Both the position numbers and the translations under genes were made by a program. This document shows positions 1-64,000 of a stretch of DNA of 64,000 nt, in pieces. A model generated the notes under the pieces. The model worked only from the letters and a program-made list of their open reading frames with translations, did not search any database and had not been told where the DNA came from. Each line of letters begins with the position of its first letter. The stretch's first letter is position 1. Origin of the DNA: Comamonas odontotermitis. GTDB lineage: Bacteria; Pseudomonadota; Gammaproteobacteria; Burkholderiales; Burkholderiaceae_C. The stretch lies in NCBI RefSeq assembly GCF_020080045.1, contig NZ_CP083451.1:3087001-3151000 (forward strand), written 5' to 3'.

Positions 1-435
1 GAGCCACTTCTTGGCCACAGCGCCTGCCGCCACCGTGGGCGCGGTCAGGCGCGCAGACGAGCGGCCGCCGCCACGCGGATCGCGGATGCCGTACTTGTGC
101 CAGTAGGCATAGTCGGCATGGCCAGGGCGAAAGCTCTGCGCAATATTGGAGTAATCCTTGCTGCGCTGGTCGGTGTTGCGGATCAGCAGCGAGATCGGCG
201 TGCCGGTGGTCTTACCTTCGTAGACGCCCGAGAGAATCTCGACCTGGTCAGGCTCGTTGCGCTGCGTCACGTACTTGCTGGTACCGGGGCGGCGACGGTC
301 CAGATCGTGCTGGATGTCTGCTTCGCACAGCGCCATGCCCGGGGGGCAGCCATCAATCACACAGCCAATGGCCGGGCCGTGGGATTCGCCGAAGTTGGTG
401 ACAGTGAATAAGGTGCCGAAGGTATTGCCGCTCAT
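1..435 (-). CDS. aroC: chorismate synthase, N-terminal part (runs off the window start)
   Basis: The first 145 codons of chorismate synthase are present; the rest lies beyond the window edge. The enzyme converts 5-enolpyruvylshikimate-3-phosphate to chorismate, the last common step of aromatic amino acid synthesis, using reduced FMN. The translation begins [10 protein letters not shown] and continues with the family hallmark [17 protein letters not shown], then [17 protein letters not shown] and [13 protein letters not shown], ending in the [20 protein letters not shown] region that binds phosphate and FMN. The start is the only ATG that gives the usual N-terminus. Identification is secure; only the C-terminal two thirds cannot be judged. 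Confidence 0.95.
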
Positions 436-618
436 AGCCCGCCATTATGCGGGCGAAAGCAACGGCCACCAGAGAGACCGGGCAAGCCGCCAACGCAACT
501 TGCCTGCATGCAGCACCATCTACGCCCTCCAAACGCAGGTTTTTTGCATGAAATGAGCCTTTCTCGCCCTGCCAATGCGCAGCAGTGCATCAAAACCATA
601 GCAATCACTGCACACAGA

Positions 619-2181
619 TCAAAACCACTGCGGCGCAGCAGTGCCCGGCGGCATGGACGGGTAGCGCCACGGCATGGCCACACCACCCAGCACGCCGCTG
701 TGGCGTACCGCAGTCAGTACGCCGAAACCGCTGGCCAGCGTTTCGAGGTAAGGCGCTACTCGGGCTGCATGCCCTCCCTCGGCCGTATCGCCAAGCCCTT
801 GCGGCAGCACAGGCCGCTGCCCCAGTTCCCGGAGCCACTGGGCCGTGCGCGCCAGCGATACCTGCACATGCCAGCTCCCCCCTTGCGTGGCCTGGCGGTA
901 CAGCGCGGCCTGGATGCCGAAGGCCAGCCAGAAGCCTGCGGCGTAATCCAGAATCTGCATCGGCAGCGCACGCAGGCCGCCACTGCCACCACTGGCGTTG
1001 CCGCCTGCAATGCCCTCAAAGGCCTGGCCTTCCGCCCAGTTGATGCCGCTGGCCGTCTGCACCAGCGAATCGAACCCGCGCCGGTCTGCCCACGGCCCGC
1101 TGCGCCCATAGGCCGACAGGCTGGCGTACACAATGCCGGGGCGCAACTGCACCGTCTGTTGCGGGCCAAAGCCCAACGCATCCAGGCTGCCGGGATGGTA
1201 GCCCTGCAGCAGCACGTGTGCGCCGTCCAGCAGGCTGGCAAACTGGGCCTTGCCAGCGGCGGACTTCAAATCGAGCAAGGCCGAGCGCTTGCCCCTGCTC
1301 AGATCGGCAATGGCACCAATGTTGGGCAGGCCCGGGCCGTTGATCATCAGCACATCGGCGCCATGCGCAGCCAGCGTTCGCGCGGCTACCGGGCCTGAGA
1401 GGATACGCGTCAGGTCCAGCACCCGAATGCCCGAAAGAAGCCCTGCACTCTGCAGCGCAGGCCAGGCACGCGGCGACGCTGGCTGCCCGGCATCCAACTG
1501 CGTGATCTGCACCAGCGGCTGCGCGGCCACAGCAGCGCTTTGCGGGTGGGCTGCCCATTCCTGCGGGGTGCGGGCAGCCGCCACTACCAAACCGCGCTCG
1601 GCCGCTTGCGTTTCAAAATCAATAGCATCCCACGCATTCAATGCCTGCGCTACGGCCTGTTTTGGCGTCGAGGCCCCGATGGGCAAGCCCAACAGCTGCA
1701 ATGCGCCATCACGGTGGTGGTCAAAATTGGCGTGGATGCGCACCCAACCCGGCTGACCCACCGCCGCACCGCAGGGGTACAGGCCCGAGATGGGCGACCA
1801 CAGATCGGGCTGCACCCCGTCAAGGGTGAAGTACCCCGTGGTTTCTGCCAGGGCATGCGGCACCTGCACACTGGCGCAGGCAAGCGCACTGCCACTGCGC
1901 AGGCTGCCCAACTGCGCCGCTGCCAGCGTGGCTGCTGCGACGGAAGCGCCTGCGGCCACATCTACCGCAAAGCTGGAGGGGTAGCCGCTGCCATCGCCAC
2001 CCAGTTGCAGCCCCTGTGCATCGAGGGCGGGGGCCCCCAACAGGCCTGCCGCATGCCACTGCTGCTGCACGGCTTGGCGAATACGGTGATGCAGCGCATC
2101 TGCAGGCGGGGTGGCGAGGGACATTTGCATTTCTGGCTCCATGGGCGAGGGCGCACGCGAATCGGTCGTGCTGGCCGCCAT
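619..2181 (-). CDS. CaiB/BaiF (class III) CoA-transferase family protein with extra N-terminal domain
   Basis: A CaiB/BaiF-type protein of about 520 residues, longer than the usual 380-430. The second half carries the family pattern: GIRVLDLTRILSGPVAARTLAAHGADV, then LSRGKRSALLDL, YHPGSLDALGFG and YGRSGPWADRRGFD. The sequence MQILDYAAGFWLAFG sits where the catalytic Asp of formyl-CoA transferase and alpha-methylacyl-CoA racemase is found, so the nucleophile looks retained. The first ~200 residues look like a second, degenerate copy of the same fold. Substrate is unknown. It diverges from the HTH-citrate synthase gene, suggesting joint acyl-CoA chemistry. The start is uncertain: 2247, 2181, 2142 and 2124 are in-frame Met codons and none has a good ribosome binding site. 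Confidence 0.8.
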   Translation of the reverse strand: MAASTTDSRAPSPMEPEMQMSLATPPADALHHRIRQAVQQQWHAAGLLGAPALDAQGLQLGGDGSGYPSSFAVDVAAGASVAAATLAAAQLGSLRSGSALACASVQVPHALAETTGYFTLDGVQPDLWSPISGLYPCGAAVGQPGWVRIHANFDHHRDGALQLLGLPIGASTPKQAVAQALNAWDAIDFETQAAERGLVVAAARTPQEWAAHPQSAAVAAQPLVQITQLDAGQPASPRAWPALQSAGLLSGIRVLDLTRILSGPVAARTLAAHGADVLMINGPGLPNIGAIADLSRGKRSALLDLKSAAGKAQFASLLDGAHVLLQGYHPGSLDALGFGPQQTVQLRPGIVYASLSAYGRSGPWADRRGFDSLVQTASGINWAEGQAFEGIAGGNASGGSGGLRALPMQILDYAAGFWLAFGIQAALYRQATQGGSWHVQVSLARTAQWLRELGQRPVLPQGLGDTAEGGHAARVAPYLETLASGFGVLTAVRHSGVLGGVAMPWRYPSMPPGTAAPQWF

Positions 2182-2245
2182 TGCACGCGCTGCGCCCTGC
2201 CCCGTCAATCTTGATTGGGCCAATCCATGTGGGCTAGCATGGCGC

Positions 2246-3559
2246 ATGCCTCGCCCATCTCCCGCCGCTCATGCCCCTCTCGACGACTCCCCCTGGTTGA
2301 GCAGCCAGCAGGCCGCCGCCGTGCTGGGTGTACAGCGCGCCAGCCTGTACAGCTATGTCAGCCGTGGCCTGCTGCGCGCACAGACCCAGTCCGGCCAGCG
2401 CGGCCATGTGTATGCCCGAGCCGATGTGCAGCGCCTCGCCATCCAACGGCAATCGGTACGCAACCCGGCACGGCTCGCCCAGTCCACGCTGGATTGGGGG
2501 ACGCCGGTACTGGCATCCGCCATCACCCAGGTCGAAGGCGGCCAGCTGTACTACCGGGGCCATCTGGCGGCCTCGCTGGCCGCGCATGCGAGCCTTGAGG
2601 AAGTGGCGGCACTGCTTTGGGATCAGAAAATGCCTGTCGCGCTGGATGAAGAAGCGCCACCAGCTCACAAAGTGATAGCAAACTGGGACCTCCCACGCGC
2701 TCCTGCCCGGGCGCTGTCGGCCTGGTACGGTGGCGCAGAAGTCCTGGAGGCCGAGATGGAACACGCCACGCTCTGGCCGCTGGCCCTGCTGCAGTGCATG
2801 GCAGAAATCCTGGCCGGGCAGCCTGTCACCAGCGCAGCGCAGCAACTGCATTTGCTACAAAAAACAAAGCGCCTGCGCCCACTGCATAAACGCCTGGGGC
2901 AGATATGGCAGACAAGCCCGGCCCATGCCAACATCCTGCGGCAAGCGCTGGTGCTGTGCGCCGACCATGAACTCAACGCCTCCAGCTTTGCCACGCGCGT
3001 GGTGGCATCCACCGGCGCCAGCCTGCATGCAAGCGTGGGCGCGGGCCTGGCGGCGCTGTCCGGCCCCCTGCATGGCGGCATGACGGAGGTGATCGCCAGC
3101 CATTGGGAAGACTGGCACCGCGCAGGCCGCATGGGGCTGGCTCCATCGCTGCGCAGATTGCTGGCAGACACCCGCCTGGGCACCACGCCGCACTACTGCG
3201 CAGGTTTTGGCCACCCGCTCTATCCGGCGGGCGATCCGCGCAGCCTGCACCTGCTGGCGCTTTTGGCACCCGATGCGGCGCGTGAGCAGTTGCTGCGCCA
3301 AGTGTACGAAGATACCGGCCTGCACCCCAGCCTGGATTACGCGCTGGTCGCCATCCAGCGCAGCCTGGGCCTGCCAGCGGGCGCGGCGTTTGTGCTGTTT
3401 GCCCTGGGCCGCACCGCCGGCTGGATTGCCCATGCGTTGGAGCAGCGTGCAAGCGGCCAGTTGATTCGCCCCCGGGCACGGTATGTGGGCCAGCCGCCCA
3501 TACACAGCAGCGGTACACATGCTGCACAGCGCCCTCCCGGCCGCGTCATCCGCTTCTGA
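2246..3559 (+). CDS. citrate synthase-family protein with N-terminal MerR-like HTH domain
   Basis: A 437-residue fusion. Residues ~12-60 (WLSSQQAAAVLGVQRASLYSYVSRGLL, then RGHVYARADVQRL) form a MerR/excisionase-type helix-turn-helix, and the remainder is a citrate synthase fold. The three catalytic positions of GltA appear kept: His in LSGPLHGGMTE, His in GFGHPLYPAGDPR and Asp in HPSLDYALVAIQ; the C-terminal RPRARYVG also matches. The usual HRVY motif reads HPLY, so substrate use may differ. It could be a 2-methylcitrate or other acyl-CoA synthase, or an enzyme-fold regulator. An upstream in-frame GTG/ATG extension to 2111 would run through the divergent gene, so 2246 is preferred. TTGATT (2213-2218) with TAGCAT 18 bases later is a weak promoter candidate. 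Confidence 0.8.
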   Translation: MPRPSPAAHAPLDDSPWLSSQQAAAVLGVQRASLYSYVSRGLLRAQTQSGQRGHVYARADVQRLAIQRQSVRNPARLAQSTLDWGTPVLASAITQVEGGQLYYRGHLAASLAAHASLEEVAALLWDQKMPVALDEEAPPAHKVIANWDLPRAPARALSAWYGGAEVLEAEMEHATLWPLALLQCMAEILAGQPVTSAAQQLHLLQKTKRLRPLHKRLGQIWQTSPAHANILRQALVLCADHELNASSFATRVVASTGASLHASVGAGLAALSGPLHGGMTEVIASHWEDWHRAGRMGLAPSLRRLLADTRLGTTPHYCAGFGHPLYPAGDPRSLHLLALLAPDAAREQLLRQVYEDTGLHPSLDYALVAIQRSLGLPAGAAFVLFALGRTAGWIAHALEQRASGQLIRPRARYVGQPPIHSSGTHAAQRPPGRVIRF

Positions 3560-3586
3560 GTGCGCAGGCCGGGCTGCAAACAGGCA

Positions 3587-3610
3587 TGAAAAAGCGGCCT
3601 TGCGGCCGCT
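3587..3610 (-). terminator. intrinsic terminator downstream of the CBS-domain gene
   Basis: AGCGGCC (3593-3599) pairs with GGCCGCT (3604-3610) around a four-base loop. On the minus strand a run of T follows, so it terminates the CBS-protein transcript; the convergent citrate synthase gene may share the hairpin. Confidence 0.7.
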
Positions 3611-3657
3611 GTCTGGCTGAATGCTGCGGGTGAGCGGACTGTTGCCGCGCCACAACG

Positions 3658-4107
3658 TCAGTCGGCTTCGCCTTCCACCGGCCAGTCGCGGATATAGGCC
3701 TTGAGCATCTTGTTCTCGAAGTTCTGGCTGTCCACCACGGCCTTGGCCACATCGTAGAAGCTGATCACGCCCATCAGCATTTTCTTGTCCATCACCGGCA
3801 TGTAGCGCGCATGGCGGTCCAGCATCATGCGGCGTACCTCGTCCATGTCGGTCTCCATGGTGCAGGTCAGCGGCGCATCATCCATCACGCTACGCACCAG
3901 AGTGTTTCCAGCGGAACCGCCGTTGCCCACGATGGCAACAATCACTTCGCGGAAAGTCAGCATGCCCACCACGTCACCGTGCTCCATCACCACCAGCGAA
4001 CCAATGTCTTTCTCGGACATGGTCTGGATGGCGTCGGAGAGCGGGTCATTCACGCTTGCGGTGTAGAGGGTATTGCCTTTGAGGCGCAGGATGTCACTGA
4101 CTTTCAT
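3658..4107 (-). CDS. CBS-domain pair protein
   Basis: A stand-alone 149-residue protein made of two CBS motifs, a Bateman module that typically senses adenine nucleotides. CBS1 covers residues ~8-60 (TASVNDPLSDAIQTMSEKDIGSLVVM, GMLTFREVI) and CBS2 ~75-135 (DAPLTCTMETDMDEVRRMMLDRHARYMPVMD, GVISFYDVAKAVV). There is no catalytic domain and no signal peptide, so it is cytoplasmic; its partner is unknown. The start at 4107 has GGAG eight bases upstream; a longer frame to 4269 lacks a ribosome binding site and would overlap metY. It is divergent from metY. Confidence 0.9.
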   Translation of the reverse strand: MKVSDILRLKGNTLYTASVNDPLSDAIQTMSEKDIGSLVVMEHGDVVGMLTFREVIVAIVGNGGSAGNTLVRSVMDDAPLTCTMETDMDEVRRMMLDRHARYMPVMDKKMLMGVISFYDVAKAVVDSQNFENKMLKAYIRDWPVEGEAD

Positions 4108-4267
4108 GCTCGTCTCCTTCAAGATCTCCAGCAGATGCATGCCCTGGCTGGCGCTCGGTGGAAGTGGATGCGGCCACCCAACGCTTGCGCGACAGGGCTG
4201 CCAGCAATGGTTCGTTAAATATAGCCGACAATCCCCACCCAGAATGACAATCTGATGGAGATCTGCC

Positions 4268-5566
4268 ATGCCCGGCTATTCAGACCCCGGTTTTGACACC
4301 CTGAGCCTGCACGCAGGCGCCCAGCCCGATCCGGCCACCGGCGCACGTGCCGTGCCCATCCACCTGACGACCTCGTTCGTCTTCGAATCCAGCGACCACG
4401 CCGCCAGCCTGTTCAACCTGGAGCGGCCCGGCCATGTCTACAGCCGCATCAGCAACCCGACCAATGCCGTGCTGGAGCAGCGCGTGTCTGCCCTCGAAGG
4501 CGGCGTGGGAGCCATTGCCGTGGCCAGCGGCCAGGCTGCGCTGCATCTGTCGATTGCCACACTGATGGGCGCGGGCAGCCACATCGTGGCCAGCACCGCC
4601 CTGTATGGCGGCTCGCAGAACCTGCTGCACTACACGCTGCGGCGCTTCGGCATCGAAACCACTTTCGTCAAACCCGGCGACATCGACGGCTGGCGCGCCG
4701 CCATTCGCCCCAATACCAAGCTTTTCTTTGGCGAAACCGTGGGCAACCCGGGGCTGGATGTGCTGGACATTCCGACCGTGGCGCAGATTGCCCATGAGGC
4801 GGGCGTGCCGCTGCTGGTGGATTCCACCCTCACCTCGCCGTGGCTTATCAAGCCCTTCGCACATGGTGCAGACCTCGTCTACCACTCGGCCACCAAGTTC
4901 CTCTCGGGCCATGGAACGGTGATTGGCGGCATCGTCGTGGATGGCGGCAGCTTCGACTGGGAAAAGAGCGGGCGCTTCCCCGAATTGACCGAGCCCTACG
5001 ACGGCTTTCACAACATGGTGTTCACCGAAGAAAGCACGGTGGGCGCCTTCTTGCTGCGCGCGCGCCGCGAAGGCCTGCGCGACTTCGGCGCCTGCATGAG
5101 CCCGCACACCGCCTGGCTGATCCTGCAAGGCATCGAGACCCTGCCGCTGCGCATGGAGCGCCACATGCGCAACACCGAAAAGGTGGTGCAATTCCTCGCC
5201 AGCCACCCGTTGGTAGGCCGCGTGGGCCACCCGATGCTGGAGTCGCACCCCTCCCATGCGCTCGCGCAGAAGCTGCTGCCGCGCGGCGCGGGCTCGGTGT
5301 TCAGCTTCGACATTGCCGGCAACCGCAACCAGGGCAAGAAATTCATCGAAACGCTCAAAGTCTTCAGCCACCTGGCCAATGTCGGCGACTGCCGTTCGCT
5401 GGTCATTCACCCGGCCAGCACCACGCATTTCCGCATGACCGACGAAGCGCTGACCCAGGCGGGTATCGGCCAGGGTACGATCCGCCTGTCGATCGGGCTG
5501 GAAGATGCAGACGACCTGATCGACGACCTCAAGCGCGCCCTCAAAGCCGCAGAAAAGGCTGCTTGA
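4268..5566 (+). CDS. metY: O-acetylhomoserine aminocarboxypropyltransferase (homocysteine synthase)
   Basis: A 432-residue Cys/Met-metabolism PLP enzyme, the usual MetY length. It makes homocysteine from O-acetylhomoserine and sulfide in methionine synthesis. Seen: LSLHAGAQPDPATGARAVPIHLTTSFVF at the N-terminus, YSRISNPTNAVLE, ASGQAA, and the PLP lysine K210 in YHSATKFLSGHG. The MetY-type N-terminus and length favour acetylhomoserine over the shorter succinylhomoserine-using MetZ. GGAG seven bases before the ATG supports the start. The stop overlaps the next gene's ATG, so metY and ypeA are translationally coupled. Confidence 0.92.
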   Translation: MPGYSDPGFDTLSLHAGAQPDPATGARAVPIHLTTSFVFESSDHAASLFNLERPGHVYSRISNPTNAVLEQRVSALEGGVGAIAVASGQAALHLSIATLMGAGSHIVASTALYGGSQNLLHYTLRRFGIETTFVKPGDIDGWRAAIRPNTKLFFGETVGNPGLDVLDIPTVAQIAHEAGVPLLVDSTLTSPWLIKPFAHGADLVYHSATKFLSGHGTVIGGIVVDGGSFDWEKSGRFPELTEPYDGFHNMVFTEESTVGAFLLRARREGLRDFGACMSPHTAWLILQGIETLPLRMERHMRNTEKVVQFLASHPLVGRVGHPMLESHPSHALAQKLLPRGAGSVFSFDIAGNRNQGKKFIETLKVFSHLANVGDCRSLVIHPASTTHFRMTDEALTQAGIGQGTIRLSIGLEDADDLIDDLKRALKAAEKAA

Positions 5567-6006
5567 TGGAAATCAAGCACGCCCTGCAGATCCGCAGCTT
5601 TGCAGCCACTGATACCGAGGCCGTGATCGGCCTGTGGAACGACTGCGGCCTGACCCGCCCTTGGAACGACCCGCACAAGGATATTGCGCGCAAGCTCAGC
5701 GTGTCGCCCGATCTCTTTCTGGTCGGAACCGACGGAGCCGGGCAATTGATTGCCAGCGTAATGGTGGGCTACGACGGCCATCGCGGCTGGATCAACTACC
5801 TGGCCGTTCACCCCGGCTGCCAGCGCCAGGGCCATGCGCGCCGCCTGATGGAGCGGGCCGAGCAATTGCTGACCGAGCGCGGCTGCCCCAAGCTGAACCT
5901 GCAGGTACGCGAAGGCAACGAAGCGGTGATCGCCTTTTACGAAAGCCTGGGCTACAGCAATGACAAGACCGTGTCGCTGGGCAAGCGGCTGATTGCGGAT
6001 ATCTGA
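5566..6006 (+). CDS. ypeA: GNAT family acetyltransferase, YpeA type
   Basis: A 146-residue GNAT protein closely resembling YpeA over its whole length: GLWNDCGLTRPWNDPHKDI near the start, DLFLVG, ASVMVGYDGHRGWINYLAVHP, the acetyl-CoA loop QRQGHARRLM, GCPKLNLQVREGNE and the C-terminal FYESLGY...VSLGKRLI. The acceptor is unknown. Its ATG overlaps the metY TGA by one base (TGATG), which suggests re-initiation by ribosomes finishing metY, although no role in methionine synthesis is established. Confidence 0.9.
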   Translation: MEIKHALQIRSFAATDTEAVIGLWNDCGLTRPWNDPHKDIARKLSVSPDLFLVGTDGAGQLIASVMVGYDGHRGWINYLAVHPGCQRQGHARRLMERAEQLLTERGCPKLNLQVREGNEAVIAFYESLGYSNDKTVSLGKRLIADI

Positions 6007-6040
6007 CCACGAGATACCGCACAAGAATCTGGAGACCGAA

Positions 6041-6850
6041 ATGCATATCCAAGTACAGGGCGCAGACATATATGCCTATACCGGCGGCAAGGCGTTCGAC
6101 GCCGCCAGGCCCACCGCCATCTTCATCCATGGCGTGCTGTGTGATCACAGCGTGTGGGCCCTGCAAAGCCGCTATCTCGCCAACCACGGCTGGAACGTGC
6201 TGGCCATTGATCTGCCGGGCCACTGCAAGAGCGGCGGCAAGGCGCCTGCCAGTGTGGAGGAAGCCGCCACCTTCATCGGCCAGATGATGGACGCCGCAGG
6301 CCTGCAGAAGGCCGCCTTGATCGGCCACAGCTGGGGCAGCCTGATTGCCATGCAGGCAGCTGCCCAGTTGGGCGCGCGGGTCAGCCACCTCGTATTGGTA
6401 GGCACCGCTGCCCCCATGAAGGTATCGCCCGTACTTCTGGATCTGGCGCAAAGCGCGCCGGACCAGGCCATTGCCATGGTGCAGACCTTCTCGCGCGCCA
6501 CCTTGTCGCCACCCAACGGCGCGGGCAGCTGGGTGTTCGGCGCGGGCACGGCACTAGGCCGCCGCGTGCTGGCCAGCAATGGTGACACCAATCTGCTGCA
6601 TACCGGTTTTGTCGCCTGCGACGGCTACAGCGGCGGAGAAGCTGCCATGACGGCCGTCAATTGCCCTGTTCTGTTTGTGCTGGGTGAGCAAGACCAGATG
6701 ACCCCTCCCAGGGCGGCCAAAGGCCTGATCGATGCAGCCAAGGCGGCTGGCAAGTCCGTGCAGGTGCGAACGATTCCCAACGGGCACAACCAAATGATGG
6801 AATCTCCCGATCCAACGCTGTTTGCAATTCGGGATTTCCTTCAGTTTTAA
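6041..6850 (+). CDS. alpha/beta hydrolase
   Basis: A 269-residue alpha/beta hydrolase. The oxyanion region FIHGVLCD is at ~30, the nucleophile elbow GHSWGS places the serine at residue 97, the acid is in LGEQDQMTPP and the histidine in PNGHNQMMESPD near the C-terminus. No signal peptide or membrane segment, so probably a cytoplasmic esterase or thioesterase of unknown substrate. GGAG seven bases ahead of 6041 decides the start over an upstream Met at 5993. It lies 34 bases behind ypeA in the same direction and may be the third gene of that operon. Confidence 0.88.
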   Translation: MHIQVQGADIYAYTGGKAFDAARPTAIFIHGVLCDHSVWALQSRYLANHGWNVLAIDLPGHCKSGGKAPASVEEAATFIGQMMDAAGLQKAALIGHSWGSLIAMQAAAQLGARVSHLVLVGTAAPMKVSPVLLDLAQSAPDQAIAMVQTFSRATLSPPNGAGSWVFGAGTALGRRVLASNGDTNLLHTGFVACDGYSGGEAAMTAVNCPVLFVLGEQDQMTPPRAAKGLIDAAKAAGKSVQVRTIPNGHNQMMESPDPTLFAIRDFLQF

Positions 6851-7001
6851 GCAATAATTTTGATAGCGAGATACCACACCTGTATCGGCGGTAAGCAGTG
6901 GTAAGGAGAGCCATTTTTTAGAGCGCAAATCGCGCAGAATGCGCTAGCCTATGGCTTATCGCTGCATCGGGGCGCAAAGCGCATGCCACAACGCAGCACG
7001 A

Positions 7002-7865
7002 ATGCCACCAGCCATGCTTGATACCGCCCTTCCCAGTCTTTTGCAGCACTGTCACGCCCTGCCGTGGCATCTGCTGCAGCCTCGCCAGCCCGTGGACACC
7101 GAGCGCTGGAACGAGGCCTGGGCAGATGCGCTGGGCCAGTTGCACGAATTCGCCAGCCACGGTTACTACGGGCTGGACATGCAGGACCTGGCCCCCGGCA
7201 GCCAGCAACAGGCCTGGGATGACTGGCGCGATGCCGTGCGCCAGGCGCTGCGCCTGCCCGAGCTGGCCTACACCCGGGGCCTGTCTCTCACCAGCCTGGA
7301 AGCCCTGTTCGAACACGTGCTGCATTGCTGCAATGAATTTGCCAGCATGGCACGCAGCGCTAACGAGAAGGGCCTCGCCCACCACCACACACTGGAGGTC
7401 GCGGGCCAGGATTACGCCAGTGCGGTTCAACTGCTGGCTTTTCCGGTGCTGCTGGAGCGCCAGGAACTGATTCCGCCCATCGTGCAGCGCCTGCTGGACA
7501 ACCAGTGCGACCGCCTGCTCGATTACCTGAGCGCCGCCGCCTGCGACAAGACCGAAGCCGTGGAAGCGCTGTTCTGCCCCGAGCCTTACGCAGCCCTCAC
7601 ACCGTTCTTCGAACAGTTGGAGGTATACGGCGCGCCCTTGCAGGCCTACCTGCAACAGGCCTATCCAGCCACGGCAGATACCCTGTCACCCGCCTCGTGG
7701 ACCGACATTGCCAACCACCACTGGGCCTGGGAAGTTGCGGCCCTGGTGGTGCTGTACGACCTGAACGACAATGCCTTTGCGGCGCACCCGCGCTATCCGG
7801 CCGACATGGTGGCATTTGCGCGCCAGCGGCTGGATGCCAGCTACCCGCAATTCTTGCGCGCCTGA
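7002..7865 (+). CDS. PoNi-like (DUF1910/DUF1911) immunity-type protein, orphan
   Basis: A 287-residue soluble, helical, acidic protein. Its C-terminal third matches, by memory of the family, the PoNi/DUF1911 consensus: YLQQAYP, then HHWAWEVAALVVLYDLND and AHPRYPADMVAFAR near the end. PoNi proteins neutralise PoNe DNase toxins delivered by type VI secretion or related systems. No PoNe, VgrG, Rhs or other effector gene is adjacent; neighbours are housekeeping genes. It may be an orphan immunity gene or a domesticated paralogue. The start is unclear: 6951, 7002 and 7014 are in-frame Met codons without good ribosome binding sites. The family call rests on pattern recognition only. Confidence 0.6.
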   Translation: MPPAMLDTALPSLLQHCHALPWHLLQPRQPVDTERWNEAWADALGQLHEFASHGYYGLDMQDLAPGSQQQAWDDWRDAVRQALRLPELAYTRGLSLTSLEALFEHVLHCCNEFASMARSANEKGLAHHHTLEVAGQDYASAVQLLAFPVLLERQELIPPIVQRLLDNQCDRLLDYLSAAACDKTEAVEALFCPEPYAALTPFFEQLEVYGAPLQAYLQQAYPATADTLSPASWTDIANHHWAWEVAALVVLYDLNDNAFAAHPRYPADMVAFARQRLDASYPQFLRA

Positions 7866-7886
7866 TTTTTTCCGCTTTCGCAAATT

Positions 7887-9239
7887 TCAGGCTGCTGCGC
7901 GCTCTGCCTCCTGCACCTCTCGCGCCTCCAGCGCACCGGGGCGGCGCTCCAGCAGATCGATCAGCATGACGTGATCGAGCCCGCAGTGCCACCACAGGGG
8001 CTCGGTAGCTTCGTTGCAGTCCAGCAGCAGCGCCGTCATCAGCGGCTGCGCACGCGTGGCAGCGGGCTCCACCAGCAGCACGTAGCGGGCATCGCTGTCG
8101 CTGCTCTGGCCCTGCTGTTCTGCGCTGGTGACGCGGCCCTCCACATCCACCACGGCGCCCACCCAGTCCAGCTGGGCCAGCACATCCAGCGCGCGGTGCA
8201 GTTGCACATCCTCCACCTTCAACTGCGCAGCCAGCTGGTGCAGGTACAACCCCTTCTCGGGCTGGTAGCGCATGGGATTGAGGGCGTGCAGGCACTCGAT
8301 GGCGAGCTGAAAATCCCAGCTCTGCGCCGTGGGCAGGCGGGCCACGCCCGCCAGCAGGCTGGGCAGATAGGCAGCCACCACGGCGCCCAGCAGCACGATC
8401 ACCCAGGCCACATAGATCCAGATGAGCAAGATGGGCAACGTAGCGAAGGTGCCGTAGATCGTGGAGTACGTGGGCACGTTGGCCAGGTACAGGGCGAGAA
8501 TCTTCTTGGCCAGCTCGATCCCGATCGCTACAAACACGCCACCAGCCAATGCGTCGCGCCAGCGCACATGGGTATTGGGCACATAGCGGAACATGGCTGT
8601 CACCCCCGCCGCCAAAAGCACGAACTCCAGCGAATCGAAAGCGAGGCGAATCAGGTACGGCAGCTCGCCCATGGCACTGCGCGAAGCGGCCATCACCGAC
8701 GACGTCAGCGCCAGGCTGGCGGCCAGCAGCAGCGGCCCCAATGTGATGGCAGCCCAGTAGATGAGCACGCGCTGGCCTAGCGGCCGGAGCTTGCGCACCC
8801 GCCAGATGTTGTTGAGCGTGCGGTCCATGGTGAGAATCAGTGCCAGCGCCGTGGCCAGCAGGAAACTCAGGCCCGCCATGCCCAGGCGGCTGGCCTTGCT
8901 GGCAAACTGGGTGATGTAGCCCAGCACCTGGCTGGCGATGCTGCTGGGGATCAGGCTCTCGACCAGCCAGCGCTGCAGTTGCGCCTCCATCTGCGAGAAC
9001 ATCGGAAACGCGGTGAACAGCGCCAGCGCCACCGTCATGAACGGCACCAGTGCCAGGGTGGTGGTAAAGGTCAGGCTGCTGGCCGTCAGACCCAGGCGGT
9101 CTTCGCCAAAACGCCTGCGCAGGGTATCGACCGTATTGCCCCACGGAAAATCAGCCAGCGCCTGCCACCAGCGCTCTGGCCTGGTGGCCATGGAATCCGT
9201 CGCCCTCGATGCCGTGTTTTTCTCTTCTGTGCCGTACAT
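7887..9239 (-). CDS. YihY family inner membrane protein (UPF0761)
   Basis: A 450-residue membrane protein of the YihY/UPF0761 family, once misnamed ribonuclease BN. The first ~300 residues hold about six hydrophobic segments with family motifs DRLGLTASSLTFTTTLALVPFMTVALALF, FLLATALALILTMDRTLNNIW and LPILLIWIYVAWVIVLLGAVVAAYLP. The last ~150 residues are soluble and include a winged-helix-like stretch (YQPEKGLYLHQLAAQLKVEDVQLHRALDVLAQLDWV), common in betaproteobacterial members. Function is unknown. A Met at 9191 could be the true start instead of 9239. It diverges from the DUF2069 gene 32 bases away. Confidence 0.85.
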   Translation of the reverse strand: MYGTEEKNTASRATDSMATRPERWWQALADFPWGNTVDTLRRRFGEDRLGLTASSLTFTTTLALVPFMTVALALFTAFPMFSQMEAQLQRWLVESLIPSSIASQVLGYITQFASKASRLGMAGLSFLLATALALILTMDRTLNNIWRVRKLRPLGQRVLIYWAAITLGPLLLAASLALTSSVMAASRSAMGELPYLIRLAFDSLEFVLLAAGVTAMFRYVPNTHVRWRDALAGGVFVAIGIELAKKILALYLANVPTYSTIYGTFATLPILLIWIYVAWVIVLLGAVVAAYLPSLLAGVARLPTAQSWDFQLAIECLHALNPMRYQPEKGLYLHQLAAQLKVEDVQLHRALDVLAQLDWVGAVVDVEGRVTSAEQQGQSSDSDARYVLLVEPAATRAQPLMTALLLDCNEATEPLWWHCGLDHVMLIDLLERRPGALEAREVQEAERAAA

Positions 9240-9271
9240 GCCGATATGATGCCAGTTTCACACCACGCACC

Positions 9272-9682
9272 ATGCCTTCCGCACCTTCGAATCTGCCTGA
9301 TTTGGTAACGCCCGCCGCAGCGCCTGGCGTGGCGCAGCTGTCTCGCACACTTGCAGTGGTGTCGCTCCTGGGTCTCGTGGTGCTGTCCGTGGCGTGGGAG
9401 TTGTGGATCGCGCCGCTGCGCCCCGGTGGCTCGTGGCTCGTCATCAAGGCGCTGCCGCTGTGCATACCGCTGGCAGGGCTGCTCAAGCACCGCATGTACA
9501 CCTACCGCTGGGTCAGTCTTCTGGTGTGGCTGTACTTCACCGAAGGTGTGGTGCGCGCATTTGGTGATGCGCCGCCCAGCCGCTGGTGCGCGATGGCCGA
9601 GATCGCGCTGTGCCTGCTGCTGTTTGCCGCCTGCGTTCTGCATGTCAAGGGTCGCCAGAAAGCCGTGCGGCCTGCCGAATAA
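9272..9682 (+). CDS. DUF2069 family small membrane protein
   Basis: A 136-residue integral membrane protein with four hydrophobic segments. It matches DUF2069 by SVAWELWIAPLRPGG, IKALPLCIPLAGLLKHRMYTYRWVSLLVWLYFTEGVVRAFGD. No function is assigned to the family. In related genomes it often sits beside yihY and wrbA; yihY is here but wrbA is not. The start at 9272 avoids overlap with the divergent yihY. Confidence 0.85.
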   Translation: MPSAPSNLPDLVTPAAAPGVAQLSRTLAVVSLLGLVVLSVAWELWIAPLRPGGSWLVIKALPLCIPLAGLLKHRMYTYRWVSLLVWLYFTEGVVRAFGDAPPSRWCAMAEIALCLLLFAACVLHVKGRQKAVRPAE

Positions 9683-9743
9683 CCGGGCGGGCCATCGTCC
9701 CGCTGAACGCATTTTGTTTTTGGATATTTGTTGAGACCAAGCC

Positions 9744-11168
9744 ATGACCGATCTGATTGCCAGCCTGCGCCGCATTGTGGGCGAAAACCATGTACTGACT
9801 GATGGCGACCTGAGCGCCTACGAACAGGACTGGCGCCGCCGCGAGCACGGCAAGGCCCTGGCCGTGGTGCGCCCCGGCTCCACCGAGGAAGTGGCTGCCG
9901 TGGTCAAGGCCTGCGCCGCCAATGGCACCGCCATCGTGCCGCAGGGTGGCAACACCGGCCTGGTGGTGGGATCAACCCCCGATACATCCGGCACGCAGGT
10001 GGTGCTGAACCTGGGCCGCATGAACACCGTGCGTGCGCTGGACAAGGACAACCTGACGATCACAGTCGATGCGGGCTGCATTCTGCAAAGCCTGCAGGAG
10101 CGCTGCGAGAAAGAAGGCTTTCTCTTCCCGCTGTCGCTGGCAGCCGAAGGCAGCTGCACCATTGGCGGCAATCTGGGCACCAATGCAGGTGGCACGCAGG
10201 TGGTGCGCTACGGCAATACGCGCGAGCTGTGCCTGGGCCTGGAAGTGGTCAACGCCCAGGGAGAAATCTGGAATGGATTGAAAGGCCTGCGCAAGGACAA
10301 CACCGGCTACGACCTGCGCAACCTCTTCATCGGCAGCGAAGGCACCCTGGGGGTGATCACGGCCGCCACGATGAAGATCTACCCCATGCCCGCCAGCCAG
10401 CTCACCGCCTGGGCCGCACTGCCGTCGTTTGAAGCGGCAGTACAGCTGCTGGGCCTGGCCCACCAATACCTGGGCGCGGGTCTTACAGGCTTCGAGGTGA
10501 TGAACCGCTTTGCACTGACCCTAGTGGACAAGCACATGCCGCAGCTGCGCGTGCCCTTTATCGACAACCCCGATTTCCCATACGCCGTGGTGCTGGAGAA
10601 CTCCGACAGCGAATCCGAGGCACACGCCCGCGCACGCTTTGAGGCGCTGATGGAGGCCGCGTTCGAGCAGGAAATCGTGCTGGACGCCGTCGTGGCCGAA
10701 AACCTGGGCCAGGCCCACAACCTGTGGCACATCCGCGAGAGCATTCCGCTCGCACAGGTGGAGGAAGGCCTGAACATCAAGCACGACATCTCGGTGCCAA
10801 TTTCACGCATTCCAGCCTTTGTGGAACACGCCACCGCCGTGCTGGCGCACAAGGTGCCGGGCATGCGCCTGGTGAACTTTGGCCACCTGGGAGACGGCAA
10901 TCTGCACTTCAATGTGCAGGCCCCCGAGAGCATGGACCCCAAGGCATTCCTTGAGGCGCGCGAGCACGAGATCAACCACATCGTCTACGACGCCGTTGCC
11001 AAGTTTGGCGGCTCCATTTCGGCGGAGCATGGCATTGGCACCTTGAAGGCAGCCACCCTGCCGGATTACCAGTCGCCGGTTGCGCTGTCCATGATGCGCG
11101 CCATCAAGCAGGCGCTCGACCCGCACGGCATCATGAACCCCAACTGCATGCTGGCCCGGCAGTCTTGA
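9744..11168 (+). CDS. FAD-linked oxidase, D-2-hydroxyacid (glutarate/lactate) dehydrogenase type
   Basis: A 474-residue flavoprotein of the GlcD/D-2-hydroxyglutarate dehydrogenase class. The FAD-binding PCMH domain covers ~40-220 (VVRPGSTEEVAAVV, PQGGNTGLVVG, LSLAAEGSCTIGGNLGTNAGG, RYGNTRELCLGLEVV, GYDLRNLFIGSEGTLGVIT). The C-terminal oxidase domain carries the metal site NFGHLGDGNLHFN and ISAEHGIGTLK. It oxidises a D-2-hydroxyacid; which one cannot be told. D-2-hydroxyglutarate produced by SerA is a common guess for this size. No cysteine cluster, so it is not a GlcF partner by fusion. Confidence 0.88.
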   Translation: MTDLIASLRRIVGENHVLTDGDLSAYEQDWRRREHGKALAVVRPGSTEEVAAVVKACAANGTAIVPQGGNTGLVVGSTPDTSGTQVVLNLGRMNTVRALDKDNLTITVDAGCILQSLQERCEKEGFLFPLSLAAEGSCTIGGNLGTNAGGTQVVRYGNTRELCLGLEVVNAQGEIWNGLKGLRKDNTGYDLRNLFIGSEGTLGVITAATMKIYPMPASQLTAWAALPSFEAAVQLLGLAHQYLGAGLTGFEVMNRFALTLVDKHMPQLRVPFIDNPDFPYAVVLENSDSESEAHARARFEALMEAAFEQEIVLDAVVAENLGQAHNLWHIRESIPLAQVEEGLNIKHDISVPISRIPAFVEHATAVLAHKVPGMRLVNFGHLGDGNLHFNVQAPESMDPKAFLEAREHEINHIVYDAVAKFGGSISAEHGIGTLKAATLPDYQSPVALSMMRAIKQALDPHGIMNPNCMLARQS

Positions 11169-11255
11169 TTCGCACCAATAACCCAGCAGGAGCGATGGCG
11201 CATCGCCGGGTATTGCCCTGCATGCCCCGTCCTCATTGGGCAGCGGGCATGCGGA

Positions 11256-11735
11256 TTAGGAAGCCGGCGCACTCAGCGCGTTGGAGATCATGGTGTTGAC
11301 ATCCTTGGGCCAGAGAAAGGACGCACCGGGGTCTTGCACCACACGCGGCTGACCATCCTGCAACCACCAGATGCGCATGGTATTGGTCTGCGCGTCCAGC
11401 GCCACGGCGGCGGCGTTGCTGCCGCCCTCATGCTTGCGATTGCCGGTAATGAAGTAGACCGATCCTTCCTTCTGCAAGGGGCCCGCCACCTCCAGATTCC
11501 GCATGAAAACCGGCGCCTGCGTACCCAGCAGGTGCTGCAGGCGCGCCGCCATCACGCCACGCTGCAAAAATGGCGCATCGCTTTGGTACTTGCCCACCTG
11601 GCCCTGCAACTGCCCGTAGGCCTGCTGGCCATCGGTCGCCTGGGCAGCGGGCGCCCCTCCCGGCCCGCTCTGGCAGCCCGCCAACGCAAGTACAGCCGCA
11701 AAACCCCATGCCCTATACCCGATGTGCCCTTGCAT
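11256..11735 (-). CDS. predicted lipoprotein of unknown function
   Basis: A 159-residue protein with a short signal peptide ending in the lipobox LALAGC (Cys ~22), followed by a Gly/Ala/Pro linker. The mature part contains SVYFITGNRKHEGGSNAAAVALDAQTNTMRIWWLQDGQP, a beta-rich stretch I do not recognise. Likely attached to the outer membrane. The ATG at 11735 has GAGG seven bases upstream and is preferred over 11741. Confidence 0.75.
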   Translation of the reverse strand: MQGHIGYRAWGFAAVLALAGCQSGPGGAPAAQATDGQQAYGQLQGQVGKYQSDAPFLQRGVMAARLQHLLGTQAPVFMRNLEVAGPLQKEGSVYFITGNRKHEGGSNAAAVALDAQTNTMRIWWLQDGQPRVVQDPGASFLWPKDVNTMISNALSAPAS

Positions 11736-12090
11736 CCACATACCTCGCCTTTCAAATGCTTTTCACAAATGTTCTGGAATTCCAGCGCTTGTCCAATCAG
11801 CGCTTGAAGCTATTAAAACAATAGCAATGAACTTGTTCGAGCTCAAAGCCGCGCCAAATCTGCATGCCTGCAGCCGGGCAACAGGCCTGAACAGAGAAAA
11901 CTGGCACACTATACGATTAGTTGTCTATGTAACCAACTATGGCCTTCCTGCACTGCATAGCTGCAGGGGAAAGCGGCCATCGCGTAAAGTACGGGCATTG
12001 TGCCCAGGCCTGCATGGTGCAGCACCCGGCCATGGCCCCTGGGCCAACCGCTGAAACCATGCCCGGGCCGGCAACCCTCTTGAGAACCGA
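11736..12090. other. intergenic region between the lipoprotein gene and thyA
   Basis: 355 bases without a convincing gene. It holds one copy of the ~45-bp dispersed repeat (11784-11827) and is AT-richer from 11750 to 11940. The divergent start regions of the lipoprotein and thyA genes lie here, but I cannot point to confident promoters. Confidence 0.6.
11784..11827 (-). repeat. ~45-bp dispersed repeat, copy B
   Basis: Read on the minus strand it begins TTGCTATTGTTTTAATAGCT and ends TGGACAAGCGCT. It matches copy A (45628-45672) at about three quarters of positions, including the GCTATT..ATAGC palindrome and the two GCGCT words. Confidence 0.75.
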
Positions 12091-13071
12091 ATGAAGCAAT
12101 ACCTCCAACTCGTGCAGGACATTCTGGACCACGGTTCGTGGCAGAACAACCGCACCGGCATCCGCACCCTCAGCATGCCAGGCGCCAGCCTGCGTTTTGA
12201 CCTGCAGCAAGGCTTTCCCGCTGTCACCACCAAAAAGCTGGCGTTCAAATCTGCCATTGGCGAGATGGTGGGTTTCATGCGCGCATGCCGCAGTGCTGCG
12301 GATTTCCGGGCGCTTGGCTGCAAGGTCTGGGATCAGAACGCCAATGAGAACAAGGCATGGCTGGCCAACCCCTATCGCCTGCAGGAAGACGACCTGGGCC
12401 CCGTGTACGGCGTGCAATGGCGTCAGTGGCCTGCCTACAAACTGATTGATCTGGCTCAACCCCAGGGCGCCGTACAGATTGCCGATGCCTTGGCCAAGGG
12501 TTACCGCCAGATTGGGGAAGTGGACGAAGGCGGTGTGCCGCATGCCGTGCTCTACAAGGCCGTTGACCAGTTGCGCCAGTGCCTGGACACCATCATGAAC
12601 GACCCCGGCAGCCGCCGCATTCTGTTCCACGGCTGGAACTGGGCGCAGCTGGAGGAAATGGCCCTGCCGCCCTGCCACCTGCTCTACCAGTTTCTCGTCA
12701 ACCAACAGGCGGGCGAGATATCGCTGTGCCTCTACATCCGCAGCAACGATGTGGGCCTGGGTACGCCTTTCAACCTGACCGAGGGCGCAGCGCTGCTGCA
12801 CCTGGTGGGACGCCTGACCGGCTACAAACCGCGCTGGTTCACCTATTTCATCGGTGATGCCCACATCTACGAAAACCACCTGCCCATGCTGCAGGAACAA
12901 CTCCAGCGCGAGCCCTTCCCCGCGCCACAGCTGGTGTTGTCCGACCGCATTCCAAGCTATGCAGAAACCGGCCGTTACGAGCCAGAATGGCTGGAGAAAG
13001 TGGAGCCCGGCGACTTCCGCCTCGAAGGCTACCAGCACCATGCGCCGCTGACGGCGCCCATGGCGGTATAG
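12091..13071 (+). CDS. thyA: thymidylate synthase
   Basis: Thymidylate synthase of 326 residues, converting dUMP to dTMP with methylenetetrahydrofolate. Seen: [56 protein letters not shown], the catalytic Cys195 in [11 protein letters not shown], and [14 protein letters not shown] with [12 protein letters not shown] at the C-terminus. It is about 60 residues longer than E. coli ThyA; the extra segment around residues 120-165 between the conserved blocks is a known long-insert variant. A terminator follows closely, so it is probably a single-gene transcript. Confidence 0.95.
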
Positions 13072-13095
13072 GCCTTTTCAGCGCCAATCGCATTC

Positions 13096-13128
13096 ACCCC
13101 GCTGGTTGACAGGACCTTCGGGGTTTTT
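13096..13128 (+). terminator. intrinsic terminator after thyA
   Basis: ACCCCG (13096-13101) pairs with CGGGGT (13119-13124), with an inner GGT/ACC pairing, followed by a T run. Confidence 0.75.
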
Positions 13129-13320
13129 CATTTCTGCACCGCCTCGCAAGCCCTGGCCTCTGGGGCCGGGCGGCCTGAGCGGCCCGCCATACCACGTACT
13201 TTTGCGATACGGATTGCAGGCATGGAGGCGCGCGTCCTACAGCCAGCAAGACACCATGGCGTCACCCTTTGGGTTCATACACCGCAAGGAGATCTGCCAA
13301 TTTTGATGGAAGGAGCAAAC

Positions 13321-13530
13321 ATGAACAGCGCCCTTTTCATGGCGACCAAGCCGCAGCCCGAAGACGAGGAAATGGACCCCGTGGGCGAGCCCGATCCGGT
13401 ACAGGAGCCAGCCTTGCCCGCAGACGGAGACGACCCGGCCCATCCGCCCTTTTCGCCAGACCGCGAGCCCGATATTCCGCAGGATCCGGAGTCCGAGCGG
13501 GTGGTGCAACCTGAACCGGTGGGGCCATGA
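13321..13530 (+). CDS. small acidic proline-rich protein
   Basis: A 69-residue protein beginning MNSALFMATKPQPEDEEMD and rich in Pro, Asp and Glu throughout, hence likely disordered. AAGGAG seven bases before the ATG decides this start over the upstream in-frame GTG/ATG at 13222. No known domain. First of a run of small same-strand genes up to 15316. Confidence 0.6.
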   Translation: MNSALFMATKPQPEDEEMDPVGEPDPVQEPALPADGDDPAHPPFSPDREPDIPQDPESERVVQPEPVGP

Positions 13531-13649
13531 CTGCATGACAGCGTGGCTGCCGATGGCGGATGTTCAGGCTCTGCCCACGAGGCCGACGCATCAACCCCAA
13601 GGCGTGATGAATCACGGCAGTATCAACCCGATAACTGGAAAGTGCACCT

Positions 13650-13775
13650 ATGACCGAACCCAGCAAACCATCCAACCCCAAGACAGGTTTTGGCCAATTA
13701 GCCAACAAGCGATTCGCCATCCTGCTTGCCATCGTCATCGCATTTCTGATGGTTGCGATCTGGGTGCCGTTCTGA
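13650..13775 (+). CDS. 41-residue single-TM protein
   Basis: ATG at 13650, stop at 13773-13775. The N-terminal 20 residues are polar (MTEPSKPSNPKTGFGQLANK) and residues 22-40 form one hydrophobic segment (FAILLAIVIAFLMVAIWVPF), so it is a small inner membrane protein. The ribosome binding site (GGAAAG) is weak. Function unknown; support comes from the clean amphiphilic design and its place among similar small genes. Confidence 0.5.
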   Translation: MTEPSKPSNPKTGFGQLANKRFAILLAIVIAFLMVAIWVPF

Positions 13776-13945
13776 TCGCGCCTGCCTTGCCGATGCCTAT
13801 TCTTGTCGTGTGACCTGGATCCGGGCTTTGTCGAACAGTCCGTCAACAGCCTTGGCTGCAACGCCCATGGGCCCGAAGACGCTGGACATCCGCCCGGAAG
13901 GGTCAACACCGTCAACACCACCACGGCAGCCAGGAGGAAATAGCC

Positions 13946-14095
13946 ATGCCAACCCCCATCGCACCACCGCAGCCACCGGTACCGCCTCCCATGCCGGAGC
14001 CGGCAAAACCTGAGCCCATTGACCCGCCCGACAGTACCTTGCCTATCGAAGAGCCCCAGAAAGCGCCGCCTGTGAAAGACCCCGAACCCGTGTAG
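13946..14095 (+). CDS. 49-residue proline-rich peptide
   Basis: ATG at 13946 preceded by a near-perfect AGGAGG nine bases upstream. The product (MPTPIAPPQPPVPPPMPEP and so on) is about 40% proline with acidic residues near the end. It resembles low-complexity proline-rich peptides that I have no function for. The strong ribosome binding site is the main argument that it is translated. Confidence 0.5.
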   Translation: MPTPIAPPQPPVPPPMPEPAKPEPIDPPDSTLPIEEPQKAPPVKDPEPV

Positions 14096-14214
14096 CGGGC
14101 CATGAAGCGTCTTCGCCATCCGTTCCATTTGGTATCCGGGCCACGCTCCTACACCCAGTCGCCGCGAAGCGCCGTACTGTAGTTCCAATCTCGTTATTTA
14201 CAAAAAGGAGTCCC

Positions 14215-14517
14215 ATGTTGTTCAAATCCAAACAGCCTAGCCTGTCCGCAGTGCAAGACGATCTGGCCAAGCTGGTCGATGATGTTCGAGCCTTGCTCTC
14301 TGTCAAGGAATTGGATGCCATTCCCGAAATCAGAGGCGTGCGCCAACGCATCGATGAAGGGCTCGCGAGCGCCAAGGATTCTGCCGAGCAGGTGCTGCAG
14401 CAAACCCGGCACGCCGCGGCCTGTGCAGACCAGTACGCGAAGGATGAGCCATGGCGGATTGCCGGTGCGGCACTTGCGGTGGGGGCATTGGTCACCTATG
14501 TCATGTGCCGACGTTGA
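14215..14517 (+). CDS. DUF883/ElaB-YqjD family membrane-anchored protein
   Basis: A 100-residue protein with a long amphipathic helical region (residues ~10-70, VQDDLAKLVDDVRALLS, GLASAKDSAEQVLQQTRHAAACADQY) and a C-terminal hydrophobic anchor (IAGAALAVGALVTYVMCRR). This is the layout of YqjD/ElaB, C-tail-anchored inner membrane proteins that bind ribosomes in stationary phase in E. coli. AAGGAG precedes the ATG. Expression in stress or stationary phase is an inference from the family. Confidence 0.75.
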   Translation: MLFKSKQPSLSAVQDDLAKLVDDVRALLSVKELDAIPEIRGVRQRIDEGLASAKDSAEQVLQQTRHAAACADQYAKDEPWRIAGAALAVGALVTYVMCRR

Positions 14518-14736
14518 CGCATTTCTACGCGCAGGTGCGGACTCCTTGCAGAGCAGGCACCTGAAGACTGTTTTCCGTGGACGCACGCCGGTTGGCTCCG
14601 CGTCCGTGGATGAATGCAGCCCCATGCGGGGCATGTGAGAAGCACAAACTTCGCAACTTCTCGGAGGAGCCGACGATAGGCTGGTGGCGCAGACAAGCAT
14701 GTGCACCATCAACGCTTTGAGCACAAGGAGGCTGCC

Positions 14737-15141
14737 ATGCAGACCTTGACCGTAACCCCCAAGATGCGCGCCTTTTTAGGCGGCGCATTCTACCCAACAG
14801 GTTTCTCGCTTGTCATGTACCCATCGGAAGATGAGGCCTTGGAGATTGCACGCCGGCTTACTGACCACCTGTTTCGCATCGACGATATTTTTCTGGTACC
14901 GCCCCAGGTTGTGCTGCAGGAGATCGCACCCACGGTAGATGCGTCCGACAAACCGTTGCCATCGATGGGCTCGGACGGCTCCATTGCGCGCAGCCTGGTG
15001 GAGCTTGCCGAGCAAGGCCATGTCGGCCTGCTGATACGCACAGCGAATGACCAGGAGATCAATGCATTGCGCGGAGTGATTGCCAACAGCAACTACTCCT
15101 TTGCCAAGGCATACCACTCGCTGGCCATTGAGGATTTGTAG
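14737..15141 (+). CDS. hypothetical protein, 134 residues
   Basis: Starts at an ATG with AAGGAGG eight bases upstream. The sequence has an alpha/beta feel (FSLVMYPSEDEALEIARRLTDHLFRIDDIFLVPPQVVLQEIAP, ELAEQGHVGLLIRTANDQEINALRGVI) with no signal peptide or membrane segment. I do not recognise the family. It shares strand and spacing with the small-protein run around it. Confidence 0.65.
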   Translation: MQTLTVTPKMRAFLGGAFYPTGFSLVMYPSEDEALEIARRLTDHLFRIDDIFLVPPQVVLQEIAPTVDASDKPLPSMGSDGSIARSLVELAEQGHVGLLIRTANDQEINALRGVIANSNYSFAKAYHSLAIEDL

Positions 15142-15187
15142 CCTTCGCGGAACTTCATTTGGCATTTCACGCAACAGGAGAGAAGCG

Positions 15188-15316
15188 ATGAGCCCCATCT
15201 TCATCGGCATACATGCGCTGGGCAGCAAACAATCGCCCATACCCCGCACGCCCAAGAAGCCCAAGCCCGGAGGAAGCCCCCCTGCAGACGATGACCCGTC
15301 CCAACTGCAGATTTGA
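15188..15316 (+). CDS. 42-residue basic/proline-rich peptide
   Basis: ATG at 15188 with CAGGAGAG upstream. Product MSPIFIGIHALGSKQSPIPR continues with PRTPKKPKPGG and an acidic end. Low complexity, function unknown. Supported by the ribosome binding site and position as last member of the small-gene run. Confidence 0.45.
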   Translation: MSPIFIGIHALGSKQSPIPRTPKKPKPGGSPPADDDPSQLQI

Positions 15317-15810
15317 AACGCACCCGCCGATGATGGGCACCAGGCACTGAGCGTTGGCATTGAGTATTTCGATACGAAATGACCAGACGCTGTTGCGAAA
15401 ATTCGTGTCGCAGCTACGGTAGGCGGGCCGCAGGTTTGGCCAAACCTGCGCAAAGCGCTGGAACTCGTGCAGTCGCTATTGCGGATGGCCAGCCTACCTT
15501 GGAAAGCGCCTTGCTACAGCACGGTGTGCCGTAGGCAAACAAGCTAGGATGTACGCGTGCACTCCTCGTGCAGGCGGTCAGGGCTTGCACATGCTCGCAA
15601 ACTCCATCGGAATAAAGTTCTTGAGTGGAAAACCAAGAAGCACAGCGCTGAGCGACGTCGCCAGTAACGCATGGTGCATCTGGGTATCTAGGCCTGACAG
15701 TACAGATTCAAGCCATCCCCGTGACCATTAATGATATGAGTGACTGAATCGACCAGTGAAACACCGTCCCCCTGGTCGATTCAGTCACGTTACTTAGTCG
15801 CCAGTTCTAC
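15317..15810. other. intergenic region after the small-protein run
   Basis: 494 bases with no credible gene on either strand. Its only clear structure is the 17-bp perfect inverted repeat at 15740-15788, next to the 3' end of the RTX gene. GC3-like bias is absent and short frames in it have no ribosome binding sites. Confidence 0.6.
15740..15788 (-). terminator. perfect 17-bp inverted repeat at the 3' end of the RTX gene
   Basis: GTGACTGAATCGACCAG (15740-15756) is exactly complementary to 15772-15788, with a 15-base loop. It lies 22 bases past the RTX stop codon on the minus strand. Neither side has a T run, so it is either a Rho-assisted end, an mRNA-stabilising 3' hairpin, or a trace of an inserted element. 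Confidence 0.5.
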
Positions 15811-18800
15811 TTAGGCGCCAGTAGCAGCCAAGGAAAGCGGCTGCCTGTTGAGCAGATCGTAGGCCTGCCCCAGTGCTGGGGCAATTGATGCTGCCGCACT
15901 TGCATCGGCACTTGCCGAGAAAGCCGACATCGCTTCAATGAGGCGATCCGCCTGCCCACTGCTTTCTGTGGAGCCCGGCAACCTTTGGGTCAGCAAGGCA
16001 GACAGCGATGTGGACATAGTGCCGCCCCCTGCAGCATCCAGACCATTGCTCGCGAGTTCGCCGAGCACGCTGTCCGTCCCGTCCAGTCGCAGAGGCTTGA
16101 GGTACATGGGCGTACTTTCGGCATCCACGGTATACGGTTTTGGCATTGGAATGGCGCCATCGGTCGCTCCCGCCTTCTCGCCCCCTGCCTGCCGATTCTG
16201 TGCTGTCTCAATGTCACCCACAATGCCGAGCTGGGTCGCAATATCAGAGGCGAGCAGCACCACATCGTCCTTGAAGTGAATTTCTTCTATGGCTGCTGCA
16301 TCCGTTGCGAATTGGTCCCGAATCATGATCACATCCGAGCCAATCGTGATGTGAAGGTCGTCTCCGACGCGGCTCAAGGTGTAGGCATCCGTGGAGGCTA
16401 TGTCTCTGAGTTGGACGATGTCGGTTGCATTGGTGTCTGTGCTTTCTTCTACGATCAGGTCTTCTCCGTCTCCGCTGAAGAATACGTAGAGATCGTCTCC
16501 CGTGCCTCCATAGTGTTCGTCATTGCCAACTCCACCAGACAGGATGTCACCTCCTTCTCCTCCCACCAAGATGTCATGGCCTGCCTCTCCATATAGCTGG
16601 TCGTTGTCAGCCCAGCCATAAAGGATGTCATCACCTTCGCCCCCGTGGAGTATGTCGTCGCCTTCGTCTCCATTGAGGGTGTCGTTATCGGCCCAGCCGT
16701 ACAGCTCGTCATTGCCAAGGCCTCCAAACAGTTGATCCTCGCCTGCGTCTCCGTTGAGTTGGTCGTTGCCGTCCCAGCCATACACTTGGTCGTTGCCCTC
16801 GCCCCCATACATCAGGTCGTTGCCGGCATCGCCATGCATGGTGTCTGCTCCGCTCCAGCCAAACAACTGGTCGTCCCCTTCTCCTCCATACAAGGTGTCG
16901 TCGCCATCTTCGCCATTGAGCAGGTCATCGCCCGCCCATCCGTAGAGCTGGTCACTGCCTTCCCCGCCATACAAGGAGTCGTTGCCTTCATCGCCATGGA
17001 GCGTGTCATCTCCTTGCGCTCCAAAGATCTGGTCGTTACCTGCTCCTCCGGATAGGGTGTCGTTGCCCTCCAAGCCATTCATCACGTCGTCGTAGGCGGT
17101 GCCCACCAACACGTCTGCATCTATGGTTCCGACGATGTGCTGCCCTTGGCTGCCAGTATTTCCGGGGTCCTGGATGACGAGGGTCAGCAGCTGGCTGATG
17201 CTGGCTCCTGCCTGGTCGGTCGCGGTGACCGTTATTTCCAGGTTTTGGGCGCTGCCAGCGGGTGGCGTGCCAGTGAAGACGCCTGTGGCAGGGTCAAAGC
17301 TGAGCCAGCCTGGGATGGCCGCGCCACCTGCGCCTGTGGCGCTGAGGGTGAGCGCGTCACCTTTGTCAATGTCCACAAATGCATTGGAGCCAACGATGTA
17401 GGAGAAGGCCGCGCCTTCCACCACTTCGTAGGGCTGCAGCGGCGCGCCAACTTCTGGTGCGTCGTTGGTGTTGGTGATCTCCAGCGCAAAGGTTTGGTTG
17501 GCCGTACCGCCCTTGCCATCGCTGACGGTAACCTGCAGTTGCAAGATGCCCACGGCCTGGTTGTCCGGGGTTCCGGAGAATGTGCGTGTTGCCGCATCGA
17601 AGCTCAGCCATGATGGCAGCGCCGAGCCATCAGCCAGGCTTGCGCTGTAGCTGAGCGGGTCTCCATCGGGGTCACTGAATGCAGCAGCCGGGATTTGCAG
17701 GCTTACCGCACTGTCTTCTTCTACGCTTTGGGCTACTAGTGCTTGGCCCACCACTGGTAGTTGATTTTCAGGTTCTACTGGAACATAAGCTGGCAGTTTC
17801 AGGCCCAGAAACTCTTCTTGGCTGAAGAAGTTCTTGACCACCACTTTGCCGGAGACAGTGAGGTCTCTGCTGCGAAGGACAAGATCTCCCCCCTCCTTGG
17901 ACATGATGCAGAGCCCAGAGGAAGCAGACCAGCTATCTTCAGAGAGCGCTTGAACGTTGTCCGCCGTCAACAAGTCGCCGTCAAAGTACAAACGACCAAC
18001 ACCACTGACATCAGTCAGGGTCGTGATGGTCCCCGCTTGCAGGCTGTCGTAGTTGATGAAGTAGGTGTCGTCGCCACCGAGGTCCATGATGGTGTCGCTA
18101 CCACCGCTGGTGTGGTAGATGTCATCTCCATTGCCGCCTTCAATGGTGTCGTTGCCTGCGCCTCCGTATAGTTGATCGGCACCAGCGCCGCCCAGCAAGG
18201 TGCTGCCATCGCTACCTGCATAGAGCTCGTCACTGTCATCGCCTCCGTCGAGGATGTCATGTCCTGTGCCACCTACCAGCGTGTCGTCTCCAGCTTCGCC
18301 ATACAGCTTGTCTTGGGATCCATCGTCATCCTGGCTTCCCAGCAGATCATTTCCCCCACCGCCGTGCAGAATGTCCGCCCCCTGTCCGCCAAACAGCTGG
18401 TCGTTGCCTTCTTGGCTACCGGCAGGCAGCGCAACCGCATCATCGCCATAGAGAATGTCGTTGCCTGCGCCGCCCAAAATACGGTCATTGCCGGTCTGCC
18501 CTGCGATCCAGTCGTCGCCTTCGCCACCATCGATCAGGTCGTCACCGCCCCCCGGAGCCACACGCACCTGACTCAAGAAGGTGATACCTGAAGCCAAGGT
18601 GATACCGAAGTCACTCTCTGCTCCACTCCAGCTCCAGTTGTGGATACTGCCATTGGGAATAACTACGGGGTCCAGGCCATAGTCATACTGGTTCAGCGGC
18701 CCCTTGATGGTGCCATCGGTGTTCCAAACGAATGATTGCGTGGAAGGAGATGCATAGTCCAGCGCAACTGTGCGGCTGCTTACCGAATATTGCCCGTCAC

Positions 18801-21405
18801 CCAAAATCAGGTCGTTCCCGGCACCGCCCAACAAGGTATCGGCGCCCGCACCACCAAAAATCATGTCTTGCGAGTGGCTGCCGGCGATGAAGTCATTTCC
18901 GCCTTCGCCACTGAGCCAATCACCGCGCTCACCACTGTCGGTAGCCGTCGCCAAGTATTCCGTGTTGGCGGTGTTGCCCCAAATCAGATCCTCGCCCATG
19001 CCTCCATACACCATGTCGGTGCCTGCACCGGCTTGCACGGTGTCGTTGTCGTCAGCACCAGTGCCATTGGCGCCTGCACGAATGTATTCGCGCCCGCTGC
19101 CGCCCAGAATAAAGTCGTTACCGCCCTGGGCCATGACGTAGTTACCCAGCCCGTCTCCTGTGCTGATCACATCGCTGTAGCCGCTGCCCGTGAAGGAGTC
19201 GGACTTGGTTCCGCCTTCCATCACGACGCCTACTGTGGAGCGTGTGGCATTGAAGTTCATGTATGCCACGCTATTTGGGTAGGACAATCCCATGGTGGGC
19301 AATGCCTCGCCCAACTGGCCACCATTGAGGTTGATGCCCAGTTGCCCATCTTGCCAGTCCTGCAATTGGGCAACCAAGGTGTAATCGTTACCCGATTTAG
19401 CGAACAGGCGCCATTCATTGGCACCTACCTGGCTGAGCTTGTATTGGCGATTAGCGTCATTGCTGTAGTAGTCTGGTCCACCTACCGCGCCACTCAATTG
19501 GCCAAAGCTGCCGGAGATGACTACATCGCCCAGCTTGATCTGGCCGCTACCATCGCTATCAAGAATGGTGTCTACGCCACTCTCGCTCAGATTGAGAACA
19601 TAGATGTCGCTGCCAGCCCCCCCCACAAGGGTATCACTGCCTGCGCCGCCAATAAGGGTATCTCCACCTGCGTCTCCTTGAAGGTAGTCATCGCCCTCCA
19701 AACCAGTCAAGGTGTCGTTTCCTGCACCTCCGTATAAATGATCACCCAGTTTGTTATCGCTTCCCATCAACGGATCCGCATCCGCTCCACCGAATGTAAT
19801 CACTTGATGTGCTACGGGTTGAAGCACACCGCCTTGGCGACTGGCATTTTCAGCAATCAATGACTGACCAGCGCCATCGGCATTTATCCATTGCAATTCG
19901 TAGGCCCGGTCACTGGGCAAGGTACCGCTGTATGCTAAATCTGTACCGTCCTTGGCATTTCTTGCCATAATGGCTTCAAGCAATATGGCCCGATCCTGAA
20001 TCCATTGGTCGGTAAAGGTATTGGGTACTACAGAATTCTGGTCGGCTTGCCAAGCGGCGTAATCGGTCGCTCGATTGGATTGCCAGAGATTGGAGAGCTG
20101 GGCAGTGACAGTCGCATCGATGCCTTTCACAACAATTGGCAAGAGCTCTTGCAGAGCAATCAAGGCAGAAAAATCAGTGCGTGCTTGGTTTTGCAGGTCG
20201 ATGCCAGCTCTAGTAATTCTGAGTTTACCTGCGAGGTTATGTGTTTCGAGTGCCTGTACATTTTCGTATAAATCCACTCGCTTGGCATCGCCCGCTCCCG
20301 AAGATACTGGCGTCATCTGAATGGATGCATCCACAAGCATTCTTCTCAGACTGTCGACGAGATTTTCATAACTTGGTGCAGCCGTATTGGCCGATGCACG
20401 GATGAGGTTGGAGAAGTATGCTGCATCGTCCGCATGGCTAGGATCAAGCTTGGCCAGCATCGACATAACATACAGCGAGTCGACCCCATTAACGCTAGAG
20501 TGATTACTCGAAAATGCAGCAGCTGGGCCCGGATTATTTTCTTGCGCAATGCTAACTACCGAGCCAAAACTAATGTTACCTAGGACATGAACACCATCGC
20601 CATCGGCTTCAATGCGCGTGACGCGATCACTGATGTTGATCGAATAACCCAACAGATCGAGAAAGGCATCTCCTTGCGAGAAAAAAGTCGGGGCATTGAG
20701 CGTAACAACCTGATCAACACTGTCAGGAAAGATCCGAGAGAATAATAAAGCCAGATGGCCCCCCAGGCTGTGGCCGGTGACGTTAACTTTCTCTCCCGGC
20801 GCAATCACCGGCTGCCCAACAACGCCAGAATCAATGCCAACATCGCTTCTCATCCCATCAGCAAAGGCAATGTACCCGGCGGAGGCGAGAATCGTTGCAC
20901 CAGGCAACGTCAAGAGAGATCCTCCCAAAATTGGGCCGAGCTTGAGCGCATACAGCTTAATGAGCTCGGCATCTGTATAGTTGACTGATTGTCCACCGAC
21001 AGTACAGAGCTTCTTCCAGTAACGGCACATCTCCAGGCCCTGCAAATTGGCATAGCCGGAGACCCCAATGCCCAGCGCGTCGGCCACCCCTGCATCCGTT
21101 CCGATTTGTCCCCAACCTTGCTCAAATTCAGTGCCACGCAGCGCCAGTACTTTTTCATGAGTCTGTTTGTCTTCGAAAATCGATGCACTAAAGCCGTTCA
21201 GATCAACGTTAGGCTGCGTGGAAAGTAATGCATAGTGGGAAGTAAAGTTCTCCGCTTGTATGGGGGTGAAATTTGCGCCAATTTGTGACTTTTGGAGCTG
21301 GTCTGCCAATAATTCATCATTAATCCCATTGGCATCTAAATATGCATAACTTGCAAGACTAGTTTCTGCAAGATCATGTAATTTCTGTATGCTAAAAACT
21401 GACAT
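15811..21405 (-). CDS. large RTX exoprotein with N-terminal lipase-like domain, type I secreted
   Basis: A 1864-residue protein without a Sec signal. Residues 1-~330 form an alpha/beta hydrolase of the lipase type: LALRGTEF, nucleophile S213 in VTGHSLGGHLALLF, VVTLNAPTF. Blocks of calcium-binding nonapeptides (GGxGxDxLx) lie at ~545-610, ~720-860, ~955-1125 and ~1435-1640. Two cadherin-like/He-PIG domains sit at ~1215-1415 (DPDGDPLSYSASL, LPSWLSFDAATRTFSGTPDN, then the repeat NDAPEVG...GWLSFDPATGVFTGTP). A typical RTX end domain (DLYVFFSGDGEDLIVEE, IHFKDDVVLLASD) is followed by ~200 residues of linker and C-terminal secretion signal. The ABC-HlyD-TolC operon facing it is the likely exporter. 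Lipase or esterase activity is inferred; the acid and histidine are not placed with certainty. Confidence 0.88.
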   Translation of the reverse strand: MSVFSIQKLHDLAETSLASYAYLDANGINDELLADQLQKSQIGANFTPIQAENFTSHYALLSTQPNVDLNGFSASIFEDKQTHEKVLALRGTEFEQGWGQIGTDAGVADALGIGVSGYANLQGLEMCRYWKKLCTVGGQSVNYTDAELIKLYALKLGPILGGSLLTLPGATILASAGYIAFADGMRSDVGIDSGVVGQPVIAPGEKVNVTGHSLGGHLALLFSRIFPDSVDQVVTLNAPTFFSQGDAFLDLLGYSINISDRVTRIEADGDGVHVLGNISFGSVVSIAQENNPGPAAAFSSNHSSVNGVDSLYVMSMLAKLDPSHADDAAYFSNLIRASANTAAPSYENLVDSLRRMLVDASIQMTPVSSGAGDAKRVDLYENVQALETHNLAGKLRITRAGIDLQNQARTDFSALIALQELLPIVVKGIDATVTAQLSNLWQSNRATDYAAWQADQNSVVPNTFTDQWIQDRAILLEAIMARNAKDGTDLAYSGTLPSDRAYELQWINADGAGQSLIAENASRQGGVLQPVAHQVITFGGADADPLMGSDNKLGDHLYGGAGNDTLTGLEGDDYLQGDAGGDTLIGGAGSDTLVGGAGSDIYVLNLSESGVDTILDSDGSGQIKLGDVVISGSFGQLSGAVGGPDYYSNDANRQYKLSQVGANEWRLFAKSGNDYTLVAQLQDWQDGQLGINLNGGQLGEALPTMGLSYPNSVAYMNFNATRSTVGVVMEGGTKSDSFTGSGYSDVISTGDGLGNYVMAQGGNDFILGGSGREYIRAGANGTGADDNDTVQAGAGTDMVYGGMGEDLIWGNTANTEYLATATDSGERGDWLSGEGGNDFIAGSHSQDMIFGGAGADTLLGGAGNDLILGDGQYSVSSRTVALDYASPSTQSFVWNTDGTIKGPLNQYDYGLDPVVIPNGSIHNWSWSGAESDFGITLASGITFLSQVRVAPGGGDDLIDGGEGDDWIAGQTGNDRILGGAGNDILYGDDAVALPAGSQEGNDQLFGGQGADILHGGGGNDLLGSQDDDGSQDKLYGEAGDDTLVGGTGHDILDGGDDSDELYAGSDGSTLLGGAGADQLYGGAGNDTIEGGNGDDIYHTSGGSDTIMDLGGDDTYFINYDSLQAGTITTLTDVSGVGRLYFDGDLLTADNVQALSEDSWSASSGLCIMSKEGGDLVLRSRDLTVSGKVVVKNFFSQEEFLGLKLPAYVPVEPENQLPVVGQALVAQSVEEDSAVSLQIPAAAFSDPDGDPLSYSASLADGSALPSWLSFDAATRTFSGTPDNQAVGILQLQVTVSDGKGGTANQTFALEITNTNDAPEVGAPLQPYEVVEGAAFSYIVGSNAFVDIDKGDALTLSATGAGGAAIPGWLSFDPATGVFTGTPPAGSAQNLEITVTATDQAGASISQLLTLVIQDPGNTGSQGQHIVGTIDADVLVGTAYDDVMNGLEGNDTLSGGAGNDQIFGAQGDDTLHGDEGNDSLYGGEGSDQLYGWAGDDLLNGEDGDDTLYGGEGDDQLFGWSGADTMHGDAGNDLMYGGEGNDQVYGWDGNDQLNGDAGEDQLFGGLGNDELYGWADNDTLNGDEGDDILHGGEGDDILYGWADNDQLYGEAGHDILVGGEGGDILSGGVGNDEHYGGTGDDLYVFFSGDGEDLIVEESTDTNATDIVQLRDIASTDAYTLSRVGDDLHITIGSDVIMIRDQFATDAAAIEEIHFKDDVVLLASDIATQLGIVGDIETAQNRQAGGEKAGATDGAIPMPKPYTVDAESTPMYLKPLRLDGTDSVLGELASNGLDAAGGGTMSTSLSALLTQRLPGSTESSGQADRLIEAMSAFSASADASAAASIAPALGQAYDLLNRQPLSLAATGA
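16564..16968 (-). repeat. five tandem 81-bp (27-residue) super-repeats inside RTX block 4
   Basis: Residues 1480-1614 of the RTX protein repeat in units of three nonapeptides: GGEGxDQLY, then GWxGxDxLN, then GDxGxDxLx. Five consecutive copies can be counted, each with a Trp at position 2 of the middle nonapeptide, where RTX repeats normally have Gly or a polar residue. Confidence 0.85.
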
Positions 21406-22085
21406 TACTTACTTCCTCTCTCGGTTGGATAAAATGCTGGCTGAAGCTCTTTAAATTCAAAAAAAACAAGTTTCGAACCTAAATCAGAGGGTAGAACAGA
21501 ACTGCATGAAGTTCCTGAACTAGGCCCCCATTCGAAATTAAAAATCTTATGCGTGAAATTTTTATGAACAGCCATCACTTGACCGCTTTCAATATCAATC
21601 GCACTTACTTCAAAAAGAACCGTTCGTTTCAATTCAGGGATTTCCTCTACACTCTTCTTATAAATATAAAGTGGCTGCCTAACTCCATCTGATGGATATG
21701 AGCGGAGTCCATTGTCATAACGATCTTTTTTCTCATTTGTTCGTACCAAATCAAAAGCTATATGCTTTTCATTCTCATAACGAACAAAAGCAATCTCTGG
21801 ATAATTATATAAAATGCTACGAGAATAAATATTGGAGGACGTCCATCCCACATCACTCTCCAAGAATCTATAAACTTTCAAACCTGCTTCTCTATCACAA
21901 ATTTCTTTGAATTTATAATAATCAAATATATTGGTAGAAAAATAGACTAGCAATAGTGAGAAAATAAAAACAGAGCGCACCGAAACTCTAAGCCCTCTCG
22001 ACTTTATTCGGGAGGTAATAAGGCCGCTTAACCAAATAAGAAAAATTGCTATAATTAAAGCAAATCCCAGTACAAATATTCCCAT
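21405..22085 (-). CDS. two-TM membrane protein coupled to the RTX lipase gene
   Basis: A 226-residue protein I do not recognise. Two hydrophobic segments lie at residues ~2-23 (GIFVLGFALIIAIFLIWLSG) and ~38-55; the loop between them is rich in Arg/Lys (TSRIKSRGLRVSVR), so by the positive-inside rule that loop is cytoplasmic and the ~170-residue C-terminal domain is periplasmic. The stop TAA shares its last base with the RTX ATG (TAATG), a sign of translational coupling. Base composition is much lower in GC than the flanking genome. Possible roles: protection against, or assistance of, the coupled lipase; neither is shown by sequence. No ribosome binding site is evident at the start. Confidence 0.7.
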   Translation of the reverse strand: MGIFVLGFALIIAIFLIWLSGLITSRIKSRGLRVSVRSVFIFSLLLVYFSTNIFDYYKFKEICDREAGLKVYRFLESDVGWTSSNIYSRSILYNYPEIAFVRYENEKHIAFDLVRTNEKKDRYDNGLRSYPSDGVRQPLYIYKKSVEEIPELKRTVLFEVSAIDIESGQVMAVHKNFTHKIFNFEWGPSSGTSCSSVLPSDLGSKLVFFEFKELQPAFYPTERGSK

Positions 22086-22760
22086 AATAATTTATGCAAC
22101 TCTCTTATTTCAATACCATGGTTTGGAGCAAAGCAATACTCACCCGAGCATAGATGAAGGGAATATTTCGAAGGGATCATTGATTTGCAGCTATTAAGGA
22201 AAATAAATAGCCATATATATAAATGAACGAGCCCCTCACCTTTCGATTCAAAGCTATTTCTATATATCTTAATTTTTTTAACAGGTATTCACCTCATTAC
22301 GACCTTCTAGCAAAAATAGCTAGGATATAGAAATCTTATTAAAAGATTAATTGCAGTTTGTTTTTGGCATGTATTCTGATTTTCTCGAGAAAAATAATCT
22401 CACTTGAGCCAATTCGAATGCTGGCCTTCAAAAGGAACATCCCATACCCGCGCATCTGTTGCTTAAACCAGGACTAAATGCGTGGCACATAGCACACACA
22501 CTCCTGTCATTGTGTTGCTCACTGCTCTCGCTAAAAACGCAATCAGTCATCGTCTGCATCAAGACGAAGTGAAAGCATTGCCGCACGCGTCCCAGAAAAA
22601 CAACAATTCAAATTTGTTTATTCGCATTTCTATCACCATTTCATTAACGATAGATTCAATTGATACAAAACACACATGTGTTTCAATTTGAATTATTTTC
22701 AATGCGACCTATTGAAATATATTTTTACATAGCCTCTATGCATCATAATTGGAGGAGTCA
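22086..22760. other. AT-rich divergent regulatory region between the RTX and secretion operons
   Basis: About 675 bases with clearly low GC and no credible gene. A 69-codon frame at 22482-22691 has no ribosome binding site or family look. The promoters of both divergent operons must lie here; TTGAAA at 22712 with TCTATG 17 bases on is a weak candidate for the secretion operon. The AT content makes it a plausible target for H-NS-like silencing, which is inference. Confidence 0.6.
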
Positions 22761-22784
22761 ATGAACACTATTTGCCTCGAATGA
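22761..22784 (+). CDS. seven-codon mini-ORF (MNTICLE) coupled to the type I secretion operon
   Basis: The only strong ribosome binding site at the head of the operon, GGAGGAG at 22751-22757, is placed for the ATG at 22761, not for the ABC transporter gene. That ATG opens seven codons, MNTICLE, whose TGA overlaps the transporter ATG (ATGA at 22781-22784). Ribosomes would finish the mini-ORF and re-initiate. A sequencing or natural frameshift joining the two is the alternative. Confidence 0.5.
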   Translation: MNTICLE

Positions 22785-25099
22785 CCACCAATTCAGCTCT
22801 GCAATGCCTGGTAACCGCTGCGCAGTTGCACCATCTACCGATCGACGCAGCACAACTACAGCACCAGTTCGGAGACCATTGGGATACGCAGACGCTATTG
22901 CTTGCAGCCAAGTCTGTGGGCTTCAAGGCCAAGTTGCATCACCTGCACTCGGATCGTCTGCCCAACACACCTGTGCCAGCCATCTGCCCTTCAGTCGATG
23001 GGCTTTTTTTCGTTTTGGCACAGGTAAAATCATCTGGTTACTCCACAAACGAAGCGCATTCCTCAACAAACTCCGCCGGCAGCCTCAAGCTGCTGATTCA
23101 AAAAACGGGGGAGCCTCCCAGTGTTATCTCCGGCACTGAGTTCTTGGCTTGCTCGACCGGTGAGGTGATTTTGTTGACGAGCCGAGCCACCTATGAAGGT
23201 GACGTTGCTCGGTTTGATTTTTCCTGGTTTATTCCAGCCCTGGTCAAGTACCGCAAGCTTTTGGGAGAGGTGCTGCTGGTATCGCTGGTTCTCCAATTGG
23301 TGGCACTTATCACGCCTTTGTTTTTTCAGGTGGTGATGGACAAGGTATTGGTCAATCACGCCATGCAGACTCTGAATGTGATTGCCATTGGTTTGCTGGT
23401 GGCCACTGTTTTTGAAGTGTTGATGACGGGAATCCGCAGCTATGTGGTCGCACATACCAGCAGCAAGATGGATGTGGAACTCGGGGCTCGGTTATTTCGG
23501 CATTTGCTGGGATTGCCTATGGCTTATTTTCAAAGCCGACGCGTAGGTGACTCTGTCGCCCGCGTGCGGGAGCTAGAGAGTATTCGTGCGTTTTTGACCA
23601 GCCAGGCGATGACCGTTTTGCTGGACGTGATGTTCTCCATCGTCTTTATCGCCGTGATGCTGTGGTACAGCGTGGACTTGACACTTGTGGTTCTGGCATC
23701 CATTCCCGTGTATTTCACGCTTTCGCTTTTCTTCACGCCGGTTTTGCGCGCCCGGCTCAACGAGAAATTCAATCGGGGAGCGGAGAACCAGTCGTTCCTG
23801 GTTGAGTCCATCGCTGGCGTCAATACCATCAAGGCCATGGCAGTCGAGCCACGCTGGCAGGAGCGGTGGGACAGGCAATTGGCGGGCTATGTGAGCGCCG
23901 GTCTTTCTACCGCCAATATTGCCAATGTGGCTGGTAACGCCGTCATGCTGGTCAGCAAACTTGTCACCATCGGAATTTTGTGGATTGGTGCCAAGCAGGT
24001 TCTTGAGGGCAATCTGACAGTAGGTCAGCTGATTGCGTTCAATATGCTAGCGGGTCAAGTCTCTTCCCCCATTATTCGCTTGGCGCAGCTGTGGAATGAC
24101 TTTCAGCAAGTGGGCATCTCCATGGCACGGCTGGGTGATATTTTGAACAGTCCAACCGAGGTATCCGGCAACCGCGCACGCCTGCCCGCACTTGCAGGCG
24201 CCATTGAATTTGACCAAATCTCGTTTCGCTACCGGCCGGATGCTGCCGATGTACTCAGGGCAATCAGCCTCAAGGTGGCACCTGGCGAAGTGATTGGTAT
24301 TGTGGGCCGCTCTGGCTCCGGCAAGAGTACTTTGACAAAGCTGGCTCAACGTCTCTATGTGCCAGATCGGGGGCGGGTATTGGTAGATGGGCAAGATATT
24401 GCTATTGTGGATACCGCCTCGCTGCGTCATCAGATTGGGGTAGTGCTGCAAGAGAACATTCTGTTCAACCGCTCAGTGCGGGACAACATTGCGCTAGCGA
24501 ACCCCTCATACCCGATCGAAACCATTATGCATGCGGCCAAACTGGCTGGCGCGCATGAATTCATCAGTGAGCTCGCTGAAGGGTATGACACGATTGTTGG
24601 GGAGCACGGAGCCAATCTCTCAGGCGGGCAACGCCAGCGCATTGCAATTGCCAGAGCACTACTGGGTGATCCCCGTATCCTGATTTTTGACGAGGCCACC
24701 AGCGCACTGGACTATGAATCCGAGAAGATCATTCAGGACAATATGCGCCTGATCTGCCAAGGCCGAACAGTTCTTATCATTGCTCACCGTCTTTCTGCCG
24801 TACGCCATGCCAACCGCATTGTGGTCATGGAGCGCGGAGAGATTGCAGAAATTGGCTCACACGAGCAGCTTTTGCAGAATCCGCAAGGCATCTATACGCA
24901 CCTGTACCGTCTGCAACAAGGCGCCGAGCAAAGCGATACGGCGTCCATGCCACACACGAGAACACCTGCTGCGCACGCCGAGGATGCACCGGGCAAAGTG
25001 GTGGTGGTTCGCCGGGCTGTTTCACCCAATGCCATATCCAATAGAACCGCCAATAGAACACCAATGACTCCTCAGCCAGGCGCTGGAGATGCATCATGA
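22781..25099 (+). CDS. type I secretion ABC transporter, HlyB type with C39-like domain
   Basis: A 772-residue exporter. Residues 1-~130 are a C39-peptidase-like domain in which Ser replaces the catalytic Cys (NSALQCL in place of the ECG.ACL motif), as in HlyB; it should bind RTX substrates without cutting a leader. Residues ~150-430 are the six-helix membrane domain (FQVVMDKVLVNHAMQTLNVI, GLPMAYFQSRRVGDSVARVREL). The ATPase shows Walker A GRSGSGKST, LSGGQRQRIAIARALL, Walker B ILIFDEATSALD and AHRLSAVRHA. A ~55-residue polar tail follows. ATP hydrolysis would drive export of the divergent RTX protein. A TTG at 22772 in the same frame is a less likely start. Confidence 0.92.
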   Translation: MTTNSALQCLVTAAQLHHLPIDAAQLQHQFGDHWDTQTLLLAAKSVGFKAKLHHLHSDRLPNTPVPAICPSVDGLFFVLAQVKSSGYSTNEAHSSTNSAGSLKLLIQKTGEPPSVISGTEFLACSTGEVILLTSRATYEGDVARFDFSWFIPALVKYRKLLGEVLLVSLVLQLVALITPLFFQVVMDKVLVNHAMQTLNVIAIGLLVATVFEVLMTGIRSYVVAHTSSKMDVELGARLFRHLLGLPMAYFQSRRVGDSVARVRELESIRAFLTSQAMTVLLDVMFSIVFIAVMLWYSVDLTLVVLASIPVYFTLSLFFTPVLRARLNEKFNRGAENQSFLVESIAGVNTIKAMAVEPRWQERWDRQLAGYVSAGLSTANIANVAGNAVMLVSKLVTIGILWIGAKQVLEGNLTVGQLIAFNMLAGQVSSPIIRLAQLWNDFQQVGISMARLGDILNSPTEVSGNRARLPALAGAIEFDQISFRYRPDAADVLRAISLKVAPGEVIGIVGRSGSGKSTLTKLAQRLYVPDRGRVLVDGQDIAIVDTASLRHQIGVVLQENILFNRSVRDNIALANPSYPIETIMHAAKLAGAHEFISELAEGYDTIVGEHGANLSGGQRQRIAIARALLGDPRILIFDEATSALDYESEKIIQDNMRLICQGRTVLIIAHRLSAVRHANRIVVMERGEIAEIGSHEQLLQNPQGIYTHLYRLQQGAEQSDTASMPHTRTPAAHAEDAPGKVVVVRRAVSPNAISNRTANRTPMTPQPGAGDAS

Positions 25100-26463
25100 G
25101 CGGGCGTCATTACCTGGGTGCATGGGCGAGTTTGGTGAAACGCTACATGATGGTGTTCTCGTTTCACTGGAGGCGCCGTAACGACCGCCCTTCGGGTCTG
25201 TTTACCGAAGACGAGGCAGAGTTTCTGCCTGCTGCGCTTGCGGTGCAAGAAAAGGCGGCTTCCCCTACATTGAGGTTGATCGCATGGCTGTTGATGCTGT
25301 TGGTGCTATCGGCCTTGCTCTGGTCCATTTTCGGGCGCATGGACATCGTCGTACAGGCTGAGGGGAAGGTGGTGCTCAGCGAGCGCACCAAAACGGTGGC
25401 ATCGGTAGAAACTGGCAGAGTTACAGAGCTAAAGGTGTCCGAAGGTCAATTTGTGCATGCGGGTGATTTGCTACTGCAACTCGATACGCGCATGGTGGAC
25501 GCGGATCACAAAAAGGCCTTGAAAGAAATGAATCAGGCGGTACTGACGATTGCACGGAACAATGCCTTGCTGGCTGCTCTGGATGGGCACGGAATGCCTA
25601 GTATCACAAGCCTCGTGGCGCTGAACCGAAATAGCGGAGCCTCCATCACCGAGGAAGACCATCTATCTGCCCAGCGCCACGTGCAAGCCCAATATCAGGA
25701 TGTAGTGGCCAAAAAACGTCGCTTTGAAGATGAGCTTCGGATACAGAATCGGGCCCTGCCGCTGGCGACAAGCCAGGAAAAGCGCTATAGAGAGTTAGCG
25801 CTGACACATGATGTTTCGCAAGACGCGTGGCAAGAGCGAGAGCAAGCGGTACTGGCGATCGAGACGAAACTGTCGGAGGCGACCAACCAACGGCGGGTTC
25901 TACTGTCTGAAACCCGAAAACAGGCCATGGATGAGATCGCGCAAGCCAGGCGTGTGGCAGATGCATCCAGACAGGATGCCCAGCGCACTGCTGCCAGTAG
26001 TGCGCTGTTGCAGATTACCGCGCCGGTGGATGGCACGGTACAGCAACTGACAGTTCACACCGTTGGCGGGGTAGTGCCTGCAGCACAACCGATCATGCAG
26101 ATCGTGCCAGATCGCGGCCCTATTGAAGTAGAAGCTTTTGTGGCCAACCATGATGTGGGCTTTGTCCATGAAGAACAGGCCGCTGCACTCAAAGTACAAG
26201 CATTTGAGTACACGAAGTACGGCACGATTCCCGGCAAGGTGCTGCATATCTCGCGCGACGCGATTCCTGATGAAAAACGAGGCCTGCTATACGCGGTGCG
26301 CATTGCCATGAACCAACAGACGCTGCATGTGAATGGAAAGCAAACACCTGTTGCGCCTGGCATGGCCATCACTGCCGAGATCAAGACTGGAGACCGCCGT
26401 GTTATCGAGTATGTCCTCAGCCCTCTGCTGCGCCACGCCAATGAAGCCATGACGGAGCGCTGA
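25096..26463 (+). CDS. type I secretion periplasmic adaptor, HlyD family
   Basis: A 455-residue membrane fusion protein. A cytoplasmic N-terminus of ~55 residues, with a conserved-looking DEAEFLPAALAVQE stretch, leads to one TM helix (LIAWLLMLLVLSALLWSIF). Then come the first lipoyl half (VVQAEGKVVLSERTKTVASVETGRVTELKVSEGQFV.AGDLLLQLD), a long coiled coil (~145-310), the second half (ITAPVDGTVQQLTVHTVGGVV) and a C-terminal beta-barrel (GTIPGKVLHISRDAIPD). It bridges the inner membrane transporter and the TolC-like channel. Its ATG overlaps the transporter stop (ATGA). Confidence 0.92.
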   Translation: MSGRHYLGAWASLVKRYMMVFSFHWRRRNDRPSGLFTEDEAEFLPAALAVQEKAASPTLRLIAWLLMLLVLSALLWSIFGRMDIVVQAEGKVVLSERTKTVASVETGRVTELKVSEGQFVHAGDLLLQLDTRMVDADHKKALKEMNQAVLTIARNNALLAALDGHGMPSITSLVALNRNSGASITEEDHLSAQRHVQAQYQDVVAKKRRFEDELRIQNRALPLATSQEKRYRELALTHDVSQDAWQEREQAVLAIETKLSEATNQRRVLLSETRKQAMDEIAQARRVADASRQDAQRTAASSALLQITAPVDGTVQQLTVHTVGGVVPAAQPIMQIVPDRGPIEVEAFVANHDVGFVHEEQAAALKVQAFEYTKYGTIPGKVLHISRDAIPDEKRGLLYAVRIAMNQQTLHVNGKQTPVAPGMAITAEIKTGDRRVIEYVLSPLLRHANEAMTER

Positions 26464-28115
26464 TGCAAAATCAATCCATCAGACTTTCTGGCGTACTCCG
26501 CCTTGGCTCATTAGCTTTTGCGTGTCTGCTCAGCTGTTCTCAGGTTTCTGCCGCAAAGGGTGAAGAGACCAACAGACCGTCCGTTACATGGAGTCAATGG
26601 GTTGCACCATTTGAAGATCCACTTAAGACGCAATCTGACGGGCACAAAGGACCTTTGGGGTATGACTTGACGGCACCGCCGCAGTTGTCCGATTTGCGGA
26701 TTCAATCCAAGCGCAACGTACCCTCTCAGCTGGGAGAGCTGTCTTGCGCAAATGCACACTATGCATTTAATGAAGCGCGATCCCGCTATCTCACTGAACA
26801 AGCCAATGCCACGAAGAGCCCCCCTTTGCCGTTGACGCTTGGCGGTGCACTCGGTCTGGCGCTGTGCTTGAACCCTCAAGTGCGTTCCAGTTGGGCGGGG
26901 ATACAAAAGGCCAGCACAGAGTTGGGCTTGGCGCGCAGCAGTTTTTGGCCCCAGGCATCGCTAGGCGTCATGCGTCAACATAGTCGAACTGGCGGATCAG
27001 ATACTCAAGGTAGCTCGTCAATCAAAGCCACTTCAGAGAGCTTCACGATATCTTGGCGAGTATTTGACTTTGGCGCGCGCGATGCACGCGAGCGAGCCGC
27101 ACAAGCGCAGTTGCGGGCGGCCTTGGCTGGGCAGAACCAATCCGTTCGAGACATTGCCTGGGCTGTCATGGATACTTATGTGCAGGCCCAGGCATTGCAG
27201 GCTCAGTTGAAACGTCAAAAAGAGATTTCTGAGCTGGGAAAATCTATTTTTTCCTCCTCTGAGCGCCGCTATGCACAAGGTGCAAGTGCTCGAAACGCCT
27301 TTTTGCAAGCGCAGGCCACCTTAGAGCGCAATCGATTTGAAATCGAAAAAACACGCTCAGAACTGCTGGTGGCTGAGCAGAAGTTACGGACGCTGTCAGG
27401 TATAGCCCCACTCCAGTCTGTCGACCTTGACCCCATACCGGATGAAGTCACAGAAATGGCAGCGCAAGGCCCCTTGGAAAAAAATGATCTCTCAGGCCCC
27501 AACTCTGTTGGCAACCAATTGCAAGATTTTGTCCCTGCCGATACGCTGCGTCTCGATGAGTGGCTGCGTGGCGCTCGTGAAATCAGCCCTGCAGTGATTG
27601 CCGCTGCAGCTAAGCTGGACGCAGCAGCGGCCACCGTTCAAGCCGTCGCCTCAGATGCGATGCCTAAACTCGATGTTAACTATAGCTATTACCGCAATGG
27701 CAGGCCTACGCAATCGCTCACGAGCAGCCGTAGCAATGAGCGAACCGCAGGCGTTACCTTGACGATTCCTCTATTTGAGGGATTTTCTTCCACCTACCGA
27801 ATTCAGAATGCCGAAGCTTCACGCCAAGCGGCACACATTGAACTGGACGCTGCACGCATGCAATCTGACCAAGAACTGCTGGACGCCTATACCCAGGCGC
27901 AAGCAGGTATCGGTATGTTGAATGCCGCGTTCAAGCTGTATGAGACAACACAGCAGCTAGTTCTGTCGAATGAAAAGTTGTTTCAACATGGAGTGCTTGA
28001 CGCTGTTGAGGTCAATCGCGGTTTGCTTGACTTACAAAACGCGAACTTGGAATTGACCAAAGCGCAAGCACAGTGGCTGCGCGCAAAGCTGCATCTCTGG
28101 CTACTGTCTGCGTAA
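26463..28115 (+). CDS. TolC-like outer membrane channel of the type I system
   Basis: A 550-residue TolC/outer membrane efflux protein with a Sec signal (VLRLGSLAFACLLSCSQVSA). After a ~100-residue mature extension, two OEP repeats follow: PLTLGGALGLALCLNPQVRSSWAGIQKASTELGLARSSFWPQASLGV and, later, VAVKLDAAAATVQA...MPKLDVNYSYYRNG with LTIPLFEGFSSTYRIQNAEA. The end (DLQNANLELTKAQAQWLRAKLHLWLLSA) is typical. The Cys in LLSCS might suggest a lipoprotein but no clean lipobox follows. TGATG overlap with the adaptor gene shows a single operon. Confidence 0.9.
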   Translation: MQNQSIRLSGVLRLGSLAFACLLSCSQVSAAKGEETNRPSVTWSQWVAPFEDPLKTQSDGHKGPLGYDLTAPPQLSDLRIQSKRNVPSQLGELSCANAHYAFNEARSRYLTEQANATKSPPLPLTLGGALGLALCLNPQVRSSWAGIQKASTELGLARSSFWPQASLGVMRQHSRTGGSDTQGSSSIKATSESFTISWRVFDFGARDARERAAQAQLRAALAGQNQSVRDIAWAVMDTYVQAQALQAQLKRQKEISELGKSIFSSSERRYAQGASARNAFLQAQATLERNRFEIEKTRSELLVAEQKLRTLSGIAPLQSVDLDPIPDEVTEMAAQGPLEKNDLSGPNSVGNQLQDFVPADTLRLDEWLRGAREISPAVIAAAAKLDAAAATVQAVASDAMPKLDVNYSYYRNGRPTQSLTSSRSNERTAGVTLTIPLFEGFSSTYRIQNAEASRQAAHIELDAARMQSDQELLDAYTQAQAGIGMLNAAFKLYETTQQLVLSNEKLFQHGVLDAVEVNRGLLDLQNANLELTKAQAQWLRAKLHLWLLSA

Positions 28116-28329
28116 TGATTTGTTGATTTCTATCGGCTGGGTGTTGTTGCACAGAGACTTCCCATCAAAGCAAGCGCTGATGGATTTTCTTTGGTAGTCC
28201 TGTCTGCCGTGGTGATCAAGGGGCGTAAAACGAGGAACAGGCTCTACTTCTGCAGACGGGGTGCACTTGGTGTACGCCCCAAGAAGCAAACCGCGCAACA
28301 ACGCTCTTCCCATATCCGGTCATCCTTAA
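28116..28329. other. stretch between the TolC gene and the IS remnant
   Basis: No gene recognised. A 70-codon minus-strand frame (28101-28313) overlaps the TolC gene end and lacks a family look. Given the transposase remnant beside it, this may be further decayed mobile DNA, but I cannot identify it. Confidence 0.4.
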
Positions 28330-28451
28330 TCTGGAGTTGGGCGGCTTCGAGTTGTTGATCTGACCTCTTTCTGACGAACTCATTTGAGAACAGGTAGCCG
28401 AGTGAACTGTGCCGGGCGGTGATGGTTGTAGTCATGTTGCCATGCTTTCAG
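28330..28451 (-). pseudogene. C-terminal remnant of an IS3-family transposase (OrfB), frameshifted
   Basis: Read on the minus strand from 28451, one frame gives LKAWQHDYNHHRP and a second frame, shifted by one base, continues HSSLGYLFSNEFVRKRSDQQLEAAQLQ. Together they match the end of IS3-family OrfB integrases (YNHHRPHSSLGYLTPNEF). An extra G after CACCGCCCG breaks the frame, and nothing upstream of 28451 continues the protein (a TAA lies in frame). Only the last ~40 codons remain, so the element is dead. Confidence 0.75.
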
Positions 28452-28480
28452 CTTTTAACGCAAACCACTGAATACAAATG

Positions 28481-28511
28481 AAAAAACCCGTATGCCGAAG
28501 CATACGGGTTT
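28481..28511 (-). terminator. intrinsic terminator after tRNA-Pro
   Basis: A 12-bp perfect stem (28484-28495 with 28500-28511) closes a UUCG-type tetraloop on the minus strand and is followed by six T. It ends the ihfA-merR-tRNA transcript. Confidence 0.9.
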
Positions 28512-28518
28512 GTATCAT

Positions 28519-28595
28519 TGGTCGGAATGGCGGGATTCGAACTCGCGACCCCTTGCACCCCATGCAAGTGCGCTACCAGGCTGCGCTACATTCCG
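28519..28595 (-). tRNA. tRNA-Pro (anticodon GGG)
   Basis: 77 bases with CCA encoded. The acceptor stem CGGAATG pairs with CATTCCG. The D arm (GCGCAGCCTGGTAGCGC), anticodon arm CTTGC-ATGGGGT-GCAAG with GGG at positions 34-36, and the T arm with GTTCGAATC are all visible. It reads CCC and CCU. It sits 18 bases after merR, the arrangement usual in betaproteobacteria, and probably comes off the same transcript. A transposase remnant next to it fits the habit of tRNA 3' ends as insertion spots. Confidence 0.96.
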
Positions 28596-28613
28596 AAGAC
28601 TTGAATTATATAC

Positions 28614-29048
28614 CTAGTTTTCAGGCTCTCCAGAAAGAATGCGACGAATTTCCTGCAATTCGATAGCGGCCTGTTGCCAGGTGACCGGCTCTGCAGAATT
28701 GAACGCACTTGCCTCATCCAATGCAGCTGGGTCCATTCCATTCAGTGTGAACGCAGCGTCATCTGCCAAAGCCTCCAGCATGGCGTGGCCACGAGGCAGG
28801 GTTTGCAACTGGTTGCGCGCGCCGCTGATGGTGAAGCCACGCTCATACAACAGCTCTCGAATGCGGCGAATCATCAACACCTCGTGGTGCTGGTAATAGC
28901 GCCTGTTTCCCCGGCGCTTGACGGGACGCAGCTGTGTGAATTCCTGCTCCCAATACCGCAGCACATGCGGTTTGACATCACACAGCACCGCGACTTCACC
29001 GATGGTGAAATAACGTTTGGCGGGGATGGAGGGAAGCTGTTTTTCCAT
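28614..29048 (-). CDS. MerR-family transcriptional regulator
   Basis: A 144-residue MerR-type protein. Residues ~10-80 are the winged HTH (KRYFTIGEVAVLCDVKPHVLRYWEQEFTQLRP, RRGNRRYYQHHEVLMIRRIRELLYERGFTISGARNQL). The remaining ~60 residues are acidic and lack the metal-binding cysteines of MerR proper. This 'ihfA-linked MerR' is commonly found between ihfA and tRNA-Pro in beta- and gammaproteobacteria; its target is not known. A TTG at 29054 is in frame but ATG 29048 is preferred. Confidence 0.9.
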   Translation of the reverse strand: MEKQLPSIPAKRYFTIGEVAVLCDVKPHVLRYWEQEFTQLRPVKRRGNRRYYQHHEVLMIRRIRELLYERGFTISGARNQLQTLPRGHAMLEALADDAAFTLNGMDPAALDEASAFNSAEPVTWQQAAIELQEIRRILSGEPEN

Positions 29049-29170
29049 GGGCAAATTGTAAACAGCCGCTAGTGCGGCCGTGTTGCATACTGGCGATGCT
29101 GCCAGACGGGCGGTAGGCCATGTCTGCGGATGGACAATCTCAATCCATCAGCGCATCGCCACCTTCAAGT

Positions 29171-29491
29171 CTAGTCTGCCGGAGCCTGCACCGAATCCTT
29201 GAGCTTGCCACTGGCATGGAAGGTGACGACCCGGCGCGCCTCGATAGGCACCTCTTCGCCAGTGCGCGGATTGCGGCCCGGACGGGCTTTCTTCATGCGC
29301 ACCTGGAAATTGCCAAAGCTCGACAGTTTCACGTCTTCGCCCTTGATCAGGCTTTCGGCGATCAGGTCGAAAAACGCATCCACCATGTCCTTGGCTTCAC
29401 GCTTGTTCAACCCGATGTTGTCAAACAGCATGTCGGCGAGCTGCGCCTTGGTCAGCGCAGGTTGCTCCAGACTTTCTACTGTAAATTCCAT
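29171..29491 (-). CDS. ihfA: integration host factor subunit alpha
   Basis: A 106-residue DNABII protein. [36 protein letters not shown] forms the helices, then [47 protein letters not shown] with the DNA-intercalating proline in RNPRTGE. Alpha rather than HU or beta, from the sequence and from its place right behind pheT (20 bases), as in E. coli. IHF bends DNA in recombination, replication and transcription. An N-terminal extension of ~10 residues ([12 protein letters not shown]) is slightly longer than in E. coli. Confidence 0.95.
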
Positions 29492-29511
29492 AGCAATATC
29501 CGCAATATAGA

Positions 29512-31965
29512 TCAGCGCAAACGCGCATTAACGCTCTGCTTGAGCTGTTCAAGCACAGCTTGCATGGCAGTCTCGATTTCGGTCTCTTCCAGTGCCCGCT
29601 CGTCATGACCCAGGGTCAGGCGTACTGCCAGGCTCTTCTCATCCTGCGCCAGGCTGCCTGGCGCGGCTTCTTCACCGGCCTTGAGCTTCTTGGGGCGGAA
29701 CACATCGAACAGTACGGCATTGCGCAGGATACCGCCACTGTTGGCGGCACGGATGGCATTCATGATCTGCGCGTGCGTCTCGGCTTCCTTGACCACCACG
29801 GCAATGTCACGCTCCACAGCCTGGTGCTTGGCCACAGGCTTGAACACTGCCACGTTGCGGGCCAGCACGGCATCGAGCTCCAGCTCGAATAGGGTGGGCG
29901 CTTGCGCCAGATCCCATTCCTGGCGCCACTGGGGGTGCAGCTCTCCTACAAAACCGATAGCCTTGCCATTGAGCAGCACACGAGCGCAGCGGCCGGGGTG
30001 CATGGCCGGATGCTCGGCAGCCTCGAACACAGGCACCAGAGGCGCCAGCAGCGCTTCCACATCGCCCTTGACGTCGTAGAAATCGACCTTGGTTTCGGTG
30101 CTGCCCCATTGCAGTTGGTCGGCTGCGCCATAGGCGAGGCCAGCTACGCGCATGGGCTGGTAAAAGCCCTTCACGGTGGTGTCGGAATCGACGACCGATA
30201 CATCCTTGAAGAATACACGCCCCAATTCGAACACGCGCACGCGCTGTGCCTTGCGGTCCACATTGAACTTGAGCACCTGCAGCAGCGAGCCCAGCAACGA
30301 CGAGCGCATCACGCTCAGATGGCTGGCAATCGGGTTGAGCAGCTTGATGGCATTGCTGTTGCCCGCCAGCTCCTGCTCCCACTTTTCTTCGACAAAGCTG
30401 AAGTTGATGGTTTCCTGGTAGCCCAGGGCTGCCAGTTCACGGCGCACGGCAAACGGGCTGCGCTGGTTCTCGGCACGCAGCTTGGGCGAGATGGGCGCCA
30501 GCGGCTTGGAGGTTGGCAGGTTCTCGTAGCCCACCATGCGGGCCACTTCCTCGATCAGATCCTCTTCCAGGTTGATGTCGAAGCGGAAGGTGGGAGCAGT
30601 CACGCTGATCACGCCCTCGGCAGCCACCACAGCCGGCAGGCCCAGGCCATTCAGGGCATCCAGGCATTGCTGCTGGGTGACGGGCATGCCGATGACCTTG
30701 GCAGCCCGCGCCACGCGCAGCTGCACGGTCTTGGGCGCAGGCATATGAGGCTTCTGGTCGTCCATCGGGCCGCACTGGGTCTCGGGCGTACCGCAGATCT
30801 CCAGCACCAGCGCTGTGATCCGCTCGATGTGTTCCACCGTGTGCTCGGGATCTACACCGCGCTCGAAGCGGTGGCCGGCGTCGGTCGAGAAGTTGAAGTG
30901 GCGCGAGCGGCCCGCCACTGCCTTGGGCCACCAGAACGCAGCCTCGATGTAGATGTTCTTCGTGTCGTCGGACACAGCCGTGGCGTCGCCGCCCATGATG
31001 CCGGCCAGGGATTCGACTTCCTTGTCGTCGGCAATCACACCGACCTGAATGAAATCATCGATCTTGATGGTGTTGCCGTTGAGCAGCTTGAGCGTCTCGC
31101 CCTCCTTGCCCCAGCGCACGCTCAGGCCGCCATGGATCTTGTCCAGATCGAAGATGTGGCTGGGTCGGCCCAGCTCGAACATCACGTAGTTGGAGATGTC
31201 CACCAGCGGCGACACGGAGCGCTGGCCGCAGCGTGCAAGGCGATCCACCATCCATTGCGGCGTCTTCACCTGGGTGTTGACGTTGCGCACCACGCGACCC
31301 GAGAAGCGGCCGCACAGGTCGGTGGCTTCAATCTTCACGGGCAGTTTGTCCTGCACGGCAACGGCAGCCTGCGGGAAGGACAGTTGCTTGAGCGGCGTGC
31401 CGGTCAGTGCCGACAACTCGCGCGCAATGCCATACACCGACAGGCAATGCGCCAGGTTGGGAGTGAGCTTGAGCGTGAACAGCGTGTCATCCAGATTCAG
31501 GTATTCGCGCACGTTCTGGCCTAGAGGCGCGTCCAGCGGCAGCTCCAGCAGGCCGCCGTGGTCGTCGGCAATGCCCAGCTCCTTGGCCGAGCACAGCATG
31601 CCAAAGCTCTGCACGCCGCGCAGCTTGCCGATCTTGATCTTGAAAGGCTGGCCATCTTCGCCCGGGGGCAGCTCAGCGCCCACGGTGGCACAGGGAATGC
31701 GGATGCCCACGCGCGCATTGGGTGCGCCGCAGACGATGTTCAGCAGCTCTGGGCCGCCCACATCCACCTGGCAGACGCGCAGACGGTCGGCGTCGGGGTG
31801 CTGCACGGCCTCCTTGATTTCACCGACCACAATGCCGGTGAAAGGCGGGGCCACGGACTCCATCTCTTCGACTTCCAGGCCGGCCATGGTCAGGGTATCG
31901 GCCAGCTCTTGGGTGGTCAGCTGCGGGTTGCAGTATTCGCGCAACCAGGATTCAGGAAATTGCAT
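29512..31965 (-). CDS. pheT: phenylalanyl-tRNA synthetase beta subunit
   Basis: 817 residues, normal for PheT. Domains in order: N-terminal [14 protein letters not shown]; tRNA-binding OB fold ~40-150 ([28 protein letters not shown]); B3/B4 editing region ~210-400; B5 domain ~405-480; the catalytic-like core ~490-690 ([45 protein letters not shown]); C-terminal anticodon-binding FDX-ACB domain from ~720 ([27 protein letters not shown]). It pairs with PheS to charge tRNA-Phe. It lies 162 bases behind pheS; a dispersed repeat copy is in the gap. Confidence 0.96.
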
Positions 31966-32024
31966 AGTCAGACTCTTTGGCGTTCAGGCTTGTTGGCAGT
32001 GCTTGCAAACAGGCCAAGGCGTTC

Positions 32025-32063
32025 TTGCTTTCAAAACAGGAGCTGTTTGCGTATGGCTGGCGG
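32025..32063 (+). repeat. ~45-bp dispersed repeat, partial copy in the pheS-pheT gap
   Basis: Starts TTGCTTTCAAAACAGGAGCT and keeps the TGCG...TGG...GCG spacing of copy A, but with many substitutions. Confidence 0.45.
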
Positions 32064-32127
32064 TCATCTTCAGACACTTTCTTCTTTAAAGCCAGGCAGG
32101 ATGCACGCAAACTGCTCACTTTTTCAA

Positions 32128-33180
32128 TTACTGAAACTGCGACAGGAAACGGATATCTCCGTCGAAGAACAGGCGCAGGTCATTCACGCCATAACGCAGC
32201 ATGGTCAGGCGGTCGGGGCCCATGCCAAAGGCAAAGCCGATGTATTTTTCGGGGTCAAGGCCCATGTTGCGCACCACATTGGGATGCACCTGTCCGGCAC
32301 CCGACACTTCCAGCCAGCGGCCAGCCAGCGGGCCACTCTGGAACTGGATGTCTATCTCGGCCGAAGGTTCGGTGAACGGGAAGAAACTGGGGCGGAAGCG
32401 CAGCACCAGATCGTCCTGCTCGAAGAACGTCTTGCAAAAATCGGTGAACACCACCTTCAGATCCTTGAAGCTGACGTTCTCGCCGATCCACAGGCCTTCG
32501 CACTGGTGGAACATGGGCGAGTGGGTGGCATCGCTGTCCACGCGGTAGGTGCGGCCCGGCGCGATCACGCGGATCTCCGGCATCGTCTGGCCTGCGTCGA
32601 TCAGGTTGCGGTACTTCTTCACATGCTGTACGGCATGGCGCACCTGCATGGGGCTGGTGTGCGTGCGCAGCAGATTGGGCGCGTGCTGCGTGCCGCCTTC
32701 AACGTAGAAGGTGTCGTGCATGGAGCGCGCGGGATGGTCTTCCGGCGTGTTGAGCGCCGTGAAGTTGAACCAGTCGGATTCGATCTCCGGGCCTTCTGCC
32801 ACGTCGAAGCCCATGGAGCCGAAGATGCCCTCGATACGCTCCAGCGTCAGCGAGACGGGGTGCAGTCCGCCTGCGCCACGGCGGCGGCCAGGCAGCGTCA
32901 CATCCAGCACTTCGGCTTTCAGGTGGGCCTGCAGTTCGGCATCGGCCAGGGCCTTGCGGCGGGCCGTGAGCAGCGACTCGATGGCTTGCTTGGCCACATT
33001 GATCGCCGCACCGCGCGACTTTTTCTCTTCGACGGAAAGCTGCGCCATGCCCTTCATGAGCTCGGTCATCTTGCCCGACTTGCCCAGAAACTGCGCCTTG
33101 GCATTTTCCAGATCCGCGGGGGTATGGGCCTGCGCAAACAGTTGCTGCGCGCTCTCGACCAGAGAATCCAACTCGTTCAT
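32128..33180 (-). CDS. pheS: phenylalanyl-tRNA synthetase alpha subunit
   Basis: 350 residues. An N-terminal coiled coil (~1-85) contacts tRNA, then the class II catalytic domain: motif 1 region [54 protein letters not shown], motif 2 [19 protein letters not shown], and motif 3 [34 protein letters not shown] hairpin with T run lies between rplT and this gene and may attenuate it. Confidence 0.96.
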
Positions 33181-33199
33181 ATCGACTCTTTATCGATTC

Positions 33200-33244
33200 T
33201 TAAAAAGAAACAAGGGCTAGTGCCTTTTCAAGCCCTAGCCCTTG
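33200..33244 (-). terminator. terminator-like hairpin (possible attenuator) between rplT and pheS
   Basis: On the minus strand CAAGGGCTAG (33244-33235) pairs perfectly with CTAGCCCTTG (33220-33211) around a 14-base loop, then TTTCTTTTT. It sits inside the ribosomal protein/pheST operon, so it must be leaky or conditional. Confidence 0.75.
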
Positions 33245-33295
33245 CTGTGTATGCACCAGCAGCTACTGAATCAGGAGTAACTACTGATCGTGACC

Positions 33296-33655
33296 TCAGG
33301 CAGCCAGCTTGGCCTTGACTTGGTCGACGATAGCTGCAAAAGCAGCCTTGTCGTGCACGGCGATATCGGCCAGCATCTTGCGGTCGATTTCAATTGCAGC
33401 CTTCTTCAGACCGTTGGCGAATTGGCTGTAGGTCAGGCCCAGTTCACGTGCAGCAGCATTGATACGAGCGATCCACAGTTGGCGGAACACGCGCTTCTTG
33501 TTGCGACGGTCACGGTAGGCATACTGACCAGCCTTCATGACGGCTTGCTTGGCAACGCGGAATACGTTACCACGGCGGCCGCGGAAACCCTTAGCAAGGG
33601 CCAGAACTTTTTTGTGGCGGGCGCGAGCCGTTACACCACGTTTGACGCGAGGCAT
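33296..33655 (-). CDS. rplT: 50S ribosomal protein L20
   Basis: 119 residues starting [28 protein letters not shown], with the basic N-terminal extension and the globular C-terminus ([41 protein letters not shown]) standard for L20. It binds 23S rRNA early in 50S assembly and in E. coli represses rpmI-rplT translation. It follows rpmI by 26 bases. Confidence 0.97.
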
Positions 33656-33681
33656 GTGTTTTCTCCTTGTTCGTCAGTGAA

Positions 33682-33885
33682 TTACAGGCCCATGCCGGGC
33701 AGCATCTGTGCCATGTGACCCATGTTGGTCTCATGCACGTTCACTGCACCGCGCAGGTGGCGCTTGTTCTTGGTGGTCTTCTTGGTCAGAATGTGACGCT
33801 TGAAGGCTTGACCGCGCTTGACGGTGCCACCTGGACGAACGCGAAAACGCTTCTTCGCGCTGCTCTTGGTCTTCATTTTGGGCAT
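33682..33885 (-). CDS. rpmI: 50S ribosomal protein L35
   Basis: 67 residues, [20 protein letters not shown] onward, ending in [24 protein letters not shown]. Very basic, normal L35 length. Start at 33885 has GGAG nearby (AAGGAGCATTCAC on the minus strand); a longer frame to 33957 is not family-like. Confidence 0.96.
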
Positions 33886-33991
33886 GTGAATGCTCCTTAT
33901 GGATTGTGCTCGTGAGGCGTTCAGACCACTTGGCTGAACTTGTTGGCCCCGAGCCACTTTTGCGACAGACCGGAAACCCTATCTATCGAAG

Positions 33992-34019
33992 AAAAGCCGC
34001 TGCCAATACAAACAGCGGC
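33992..34019 (-). terminator. second hairpin in the infC-rpmI gap
   Basis: GCCGCTG (34019-34013 on the minus strand) pairs with CAGCGGC (34002-33996) and is followed by TTTTC. Together with the hairpin at 34061-34092 it would limit readthrough into rpmI or fold as part of a leader. Confidence 0.6.
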
Positions 34020-34060
34020 CCAGATTCTGAACCCCTGAAGCACAAGCAATTGCCCTTCAT

Positions 34061-34092
34061 AAAAACCGAAGGCGGCTATGCGCCGCCATCGG
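34061..34092 (-). terminator. intrinsic terminator-like hairpin after infC
   Basis: An 11-position stem with one mismatch (34066-34076 with 34082-34092), loop of five, followed on the minus strand by TTTTT. It is 24 bases past the infC stop. Confidence 0.75.
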
Positions 34093-34115
34093 AATTCAGT
34101 ATTTTATGCGATTTT

Positions 34116-34721
34116 TCAAGCCGCTGCCACTGGCGCCTTATCACCTTCGGCAGTTTTACCACCAGCAGCACCTGGTTTTTTGCGCGCAGGCGCCACCATC
34201 ATGATCATCTGGCGACCTTCCAGCTTGGGGAACTGCTCCACCTGAATGGTATCGGCCAGCTCGTCGCGGATGCGGTTGAGCAGGTCCATGCCGAGGTTCT
34301 GGTGGGTGATTTCACGACCACGGAACCGCAAGGTCACCTTGACCTTGTCGCCCTCTGCCAAGAAACGCTTGATATTGCGCATCTTGACGTTGTAGTCGCC
34401 ATCATCGGTACCGGGACGGAACTTGACTTCCTTGATATCGATGACGGTCTGCTTGGCCTTGGCTTCTGCCGCCTTCTTCTGTTCCTGGTACTTGAACTTG
34501 CCGTAGTCCATCAGACGGCACACCGGCGGCACAGCCGTGGCGGCAATCTCGACCAGGTCAACGTCCAGTTCGCCCGCCATGCGCAACGCTTCCAGCACAG
34601 GCACGATACCCAGAGGTTCATTGTTAGGACCGGACAGACGCACTTCAGGAGCCTGGATCTCACGATTCAGACGGTGTTTGCGCTCTTCACGGTGGCGGCG
34701 ATCACGAAATTCAGTAGCTAT
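34116..34721 (-). CDS. infC: translation initiation factor IF-3
   Basis: About 201 residues. N-domain: [55 protein letters not shown]-domain: [45 protein letters not shown], ending with a Lys/Ala/Pro tail. The start is probably a non-standard AUA at 34721: the only Shine-Dalgarno-like stretch, TTAGGGTGA, ends five bases before it and overlaps the alternative GTG at 34730. IF-3 genes are known for rare start codons used in autoregulation. The gene follows thrS as in most bacteria. Confidence 0.93.
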
Positions 34722-34809
34722 GGCTTTCACCCTAAAAATTTAAAAGCTACGACAGCGTAGCTGCTCAAAGCACAGTCCACGCTGTCCAAAGCTCATCTAC
34801 CAGAGGGTT

Positions 34810-36741
34810 TTATGCTTTAGAGGCAATGTCCTTGGCGATCAGTTCTGCGAACGCATCGACGGACATCACACCGAGGTCTTTGCCGCCTCGGGCGCGCACT
34901 GCTACGGCTCCAGCTGCCTTCTCCTTGTCACCCGCGACGAGAATATAGGGCAGCTTTTGCAACGAATGCTCCCGTATTTTATACGTAATCTTCTCGTTGC
35001 GCAGGTCGGTAACCACACGCAACCCTTGGTGCGGCAAGGCCTTACGCAATTTGTCGGCAACCTCCTTCACATATTCCGCCTGCGCGTCAGTGATGTTGAG
35101 GATCGCAACCTGGGTAGGCGCCAGCCAGGTGGGCAGCGCGCCGGCGTGCTGCTCGATCAGGATGCCGATGAAGCGCTCGAGCGAGCCCACGATGGCGCGG
35201 TGCAGCATGATGGGGCGATGGCGCTCGCCATCTTCGCCGACAAATTCTGCGTCCAGGCGCTCTGGCAGGTTCGGGTCCACCTGGATGGTGCCGCACTGCC
35301 ATTCACGACCCAGCGCATCCTTGAGGGTGTACTCGATCTTGGGACCGTAGAAGGCACCTTCGCCAGGCAGGTACTCGAAATCGCAGCCCGATGCGCGCAG
35401 GCCTTCGGCAAGCGCAGCCTCCGCCTTGTCCCAGCTCTCTTCCGTGCCGATGCGCTTTTCAGGGCGGGTGGACAGGCGGTAGAGGATGTTGGTGAAGCCG
35501 AAATCCGCATAGACCTTCTGCAGCAGCGCAGTGAAGGCCGTCACTTCGGCCTGAATCTGCTCGGGCAGACAGAAGATGTGGCCGTCATCCTGCGTGAAAG
35601 CGCGCACGCGCATGATGCCGTGCAGCGAACCGGTGGGCTCGTTGCGGTGGCAGTTGCCGAATTCACCAAAGCGCAGCGGCAGATCACGGTAGCTCTTGAT
35701 GCCTTGCTTGAAGATCAGGATGTGGCCCGGGCAGTTCATCGGCTTGAGTGCGTACTCGCGCTTTTCCGATTCGGTGGTGAACATGTTTTCGCGGTACTTG
35801 TCCCAGTGGCCGGTCTTCTCCCACAGGGTCTTGTCCAGAATCTGCGGTGCCTTCACTTCCTGGTAGCCGTTGTCGCGGTAGACCTGGCGCATGTACTGCT
35901 CTACCTCCTGCCAGATCGTCCAGCCCTTGGGATGCCAGAACACGGTGCCGGGCGAGTGCTCATCGATGTGGAACAGATCAAGCTCGCGGCCGAGCTTGCG
36001 GTGGTCGCGCTTTTCCGCCTCTTCCAGCATGGTGAGGTATTGCTGCAACTCGTCCTTGCTGGCCCAGGCCGTGCCGTAGATGCGTTGCAGCATCTCGTTG
36101 TTGTGGTCTCCACGCCAATAAGCGCCAGCCACCTTCATCAGTTTGAAATGCTTGAGCTTGCCGGTGCTGGGAACGTGGGGGCCACGGCACAGGTCTTCAA
36201 AGTTGCCTTCGCGGTACAGGCTCACATCCTCATTGCTGGGGATGCTGGCAATGATCTCGGCCTTGTAGTCTTCGCCAAGGCCCTTAAAGTAGGCCACGGC
36301 TTCGTCGCGCGGCAGCACGCGGCGCACCACAGGCTCATCCTTGTTGGCAAGCTCGGTCATGCGCTTTTCGATGGCAGCCAGATCTTCGGGGGTGAAGGGG
36401 CGCTTGTACGCAAAGTCGTAGTAGAAGCCGTTTTCGATCACCGGGCCGATGGTGACCTGCGCCTCGGGAAACAGCTCCTTGACGGCATAGGCCAGCAAGT
36501 GGGCGGTGGAGTGGCGGATCACTTCCAGGCCATCTTTATCCTTGGCGGTGATGATGGCGAGCGGCGCATCCTGCTCGATCACGTGGCTGGTGTCCACCAC
36601 CTTGGCGTTATCGCCAATACCGACCTTGCCGGCCAGCGCGGCCTTGGCCAGGCCCGCGCCAATCGATGCCGCGACATCGGCCACCGATACCGGGCCGGGA
36701 TAGTCGCGCTTGGAGCCGTCGGGGAGCGTAATTTGAACCAT
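34810..36741 (-). CDS. thrS: threonyl-tRNA synthetase
   Basis: 643 residues, standard length. TGS domain ~1-62 ([20 protein letters not shown]), editing domain ~63-225 with [25 protein letters not shown] and the [10 protein letters not shown] signature, catalytic core ~245-535 with the zinc cysteine in [11 protein letters not shown], motif 2 [35 protein letters not shown], motif 3 [19 protein letters not shown], then the anticodon domain. AGGAA five bases before ATG 36741 supports the start; an upstream extension to 36858 crosses the attenuator and is not protein-like. Expression is likely governed by the Thr-rich leader at 36883-36927. Confidence 0.96.
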
Positions 36742-36795
36742 AAGAATTCCTGTAATCGTGGTGATGGATGGGCAGATGCAAGTCCGCGCAGCGCC

Positions 36796-36920
36796 AAAAA
36801 AGCAAAAAGCGCGAAACTGGTCCGCGCTTTGGAAGGGAGAGGAGGAGGACGATGACAATCGTGCAGGCGCGAACCACCGGCCTTAGCGGCCAGTCAAACC
36901 TCCAGAGGTCGTCGTTCGCG
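36796..36920 (-). promoter_or_regulatory. candidate thrS transcription attenuator (hairpins 1:2, 2:3, 3:4)
   Basis: On the minus strand four segments can pair alternatively. Segment 1, CGCGAAC (36920-36914), lies within the leader peptide codons. Segment 2, GGTTCGCGCC (36875-36866). Segment 3, GCGCGGACC (36827-36819). Segment 4, CGCGCTTT (36813-36806). 1:2 is 7 bp perfect; 2:3 is 9 bp with one G-U; 3:4 is an 8-bp terminator stem (AAAGCGCG/CGCGCTTT) followed by TT-GC-TTTTTT. A ribosome stalled at the Thr codons would cover segment 1, free 2 to pair with 3, and block the terminator. Visible in sequence; function inferred. Confidence 0.75.
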
Positions 36921-36927
36921 GTGTCAT
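36883..36927 (-). CDS. threonine-rich leader peptide of thrS
   Basis: ATG at 36927, TAA at 36883. The product MTPRTTTSGGLTGR has five threonines in 14 residues, three of them consecutive (ACG ACG ACC, codons 5-7). It ends about 140 bases upstream of the thrS ATG and directly ahead of mutually exclusive hairpins and a terminator. The upstream AAGG is 11 bases away, a weak ribosome binding site. A chance peptide would rarely combine this composition with this placement. Confidence 0.7.
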   Translation of the reverse strand: MTPRTTTSGGLTGR

Positions 36928-37081
36928 AACCGAATGTGCCTTTCTCGCTCTTGTGCAGGGTTAGAAAACTGATAAACATCGTCATTTTCCCACACTCTGA
37001 TGCAATCTGCCGCTGTTGTGGCAATCCGCAACGCCACAAGCTTGCCATAATGAAAACGATAGCAGACCCTGACGATTTGAT

Positions 37082-37834
37082 ATGCCCTGTCGCACCGCCC
37101 GATCTGTAGGAATTTCCGCATGCCTGACTGCGTTATTGCTGCTGGCAGGCTGCAGCAATGCACCTACCACGCGCGGCAAGGTGCCGGATCGCGACATGGA
37201 AGCCAAGGAATGGGGGCAGTCCGACGTCAACCGCATGGCCACGCTCAGCATACAAGCCAATTTGCAAAGCCTGTACACCCTGATGGACAAGCTTTACCGC
37301 CGCAATCCGCAGGAATGGCGCAAGGGAGGCTTTGACAGCCGCGAGCAGGCCATGAAAGCCGTCAAGGAGGCCATCGAGAACCAGCAGCCCTGGCCCGACC
37401 TGATGGACCAGCGCGATATCGACGGCATGAGCATGGCGCTGGCGCCCGAGTTTTCCAGCGACCGCGTGGCCGCCTTTACCTGGGCCACAGCCGACATGCT
37501 GATCACCGCCTACGGCGGCCGCACCACCCTGTATCTGATTCACGGCCTCGATGCGCAGACGGTCTACAACGCCTCGCGCAACCTGGAAATCGCCAACTGG
37601 ATGCTCACCCACCGCAAACTTGCCAATGGCCAGCCCATGCTGCTGACCAACGAGATCAACACCAGTGAGCGCAACCTGAGCTTCGAGCGCGAGTTCGGCA
37701 AGATGATTGCGCGCAACGATCTGATGGCCGATGTAGTGTCCGAGAAATACCGCCGCGCCGTGATCGGCTATGTGCAGGGTCTGGCTGGCGGCAGCCTGCT
37801 GCAGTTTTTGCCGGTGCAGGCGGTGGCGCACTAG
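37082..37834 (+). CDS. predicted lipoprotein
   Basis: 250 residues with a signal peptide ending in LLLLAGCSN (lipobox Cys ~24). The mature protein is helical (NRMATLSIQANLQSLYTLMDKLYRRNPQEWRKGGF, DRVAAFTWATADMLITAYGG, NASRNLEIANWML, FEREFGKMIARNDLMADVVSEKYRRAVIGYVQG). I recognise it only as a betaproteobacterial hypothetical lipoprotein; role unknown. No Asp at +2, so outer membrane sorting is expected. Confidence 0.75.
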   Translation: MPCRTARSVGISACLTALLLLAGCSNAPTTRGKVPDRDMEAKEWGQSDVNRMATLSIQANLQSLYTLMDKLYRRNPQEWRKGGFDSREQAMKAVKEAIENQQPWPDLMDQRDIDGMSMALAPEFSSDRVAAFTWATADMLITAYGGRTTLYLIHGLDAQTVYNASRNLEIANWMLTHRKLANGQPMLLTNEINTSERNLSFEREFGKMIARNDLMADVVSEKYRRAVIGYVQGLAGGSLLQFLPVQAVAH

Positions 37835-37965
37835 ACAACACCCCCTCCAACGAAGCCAGGACGTACCAAGGGCTGTGCATTGCGCTCTAATGCACACCCC
37901 ACCACCAAGGCTTCGCGATCCTCCTACACTCGGTCACTTGCGATTTAACTCTCGAGTGACTGCGT

Positions 37966-39117
37966 ATGAATACCCGTTCCTGGCTGGAAAAGCTGGTGGC
38001 CTTTGACACCACCAGCCGCAACTCCAACCTTGCCCTGATCGAAACCGTGCGCGATGCGCTGGCCGGGCAAGGCCTCAAGGTGGAGCTGATCCATTCGCCC
38101 GAAGGCGACAAAGCCAACCTGTTTGCCACCCTGCCCGCCGATGACGGCAGCACCCAGGGCGGCATCGTGCTGTCGGGGCACACCGATGTGGTACCGGTCG
38201 ATGGCCAGCAATGGGACACCAACCCATTCGCGCTGACCGAAAAGGATGGCAAGCTCTTTGGCCGCGGCAGCGCAGATATGAAAGGCTACATTGCCGCATC
38301 GATTGCGCTGGTGCCTGAATTCATCGCCATGCCGCGCAAGAAGCCGCTGCACATTGCCTTGTCGTACGACGAAGAAGTGGGCTGCGCCGGCGCGCCGGTG
38401 ATGCTGCGCGCCCTGCAGGCGCGCGGCCAGGTGGCCGATGGCTGTGTGGTGGGCGAGCCCACCAGCATGCAGGTGGTGGTGGCGCACAAGGGCATCAACC
38501 TGTACCGCTGCAGGGTGCATGGCAAGGCCGCGCATTCGTCGCTCACGCCCAAGGGCTGCAACGCCATCGAGTACGCCGCACGGCTGATCTGCCATATTCG
38601 CGATGTGGCAGACCAGTTCAAGGCCAATGGTCCGTACGACGAGTTCTACGACGTGCCCTTCACCACGATGACGACCAACCAGATCTCCGGCGGCATCGCG
38701 GTCAACACCATCCCCGAGCTGTGCGAATTCAACTACGAATTCCGCAATCTGCCAGGCATGACGGCAGAGAGCATCCAGGCCAAGGTCGAGAGCTATGTGC
38801 GCGACGAACTCCTGCCGCGCATGCAGCGCGAGTTTGCCGATGCCCGCATTGACATCGAAACCGGCCCCTACGCCCCGCCGCTGGAAGCGAGCGAGCAGGC
38901 GGCCATCACAGCCCTGGTGCGCGCACTGACTGCCGACCGAGCCACGCGCAAGGTGGCCTATGGCACCGAAGCGGGCCTGTTCCAGAACGTGGGCATCCCC
39001 ACGGTGGTGTGCGGCCCGGGCAATATCGAGCAGGCCCACAAGCCCAATGAGTTTGTCGAGATCAGCCAGCTCGAAGCCTGCGAGCGCTTCCTGCGCAAGC
39101 TCGGACAATCGCTGTAA
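37966..39117 (+). CDS. argE: acetylornithine deacetylase
   Basis: 383-residue M20 metallopeptidase fold. Zinc-site motifs: LSGHTDVVPVDGQ (His, first Asp), GRGSADMKGYIA, and catalytic Glu in LSYDEEVGCAGAP; dimerisation domain ~180-290 with LYRCRVHGKAAHSS and NTIPELCEFNYEFRNLPG; the last metal His in GPGNIEQAHKPNEFVE. It removes the acetyl group from N-acetylornithine in arginine synthesis. The motif set and length favour ArgE over DapE. Confidence 0.9.
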   Translation: MNTRSWLEKLVAFDTTSRNSNLALIETVRDALAGQGLKVELIHSPEGDKANLFATLPADDGSTQGGIVLSGHTDVVPVDGQQWDTNPFALTEKDGKLFGRGSADMKGYIAASIALVPEFIAMPRKKPLHIALSYDEEVGCAGAPVMLRALQARGQVADGCVVGEPTSMQVVVAHKGINLYRCRVHGKAAHSSLTPKGCNAIEYAARLICHIRDVADQFKANGPYDEFYDVPFTTMTTNQISGGIAVNTIPELCEFNYEFRNLPGMTAESIQAKVESYVRDELLPRMQREFADARIDIETGPYAPPLEASEQAAITALVRALTADRATRKVAYGTEAGLFQNVGIPTVVCGPGNIEQAHKPNEFVEISQLEACERFLRKLGQSL

Positions 39118-39134
39118 AACCGGCCGTCTGCATC

Positions 39135-39170
39135 CAGCGCCCAACCCGTCCAGGGATGGGCGCTGTTTTT
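39135..39170 (+). terminator. intrinsic terminator after argE
   Basis: CAGCGCCCA (39135-39143) pairs with TGGGCGCTG (39157-39165), followed by TTTTT. Confidence 0.85.
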
Positions 39171-39235
39171 ACACTCCCTCCCCTTTGCCCATCGTTCGGT
39201 TTTAGAGAAATATGCTTCGGCGCCCAACAGCAAAG

Positions 39236-39266
39236 CGCCAGCAGCTTCATTTTTTATAGCAATCTC
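39236..39266 (-). repeat. ~45-bp dispersed repeat, partial copy
   Basis: Minus strand TTGCTATAAAAAATGAAGCT followed by GGCGCTTTG. Keeps the first half of the repeat only. Confidence 0.4.
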
Positions 39267-39322
39267 ATCTCGAAGGCTCAGTCCGGTAACCAACCGTCTG
39301 CCAGCCACGTACCATCTCGCCC

Positions 39323-40111
39323 ATGAGCACCCAATACGAAGCCCTCAAAAACGCCGACCTGTACTCCACCGCTTTTCGCGTGGAGCCACCCACCGAGCTG
39401 GGCGAGCGCAAGATGACGCCGCGCAGGCCAGGCTTTTTCATCACCCGCAGCCTCAGTGGCGCAACCGATGCAGAAAGGGCTGCACTCAAAACTGCTACAG
39501 CCAGCCAGGTCGAGCCCCCAGCGGCAAACCAGGCACCGGATGGCAGTGCGCCAGCCCCTGCCGCAGAGCCCGCCTCCACATCGCGCCTGCTGGTACCCGC
39601 ACAATGGGGGCTGGTGCCGCATTGGGTCAAGTCCGCATCCGACGGCAAGCTGCGCGCAACCAAGCTGGTTCACGTCAAATCCGACAACGTAGGCACCAGC
39701 ACCGCCTTTCGGGATGCCTGGCTGAACAACCAGCGCTGCATCGTGCCGATGCAGGCCTTCATCACCGACGACTACCGCAGCGGCGGAAAGCCCAAGCCCA
39801 CACGCATTGCCCGCGTTGATGGCCTGCCCATGGGTGTGGCAGGCATCTGGGCGCGCTGGCAAGACGAGGATGGCAGCGAACTGCTGAGCTACGCCATCAT
39901 CACCATCAACGCCAATGCGCATGGACTGATGAATCGCTACCAGGCACCTGGCAGCGAAAAGAGCATGCCCGCCATCCTGAACGAAGGCGCCTACGACGCC
40001 TGGCTCGGCTCCTCCGCAGCCAAGGCCAAGGAGTTCTTGCGCGCCTACCCGGCGCAGAAGCTGCTGGCCAATCCGGTGGAAAAGGGCCGCAAGAATCCGC
40101 TGGGGATCTGA
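39323..40111 (+). CDS. SRAP-family (YedK/HMCES-like) protein lacking the catalytic cysteine
   Basis: 262 residues. The SRAP fold is recognisable: PRRPGFFITR, AQWGLVPHWVKS, HVKSDNVGTSTAFRDAWLNNQRCIVPMQAFI, GLPMGVAGIWARWQDEDGSELLSYAIITINANAHGLMNRY, MPAILNEGAYDAWL. Active SRAP proteins start Met-Cys and use Cys2 to trap abasic sites; here the start is Met-Ser. The usual GFYEW glutamate is also absent (AFITDDY) and no clear counterpart of the active-site His is seen. A ~35-residue Ala/Pro insert follows residue 50. It may bind abasic or single-stranded DNA without crosslinking. No other in-frame start supplies Met-Cys. Confidence 0.75.
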   Translation: MSTQYEALKNADLYSTAFRVEPPTELGERKMTPRRPGFFITRSLSGATDAERAALKTATASQVEPPAANQAPDGSAPAPAAEPASTSRLLVPAQWGLVPHWVKSASDGKLRATKLVHVKSDNVGTSTAFRDAWLNNQRCIVPMQAFITDDYRSGGKPKPTRIARVDGLPMGVAGIWARWQDEDGSELLSYAIITINANAHGLMNRYQAPGSEKSMPAILNEGAYDAWLGSSAAKAKEFLRAYPAQKLLANPVEKGRKNPLGI

Positions 40112-40230
40112 TTTGCTAACAGGAAGCGCGCAGCCCGGTAGTGCTTCCAGCCAAAAACCATTGACACATCTTGGCGGGCAACCGCTTTCTGCCCTCTTTT
40201 AAAGGTGCTCTTTCCATTGAGCTGCACCCA

Positions 40231-41166
40231 CTACCCACGCGGATGGTGCTGCCCGTGCAGTACCTTGAGCCGCTCGCGGGCCACATGGGTGTAGATCGTG
40301 GTGGTCGATATGTCGGCGTGACCCAGCAAGAGCTGCACCACACGCAGGTCGGCTCCGTGGTTGAGCAGGTGGGTGGCGAAGGCGTGGCGCAAGGTGTGGG
40401 GCGACAGCGGCGCCGTGATGCCTGCCAGCTGGGCGTGTTTCTTGACGATCATCCAGAACGCCACGCGCGTCATGCCACTGCCGCGCTGGGTCACAAACAG
40501 ATCAGGGCTTTGGCGCCCGGCCAGTATCACGGGCCTGCTATCGCTCAGATAGCGCTCCAGCCATTGCTGTGCCACCTGCCCGAACGGCACAAGCCGCTCC
40601 TTGCTGCCTTTGCCCATCACGCGCAGCACGCCTTCGGCCAGGCCTACCTGCACGCTTTGAAGCTCCACCAGCTCCGACACACGCAGGCCGCTGGCATACA
40701 TCAGCTCCAGCATGGCTCGGTCGCGCAGGCCCAGGGGGCTGCCATCGTCTGGCGCCTCCAGCAAGGCTTCGACCATTTGCGGCGTCAGTGTCTTGGGCAC
40801 GCGCAACGGCTGCCTGGCAGCCAGCATGCGGATGGTGGGATCGGCCGTGATGAGCTGCTCGCGCAGCGCCCAGTGAAAGAAGCGCCGCAGCACCGTCAGG
40901 CGCCGATTGGCCGTGGTGGCCTTGTCCCCAATCTTGGCGGCAAAAAAAGCCTGCAGCTGCGCTTCGCTACTGTGCTCTATGGCCGTGCCTGAGTGTTCTT
41001 GCGCCAGCCATTGGCCGTACAGCGTGAGGTCTCGGCGGTAAGCGGCCAGTGTATTGCGCGCCAATCCGTCTTCCAGCCATACAGCGTCTATGAAGCGATC
41101 TATCGCCGGGTGCAGTGACGCTGCGGGTTTGCTGGGAGTGTTTCGCGTGCGGTTGACGGGAGCCAT
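40231..41166 (-). CDS. xerD: site-specific tyrosine recombinase XerD
   Basis: 311 residues. SAM-like N-terminal domain (DRFIDAVWLEDGLARNTLAAYRRDLTLYGQWL) and catalytic domain with Arg in YASGLRVSELVEL, Lys in VMGKGSKERLVPFG, His-x-x-Arg in SPHTLRHAFATHLLNHGADLRVVQLLLGHADISTTTIYTH, and the Tyr nucleophile in IYTH. With XerC it resolves chromosome dimers at dif. The conserved pattern is that of chromosomal XerD, not a phage integrase; no att sites or phage genes are near. Confidence 0.92.
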   Translation of the reverse strand: MAPVNRTRNTPSKPAASLHPAIDRFIDAVWLEDGLARNTLAAYRRDLTLYGQWLAQEHSGTAIEHSSEAQLQAFFAAKIGDKATTANRRLTVLRRFFHWALREQLITADPTIRMLAARQPLRVPKTLTPQMVEALLEAPDDGSPLGLRDRAMLELMYASGLRVSELVELQSVQVGLAEGVLRVMGKGSKERLVPFGQVAQQWLERYLSDSRPVILAGRQSPDLFVTQRGSGMTRVAFWMIVKKHAQLAGITAPLSPHTLRHAFATHLLNHGADLRVVQLLLGHADISTTTIYTHVARERLKVLHGQHHPRG

Positions 41167-41265
41167 GTCCGATCATGGCATGAAATGAGGCCTCCCTCCC
41201 CGTCTTCCCGAGGTGCCTCAGGCACCGTTCCTGGAAGATCATTTTTATTGCGATGCGGCCCTGCA

Positions 41266-41297
41266 ACAAAAAAGCCGCCGGCTTGCGCGGGCGGCTT
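41266..41297 (-). terminator. intrinsic terminator after the first Bug gene
   Basis: AAGCCGCC (41297-41290 on the minus strand) pairs with GGCGGCTT (41279-41272), then TTTTTG. Confidence 0.85.
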
Positions 41298-41317
41298 GGT
41301 AGGCGCAGATGCCGGAA

Positions 41318-42298
41318 TCAGTCCAGCTTCAGATCCTGCTTTTTCACCACGTCCTTGTAGACGGCGAATTCGGCCTTGATCTGCTCGGCAAACTCGGCAG
41401 GCGTGTTGCCAACCACCAGCGAGCCGGTGTCTTCGATGCGCTTTTTGACGGCAGGGTCGGCCAGCACCTTTTTCGTGGCGGCGTTGATGCGGTCCACCAC
41501 ATCCTTAGGCAGGTCCTTGGGCCCCAGAATGCCGTAGAAGGCCATGCGGTTCACCGGCTCCAGGCCCACTTCCTTGAAGGTGGGCACATTGGGCAGCACC
41601 GCCAGGCGTTCAGGCGCGGCCACCACGATGGGCACCAGGCGGTTGTCCTTCACGAATGGCAGGGTCGAAGGCAGATTGTCCAGAATCATGTTGACCTGGC
41701 CCGCCACGGTGTCGTTGAGCGCCGGGCCCGCGCCACGGTAGGCGATGTGGGTCATCTGGATGCCGGTCAGGCTCTTGTACAGCTCCATCAGCATGTGCTG
41801 GATGCCGCCGGTGCCGGACGACGAGTAGGCGTACTTGTTGGGGTTCTTCTTGAGCTCGGCTTCAAACGCCTTGTAATCCTTGGCGGGGAACTTGGGGTTC
41901 ACCGCAATGATGTTGGGCGTGGCAGCCACGTTGATGATGGGCGTGAAGTCCTTGATCGGGTCGTAGGCGATCTTGGGGTTGATGGCCGGGTTGGTCGCCA
42001 CCGTGGAGACGGTGGCAATGCCCAGGGTGTAGCCGTCAGCGGCGGCGCGTACGGTTTCCACCGCACCAATGGTGCCACCTGCACCACCCTTGTTGTCCAC
42101 CACCACGGGCTGGCCCAGTTCCTTGCCCAGCGGATCGGCGATGACGCGGGCGATGATGTCGGTGGTACCACCTGCAGCAAATGGAACGATCAGGCGGATG
42201 GGCTTGTTAGGATATTTGGAATCCGCCAGAGCGCCCGCGCTGAAGGTGGCTGCTGCTGCAGCGATCAGGGTCAGGCCCACAATAGAGCGACGTTGCAT
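41318..42298 (-). CDS. Bug-type tripartite tricarboxylate transporter substrate-binding protein, copy 1
   Basis: 326-residue periplasmic binding protein with signal peptide MQRRSIVGLTLIAAAAATFSAGALA. Mature motifs: YPNKPIRLIVPFAAGGTTDIIARVIADPL, QPVVVDNKGGAGGTIGA, GYTLGIATVSTVATNPA, HIAYRGAGPALNDTVAGQVNMILDNLPS. The family captures organic acids or related small molecules. No TctA/TctB membrane genes are near, typical of the expanded Bug family in Burkholderiales. GAGGAG precedes ATG 42298; it ends in its own terminator. Ligand unknown. Confidence 0.92.
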   Translation of the reverse strand: MQRRSIVGLTLIAAAAATFSAGALADSKYPNKPIRLIVPFAAGGTTDIIARVIADPLGKELGQPVVVDNKGGAGGTIGAVETVRAAADGYTLGIATVSTVATNPAINPKIAYDPIKDFTPIINVAATPNIIAVNPKFPAKDYKAFEAELKKNPNKYAYSSSGTGGIQHMLMELYKSLTGIQMTHIAYRGAGPALNDTVAGQVNMILDNLPSTLPFVKDNRLVPIVVAAPERLAVLPNVPTFKEVGLEPVNRMAFYGILGPKDLPKDVVDRINAATKKVLADPAVKKRIEDTGSLVVGNTPAEFAEQIKAEFAVYKDVVKKQDLKLD

Positions 42299-42536
42299 GA
42301 AAAATCTCCTCTTTGAAGTAGTGCAGCCATACCTGCAATGCGAACGGATGGTCCGCATTCCCGGCGGCTGCGCAATGCTGTTTGGCACAGCGCGTTTTAT
42401 ACCGGATAAATGCTGCCGCAACGATGCCGATATCACACCAAAAGATGGTGATTTGCCCTAACCGCTCAGTCAAACCGGCAGCAAATACGGCGCATGGCAC
42501 GCATCTTTGAGAGTATGGACTCGGGCACGCTGAACG

Positions 42537-42570
42537 TGAAAAAGCGGCGGGTGTTGCCACCCACCGCTTT
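42537..42570 (-). terminator. intrinsic terminator after the second Bug gene
   Basis: A 13-position stem (42541-42553 with 42558-42570, one mismatch) and a tetraloop, with TTTTT on the minus strand. It separates the two Bug transcripts. Confidence 0.85.
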
Positions 42571-42595
42571 GCACCTGTTGATTGATATCGGTCAA

Positions 42596-43573
42596 TCAGT
42601 CGAGCTTGAGGCCCTGCTTGTCCACCACCGCCTTGTAGGCAGCGTATTCGTCCTTCATCTGCTGGGCAAACTGTTCGGGTGTGTTGCCCAGGATGACCGA
42701 ACCGGTTTCGGCAATGCGCTTTTGCACGTTCGGGTCTTCCAGGGCCTTGCGGGTGGCCGCGTTCACCTTGTCGACAATGTCCTTGGGCAGGTTCTTGGGG
42801 CCCACGATGCCGTAGTAGGCCGAGCGGTTCACCACGGGTGCGCCCACTTCCGCAAAGGTGGGAATGTCGTCCATGCCCGCTACGCGGTTGGGCGCAGCCA
42901 CCACAATGGCGCGCAGGCGCTTGTCCTTGATGAAGGGATAGGCCGAAGGCAGATTGTCGAAAATCATGTTGACCTGGCCTGCTACCGTGTCGTTCAGGGC
43001 CGGGCCGCCGCCACGGTACGGAATGTGCACAACGCTCACGCCGGTCTCGGCCTTGAGCATTTCCATCAGCAGGTGGGCAATGCTGCCGGGGCCTGGCGTG
43101 GCGTAGGAATACTTGCCGGGATTCTTCTTGAGTTCGGCAATGAACTCCTTGTAGTTGTTGGCCGGAAAGCTCGGGTGCACAGCAATCACGTTGGGCGTGG
43201 CAGCCACATTGATGATGGGCGTGAAATCGCGCTGCACGTTGTACGGCATCTTGGCGTTGATGGCTGGGTTCGTCGCCGTGGTCGATACCGTGGCAATGCT
43301 CAGTGTGTAGCCATCAGAAGCGGCGCGCGCGGCTTCCGCAGCGCCTACGGTACCGCCCCCGCCACTCTTGTTGTCCACCACCACGGGCTGGCCCAGGGCT
43401 TTGGCCAGCGGCTCGGAGATGACGCGGGCAATGATGTCGGTGGTGCCGCCTGCAGCAAACGGCACGATCAGGCGAATGGGTTTGGTCGGATAAGCATCTG
43501 CGGCGATGGCACCGGTGGTGGCGGTGGCTCCCAAAGCCAGTGCCATGGCCAGGCACAGTCGGCGGTTGATCAT
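42596..43573 (-). CDS. Bug-type tripartite tricarboxylate transporter substrate-binding protein, copy 2
   Basis: 325 residues, signal peptide MINRRLCLAMALALGATATTGAIA, then the same ordered motifs as copy 1 (YPTKPIRLIVPFAAGGTTDIIARVI, VVDNKSGGGGTVGAAEAARAASDGYTLSIATVST, HIPYRGGGPALNDTVAGQVNMIFDNLPS). The two proteins align end to end at clearly more than half identity, so this is a tandem duplication, but each gene has its own terminator and presumably its own control. An N-terminal extension to 43831 is not a signal peptide and is rejected. Confidence 0.92.
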   Translation of the reverse strand: MINRRLCLAMALALGATATTGAIAADAYPTKPIRLIVPFAAGGTTDIIARVISEPLAKALGQPVVVDNKSGGGGTVGAAEAARAASDGYTLSIATVSTTATNPAINAKMPYNVQRDFTPIINVAATPNVIAVHPSFPANNYKEFIAELKKNPGKYSYATPGPGSIAHLLMEMLKAETGVSVVHIPYRGGGPALNDTVAGQVNMIFDNLPSAYPFIKDKRLRAIVVAAPNRVAGMDDIPTFAEVGAPVVNRSAYYGIVGPKNLPKDIVDKVNAATRKALEDPNVQKRIAETGSVILGNTPEQFAQQMKDEYAAYKAVVDKQGLKLD

Positions 43574-43841
43574 TTCTTTCGGTCTCCTGGGTCTGGCCAT
43601 TGGCGGGCTCTGCACGCCCGGGCCAGGTTCAATACAGCGAAAAGAGCCACCTGCGCAGCCCCATTCGTATTCGTAGCGCAATGCTAGCGGCATTGGCTGG
43701 CCATTTCGGGTTGCAGGCAAGGCTCGCGAGCCAGTGTTTTCCCGTAGCCGTGCTGTGGGGCCGGACCTTGTCTGGCTGGAAACCACGACCAGCCCCCAGC
43801 CTATGCGACAGCCCGGGCGTTGCGCCCGCACCTGATCCGCT

Positions 43842-44771
43842 ATGCTTGCGGGCGTGAATTACGCCCAACTGCTTTTCCCCGATTTCTCGCTGATCCTCAT
43901 CGGCTATCTGGTGTGCCGCTACACGGCGCTGAACCGTTCCGTATGGCAGCCGGTGGAAGGCCTGGTGTACTACTTTCTGTTCCCTACCCTGCTGTTCTAT
44001 TCGATCATCCGCAGCCCGATCGACTGGCAGGGCACCTCCAGCCTGATGCTGGCCGGAGTCGGCACGGGCCTGAGCGCCGTGCTGCTGACCTATACGCTGC
44101 CGCACTGGCCCTTCATCGGCAAACGGGTCAATGCGCGCGACGCCGCCGCCAGCGCGCAGGTGGCGTTCCGTTTCAACTCCTTCATTGGCCTGGCGCTCGC
44201 CGAACGTCTGGCGGGCCCCCAGGGCCTGCAACTGATATCGGTGCTGATCGGTGTGTGCGTGCCGATGTTCAACATTGCCGCCGTCTACCCCATGGCCCGG
44301 GGCTCGCAGGCAGGCTTTGTGCGCGAATTGCTGCGCAACCCGCTGATCGTGGCCACGCTCACCGCGCTCATCTGCAACCTGCTTGGCCTGCGGCTGCCGA
44401 GCGTAGTGGAGCCTACGGTGGCCCGCATTGGTCAGGCATCCATCGTGCTGGGGCTCATGTCTGCCGGTGCCGGCATGCAACTGGGGCTGCTCGCACAAGG
44501 CAAGCTGCTGAGCACATCGGTGCTTGCCATCCGCCATTTCGTCACCCCGCTGATCGCGCTGTGCGCCGCGCACTGGCTGCGGCTGTCGCCACAGCAGGCA
44601 TCCATTCTGCTGATCTTTTCCGCGCTGCCTACCGCATCCACCTGCTACGTGCTGGCCGCACGCATGGGCTATAACGGCGCCTACGTTGCCGGGCTGGTGA
44701 CCTTGTCCACCATCTGCGGCATTGCGAGCCTGCCTTTTGCATTGAGCCTGCTCGACTGGTGGCCGATTTAG
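43842..44771 (+). CDS. AEC-family (auxin efflux carrier-like) permease
   Basis: 309 residues with about ten hydrophobic segments. Family traits: LLFPDFSLILIGYLVCRY, LVYYFLFPTLLFYSII, FNSFIGLALAERL, the re-entrant-like GLMSAGAGMQLGLLAQGK and LIFSALPTASTCYVLAARMGYNGAYVAGLVTLSTICGIASLPFAL. Bacterial members export or import mono/dicarboxylates; substrate unknown. The stop codon TAG is completed by the first two bases of the inverted-repeat element at 44770. ATG 43842 or GTG 43854 may be the start. Confidence 0.88.
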   Translation: MLAGVNYAQLLFPDFSLILIGYLVCRYTALNRSVWQPVEGLVYYFLFPTLLFYSIIRSPIDWQGTSSLMLAGVGTGLSAVLLTYTLPHWPFIGKRVNARDAAASAQVAFRFNSFIGLALAERLAGPQGLQLISVLIGVCVPMFNIAAVYPMARGSQAGFVRELLRNPLIVATLTALICNLLGLRLPSVVEPTVARIGQASIVLGLMSAGAGMQLGLLAQGKLLSTSVLAIRHFVTPLIALCAAHWLRLSPQQASILLIFSALPTASTCYVLAARMGYNGAYVAGLVTLSTICGIASLPFALSLLDWWPI

Positions 44772-44892
44772 AGCAGCTAACACAACCCTTGATACGTCGT
44801 TGCCAAGCCTTGTCGTACGTCTGTACTGCCTGCGGCTGGGCGCCTAGCCTCAACCGCAAACCTTTGGTTTGCTGGGTCGTGTTAGCGGCTCT
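44770..44892 (+). repeat. inverted-repeat element (MITE-like), copy 1
   Basis: 123 bp bounded by AGAGCAGCTAACACAACCC and the complement of AGAGCCGCTAACACGACCC, i.e. 19-bp terminal inverted repeats with two mismatches. The inside shares CTTGATACGTCGTTG, AGCCTTGTCGTACGTCTGTA, CTGCCTGCGGCT and CCTCAACCGCAAA with the copy at 60401-60552, in the same internal orientation. It begins inside the stop codon of the AEC gene. No protein coding capacity. Confidence 0.85.
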
Positions 44893-44940
44893 TAAGATGC
44901 CGCAAGGAAATCAGCGTGTACTTTCCGCTGTATCTGCACC

Positions 44941-45615
44941 ATGAAAACCCTGCCCGACGCCAATCGCCGTCACGCCATACAGCGCCTGCTAGCTATCACA
45001 AGCATAGCTAGCAGCGCTTTGTGGATCAGCGCTTGTGGCAGAAAACTGCCCAAGGCCGCAGCCATTCCCCCTGGTGCCACGGTGCTGGCGCTGGGTGATT
45101 CGTTGACCCGAGGGGTCGGCGCCTCGGCTGCGCAGGCCTACCCGGCCCTGCTGGCCGAGCACACGGGCTGGAAGGTCGTCAACGCCGGGGTCTCTGGCGA
45201 AACCAGCAGCCAGATTGCGGCACGCCTGCCCGAGTTGCTGCAAACGCAACGGCCCGCGCTGGTGATCCTGTGCGCAGGCGGCAACGACTGGCTGCGCCGC
45301 AACAGCGCGCAGGCGGCGCAGGCCGAAATCACCCGCATGCTGCAGTTGTGCAAGAGCCAGAGTGTGCCAGTACTGCTGGTGGCGGTGCCCGAGCTGAACC
45401 TGACCGCCGCCCTCACTGGCCGCATGAAGGACCACCCCATCTACGAAGCGCTGGCCAAGGAGGAGAAAGTGCCGTTGCTGGCGGATGCCTGGAGCGAGGT
45501 GCTGGGCGATGACGCGCTGCGCGCCGACCAGGTGCATGCCAACGCCGACGGCTACGCGCGCTTTACCGAGCTATTGCAGGCGCAGTTGAAGGCATCGGGT
45601 TTTCTGCCTTCCTGA
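44941..45615 (+). CDS. SGNH-hydrolase family arylesterase/lysophospholipase (TesA-like lipoprotein)
   Basis: 224 residues. Block I GDSLTRG gives nucleophile S54, block II is NAGVSGET, block III GGNDWL, block V D196-x-x-H199 in RADQVHANADGY. The N-terminus looks like a lipoprotein signal (LLAITSIASSALWISACG, Cys32). Likely periplasmic esterase/thioesterase of the TesA group. The hydrophobic part of the signal peptide is encoded by a copy of the ~45-bp dispersed repeat (44990-45034). Confidence 0.88.
   Translation: MKTLPDANRRHAIQRLLAITSIASSALWISACGRKLPKAAAIPPGATVLALGDSLTRGVGASAAQAYPALLAEHTGWKVVNAGVSGETSSQIAARLPELLQTQRPALVILCAGGNDWLRRNSAQAAQAEITRMLQLCKSQSVPVLLVAVPELNLTAALTGRMKDHPIYEALAKEEKVPLLADAWSEVLGDDALRADQVHANADGYARFTELLQAQLKASGFLPS
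44990..45034 (+). repeat. ~45-bp dispersed repeat, copy D, in frame within the esterase signal peptide
   Basis: TAGCTATCACAAGCATAGCT, then AGCAGCGCTTTGTGGATCAG and CGCTT. Matches copy A in the T.GCTAT...ATAGCT palindrome and the GCGCTT..TGGA..AGCGCT half. Confidence 0.65.
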
Positions 45616-45627
45616 ATTGATTTCAAA

Positions 45628-45672
45628 TTGCTATTTATTTGATAGCTAAATGCGCTTGATGGACGAGCGCTA
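45628..45672 (+). repeat. ~45-bp dispersed repeat, copy A (reference copy)
   Basis: TTGCTATTTATTTGATAGCT, then AAATGCGCTTGATGGACGAG and CGCTA. Two short palindromic halves, GCTAT..ATAGC and AGCGCT-like GCGCTTGATGGACGAGCGC. Its last three bases, CTA, are the complement of the queG stop codon TAG. Confidence 0.75.
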
Positions 45673-46746
45673 TCCCTTGTTCTGGCCTAAGCCCCAGGCC
45701 ACATGTTCGCGGACCAGAGCGCTGGCGTCGTCGGCACGCGCAGCCAGGGCCTGGGCATAACGCGCATCGCCGGTCGCACGCCAGGCATTGCCCAGGGCCA
45801 CGGCCACATTGCGCAGCCAGCGTTCGTGCCCGATGCGGCGGATGGGACTGCCTTCGGTAATGCGCAGGAATGTGGCCTCGTCCCAGGCAAACAGGTGCGG
45901 CAGTTGCTGATCGAGCAATGCACCGCGCGCATCAAAATCGGGAAGACTCGCGCGCTGGGCAAACTTGTTCCAAGGGCAGGCCAGCTGGCAGTCGTCGCAG
46001 CCGTAGATACGGTTTCCGATGGCCGCGCGAAACTCCTCGGGGATAGCGCCATGCAGCTCGATCGTGAGGTAGGAGATGCAACGCCGCGCATCGACCGAAT
46101 GCGGCTCCACGATGGCGCCGGTCGGGCACACATCGATGCAGGCGCTGCACTGGCCGCAGTGCGGTGTCACCGCTTCGGTGGGCGGCAGCGCCAGATCGAC
46201 AAAGATTTCACCCAGAAAGAACATCGACCCCGCGTCGCGACTCAGCACCAGCGTGTGCTTGCCACGCCAACCCTGGCCGCTGCGGCTGGCAAGCTCCGCC
46301 TCCAGCACGGGGGCAGAATCGGTGAAGGCGCGGTGCTGCATGGCCCCCACAGCCGCATCGATGCGCTCGGCCAGCTTCTGCAGCCGGTTGCGCAGCACCT
46401 TGTGGTAATCGCGCCCCCGGGCATAGATGCTCACCACGCCCTCGCCAGGACGGGCCTGGCGTTGCCATTCGATCTGTTGCCAGCCATCGGGTGTGCCCTG
46501 CGGCAGATAATCCATGCGCGCGGTGATGACGCTGACGGTTCCTGGCACCAATTCAGCCGGGCGCGCGCGCTTCAACCCGTGCGCGGCCATGTAGGCCATC
46601 TCGCCATGGAAACCTTTTTGCAACCACTGCATCAATCCGGGTTCAGCAGCCGACAAATCCACGCCGGCCACGCCGATTTGGGAGAATCCCAGCTCGCGCG
46701 CCCATCCGTCGATCTGCTCAAGCAGCTGTTGATTGGCCTGTTCCAT
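45670..46746 (-). CDS. queG: epoxyqueuosine reductase
   Basis: 358 residues. N-terminal cobalamin-binding part (GWARELGFSQIGVAGVDLS, WLQKGFHGEMAYMAAH, SVITARMDYLP, YARGRDYHKVLRNRLQKLAERI), then two 4Fe-4S clusters (CGQCSACIDVCPTGAI and YGCDDCQLACPWNKF) and a short HEAT-like C-terminus (ITEGSPIRRIGHERWLRNVAVALGNAW). It reduces epoxyqueuosine to queuosine in tRNA. Upstream ATG 46758 is also possible; 46746 fits family length. Divergent from tsaE, a common arrangement. Confidence 0.94.
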   Translation of the reverse strand: MEQANQQLLEQIDGWARELGFSQIGVAGVDLSAAEPGLMQWLQKGFHGEMAYMAAHGLKRARPAELVPGTVSVITARMDYLPQGTPDGWQQIEWQRQARPGEGVVSIYARGRDYHKVLRNRLQKLAERIDAAVGAMQHRAFTDSAPVLEAELASRSGQGWRGKHTLVLSRDAGSMFFLGEIFVDLALPPTEAVTPHCGQCSACIDVCPTGAIVEPHSVDARRCISYLTIELHGAIPEEFRAAIGNRIYGCDDCQLACPWNKFAQRASLPDFDARGALLDQQLPHLFAWDEATFLRITEGSPIRRIGHERWLRNVAVALGNAWRATGDARYAQALAARADDASALVREHVAWGLGQNKG

Positions 46747-46893
46747 GACTTTCCACATTTCCCCGATGGACGCAAATTCGAATCAAGCAAGACATTTCAC
46801 GGAGGAAGATGCCTGTTGTGCATCCTTTTTTGCGCAAGTCCTGGTTTCCATGGGTCATCATTGTAAAAAATTTCAAATCATTGGATCGCCAGC

Positions 46894-47391
46894 ATGAGCA
46901 CCGACACCACCGCCAGCCCCCGCTTTCCCAGCCATGCATGTGTCTGGCGTGACGAATCCGATACCGCCGCCTTTGCACAGACGCTGGCTGCGCAGCCAGC
47001 CCTTGCCAACGCCTATATCACCCTCCACGGCGACCTGGGCGCGGGCAAGACCACGCTGGTGCGCCACCTGCTGCGCGCGCTGGGGGTGCAGGGCCGCATC
47101 AAAAGCCCGACCTATGCCGTGGTGGAGCCGCACGAAGGCGCAGGCTTTCCCATCTCGCACTTCGACTTCTACCGGTTCGACGATCCCCGCGAGTGGGAAG
47201 ATGCGGGCTTTCGGGATATTTTTGCAAGCCCTGGCCTGAAAGTGGCAGAATGGCCGGAAAAGGCTGCAGCGGTAACGCCTATTGCAGATGTAGCTATCAG
47301 TATTGAAGCGATTGATGAATCAGAAAGGCGTGTGACGCTGCAAGCGAACACCGCCACTGGCGCATCCATTCTCCAAGGGTTTTCAGCGTGA
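46894..47391 (+). CDS. tsaE: tRNA t6A biosynthesis ATPase TsaE
   Basis: 165 residues with Walker A GDLGAGKTTLVRHLLRALG, SPTYAVVEPHE, HFDFYRFDDPREWEDAGF and VAEWPEKA, all TsaE marks. It acts with TsaB and TsaD in threonylcarbamoyl transfer to A37 of ANN-decoding tRNAs. The stop overlaps the amiC GTG start (GTGA), so the two are coupled. Confidence 0.93.
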   Translation: MSTDTTASPRFPSHACVWRDESDTAAFAQTLAAQPALANAYITLHGDLGAGKTTLVRHLLRALGVQGRIKSPTYAVVEPHEGAGFPISHFDFYRFDDPREWEDAGFRDIFASPGLKVAEWPEKAAAVTPIADVAISIEAIDESERRVTLQANTATGASILQGFSA

Positions 47392-49085
47392 GCGACACCC
47401 CAAAATTTGTCCCGACTCCATCCCTGTCCGCCAGTCCTCTCCACCATGATGTGGGAGGCAATGCTGCCTATGACGCCGCCGTATCGCGCGGAACAATGCA
47501 GTCCGGCCTGGCGCGGCCCGGCCTAGCGCGGCTCGGCCTCTCCCGCCGCAATCTTCTGCGCGGTGGCGGCAGTCTGGTCATGCTGCTGGGCAGCGGCCAG
47601 CTCGCATTTGGCGCCAGCATCGTGGCCGTGCGCGTCTGGCCCGCCAAGGATTACACCCGCGTCACCATCGAGTCTGATGTGCCGCTCAAGACGGAGCAGC
47701 GCTTCGTGCCCACACCGCCGCGCCTGGCGGTCGACATCGAAGGCATCGACCTGAACCCTGCGCTGCGAGAACTGGTTGCCAAGGTGCGCTCCGACGACCC
47801 GAACATCGCAGGCATCCGCGTCGGGCAGAACTCGCCCCAGGTGGTCCGCCTGGTGATCGACCTCAAGCACGATGCCTCGCCGCAGGTGTTCACGCTCAAG
47901 CCATTTGCGCCTTACCAGCATCGCCTGGTGCTTGACCTGTATCCGGCAAAGCCTGCCGACCCGCTCGAGAGCCTGATTGCAGAGCGCCTGCTGGAAGGGC
48001 GCAGCACCGCCGTGGCGGCCGCGCCCGCGCCCATGCCTCCCCAGCCATCCACCGTGGCGCCATCGGTAGCAGCCGCGATGGCGGGCGATCCGCCGATGCC
48101 CGCAGTGACCGGAACCATCGTGCAGACTCCACCGCCTGCCACCGTGGCGGCAGCCCCGGAGGTGGACCCGCTGGGCGAGCTGATCGCCAAGAGCGGCAAC
48201 CGGCCTGCCACGCCGACGCCTCCCCCCACCGTGGTGGCCGTGGCGCCTCCTCCGGCCCCCGTGGCACCGCCGCCCCCCAGACCCGCGCCTGTGCCCAGCC
48301 CTGCGCCCGCGCCCACTCCGGCCCCGGCCCGCAATCGGCCTGCTTCGCGCACCGACCGGCTCATCATCGTGGCGCTCGATCCCGGCCACGGCGGTGAAGA
48401 CCCGGGCGCCACCGGCCCGAGCGGCACGCGCGAAAAAGACATCGTGCTCAAGATCGGCCACATGCTGCGCGAGCGCATCAACAACTCCAGCGTCGGCGGC
48501 AATCCCATGCGCGCCTTCATGACGCGCGACGCCGATTTTTTCGTGCCGCTGGGCACCCGCGTCGAAAAGGCTCGCCGTGTGCAGGCCGATCTGTTCATCA
48601 GCATCCACGCCGATGCGTTCACCAAGCCCTCGGCCAACGGCGCCAGCGTGTTTGCGCTCAGCGAGCGCGGCGCCACCAGTTCAGCCGCGCGCTGGCTGGC
48701 CAACAAGGAAAACCAGTCTGACCTGATCGGAGGCCTGAACGTGGCAGGTGTGGGCGATGCGGATGCCCATGTGCAGCGCGCCCTGCTCGACATGAGCACC
48801 ACCGCGCAGATCAACGACAGCCTCAAGCTTGGCTCTCACGTGCTGCAGCAATTGGGCGGTTTTGCCCGCCTGCACAAGCCGCGTGTGGAACAAGCCGGTT
48901 TTGCCGTGCTCAAGGCGCCCGATATCCCCAGCGTGCTGGTCGAGACAGCCTTCATCTCCAACCCCGAGGAAGAAGCCAAGCTGCGCACCACCGCCTACCA
49001 GAACCAACTGGCCGATGCGATGATGCGAGGCATTCAGGCCTACTTTGCCAAGAATCCACCGCTCGCGCGCAACCGGACGGTCTGA
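47388..49085 (+). CDS. amiC: N-acetylmuramoyl-L-alanine amidase AmiC type
   Basis: 565 residues. A twin-arginine signal (LSRRNLLRGGGSLVMLLGSGQLAFGA) follows ~45 residues of extra N-terminus if the coupled GTG is used; Met at 47496 would give a standard Tat leader. An AMIN domain (~80-180, VAVRVWPAKDYTRVTIESD, FTLKPFAPYQHRLVLDLYP) targets the septum or peptidoglycan. A ~150-residue Pro/Ala linker is unusually long. The Amidase_3 domain (~325-560) has zinc ligands in ALDPGHGGEDPGA, Glu in REKDIVL, His in ISIHADAF and catalytic Glu in VLVETAFISNPEEE. It splits daughter cells. Confidence 0.92.
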   Translation: MSDTPKFVPTPSLSASPLHHDVGGNAAYDAAVSRGTMQSGLARPGLARLGLSRRNLLRGGGSLVMLLGSGQLAFGASIVAVRVWPAKDYTRVTIESDVPLKTEQRFVPTPPRLAVDIEGIDLNPALRELVAKVRSDDPNIAGIRVGQNSPQVVRLVIDLKHDASPQVFTLKPFAPYQHRLVLDLYPAKPADPLESLIAERLLEGRSTAVAAAPAPMPPQPSTVAPSVAAAMAGDPPMPAVTGTIVQTPPPATVAAAPEVDPLGELIAKSGNRPATPTPPPTVVAVAPPPAPVAPPPPRPAPVPSPAPAPTPAPARNRPASRTDRLIIVALDPGHGGEDPGATGPSGTREKDIVLKIGHMLRERINNSSVGGNPMRAFMTRDADFFVPLGTRVEKARRVQADLFISIHADAFTKPSANGASVFALSERGATSSAARWLANKENQSDLIGGLNVAGVGDADAHVQRALLDMSTTAQINDSLKLGSHVLQQLGGFARLHKPRVEQAGFAVLKAPDIPSVLVETAFISNPEEEAKLRTTAYQNQLADAMMRGIQAYFAKNPPLARNRTV

Positions 49086-49115
49086 CAAGGCATAAAGGCC
49101 GTCGGCCTTACCACG

Positions 49116-49141
49116 AAAAAGGAGCCATTTGGCTCCTTTTT
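49116..49141. terminator. bidirectional terminator between amiC and dedA
   Basis: AAAAAGGAGCC (49116-49126) pairs with GGCTCCTTTTT (49131-49141) around ATTT, giving T runs on both strands. Confidence 0.9.
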
Positions 49142-49153
49142 GCATTTCACGTT

Positions 49154-49192
49154 TTCGCTATTAAAACAAGAGCGTTTAGCGCCTTCTAGCAT
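49154..49192 (+). repeat. ~45-bp dispersed repeat, partial copy
   Basis: TTCGCTATTAAAACAAGAGC, then GTTTAGCGCC. Resembles the palindromic half of copy B. Confidence 0.4.
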
Positions 49193-49276
49193 TCGATTCT
49201 CAGCATATTCATCGCTGCAACCCAAGGCTGGCGTGCGCTGCGTGCTCTGCTGTTCATGCAGCCCGAAGGCAGCGCT

Positions 49277-49912
49277 TCAAGCGGTTTGCTCGTTCTTGCC
49301 GGCGCGCCAGGCACCAAAGATGGCCAGCAGGCCAGGAATCAGAATCAGGCCCCAGATGATTTTTTCCAGGTTGGCCTTGACCCAGGGCATGTTGCCGAAG
49401 AAGTAACCCGCCGTGCAGATGCCAAAGACCCAGATGACGGCGCCCAGCAGGTTGTAGGCAACAAACTTGGCGCGGTTCATGCGCGCCACCCCGGCGACAA
49501 ACGGCGCAAAGGTGCGGATGAAGGGCATGAAGCGCGCCAGAATCACGGTGATGCCGCCATAGCGTTCATAGAACGCATGTGCCTTGTCAAAGGCCTTGCG
49601 GTTGAACCAGCGCGAGTTTTCCCACTGAAACACCTTGGGCCCTAGGTGGTGGCCAATCTGGTAATTGCACTGGTCGCCCAGAAAAGCCGCCGCAAACAGG
49701 ATCGCCGTGGCCAACGGATAGCTCATGAGCCCCGCACCGCACATGGCCCCCACAATGAAGAGCAGCGAATCGCCCGGCAGAAACGGCATCACCACCACGC
49801 CGGTCTCGACGAACACGATCAAAAACAGCAGTGCATACACCCACATGCCGTAGGTGGTTACAAAAGCTTCCAGGTACTTGTCGACATGCAAAATGAAGTC
49901 GACCAGATGCAT
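49277..49912 (-). CDS. DedA family membrane protein
   Basis: 211 residues, a DedA/VTT-domain flippase-like protein. Motifs: LLFLIVFVETGVVVMPFLPGDSLLFIVGAM, FLGDQCNYQIGHHLG, HAFYERYGGITVILARFMPFIRTFAPFVAGVARM, and FGICTAGYFFG. Four to five membrane segments. Members help recycle undecaprenyl phosphate and keep envelope homeostasis. A TTG at 49924 is in frame but ATG 49912 has GGAA six bases upstream. Confidence 0.9.
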   Translation of the reverse strand: MHLVDFILHVDKYLEAFVTTYGMWVYALLFLIVFVETGVVVMPFLPGDSLLFIVGAMCGAGLMSYPLATAILFAAAFLGDQCNYQIGHHLGPKVFQWENSRWFNRKAFDKAHAFYERYGGITVILARFMPFIRTFAPFVAGVARMNRAKFVAYNLLGAVIWVFGICTAGYFFGNMPWVKANLEKIIWGLILIPGLLAIFGAWRAGKNEQTA

Positions 49913-50035
49913 CACGATTTCCAAAACACGTCCTTCAGAGCGATCAGATAAGGCAACAGTTGCCAGCGCTATGACTTGGATAGCACAGCGCGCACTTTAC
50001 CGCGAATGGTGGCGCCAGCTTCTTAAAATCCCTTT

Positions 50036-52093
50036 ATGACTGCAGAAACGAACGAACAGACGCTGGAAAGCCAGGATGCGCCCACATTGACCGGCACCAC
50101 GGTACAGCCGCGCCGCCAGATCCAGGACCTGCCAGACGAGCTGGTCAGCCAGATTGCCGCAGGGGAAGTGGTGGAACGCCCGGCCTCCGTCGTGCGTGAG
50201 CTGGTGGACAACGCGCTCGATGCGGGCGCCACCAGCATCACGGTGCGCCTGCTGGCGGGCGGCGTGCGCCTGATCACGGTGGAAGACGACGGCTGCGGCA
50301 TTCCCCGCGAAGAACTGCCGATTGCACTGCGCCGCCACGCCACCAGCAAGATCCGCAACCTGCACGATCTGGAATCGGTGGCCACCATGGGTTTTCGGGG
50401 CGAGGCGCTCGCCGCCATCGCCTCGGTGTCGGAGATGGCGGTGCTCTCGCGCCCGCAAGACCAGGACACGGCCTACATGCTCGATGCCCGCAGCGGCGAA
50501 CTGCGCCCGGCTGCCCGCAATCCCGGCACCACGATGGAAGTCAAGGAACTGTTCTTCAGCACCCCAGCGCGCCGCAAGTTCCTCAAGACCGATGCCACCG
50601 AGCTGGCCCATTGCATCGAGGCCGTGCGCCGCCATGCGCTCACCCGCCCATCGGTCGGTTTTGCCATCTGGCACGAAGGCAAGCTGGTGGAGCAATGGCG
50701 CGCCACGCTGGGCGCTGCCGACCTCGATGCCGCGCCCGATGCCGATACCCGTGAGCAACTGGTGCAGCAGGCGCTGGACAAGCGGCTGGCCGATGTATTG
50801 GGCCATGACTTTCTGGAGCAATCGGTGGTGGTGCACTACCGCGCCGGCCATGTGCTGGTGCGTGGCCGGGCAGGCGTTCCCAATGCAGCCCGCTCCCGCG
50901 CCGACCAGCAGTTCTGCTACGTGAACGGCCGCTTCGTCCGCGACAAGGTGCTCACGCACGCTGCGCGTGCCGCGTATGAAGACGTGCTGCACGGCAACCG
51001 CCAGCCGGTGTATGCGCTCTACGTCAGCATCGACCCGATGCGCGTGGATGTGAACGTGCACCCCACCAAGATAGAGGTGCGTTTTCGCGACAGCCGTGAA
51101 GTGCACCAGGCGGTGCTGCATGGCGTGGAAAACGCCCTTGCCGCACCACGTGCGCACCACCTTGCAGATGCGCAGCCCACACCTGCGGCAGCAGCCGCTG
51201 CTGACGCCGGTGGTTTGGAGCCCCAGCGCCCTTCAGCGCTTTCCCCTCAAGCGCAGACTGCTATATATTTTGAAGCAACCCCTCGCATCGATGGCGCCCA
51301 GGCACTGCAACAGGCCGCCGTGCTGTGGGGCCAGGCAGACCGGGCACCTGCAGGTTTACAGTCTCCATCGTCCACAATGCCGCCCCAGACTGGTACCCCG
51401 CCCGCGTGGCGCGCACAGGAGGCATCGACCGCATGGGCCGTACAGCCCGCCAGCCCGCAACTGGTCCCCACGCTGCCGCCGGAATCTGCCGAAAACCCCT
51501 GGCCGCTGGGCCGCGCGGTGGCGCAGATCCATGGCGTCTACATCCTGGCGGAGAACGCCCAGGGCATGGTAATCGTCGACATGCACGCCGCGCACGAGCG
51601 CATCGTGTACGAGCGGCTCAAAAGCCAGCTGGATGACGGTGATGCCAGCAGTGCCATCTCCAGCCAGCCGCTTTTGATCCCCGCCACCTTCTCGGCCACC
51701 CCCGAAGAAGTGGCAACCGCCGAGGAAAACGCCGAAACACTGGCACAGCTGGGCATGGAGATCGTCCCCTTTTCACCCAAGACGCTGGCCGTGCGCGCAA
51801 CGCCCACCACATTGGCGCAAGGCAACCCGGTCGAATTGGCCCGCAGCGTGCTGGCAGAACTGGCCCAGCACGACGCCAGCACCGTGGTGCAGCGGGCGCG
51901 CAACGAAATCCTGGGCACCATGGCCTGCCACGGTGCTGTGCGTGCCAACCGGCAGCTCACCATCGACGAGATGAACGCCCTGCTGCGCGACATGGAGCGC
52001 ACCGAACGCTCCGACCAGTGCAACCACGGGCGGCCCACATGGCGGCAATTGACGATGAAGGAGCTGGACGGCTTGTTCTTGCGGGGACGTTGA
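50036..52093 (+). CDS. mutL: DNA mismatch repair protein MutL
   Basis: 685 residues. N-terminal GHKL ATPase: ELVDNALDAGATSI, DDGCGIPREEL, RHATSKI, TMGFRGEALAAIASVS, then the transducer domain ending HPTKIEVRFRDS (~330). A ~130-residue Ala/Pro linker is followed by the C-terminal dimer domain. DMHAAHERIVYE fits the endonuclease motif DMHA-x2-E-x4-E, so this MutL can probably nick DNA itself, as expected in lineages without MutH. A dispersed repeat copy lies in frame in the linker (residues ~400-414). Confidence 0.95.
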   Translation: MTAETNEQTLESQDAPTLTGTTVQPRRQIQDLPDELVSQIAAGEVVERPASVVRELVDNALDAGATSITVRLLAGGVRLITVEDDGCGIPREELPIALRRHATSKIRNLHDLESVATMGFRGEALAAIASVSEMAVLSRPQDQDTAYMLDARSGELRPAARNPGTTMEVKELFFSTPARRKFLKTDATELAHCIEAVRRHALTRPSVGFAIWHEGKLVEQWRATLGAADLDAAPDADTREQLVQQALDKRLADVLGHDFLEQSVVVHYRAGHVLVRGRAGVPNAARSRADQQFCYVNGRFVRDKVLTHAARAAYEDVLHGNRQPVYALYVSIDPMRVDVNVHPTKIEVRFRDSREVHQAVLHGVENALAAPRAHHLADAQPTPAAAAAADAGGLEPQRPSALSPQAQTAIYFEATPRIDGAQALQQAAVLWGQADRAPAGLQSPSSTMPPQTGTPPAWRAQEASTAWAVQPASPQLVPTLPPESAENPWPLGRAVAQIHGVYILAENAQGMVIVDMHAAHERIVYERLKSQLDDGDASSAISSQPLLIPATFSATPEEVATAEENAETLAQLGMEIVPFSPKTLAVRATPTTLAQGNPVELARSVLAELAQHDASTVVQRARNEILGTMACHGAVRANRQLTIDEMNALLRDMERTERSDQCNHGRPTWRQLTMKELDGLFLRGR
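51235..51278 (-). repeat. ~45-bp dispersed repeat, copy C, in frame within mutL
   Basis: Minus strand TTGCTTCAAAATATATAGCA, then GTCTGCGCTTGAGGGGAAAG and CGCT. Keeps TTGCT, ATAGC, TGCGCTTGA and AGCGCT of copy A at the right spacing. It encodes part of the non-conserved linker, with a locally AT-rich patch unlike the rest of the gene. Confidence 0.6.
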
Positions 52094-52162
52094 TCTGGAA
52101 TGCCTTGAGCTTGCTCAAGGCCCTGCGCTGACCGCAAGCGCCTTTCTTTCCGCACAAGCCCC

Positions 52163-52195
52163 AAAAAACGAAGAGCGCCGTCGGCGCTCTTCGTT
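52163..52195 (-). terminator. intrinsic terminator of the efflux operon (after emrB)
   Basis: A 13-bp perfect stem (52167-52179 with 52183-52195) with a three-base loop; six T follow on the minus strand. mutL on the other strand may also end here. Confidence 0.9.
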
Positions 52196-52252
52196 GCTTA
52201 TTGCAGCCCTGGTGCCGATCCGGTCAGCACCATTGCCGTCGGCATTACCGCA

Positions 52253-53818
52253 TCAGTGCGCAGCCGCTGCAGCATCTGCGCCACCGCCGCCGTGGCCTTT
52301 GGGGCCCTTGGCCAGCCATACAAGCGGTATCAGCAGCAGGAACAGCACCGACGACGCCCAGAAGATATCGTTGGCCGCCAGCATGAAAGCCTGCTGGTTG
52401 ACCATGCGGTCCACCTGCGCCAGCGCTTGCTGCAGGCTCAGCCCTGTAGCCTGCAGACCCTGCACCACCTGCGCCGTCGGGCCATCGCCCAGCGTGATGT
52501 GCTCCACCAGCTGCGCATGGTGCAGGCTGGCGCGGCGCTCCCACAGCGTGGTTGAAATCGAGGTGCCGACCGCACCGCAAGTGATACGCACGAAGTTCGA
52601 CAGTCCCGACGCGCTGGGCATCTTCTCGGGCGGAATTTCGCTGAGCGTGATCGTCATCAAGGGAATGAAGAAGCCCGCCATGGCAATACCCTGCACGATG
52701 GTAGGAATCATGATGGTGGTCAAGTCGACCTGGGTATTGAAGCGCGCACGCATCCACATCACGATGCCGAACACCAGGAACGACGCGGTCGCATAGCGGC
52801 GCGGATCGACCTTGTGGATCGTCTTGCCCACCACGGGCGACAGCACCATCGCCAACAAGCCCACCGGCGCCATCACCATGCCCGCGTCAGTTGCGGTATA
52901 GCCCATGAACTGCTGCAGCCACAGCGGCAGCAGCACCACATTGCCAAAGAACAGGCCGTAGCCGACCGAGATGGCCAGCGTGCCCGCCCAGAAGTTGCGG
53001 TTCTTGAACAGGCGCAGATCAACCACCGGATGCTTGTCGCCCAGCTCCCAGATCAGGAAATAGGCAAACCCCACCACGGCAGTCACCGCGCAGGCCACCA
53101 CCATCGGCGACTGAAACCAGTCGTGCTCCTTGCCGATGTCGAGCATGATCTGCATGGCCGAGATCCACACCACCAGAAGCCCCAGGCCAATGGCGTCGAT
53201 GGGCAGCGCCTTGCGCGGCGTATCTCGGTGGCGGAAGATGAGCCAGGTGGCGAATACCGCCAGAATGCCGACGGGCACGTTGATGTAGAAGATCCATGGC
53301 CAGCTCATGTTGTCGGTGATCCAGCCGCCCAGCAGCGGCCCCATCACCGGCGCGATGAGGGTGGTCATCGACCAGAAGGCCATGGCCGTGCCCGCCATGG
53401 CACGCGGGTAGCTGGCCAGCAGGAGCGACTGCGACAGCGGAATCATGGGCCCTGCCACAAAGCCCTGCAGCACGCGAAAGGCGATCAGCGAACTCATGTT
53501 GGGCGCCAGGCCGCACAGCCACGACGAGATCACGAACAGCACCACGCTGAGCATGAACAGCCGCACCTGGCCAAAGCGCATCGACAGCCAGCCAGTGAGC
53601 GGCACCGAGATCGCATTGGCCACGGCAAAGCTGGTGATCACCCAGGTGCCCTGGTTGGCGCTGACGCCCAGGTCGCCCGCAATTGCAGGCAGCGACACAT
53701 TCGCAATCGAGGTGTCGAGCACATTCATGAACACTGCAGCCGACAGTGCCAGGGTGCCAATGAGCCGCGCCGAGCCTTCGAGCGGCGGGTGCGGCAATGT
53801 GGGATTGGAAGTTGCCAT
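52253..53818 (-). CDS. emrB: DHA2-family MFS multidrug efflux permease (EmrB type)
   Basis: 521 residues, 14 predicted membrane segments. Motifs: MNVLDTSIANVSLPAIAGDLG, NQGTWVITSFAVANAISVPLTGWL, GFVAGPMIPLSQSLLLASYP, GPLLGGWITDNMSWPWIFYINVPVGI. It exports drugs by proton antiport across the inner membrane together with EmrA. Fourth gene of the operon; 52 bases separate it from emrA. The His-rich, Gly-rich tail is unremarkable. Confidence 0.92.
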   Translation of the reverse strand: MATSNPTLPHPPLEGSARLIGTLALSAAVFMNVLDTSIANVSLPAIAGDLGVSANQGTWVITSFAVANAISVPLTGWLSMRFGQVRLFMLSVVLFVISSWLCGLAPNMSSLIAFRVLQGFVAGPMIPLSQSLLLASYPRAMAGTAMAFWSMTTLIAPVMGPLLGGWITDNMSWPWIFYINVPVGILAVFATWLIFRHRDTPRKALPIDAIGLGLLVVWISAMQIMLDIGKEHDWFQSPMVVACAVTAVVGFAYFLIWELGDKHPVVDLRLFKNRNFWAGTLAISVGYGLFFGNVVLLPLWLQQFMGYTATDAGMVMAPVGLLAMVLSPVVGKTIHKVDPRRYATASFLVFGIVMWMRARFNTQVDLTTIMIPTIVQGIAMAGFFIPLMTITLSEIPPEKMPSASGLSNFVRITCGAVGTSISTTLWERRASLHHAQLVEHITLGDGPTAQVVQGLQATGLSLQQALAQVDRMVNQQAFMLAANDIFWASSVLFLLLIPLVWLAKGPKGHGGGGADAAAAAH

Positions 53819-53870
53819 AACGCATCCTCGGGCTGCCCTGCGGGCCGCCCCTAGTCAATCAATGGCGCGC

Positions 53871-55112
53871 TTACAGGTGCTTGCCGGCGTTGTTGGTGAT
53901 GACTTCTGCAATCACCGCGTCAGCGCCCTTGTCCTGCACGTCATACACATTGGTCTGCACCAGCGGCTCCTTGCGCGGCACTTCGGCCAGCAGCTTGCCA
54001 TCCTGGTTCTGGATATCGACGTCCACCAGCATCGACAAACCTACGCGCAGCGGATGCGCTTCCAGCTGCTTGGGATCGAGCGCAATGCGCACCGGCACGC
54101 GCTGCACCACCTTGATCCAGTTGCCTGTGGCGTTCTGCGCAGGCAGCAGCGAGAAGGCCGAGCCGGTGCCCACGCCCAGGCCTTCCACCGTGCCGGTGTA
54201 TTCGATCTTCTTGCCATACAGGTCGGCCGTCATCTTGACGGGCTGGCCCAGGCGCAGGTTGCGCAGCTGGTTTTCCTTGAAGTTGGCTTCCACCCACAGC
54301 TGGTTCATCGGCACCACGGTCATCAGCGGCGTGCCGGGCGCCACGCGCTGGCCCACCTGTACCGAGCGCTTGCCGACCACGCCCGAGACGGGCGAGACCA
54401 GCTCCACCCGCTGCATGGCCAGGTAGGCCTCGCGCACCTTGGCAGCCGCTGCCTGCACATTGGGGTGCTCGTTCACGCTGATGCCTTCAGTCAGCGACTG
54501 GTTGCTGGCCAACTGCTCGCGCGCAGTGCTCACGGCAGCCTGCGCTGCGGTAACGGCGGCCTGCGCCGCATCCACCTGGCTTTGCGCATGGCTCAGCTCT
54601 TCCTTGGACACGGCGCCGTTGCCGGTCAGCGCCTGGCGGCGCTTGAGGTCGTTCTGGGCGCGGGCCAGATCGTTCCTGGCCTTGGAGACTTCGGCCTGGC
54701 GCTGCGCGATCTGGGCGGTGTACGAGCCGTTGTTCACATACAGCGTGCGCACCTGGCGCACGGCCTGGGCGAGGTTGGCCTTGGCCTGCTCAAACGCCAC
54801 CTTGGCGTCTGCCGGGTCCAGGCGCACCATGATCTGGCCTTCCTTCACATAGTCGGTATCGTCGGCCATGATGGACTGCACCGTGCCTGCCGTCTGCGGC
54901 GCGATCTGCACGATATTGCCCTGTACGTAGGCGTTGTCGGTTTCCTCGAAATGGCTGTTCACCATCCAGTCGTAGATGCCGTAGGCGGCGCCCAGCACGA
55001 CGACGAGGCCGGTCAGGCGGAACAGCCATTTCTTGCGAGGGCTGGAAGATGCGGTGACCGGTTCGGCCTGTGGTGCGGCGGTCTGGGAAGCGGGAGCGTT
55101 GGTGTTTGACAT
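53871..55112 (-). CDS. emrA: membrane fusion protein EmrA type
   Basis: 413 residues. Cytoplasmic Pro/Ala N-terminus, one TM helix (WLFRLTGLVVVLGAAYGIYDWMV), HFEETDNAYVQGNIVQIAPQTAGTVQSIMADDTDYVKEGQIMVRLDPAD, a long alpha hairpin (~95-215), then VELVSPVSGVVGKRSVQVGQRVAPGTPLMTVVP and VEANFKENQLRNLRLGQPV. EmrA-type by the DNAYV and FKENQL motifs. Links EmrB to the outer membrane factor encoded 92 bases upstream. Confidence 0.93.
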   Translation of the reverse strand: MSNTNAPASQTAAPQAEPVTASSSPRKKWLFRLTGLVVVLGAAYGIYDWMVNSHFEETDNAYVQGNIVQIAPQTAGTVQSIMADDTDYVKEGQIMVRLDPADAKVAFEQAKANLAQAVRQVRTLYVNNGSYTAQIAQRQAEVSKARNDLARAQNDLKRRQALTGNGAVSKEELSHAQSQVDAAQAAVTAAQAAVSTAREQLASNQSLTEGISVNEHPNVQAAAAKVREAYLAMQRVELVSPVSGVVGKRSVQVGQRVAPGTPLMTVVPMNQLWVEANFKENQLRNLRLGQPVKMTADLYGKKIEYTGTVEGLGVGTGSAFSLLPAQNATGNWIKVVQRVPVRIALDPKQLEAHPLRVGLSMLVDVDIQNQDGKLLAEVPRKEPLVQTNVYDVQDKGADAVIAEVITNNAGKHL

Positions 55113-55204
55113 GGTGTTGCGTTGCGGTTTTGGACCGGGGGCTCACCCCGGTATTGCTTATGGGTGCGGTACGCGGTATCGATATCGCTGTTATCCGGAC
55201 GGGA

Positions 55205-56710
55205 TCAGCTGGCTTTCTTCTGGCTGGCTGCGGTGTCGATGGCGGCTGCTGACGGCTCCGGATCGCTGTAGCCACCGCCCAGCGCCTGGGCCAGCGCAGC
55301 GTTGGTCTGCAGGATGCGTGCCTCGATATCGACCGACTGGCGGCGCTGGGCCAGCACATTCGTTTCGGCCGACAGCACGTTCAGATAGGTACCCAGCCCT
55401 GCGGCGTAGCGCTGGTTGGCGATGTCGAGCGCGCTTTGCGCCGCGTCGGCTGCCTTGCGCTGCTCGGGCAACTGGGCATAGGCCGACTTCGCGGAGGCAA
55501 TCTGGTCGGCCACATCGTGCACGGCATTGATGACGGCCTGGTTATAGCCCTCCACCGCCACGTCGTAATCGGCCGACTTGCCGCGCAGGTTGGCACGCAG
55601 CAGGCCTGAGTCAAAGATCGGCAGGCTCAGCGCCGGGCCCACGCCCCATTCACGTGCATTGGTCTTGGCAAAATTGTTGAAGCCGATGCTCGACAGGCCG
55701 ATGAAGGCCGTCAGGTTGATGTCCGGATAGAACTCCGCCTTGGCCTCGGCAATGCTCCTGTCTGCGGCTTCCACGCGCCAGCGCGCAGCCACAACGTCGG
55801 CGCGGCGGCCCAGCAGGCTGGCAGACAGCTGCTGCGGAAACTGCGGCAGTTTCAGGCTGGCAATCGGGGCCGCCTGCAGGTTCTGTCCGTTTCCGGGCTG
55901 GCCCACCAGCGCCGCCAGTGCGTTCTGCGCCAGGTGCTTTTGCTCGCGCACCTGTTCCAGCTGCACGCGCGCCTCGGGCACGCCGCTTTCACTCTGGCGC
56001 ACTTCCAGGGTGGTATCGAGGCCTGCGCTGTAGCGGTCGCGTACCAGCTTGAGGGTATGTTCACGCTGGGCAATGGCCCGTTCGGCCACCGTTTCCTGCG
56101 CCTGCCAGCGCGACAGTTGCACATAGGCCTGCACCACGTTGCTGGCCAGAAGCACGCGGGCGGCATCCCGATCGGCCTGCGCTGCGCGGGCAGAGCCCAC
56201 CGCAGCGTCCAGCGCCGCGCGGTGCTTGCCAAACAGGTCGAGCGACCAGCTTCCGTTGATCCGCGCCTCTGCAGTGCTGTAGTTGTGGCCGGCAATTGGC
56301 GGCGGAATCAGGCCGTTGGCCGGTGCATGGTTGCGGTTGGCCGTGGCCTGGCCGTTCACCTGCGGGCCGTCGGCTGCGTCGCTCACCTGGGCCATGGCCC
56401 AGGCCTTGCGAATGCGGGCCTCGGCAACCTTGAGGCTCGGCCCGTCTGCCAGCGCCGTCTCCACCAACTGGTTCAGGTGCGAATCGCCCAAGGCCGTCCA
56501 CCACTGTGCATCGACCGGCGCCACGGCTGCGGCCTGGTCGGCAGCAGACGGCTCCACCACCAAGCCCAGCGACTGCGGAGAGCGCGCGGAGGCTTCGGTG
56601 TGGATGCCACCCATATCGGCGCATCCAGCTATGAAAGTAGTAGCTGCAAGCGCAATGGCAGAAAGCGCTAGTTGGCGATTTCGTGCATAAAGAGGAAAAC
56701 TGCGATTCAT
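55205..56710 (-). CDS. NodT/OprM-type outer membrane efflux lipoprotein
   Basis: 501 residues. Lipoprotein signal with lipobox FIAGC (Cys ~29), then the RND/EmrAB outer membrane factor pattern: WWTALGDSHLNQLVETALADGPSLKVAEARIRKA, SLDLFGKHRAALDAAVGSARAAQADRDAARVLLASNVVQAYVQL, LPQQLSASLLGRRADVVAARWRVEAADRSIAEAKAEFYPDINLTAFIGL. It provides the outer membrane duct. ATG 56710 overlaps the marR stop (ATGA); GGAGAGGG precedes it. A dispersed repeat copy encodes the signal peptide core. Confidence 0.92.
   Translation of the reverse strand: MNRSFPLYARNRQLALSAIALAATTFIAGCADMGGIHTEASARSPQSLGLVVEPSAADQAAAVAPVDAQWWTALGDSHLNQLVETALADGPSLKVAEARIRKAWAMAQVSDAADGPQVNGQATANRNHAPANGLIPPPIAGHNYSTAEARINGSWSLDLFGKHRAALDAAVGSARAAQADRDAARVLLASNVVQAYVQLSRWQAQETVAERAIAQREHTLKLVRDRYSAGLDTTLEVRQSESGVPEARVQLEQVREQKHLAQNALAALVGQPGNGQNLQAAPIASLKLPQFPQQLSASLLGRRADVVAARWRVEAADRSIAEAKAEFYPDINLTAFIGLSSIGFNNFAKTNAREWGVGPALSLPIFDSGLLRANLRGKSADYDVAVEGYNQAVINAVHDVADQIASAKSAYAQLPEQRKAADAAQSALDIANQRYAAGLGTYLNVLSAETNVLAQRRQSVDIEARILQTNAALAQALGGGYSDPEPSAAAIDTAASQKKAS
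56626..56670 (+). repeat. ~45-bp dispersed repeat, copy E, in frame within the OMF signal peptide
   Basis: CAGCTATGAAAGTAGTAGCT, then GCAAGCGCAATGGCAGAAAG and CGCTA. Shares .GCTAT...TAGCT and GCGC...AGCGCTA with copy A. It runs antisense to the gene and encodes LALSAIALAATTFIAG. Confidence 0.6.
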
Positions 56711-57318
56711 AAGGCCCTCTCCTTGCCGGGCGTGCTGGGGGTATCGGTGGTGGTGTCTGCTGCGGCGTGGCATGGGCCGTTGGCGTCGGGCAGGCACATC
56801 TCGCTGTTCAAGGTCTGGGGCATGGCTTCATAGATGCGGCGCAGATAGCTCTGGAACTGGGCCAGCTCATCAGGTGCCAGCGGGCTGAGCGCCGCGTGAT
56901 TGACGCTCTTGACGATGTCAGGCACCTGCACCGCAGCACGCATGCCTTCTTCGGTGAGCCGCAGGCGCACCACGCGGCGGTCGTCGGTGCTGCGTTCGCG
57001 TTCGATGATGCCTTTTTCCACCAGGCGGTCCACCAGGCGCGTCATGGCTCCCGGTGTCTGCATGGTGCTGCGCGCCAGATCAGCTGCAGTCTGCGCCTCG
57101 CCGCTCGCCAGACGCAGAACGGGAATCCACTGCGCCTGGGTCAAACCCAGCGGCTCCATGCGGCGATCCACTTCGGCGCGCACCACCGTAGAGATGATGC
57201 GCATCAACCAGCAGGGGAAATTGGCGGCCTTGATCGGCTCGATCGACGGACAGCCCGCCTCCAGCGAATCGCCATCGCTGTCATCCGGGCCGTGGTCTTG
57301 CACGCGAGGATCGGACAT
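56707..57318 (-). CDS. MarR-family repressor of the efflux operon
   Basis: 203 residues. Winged HTH core at ~60-140: LTQAQWIPVLRLASGEAQTAADLARSTMQTPGAMTRLVDRLVEKGIIERERSTDDRRVVRLRLTEEG. About 30 extra residues at each end (acidic N-terminus, Thr/Pro-rich C-terminus). First gene of marR-omf-emrA-emrB and coupled to the next by ATGA, so probably an autorepressor released by drug-like ligands. AAGAGG seven bases before ATG 57318 decides the start. Confidence 0.9.
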   Translation of the reverse strand: MSDPRVQDHGPDDSDGDSLEAGCPSIEPIKAANFPCWLMRIISTVVRAEVDRRMEPLGLTQAQWIPVLRLASGEAQTAADLARSTMQTPGAMTRLVDRLVEKGIIERERSTDDRRVVRLRLTEEGMRAAVQVPDIVKSVNHAALSPLAPDELAQFQSYLRRIYEAMPQTLNSEMCLPDANGPCHAAADTTTDTPSTPGKERAL

Positions 57319-57354
57319 GCGCAAACCTCTTTCATATGAAATTATTTACAACGC

Positions 57355-57387
57355 AATGATTATGCAATCATTCATTGCCTAGGCAAT
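57355..57387 (-). promoter_or_regulatory. marR operon promoter with two palindromic operators
   Basis: On the minus strand TTGCCT (57386-57381), 16 bases, then CATAAT (57364-57359) form a good sigma70 promoter. ATTGCCTAGGCAAT (57374-57387) is a perfect 14-bp palindrome covering the -35 box, and AATGATT-ATGC-AATCATT (57355-57372) covers the -10 box. Both are sized for a MarR dimer, so autorepression is likely. Confidence 0.75.
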
Positions 57388-57798
57388 ATCATGTCTTGTG
57401 AAAGACCCTGGCCGGATATCAGACTTGTGCAGCGCAGCATCCGCCTTTCTGACGACCTGCGGCACATCGGCGACAGCACCTGCTCTGGGTTCGCGCCAGC
57501 CAGCTCCATGCCCCACCCATCCAAGCCCTGATCACCCGGAATGCACTGTTTCAGGGCATTTCCAGCCATTGAGCAGCGGCAAGCACCGCCCCACCAAACC
57601 CCGCAAAGCGTAGTGATGCCTTCATTTGGCGCCCCGGTTTCCATACGCATTGCGCAGGACACTTTTTACTTTATGCATCAGTGCATGCAGATTCGGCATA
57701 ATGTCCGTTTTAGTGCGATGACGCACCATCGCTGTGCATACCTCCGGCAACCGTACGAAAACGGTGCACTCCGGCCTTAGCCCTTGAAAGATCTGTCC
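57388..57798. other. intergenic region between marR promoter and gdhA
   Basis: About 410 bases with no gene I can support on either strand. The gdhA promoter should lie in 57660-57790, where the sequence becomes AT-richer (ACTTTTTACTTTATGCATC, GGCATAATG), but boxes cannot be assigned with confidence. Confidence 0.5.
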
Positions 57799-59145
57799 AT
57801 GCAACACCAGTCCCTGGAGCAATTTCTCGCCTACGTCGAACAGCGCAACCCCGGCCAGCCCGAGTTCCTGCAGGCCGTCACCGAAGTGATGGAGAGCCTG
57901 TGGCCCTTCATCCAGAAAAACCCACGGTACGCCGAACACAGCCTGCTGGAGCGCCTGGTCGAGCCCGAGCGCGTGGTGAGCTTTCGCGTGAGCTGGGTGG
58001 ACGACCACGGCAAGGTGCAGGTCAACCGCGGCTACCGCATCCAGCACAGCATGGCCATCGGCCCCTACAAGGGTGGCCTGCGCTTTCACCCCTCGGTCAA
58101 CCTGTCGGTGCTCAAGTTCCTGGCGTTTGAACAGACCTTCAAGAACGCGCTGACCACCCTGCCCATGGGCGGCGGCAAGGGCGGCTCCGATTTCGACCCC
58201 AAGGGCAAGAGCGAAGCCGAAGTGATGCGCTTCTGCCAGTCCTTCGTGTCGGAGCTCTTCCGCCACGTGGGCGCCGACACCGACGTGCCTGCAGGCGACA
58301 TCGGTGTGGGTGGCCGCGAAGTGGGCTTCATGGCAGGCATGTACAAGAAGCTGGCCAACCGTGCCGACTGCGTCTTCACCGGCAAGGGCCTGTCGTTTGG
58401 CGGCTCGCTCATCCGCCCCGAAGCCACCGGCTTTGGCACGGTCTACTTTGCGCAGGAAATGCTCAAGACCCAGGGCAAGGGCTTCGAAGGCCTGACCGTC
58501 TCCGTCTCGGGCTCGGGCAATGTGGCGCAGTTCGCCATCGACAAGGCCATGGCACTGGGCGCCAAGGTGGTGTCGGCATCCGACTCCAGCGGCACCATTT
58601 ACGACCCCGCAGGCTTTGACGGCGACAAGCTGATCAAGTTGATGGAAGTCAAGAACAAGCACTATGGCCGCGTGGCCGACTACGCCAAGCAGGTTGCCGG
58701 TGTGCAGTACTTTGAAGGCAAGACGCCCTGGTTCATCAAGGCTGATGTGGCCCTGCCCTGCGCGACGCAGAACGAGCTGCACCTGGCCGACGCGCAGGAG
58801 TTGATCAAGAACGGCGTGCTGTGCGTAGCCGAAGGCGCCAACATGCCTTGCACGATCGAAGCTGCCAAGGCTTTCGAGAAAGCGGGCGTGCTGTACGCTC
58901 CCGGCAAGGCATCCAACGCTGGCGGTGTTGCCACCTCGGGCCTGGAAATGAGCCAGAACGCCCTGCGCCTGGGCTGGCCCGCCTCGGAAGTGGACGCACG
59001 CCTGTTCCAGATCATGGAAGGCATCCACGCGGCGTGCGTGAAGTACGGCAAGCGCGAAGACGGCACCGTCAGCTACATCGACGGCGCCAACATTGCCGGC
59101 TTTGTGAAGGTGGCCGACGCCATGCTGGCGCAAGGCGTGCTGTAA
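57799..59145 (+). CDS. gdhA: NADP-specific glutamate dehydrogenase
   Basis: 448 residues, close to E. coli GdhA (447). It makes glutamate from 2-oxoglutarate and ammonium. Motifs: RVVSFRVSWVDDHGKVQVNRGYRIQ, GPYKGGLRFHPSVNLSVLKFLAFEQTFKNALT, catalytic region LPMGGGKGGSDFDPKGKSEAEVMRFCQSF, PAGDIGVGGREVGFMAG, Rossmann VSGSGNVAQFAIDKAM with Ser at the second-strand end (SASDSSGT) favouring NADP, and ALPCATQNEL. An in-frame TTG at 57784 is less likely than ATG 57799. Confidence 0.95.
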   Translation: MQHQSLEQFLAYVEQRNPGQPEFLQAVTEVMESLWPFIQKNPRYAEHSLLERLVEPERVVSFRVSWVDDHGKVQVNRGYRIQHSMAIGPYKGGLRFHPSVNLSVLKFLAFEQTFKNALTTLPMGGGKGGSDFDPKGKSEAEVMRFCQSFVSELFRHVGADTDVPAGDIGVGGREVGFMAGMYKKLANRADCVFTGKGLSFGGSLIRPEATGFGTVYFAQEMLKTQGKGFEGLTVSVSGSGNVAQFAIDKAMALGAKVVSASDSSGTIYDPAGFDGDKLIKLMEVKNKHYGRVADYAKQVAGVQYFEGKTPWFIKADVALPCATQNELHLADAQELIKNGVLCVAEGANMPCTIEAAKAFEKAGVLYAPGKASNAGGVATSGLEMSQNALRLGWPASEVDARLFQIMEGIHAACVKYGKREDGTVSYIDGANIAGFVKVADAMLAQGVL

Positions 59146-59194
59146 ACCACAGCTCACTGCCCAGGGCGCATCGCCCGAAGGCAGCCACTTGCTC

Positions 59195-59230
59195 AATGCC
59201 CCCGGCGCCCTCCAGCGCCGGGGGCATTTT
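59195..59230 (+). terminator. intrinsic terminator after gdhA
   Basis: A strong perfect GC-rich stem, ATGCCCCCGGCGC with GCGCCGGGGGCAT, then TTTT. Confidence 0.92.
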
Positions 59231-59373
59231 GCTGTTCAACACCGCAGGCCCTAAGGCAGTATCGCTTTGGGCTCCATTTTGGCTCTACACTGGCGGTTCC
59301 GCCTTACTCACGAATTGATAGCTGCCTGCGCTCGCACCCAGTGCGTCGGCAATCTTTTTCTTGCCGATCCACC

Positions 59374-60402
59374 GTGCCAATCGCTGCTGACTCCCCTCTG
59401 TGCCTGGGCCTGGCTGGCCCTACCGCTTCTGGCAAGACCGGTGCCGCCATTGCGCTGGCGCAGCAACTGGCTGGCGTGCGGCCGGTCGAGATCATCAGCG
59501 TCGATTCCGCCCTCATCTACCGGGGCATGGACATTGGCTCGGCCAAGCCCAGCGCCGAGGAACAGGCCGGTATCCCGCACCACCTGCTCGACATCCGCGA
59601 CCCGCTGGATTCCTACAGCGCTGCCGAGTTTGTGCGCGATGCGCTGGCGCTGATTGCGCAGATTCACCAGCGCGGCGCCGTGAGCCTGCTGGTGGGCGGC
59701 ACCATGCTGTACTTCAAGGCGCTGATGGACGGCATCGACGACATGCCTGCAGCCGACGCCGCCGTGCGCGCCGCACTGGATGCCGAAGCCGCCGCGCACG
59801 GCTGGCCGCACATGCATGCACTGCTCGCCCAGGTAGACCCCGCGACCGCGCAGCGCCTGGCCCCCGGCGACAGCCAGCGGGTGCAGCGCGCGCTGGAAGT
59901 GTGGCGCATCACGGGCAAACCGCTCTCCTATTTCCATGCGCAGGAAAAACGCCCTTCGCCACTGCTGCAACTGGCTCCTGGCTTTCAGCTCTTCAGCCTG
60001 GAGCCCGCCGAGCGCGCCTGGCTGCACGAACGCATTGCCCTGCGCTACGACCAGATGCTGGCACAGAACTTTCTGGCCGAAATGCTGCAGTTGCGCGCGC
60101 GCGGCGATCTGCACCTGAATCTGCCATCGATGCGCTGCGTAGGCTACCGCCAGATGTGGGAAATGCTCGACTCCTGCGCTGCGCAGGGCATCAGCGTGGC
60201 CACCCAGGCTGATGTGCCGCCCGCATTGTGGGCGGACATGCGCGAGCGCGGTATCGCCGCCACCCGCCAGCTGGCCAAGCGGCAAATCACCTGGCTGCGC
60301 AGCATGCCGCAGCGCCACACCATTGCCTGCGACACCCCCGATGCGCAGGAGCAATGGCTGGCAGCCGCACGGCAGCAGCTCGCTTCATTCGGCAGGATTT
60401 AG
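59374..60402 (+). CDS. miaA: tRNA dimethylallyltransferase
   Basis: About 342 residues. P-loop [113 protein letters not shown] and the C-terminal [19 protein letters not shown]. It adds the dimethylallyl group to A37 of tRNAs reading UNN codons. Starts are GTG: 59374 or 59341. The stop TAG is completed by the inverted-repeat element beginning at 60401. Confidence 0.95.
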
Positions 60403-60552
60403 AGCCGCTAACACAACCCAGCAAATCGTAGATTTGCGGTTGAGACGAGGCGCCGGGCCGCGTTAGGCGAAGCCGCAGGCAGTACAGACGTACGACAAGG
60501 CTGGGCGCCCCCGACGAAGCAACGACGTATCAAGGGTTGTGTTAGCGGCTCT
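60401..60552 (-). repeat. inverted-repeat element (MITE-like), copy 2
   Basis: 152 bp with perfect 19-bp terminal inverted repeats AGAGCCGCTAACACAACCC. In reverse orientation its interior aligns with copy 1 (44770-44892), with extra segments (around 60455-60480 and 60510-60525) that copy 1 lacks. Starts inside the miaA stop codon. No coding capacity. Confidence 0.85.
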
Positions 60553-60651
60553 TAGAAAAAATGCCTCATGGCGCTTATGCAGCAAGCGCGCGGTATTCAA
60601 AAAATATAGCACTGACTGCTTGCAGCCCCCTGGCCAGAGAACCAGCAGGCA

Positions 60652-61920
60652 TCAGCCGACCGCCTCCACCTCCATATACCGCCGCGTCAGCCACCAGAAC
60701 ATGAGCGCTGCGGCGCTGACTGCAGCGCCCAGCATGCACACACCGCGCCAGCCAGCATGCGCGTAAATGGCAGTGGCGCTGATGGCGCCCAGGCCACTGC
60801 CTACGGCATAGAACAGCATGTACGCGGCCACCAGGCGGCTGTGCGCGCCAGACTGGCGGCGGAAGATCAGGCTCTGGTTGGTGACATGCAAGGCCTGTCC
60901 ACCCAGGTCCAGCAGCACAATGCCCAGCACCAGCGCCCACAGTGCCCAAGCGGAGCCAGGCGCCCAGCCCAGAGCCCCCAACGGCAGCCACGCCAACAGC
61001 AGCACCACCAGCGCGGCTGCGGAACTGCGCTGCGCAAAACCCTGGTCTGCCCAGCGCCCTGCCCGCGCGGCAGCGAGGGCCCCCGCTACTCCGGCCAGCC
61101 CGAACATACCGATGATCGTGTGCGAATAGCCAAAGGGCGCCGCCCGCAGTGGCAGAACCAGGCTGCTCCAGAAGATGCTGAAAGCGGCAAACATCAACAT
61201 CGCGAGCATGCCCCGCACCTGCAAGACCCGGTCGCGGCGCAGCAGACCGCCCATGGATGCGATCAATGGCAGATAGCCGAGCGGATTGGGCTTGAGGGGC
61301 AAGGAAGGCAGGCGCCACCACAGTGGCAGGCCAATGACCACCATCATGGCTGCGGAACTGAAATAGACCCCGCGCCAGCCCGCTGCATCGCCCACCGCCC
61401 CGGCAAAGACGCGCGCCAGCAGCAAGCCGATAAAGACCCCGCCCTGCGCGCTGCCCACCACGCGGCCCTGCTCGTGGGGCTGGGCCGCGCTGGCGGCATA
61501 GGCGATCAGGCCCTGCGTCATGGCGGTGCCGAGCAAGCCGACGGCCAGCATGCCAGCCATCAACATTGCCGAAGTCTGCGCAGCGCCTACCACCAGCAGG
61601 GCCATCACCAGGCCTGCCAGCTGCCAGGCCATCAGTTGACGCCGATCAAGCCGGTCACCCAACGGTACCAGCAACAGCAAAGCCAGCGCACAGCCCAGCT
61701 GCGTCGCGGTGACCACGCCGCCCACAGCGGCGTAGCTGATGTGGAACTCCTCCGCCAGCGCATCCAGCAAGGGCTGCGCGTAATAGACGTTGGCAACGCT
61801 CATGCCGCTGGCCACCGCAAAAAGCAGCACCAGGGCAGCAGGCATGCCCATAGGTTGATCGCATGTCTGCGGCACTTGCCCCGCGGAAAACTGGTGAGGC
61901 TGGCAAGGCTGAACTTTCAT
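60652..61920 (-). CDS. MFS transporter (DHA1-type drug/sugar efflux)
   Basis: 422 residues with 12 predicted membrane segments. Motifs: ASGMSVANVYYAQPLLDALAEEFHISYAAVGGVVTATQLGCALALLLLVPLGDRLDRRQLM (motif A-like GDRLDRR), QGRVVGSAQGGVFIGLLLARVFAGAVGD, RGRWADQGFAQR. Drug or metabolite exporter; substrate unknown. GAGTGGTG upstream of 61920 supports the start over a longer frame to 62061. Divergent from the HxlR regulator, its likely controller. Confidence 0.9.
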   Translation of the reverse strand: MKVQPCQPHQFSAGQVPQTCDQPMGMPAALVLLFAVASGMSVANVYYAQPLLDALAEEFHISYAAVGGVVTATQLGCALALLLLVPLGDRLDRRQLMAWQLAGLVMALLVVGAAQTSAMLMAGMLAVGLLGTAMTQGLIAYAASAAQPHEQGRVVGSAQGGVFIGLLLARVFAGAVGDAAGWRGVYFSSAAMMVVIGLPLWWRLPSLPLKPNPLGYLPLIASMGGLLRRDRVLQVRGMLAMLMFAAFSIFWSSLVLPLRAAPFGYSHTIIGMFGLAGVAGALAAARAGRWADQGFAQRSSAAALVVLLLAWLPLGALGWAPGSAWALWALVLGIVLLDLGGQALHVTNQSLIFRRQSGAHSRLVAAYMLFYAVGSGLGAISATAIYAHAGWRGVCMLGAAVSAAALMFWWLTRRYMEVEAVG

Positions 61921-61964
61921 CTTGCACCACTCTTTCAAAAATCTAGTTTCAAAACAAAACCAGA

Positions 61965-62000
61965 TGCATTCTATGCAGAGTAGTTTTAAAATGCAACTAC
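61965..62000. promoter_or_regulatory. candidate HxlR operators in the MFS/HxlR gap
   Basis: Two inverted repeats lie in the AT-rich 114-bp gap: TGCAT-TCT-ATGCA (61965-61977) and GTAGTT-TTAAAATGC-AACTAC (61980-62000). They could bind the divergently encoded HxlR protein and control both genes. Confidence 0.5.
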
Positions 62001-62034
62001 AAAGCCCGAAGCATTGCAACCCATCGAAGCGCCC

Positions 62035-62481
62035 ATGCCCACCACTGCCCTCCCAAACCAAGAAACCTGCCCGGTTGCGCGCGCACTGGATGCCGTGGGC
62101 GACCGCTGGTCGCTGCTCATCGTGCGCGATGCTTTTGATGGCGCGCAGCGCTTCGGAGACTTTCAGCGCAGCCTGGGCGTTGCGCGCAATATCCTGTCCG
62201 ACCGGCTGCGCAAGCTGGTGAATGCCGGCATCCTGCAGACGCAGCCCGCGTCAGACGGCAGCGCCTACCAGGAATACGTGCTGACGGACAAAGGCAAGCG
62301 CCTCTTTGCGGTGGTGGTGGCGCTCAGGCAATGGGGGGAGAGCGAGCTGTTCGCGCCCGGCGAGGCGCATTCCGTTCTGGTGGAAAAAAGCACGGGCGCG
62401 CCCATTCAGCGCATGGCGCCGCACCTGGAGAGCGGCCAGGAACTCCTGCCGGACGATGCAGTGGTGCGCAAGCCAGGTTAA
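62035..62481 (+). CDS. HxlR-family transcriptional regulator
   Basis: 148 residues with the HxlR winged helix: CPVARALDAVGDRWSLLIVRDAFDGAQRFGDFQRSLGVARNILSDRLRKLVNAGILQTQPA, YVLTDKGKRLFAVVVALRQWGE. The Cys near the start is the conserved redox/electrophile-sensing position of many HxlR members. It probably controls the divergent MFS gene. ATG 62035 is preferred over TTG 62014. Confidence 0.9.
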   Translation: MPTTALPNQETCPVARALDAVGDRWSLLIVRDAFDGAQRFGDFQRSLGVARNILSDRLRKLVNAGILQTQPASDGSAYQEYVLTDKGKRLFAVVVALRQWGESELFAPGEAHSVLVEKSTGAPIQRMAPHLESGQELLPDDAVVRKPG

Positions 62482-62535
62482 GGCACGCCTCCCCCGGCAA
62501 GCAATGCCTGGCCTGAAATGGGACGGCAGCGCCCC

Positions 62536-63315
62536 TTACTTGCCCACCAGGTCGCTCAGCTTCTTGGCCTCGAACTCGGCCTCGCGCTGGGCGTCGCACG
62601 GCACACAGTCGCCCACCTTGCTTTGCACCGACAGCTTCTCGATGGCTGCCCAGAGCATGGTGATCTGCTGCTCATGCCCGGCGGCGCTGTCGATGATGCC
62701 GCGCATGGCCTTGGAGAGCGGGTCGTCTTCCTGCGTCACGCCGTAGGCGGCAAACTTCCGGTCTGTCGGGGCTTCGGTCACATCGGCGCTGGCGCCTTCC
62801 TTGGACGGGATGATGCGGGCAGGAATGCCCACAGCCGTCGCCCCTGCAGGCACCGGCTTGATGACCACGGCGTTGCTGCCGATCTTGGCGCCGTCGCCCA
62901 CCTCAAAGCCGCCCAGCACCTTGGCGCCAGCAGCCACCACCACATCCTTGCCCAGCGTGGGGTGGCGCTTGGCACCCTTGTAGAGCGTAGTGCCACCCAG
63001 GGTCACGCCGTGGTAGATGGTGCAGCCATCGCCCACCACGGCCGTCTCGCCAATGACGACGCCCATGCCGTGGTCGATAAAGACATTGCGACCGATCTGC
63101 GCGCCAGGGTGGATTTCGATCCCCGTGAACCAGCGCGCCAGATGCGAGATGAAGCGCCCCGTCCACTTGAGGCCATGGTTCCAGCACCAATGCGCGGGGC
63201 GTTGCAGCCAGATGGCATGCAGGCCGGGATAACAGGTAATGACCTCCCAGCGGCTGCGGGCCGCAGGATCGCGGTCCAGGATGCACTGAATATCGGAGCG
63301 CAGGCGGTCAAACAT
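62536..63315 (-). CDS. cysE: serine O-acetyltransferase
   Basis: 259 residues. Short-type N-terminal helical domain ([35 protein letters not shown]) and left-handed beta-helix hexapeptides: [95 protein letters not shown]. The catalytic His is in [11 protein letters not shown]. Makes O-acetylserine for cysteine synthesis. A ~75-residue C-terminal extension past the usual end holds two Cys (DCVPCDAQ). Lies 40 bases behind trmJ. Confidence 0.93.
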
Positions 63316-63355
63316 GGAAGCGTGGAGTCTGTTTTTGTAGGGGAAGTCCCGCAGT

Positions 63356-64000
63356 CTAGCGGCTTGCGGCCTCTGCCGTGCGCAGCATGGCCTTGGCAAC
63401 ACCACGCAGTATGTGGATTTCCTCCTGGGTCAGTTGCGCGCGGTTGAACATCTGGTTGAGGCGCGGCATCAGCTTCTTGGGCGCATCGGGATCGAGAAAG
63501 CCAACCTCGACCAGAGCCTGCTGCCAGTGCGCCAGCATGCCGGCCACCTGTTGCGCATCGGCACGCTCGCCGTGCACGGCTGCATCCTGCACGGCATAGC
63601 CGCCCAGGGCCTGGCGCCAGTCATAGGCCACCACCTGCACGGCCGAAGCCAGATTGAGCGAGCCGAAATCGGGGTTGGTCGGAATCGACAGCGCCACGTG
63701 GCAGCGATACACATCCTCATTGGCCATGCCATAGCGCTCGCAGCCGAACAGAAAGGCAATGCCGGTCTCGCCGCTCAACCCGGCTGAGGGCTCACCTACC
63801 GCATTCGCTGCAGGCAAGACAGGCTGCTTTCCGCCATCCTGCTGCGCCACCAGCTCTCCTTTCAATAGCATCTCAAAATGCGCACGTGGAGTACGGGCGG
63901 GCGGGCCAAAGTCGCGCGGCGTCATCGCAGTGGCGCACAGGTGGCTCATGCCCTCCAGCGCCTCCTCCACCGTCTCCACGATGCGGCAGTTGGCCAGCAC
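63356..64000 (-). CDS. trmJ: tRNA Cm32/Um32 methyltransferase TrmJ, 3' part (runs off the window end)
   Basis: 214 codons from the interior to the stop; the N-terminus is beyond the window. SPOUT knot region visible: [62 protein letters not shown], followed by the TrmJ-type C-terminal helical tail ([29 protein letters not shown]). It methylates the 2'-hydroxyl of nucleotide 32. A ~30-residue insert with Gly/Gln/Pro lies between the first motifs. Placement beside cysE is usual in this group. Confidence 0.92.

Follow-up and report, generated by a model that had tools for sequence, protein, structure and literature searches.

A candidate ribosome-mediated transcription attenuator with a threonine-rich leader peptide ahead of thrS in Comamonas and other Burkholderiales

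Escherichia coli thrS is the textbook case of an aminoacyl-tRNA synthetase that represses its own translation via a tRNA-like hairpin. Is the same gene controlled in the same way in Comamonas odontotermitis? The initial annotation of the DNA analysed here (the window, a stretch of 64 kb in all) proposed instead that thrS is governed by ribosome-mediated attenuation in response to tRNA-Thr. Our comparison of the leader frame, its Thr codons and the antiterminator among related genomes supports this proposal: judged from sequence, the leader very probably senses charged tRNA-Thr and controls thrS by ribosome-mediated transcription attenuation. In a large group of bacteria, it is thus a candidate for the sensing of threonine-tRNA charging.

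The leader and its pairing segments in the window

The elements of the putative device, and thrS itself, lie on the minus strand:

36939..36945, minus strand: Shine-Dalgarno sequence AGAAAGG of the leader frame; GAAAGG stands at the equivalent place in most family leaders
36883..36927, minus strand: leader peptide frame MTPRTTTSGGLTGR plus TAA; its MTPRT start is kept in the family, and Thr is enriched in this frame only
36918-36916, minus strand: rare CGA, codon 4 of the leader, just 5' of Thr codons 5-7
36907..36915, minus strand: Thr codons 5-7 (ACG ACG ACC), the likely sensor
36914..36921, minus strand: segment 1, CCGCGAAC, within the leader codons
36876..36894, minus strand: inner hairpin ACTGGCC...GGCCGGT, with the leader stop codon in its loop
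36866..36875, minus strand: segment 2, GGTTCGCGCC, whose alternative partners are segment 1 and segment 3
36819..36827, minus strand: segment 3, GCGCGGACC, the antiterminator partner, overlapping the terminator 5' arm
36806..36830, minus strand: terminator hairpin AAAGCGCGGA-CCAGT-TTCGCGCTTT
36796..36808, minus strand: T-rich run TTTTTGCTTTTTT
34810..36741, minus strand: thrS, threonyl-tRNA synthetase (MVQITLPDG...), with its ATG start at 36741

The small Thr-rich frame of the initial annotation is present (minus strand, 36927-36883): it comprises 14 codons plus TAA, and five of its codons specify Thr, three of them consecutively. Its assignment to the attenuator class follows from a short, apparently translated frame with a Shine-Dalgarno sequence and frame-specific codon bias, clustered codons of the amino acid tied to the gene (Thr for thrS), a predicted intrinsic terminator between leader and thrS, and an antiterminator (2:3) that excludes this terminator. 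When both strands of the 64-kb window were searched for a Thr-clustered frame with a Shine-Dalgarno sequence and a strong terminator, the leader alone qualified; under a rule admitting any amino acid, one other frame passed, inside infC.

The three mutually exclusive pairings were likewise found at the sizes first claimed (7, 9 and 8 bp), the last being a T-tailed terminator. Pairing 1:2 is CGCGAAC:GTTCGCG (7 bp), 2:3 is GGTTCGCGC:GCGCGGACC (9 bp, including one G-U), and 3:4 is AAAGCGCG:CGCGCTTT, which comes to 10 pairs when extended. An independent terminator scan recovered 36830-36806 with the tail TTGCTTTTTT; 54 nt separate the end of this T-tailed terminator from the thrS start codon. A lone hairpin would prove little, because the same scan yielded 11 terminator-like sites on both strands of 29000-37150 (8 kb), versus 7.5 in shuffles; the leader terminator has the most pairs among the 11 (10, 5 of them G-C). 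The predicted 2:3 energy in the window is −19.2 kcal/mol, versus −12.8 ± 2.4 for shuffled spacers, while that of 1:2 (−15.5 versus −13.5 ± 2.6 when shuffled) is not exceptional alone. Minimum-energy folding of the whole 211-nt leader was uninformative (z = −1.05), as expected because the structures are alternatives. An Rfam covariance-model search of the leader matched no family, T-box included, even at an E-value of 5, and a sequence scan called no sigma-70-like promoter upstream of it.

The mechanism suggested by this arrangement is as follows. A ribosome would translate the 14-codon frame as RNA polymerase proceeds through the leader. Given ample Thr-tRNA, the ribosome would arrive at the stop codon, which lies in the loop of the inner hairpin, a few bases short of segment 2. 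The ribosome would then mask segment 2 or, once released, leave it to be captured by segment 1, and the 3:4 terminator would form, stopping transcription near 36796. Under Thr-tRNA shortage, the ribosome would stall on Thr codons 5-7, covering segment 1; segment 2 would pair with segment 3, no terminator would form, and thrS would be transcribed. We infer the stalling, the termination, the readthrough and the physiological signal from the features listed.

Conservation of the leader in the family set

That the leader is real is decided by its conservation. We found the 14-base pattern ATGACACCGCGRAC, usually as a single copy, in 225 of 299 family genomes and 117 of 141 genera (reversed-pattern control: 10 of 299 family genomes by our count of the table), and 28 of the 30 copies fetched sit 123-190 nt upstream of thrS; the remaining 2 come from genomes holding a second, unfetched match. 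A slightly looser motif was found at 30/30 own-genus loci and at 49/78 named loci, whose genera include Comamonas, Acidovorax, Delftia, Hydrogenophaga, Rhodoferax, Roseateles and Leptothrix. The family set combines own-genus, named and motif-bearing pattern loci, at least one of which (L114) comes from another family of the order. By our reading of the table, the thrS match is near full-length in 57 of 61 genomes.

Past the conserved start the leaders diverge, as in MTPRTTSEMYFSC, MTPRTTTTTTSTSTEV (Leptothrix, with nine Thr), MTPRTTTTTPTRV and MTPRTPTPTSTEVFA; sequenced relatives of Rubrivivax gelatinosus and Roseateles carry MTPRTTTSTSKV and MTPRTTTTTPTRV. Conservation of codons 1-5 is partly a product of the selection pattern, which covers them; this includes the rare ACA at codon 2 (95/95 leaders), most of which is fixed by the motif. 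In 95 distinct leaders, 225 of the 844 codons after codon 5 specify Thr, whereas the two shifted frames give 14/844 and 17/844; against the 7.5% expected from base composition the enrichment is 3.5-fold, the highest of the 20 amino acids. Codon 6 specifies Thr in 70 of these 95 leaders and codon 7 does so in 42; the Thr clusters shift position from leader to leader yet persist. Frames of more than 40 codons were skipped, identical sequences were merged, and leaders identical from codon 6 to the end were merged for the codon counts. All 108 distinct leaders have a T-tailed hairpin behind them; L059, one of the 108, had its terminator mis-called and was left out of the codon, pairing and inner-stem counts. 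The initial annotation had made its proposal depend on conservation of the frame and its Thr codons among relatives: both are kept in the family, and divergent forms occur in other families of the order.

Do the alternative structures persist as well? Compared with dinucleotide shuffles, the remaining 107 leaders give a mean z of −1.46 for 1:2 and −1.79 for 2:3 (pairing with the terminator 5' arm), with z below −1 in 64% and 75% of leaders, respectively; the best 1:2 and 2:3 sites overlap by at least 4 nt in 97 of the 107, versus 42% expected. A recognisable standard segment 2 is present in 69 of the 107. At the position opposite A of segment 1 and G of segment 3, 58 of the 69 have U and 11 have C, counts taken from leaders fitting a search pattern that permitted T or C alone at that base. 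U pairs with both; the 11 C leaders keep 2:3 and lose that 1:2 pair. The inner stem scores at least 12 in 49% of family leaders, versus 4% when shuffled, its sequence varying while the stem is kept, and the stop codon falls inside it in 60/69 leaders (52% when shuffled). Compensatory change in the stems, which had been named as a further check, was thus found in part: 2:3 keeps its alternative pairing while its sequence changes, but segment 1 hardly varies among the family leaders, so support for 1:2 comes from segment 2 and from the inner stem. The invariance of segment 1 is itself partly an artefact of the selection pattern, which covers it.

The spacing is also regular: the distance from the stop codon to the start of segment 2 is 7-12 nt in 57/69 leaders, and that from the first base of codon 5 is 29-43 nt in 69/69. 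Given the usual ribosome footprint, segment 2 is within reach of a ribosome positioned on the stop codon and beyond that of one waiting on the Thr codons. For the family, then, comparison supports the predicted frame, Thr codons, terminator, overlapping 1:2 and 2:3 sites, geometry and genomic position.

The MTPRT motif is absent from 29 of the 78 named loci, of which 21 retain a terminator-like hairpin near thrS; a few of the T-tailed hairpins at motif-less loci (e.g., L074 and L079) are doubtful. Limnohabitans, Polaromonas and others have no leader frame and keep a GCGCGG-loop-CCGCGC hairpin with a T run, about 35-80 nt before thrS (L033, L038, L039, L041, L044, L046, L058, L088 and others). 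There the hairpin lies directly behind an apparent promoter, and an essential gene is preceded by a terminator for which no antiterminator is visible. Three Ralstonia loci (L087, L092 and L093), also among the 29, carry, by our reading, the leader MIQAPRTTTASERQ or a near variant, which shares the CCGCGAACTAC core and has no GTTCGCG partner; in L087 the leader starts 290 nt before thrS.

The order-wide survey and the CGA codon

We surveyed the regions upstream of thrS in 128 Burkholderiales genomes from 51 families under a single rule applied to all 20 amino acids. This order set derives from 130 genomes minus G000, G002 and G006, which were handled in the family set, plus five added; G390, G404, G418 and G436 were also left out (thrS partial, split or unfetched), and short stretches were oriented by a heuristic on the thrS N-terminus. 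A short-frame search that maximised the Thr count had caught the end of an upstream gene and frames overlapping tRNAs; it was replaced by motif- and Shine-Dalgarno-based rules with all 20 amino acids as controls. At least three Thr within five codons of a short frame preceded by a Shine-Dalgarno sequence were found at 21 loci in 11 families, with 0.1 expected after shuffling; Cys, His and Leu passed the same rule once each and the remaining amino acids never. One known miss of the Thr rule is the MTPRT leader of G174 (L170). A terminator is present in 97 of the 128 genomes. The second thrS copy of G363 (L275), a divergent paralog with 59% identity, is preceded, as read by eye, by a leader-like frame ending in VTTTTTTSTAT, with a strong hairpin and no T run behind it; Thr control of this copy looks like an independent origin.

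The most widespread dipeptide in such frames is Arg-Thr, found in 42 of 128 genomes (23 families) versus 6-9 after shuffles that preserve base composition alone, and in 3 of 60 genomes outside the order; by our rule no Arg-Thr leader was found in the other 86 of 128. The N-terminal length varies (MFRT, MSFRT, MNILRT, MCNGLSFRT) and the frame is kept. Some of the order leaders hold just one or two Thr codons, e.g., MDRRTCIGQRS and MFRTCSLALYC. At 38 loci from 20 families, the window's included, 2:3 pairing beats shuffles (p = 3e-4) and a foreign segment 3 (p = 0.007), the reverse swap being marginal (p = 0.066). Pairing 1:2 beats shuffles (p = 0.0036), but its swap test against foreign spacers is not significant (12/20 families, p = 0.12). 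Evidence of a 1:2 pairing with segment 1 in the sensor codons thus comes from the family set and is weak in the rest of the order, where, given that swap result, the device may run on 2:3, 3:4 and ribosome masking alone.

The Arg codon is CGA in 40 of the 42 Arg-Thr leaders (23 families), and the Thr codon that follows is ACT in 30, ACG in 10 and ACA in 2. In ten window genes CGA makes up 2.8% of Arg codons, and ACA and ACT make up 4.1% and 6.7% of Thr codons. Of 43 CGAAC[TG] sites, 35 are spanned by an ATG frame in which CGA is one of the codons, and 8 by no such frame. We rejected pairing with GTTCG as the sole explanation of the conserved CGAAC: GTTCG is enriched (12 of 38 loci versus 2.4 expected) and occurs in 8 of 20 families only. 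Why a Thr codon so often follows CGA is a puzzle that these data raise. One possibility, which we offer tentatively and consider rather doubtful, is that these leaders form a distinct thrS-leader class in which a CGA-ACN pair that paces the ribosome acts as the sensor, or the decoding of CGA acts as a second input, and which took the place of the ThrRS-binding operator of other Gammaproteobacteria early in the order. If so, the slow, rare CGA would synchronise the ribosome with RNA polymerase, and one Thr codon behind CGA could be enough.

The same codons could instead make the leader a general sensor of translation stress, which would register any slowing of the ribosome on CGA-ACN, be it through antibiotics, CGA decoding or starvation of any kind, with Thr as one of several inputs. 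Such a sensor would account for CGA preceding Thr in 40/42 leaders, for the rarity of CGA, ACA and ACT in the window genes and for leaders with a single Thr; it fits poorly with Thr clusters that move yet persist, with Thr alone being enriched order-wide and with thrS as the gene behind the leader, and we consider it unlikely.

Other readings and related systems

A hairpin in E. coli thrS mRNA is described as being recognised by ThrRS for repression (PMC3858243). Control of this type, in which ThrRS binds a tRNA-like hairpin at the thrS ribosome-binding site and blocks translation, would concern the same gene, and an E. coli thrS (L337) has such a hairpin, gtgatc-tttcgtgtg-gatcac. We looked for a hairpin with a CGUA-like loop by the thrS start codon in 60 of 130 genomes outside the order (those fetched, one per Gammaproteobacteria family, mostly taken from the best matches downward): it occurs in 36 of the 60 families, versus a mean of 7.5 when shuffled, whereas the same, loose rule finds it in 13 of 128 order genomes. 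By eye, none of these 13 has the usual GTGG/GCGG-type stem, and L247 alone has a CGUA loop, on another stem; nor was an E. coli-type operator hairpin seen by eye in the 5' region of thrS in the window, a copy outside the scanned set. Such an operator would also leave the Thr codons, the conservation of the frame and the T run unexplained. We therefore rejected it for the order and hold it to be very improbable here.

Conversely, the rule that found Thr leaders in the order found them in 0 of the 60 Gammaproteobacteria families outside it. Because no Thr leader passed the rule in this outside set and operator-like hairpins occur in 36/60 genomes there versus 13/128 in the order, the putative attenuator and the E. 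coli-type operator appear largely to replace each other across lineages. A related order thus appears to control thrS by an unrelated, ribosome-read device, and a regulatory swap at one essential gene becomes datable and testable.

An ordinary terminator that ends upstream transcription (of tRNA-Val in many families), the small frame being incidental, is hardly credible: tRNA-Val, called by sequence motif, does lie just upstream of thrS in many order genomes, and Limnohabitans and the like keep a T-tailed hairpin with no leader, but tRNA-Val is found in 0/5 family genomes checked and nowhere near thrS in the window, the frame, Thr codons and antiterminator are conserved, and segment 2 matches the terminator 5' arm.

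The attenuator reading has well-known counterparts. In the enterobacterial trp, thr, his and ilv attenuators, a leader rich in the sensed amino acid is combined with three alternative pairings and a terminator. The thrS leader resembles them in its Thr-rich frame, three pairings and a segment 1 inside the sensor codons; unlike them, it would control the cognate tRNA synthetase rather than biosynthesis, and it matches no Rfam family. Leader-peptide attenuation of an aminoacyl-tRNA synthetase is known from E. coli pheM-pheST, from which the thrS leader differs in amino acid (Thr, not Phe), gene, position and lineage. In Firmicutes, a Thr-specific T-box at thrS responds to uncharged tRNA-Thr by antitermination, the tRNA binding the RNA directly; the thrS leader would respond to the same signal but has no T-box match. 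The E. coli thrS operator shares the target and would share the feedback on threonylation capacity, but it is a protein-binding hairpin that acts at the level of translation, and its distribution is largely complementary to that of the leader. A 2004 paper by Vitreschak and others is said to deal with proteobacterial attenuators. In the open-access literature, we recognised no report of a thrS leader peptide by title or abstract; relative to that literature, the kind of device is known and its occurrence on thrS is apparently unreported. For bacilli, His leader peptides have been predicted ahead of hisZ and of a hisS paralog (PMC2965389). These resemble the thrS leader in having a synthetase-family target whose relatives use another regulator (there, the T-box), and differ in belonging to Firmicutes and to His; the main text of PMC2965389 does not contain the word thrS.

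The genes behind thrS (infC, rpmI, rplT, pheS and pheT) may conceivably share the control, as the initial annotation suggested; two weak terminator-like hairpins occur among them, one in the gap from thrS to infC (34762-34745) and one in that from infC to rpmI (34087-34071). E. coli has the pheM attenuator between rplT and pheS. In the window this gap contains, at 33244-33202 on the minus strand, a hairpin, CAAGGGCTAG...CTAGCCCTTG, followed by TTTCTTTTT, and no Phe-rich frame was seen there by eye. On the other side, judged by motif, thrS stands directly behind tRNA-Val (GAC) in many order genomes, with leader and terminator between them (e.g., L116, L124, L178 and L208); outside the order, many of the 60 genomes likewise have this tRNA ahead of thrS.
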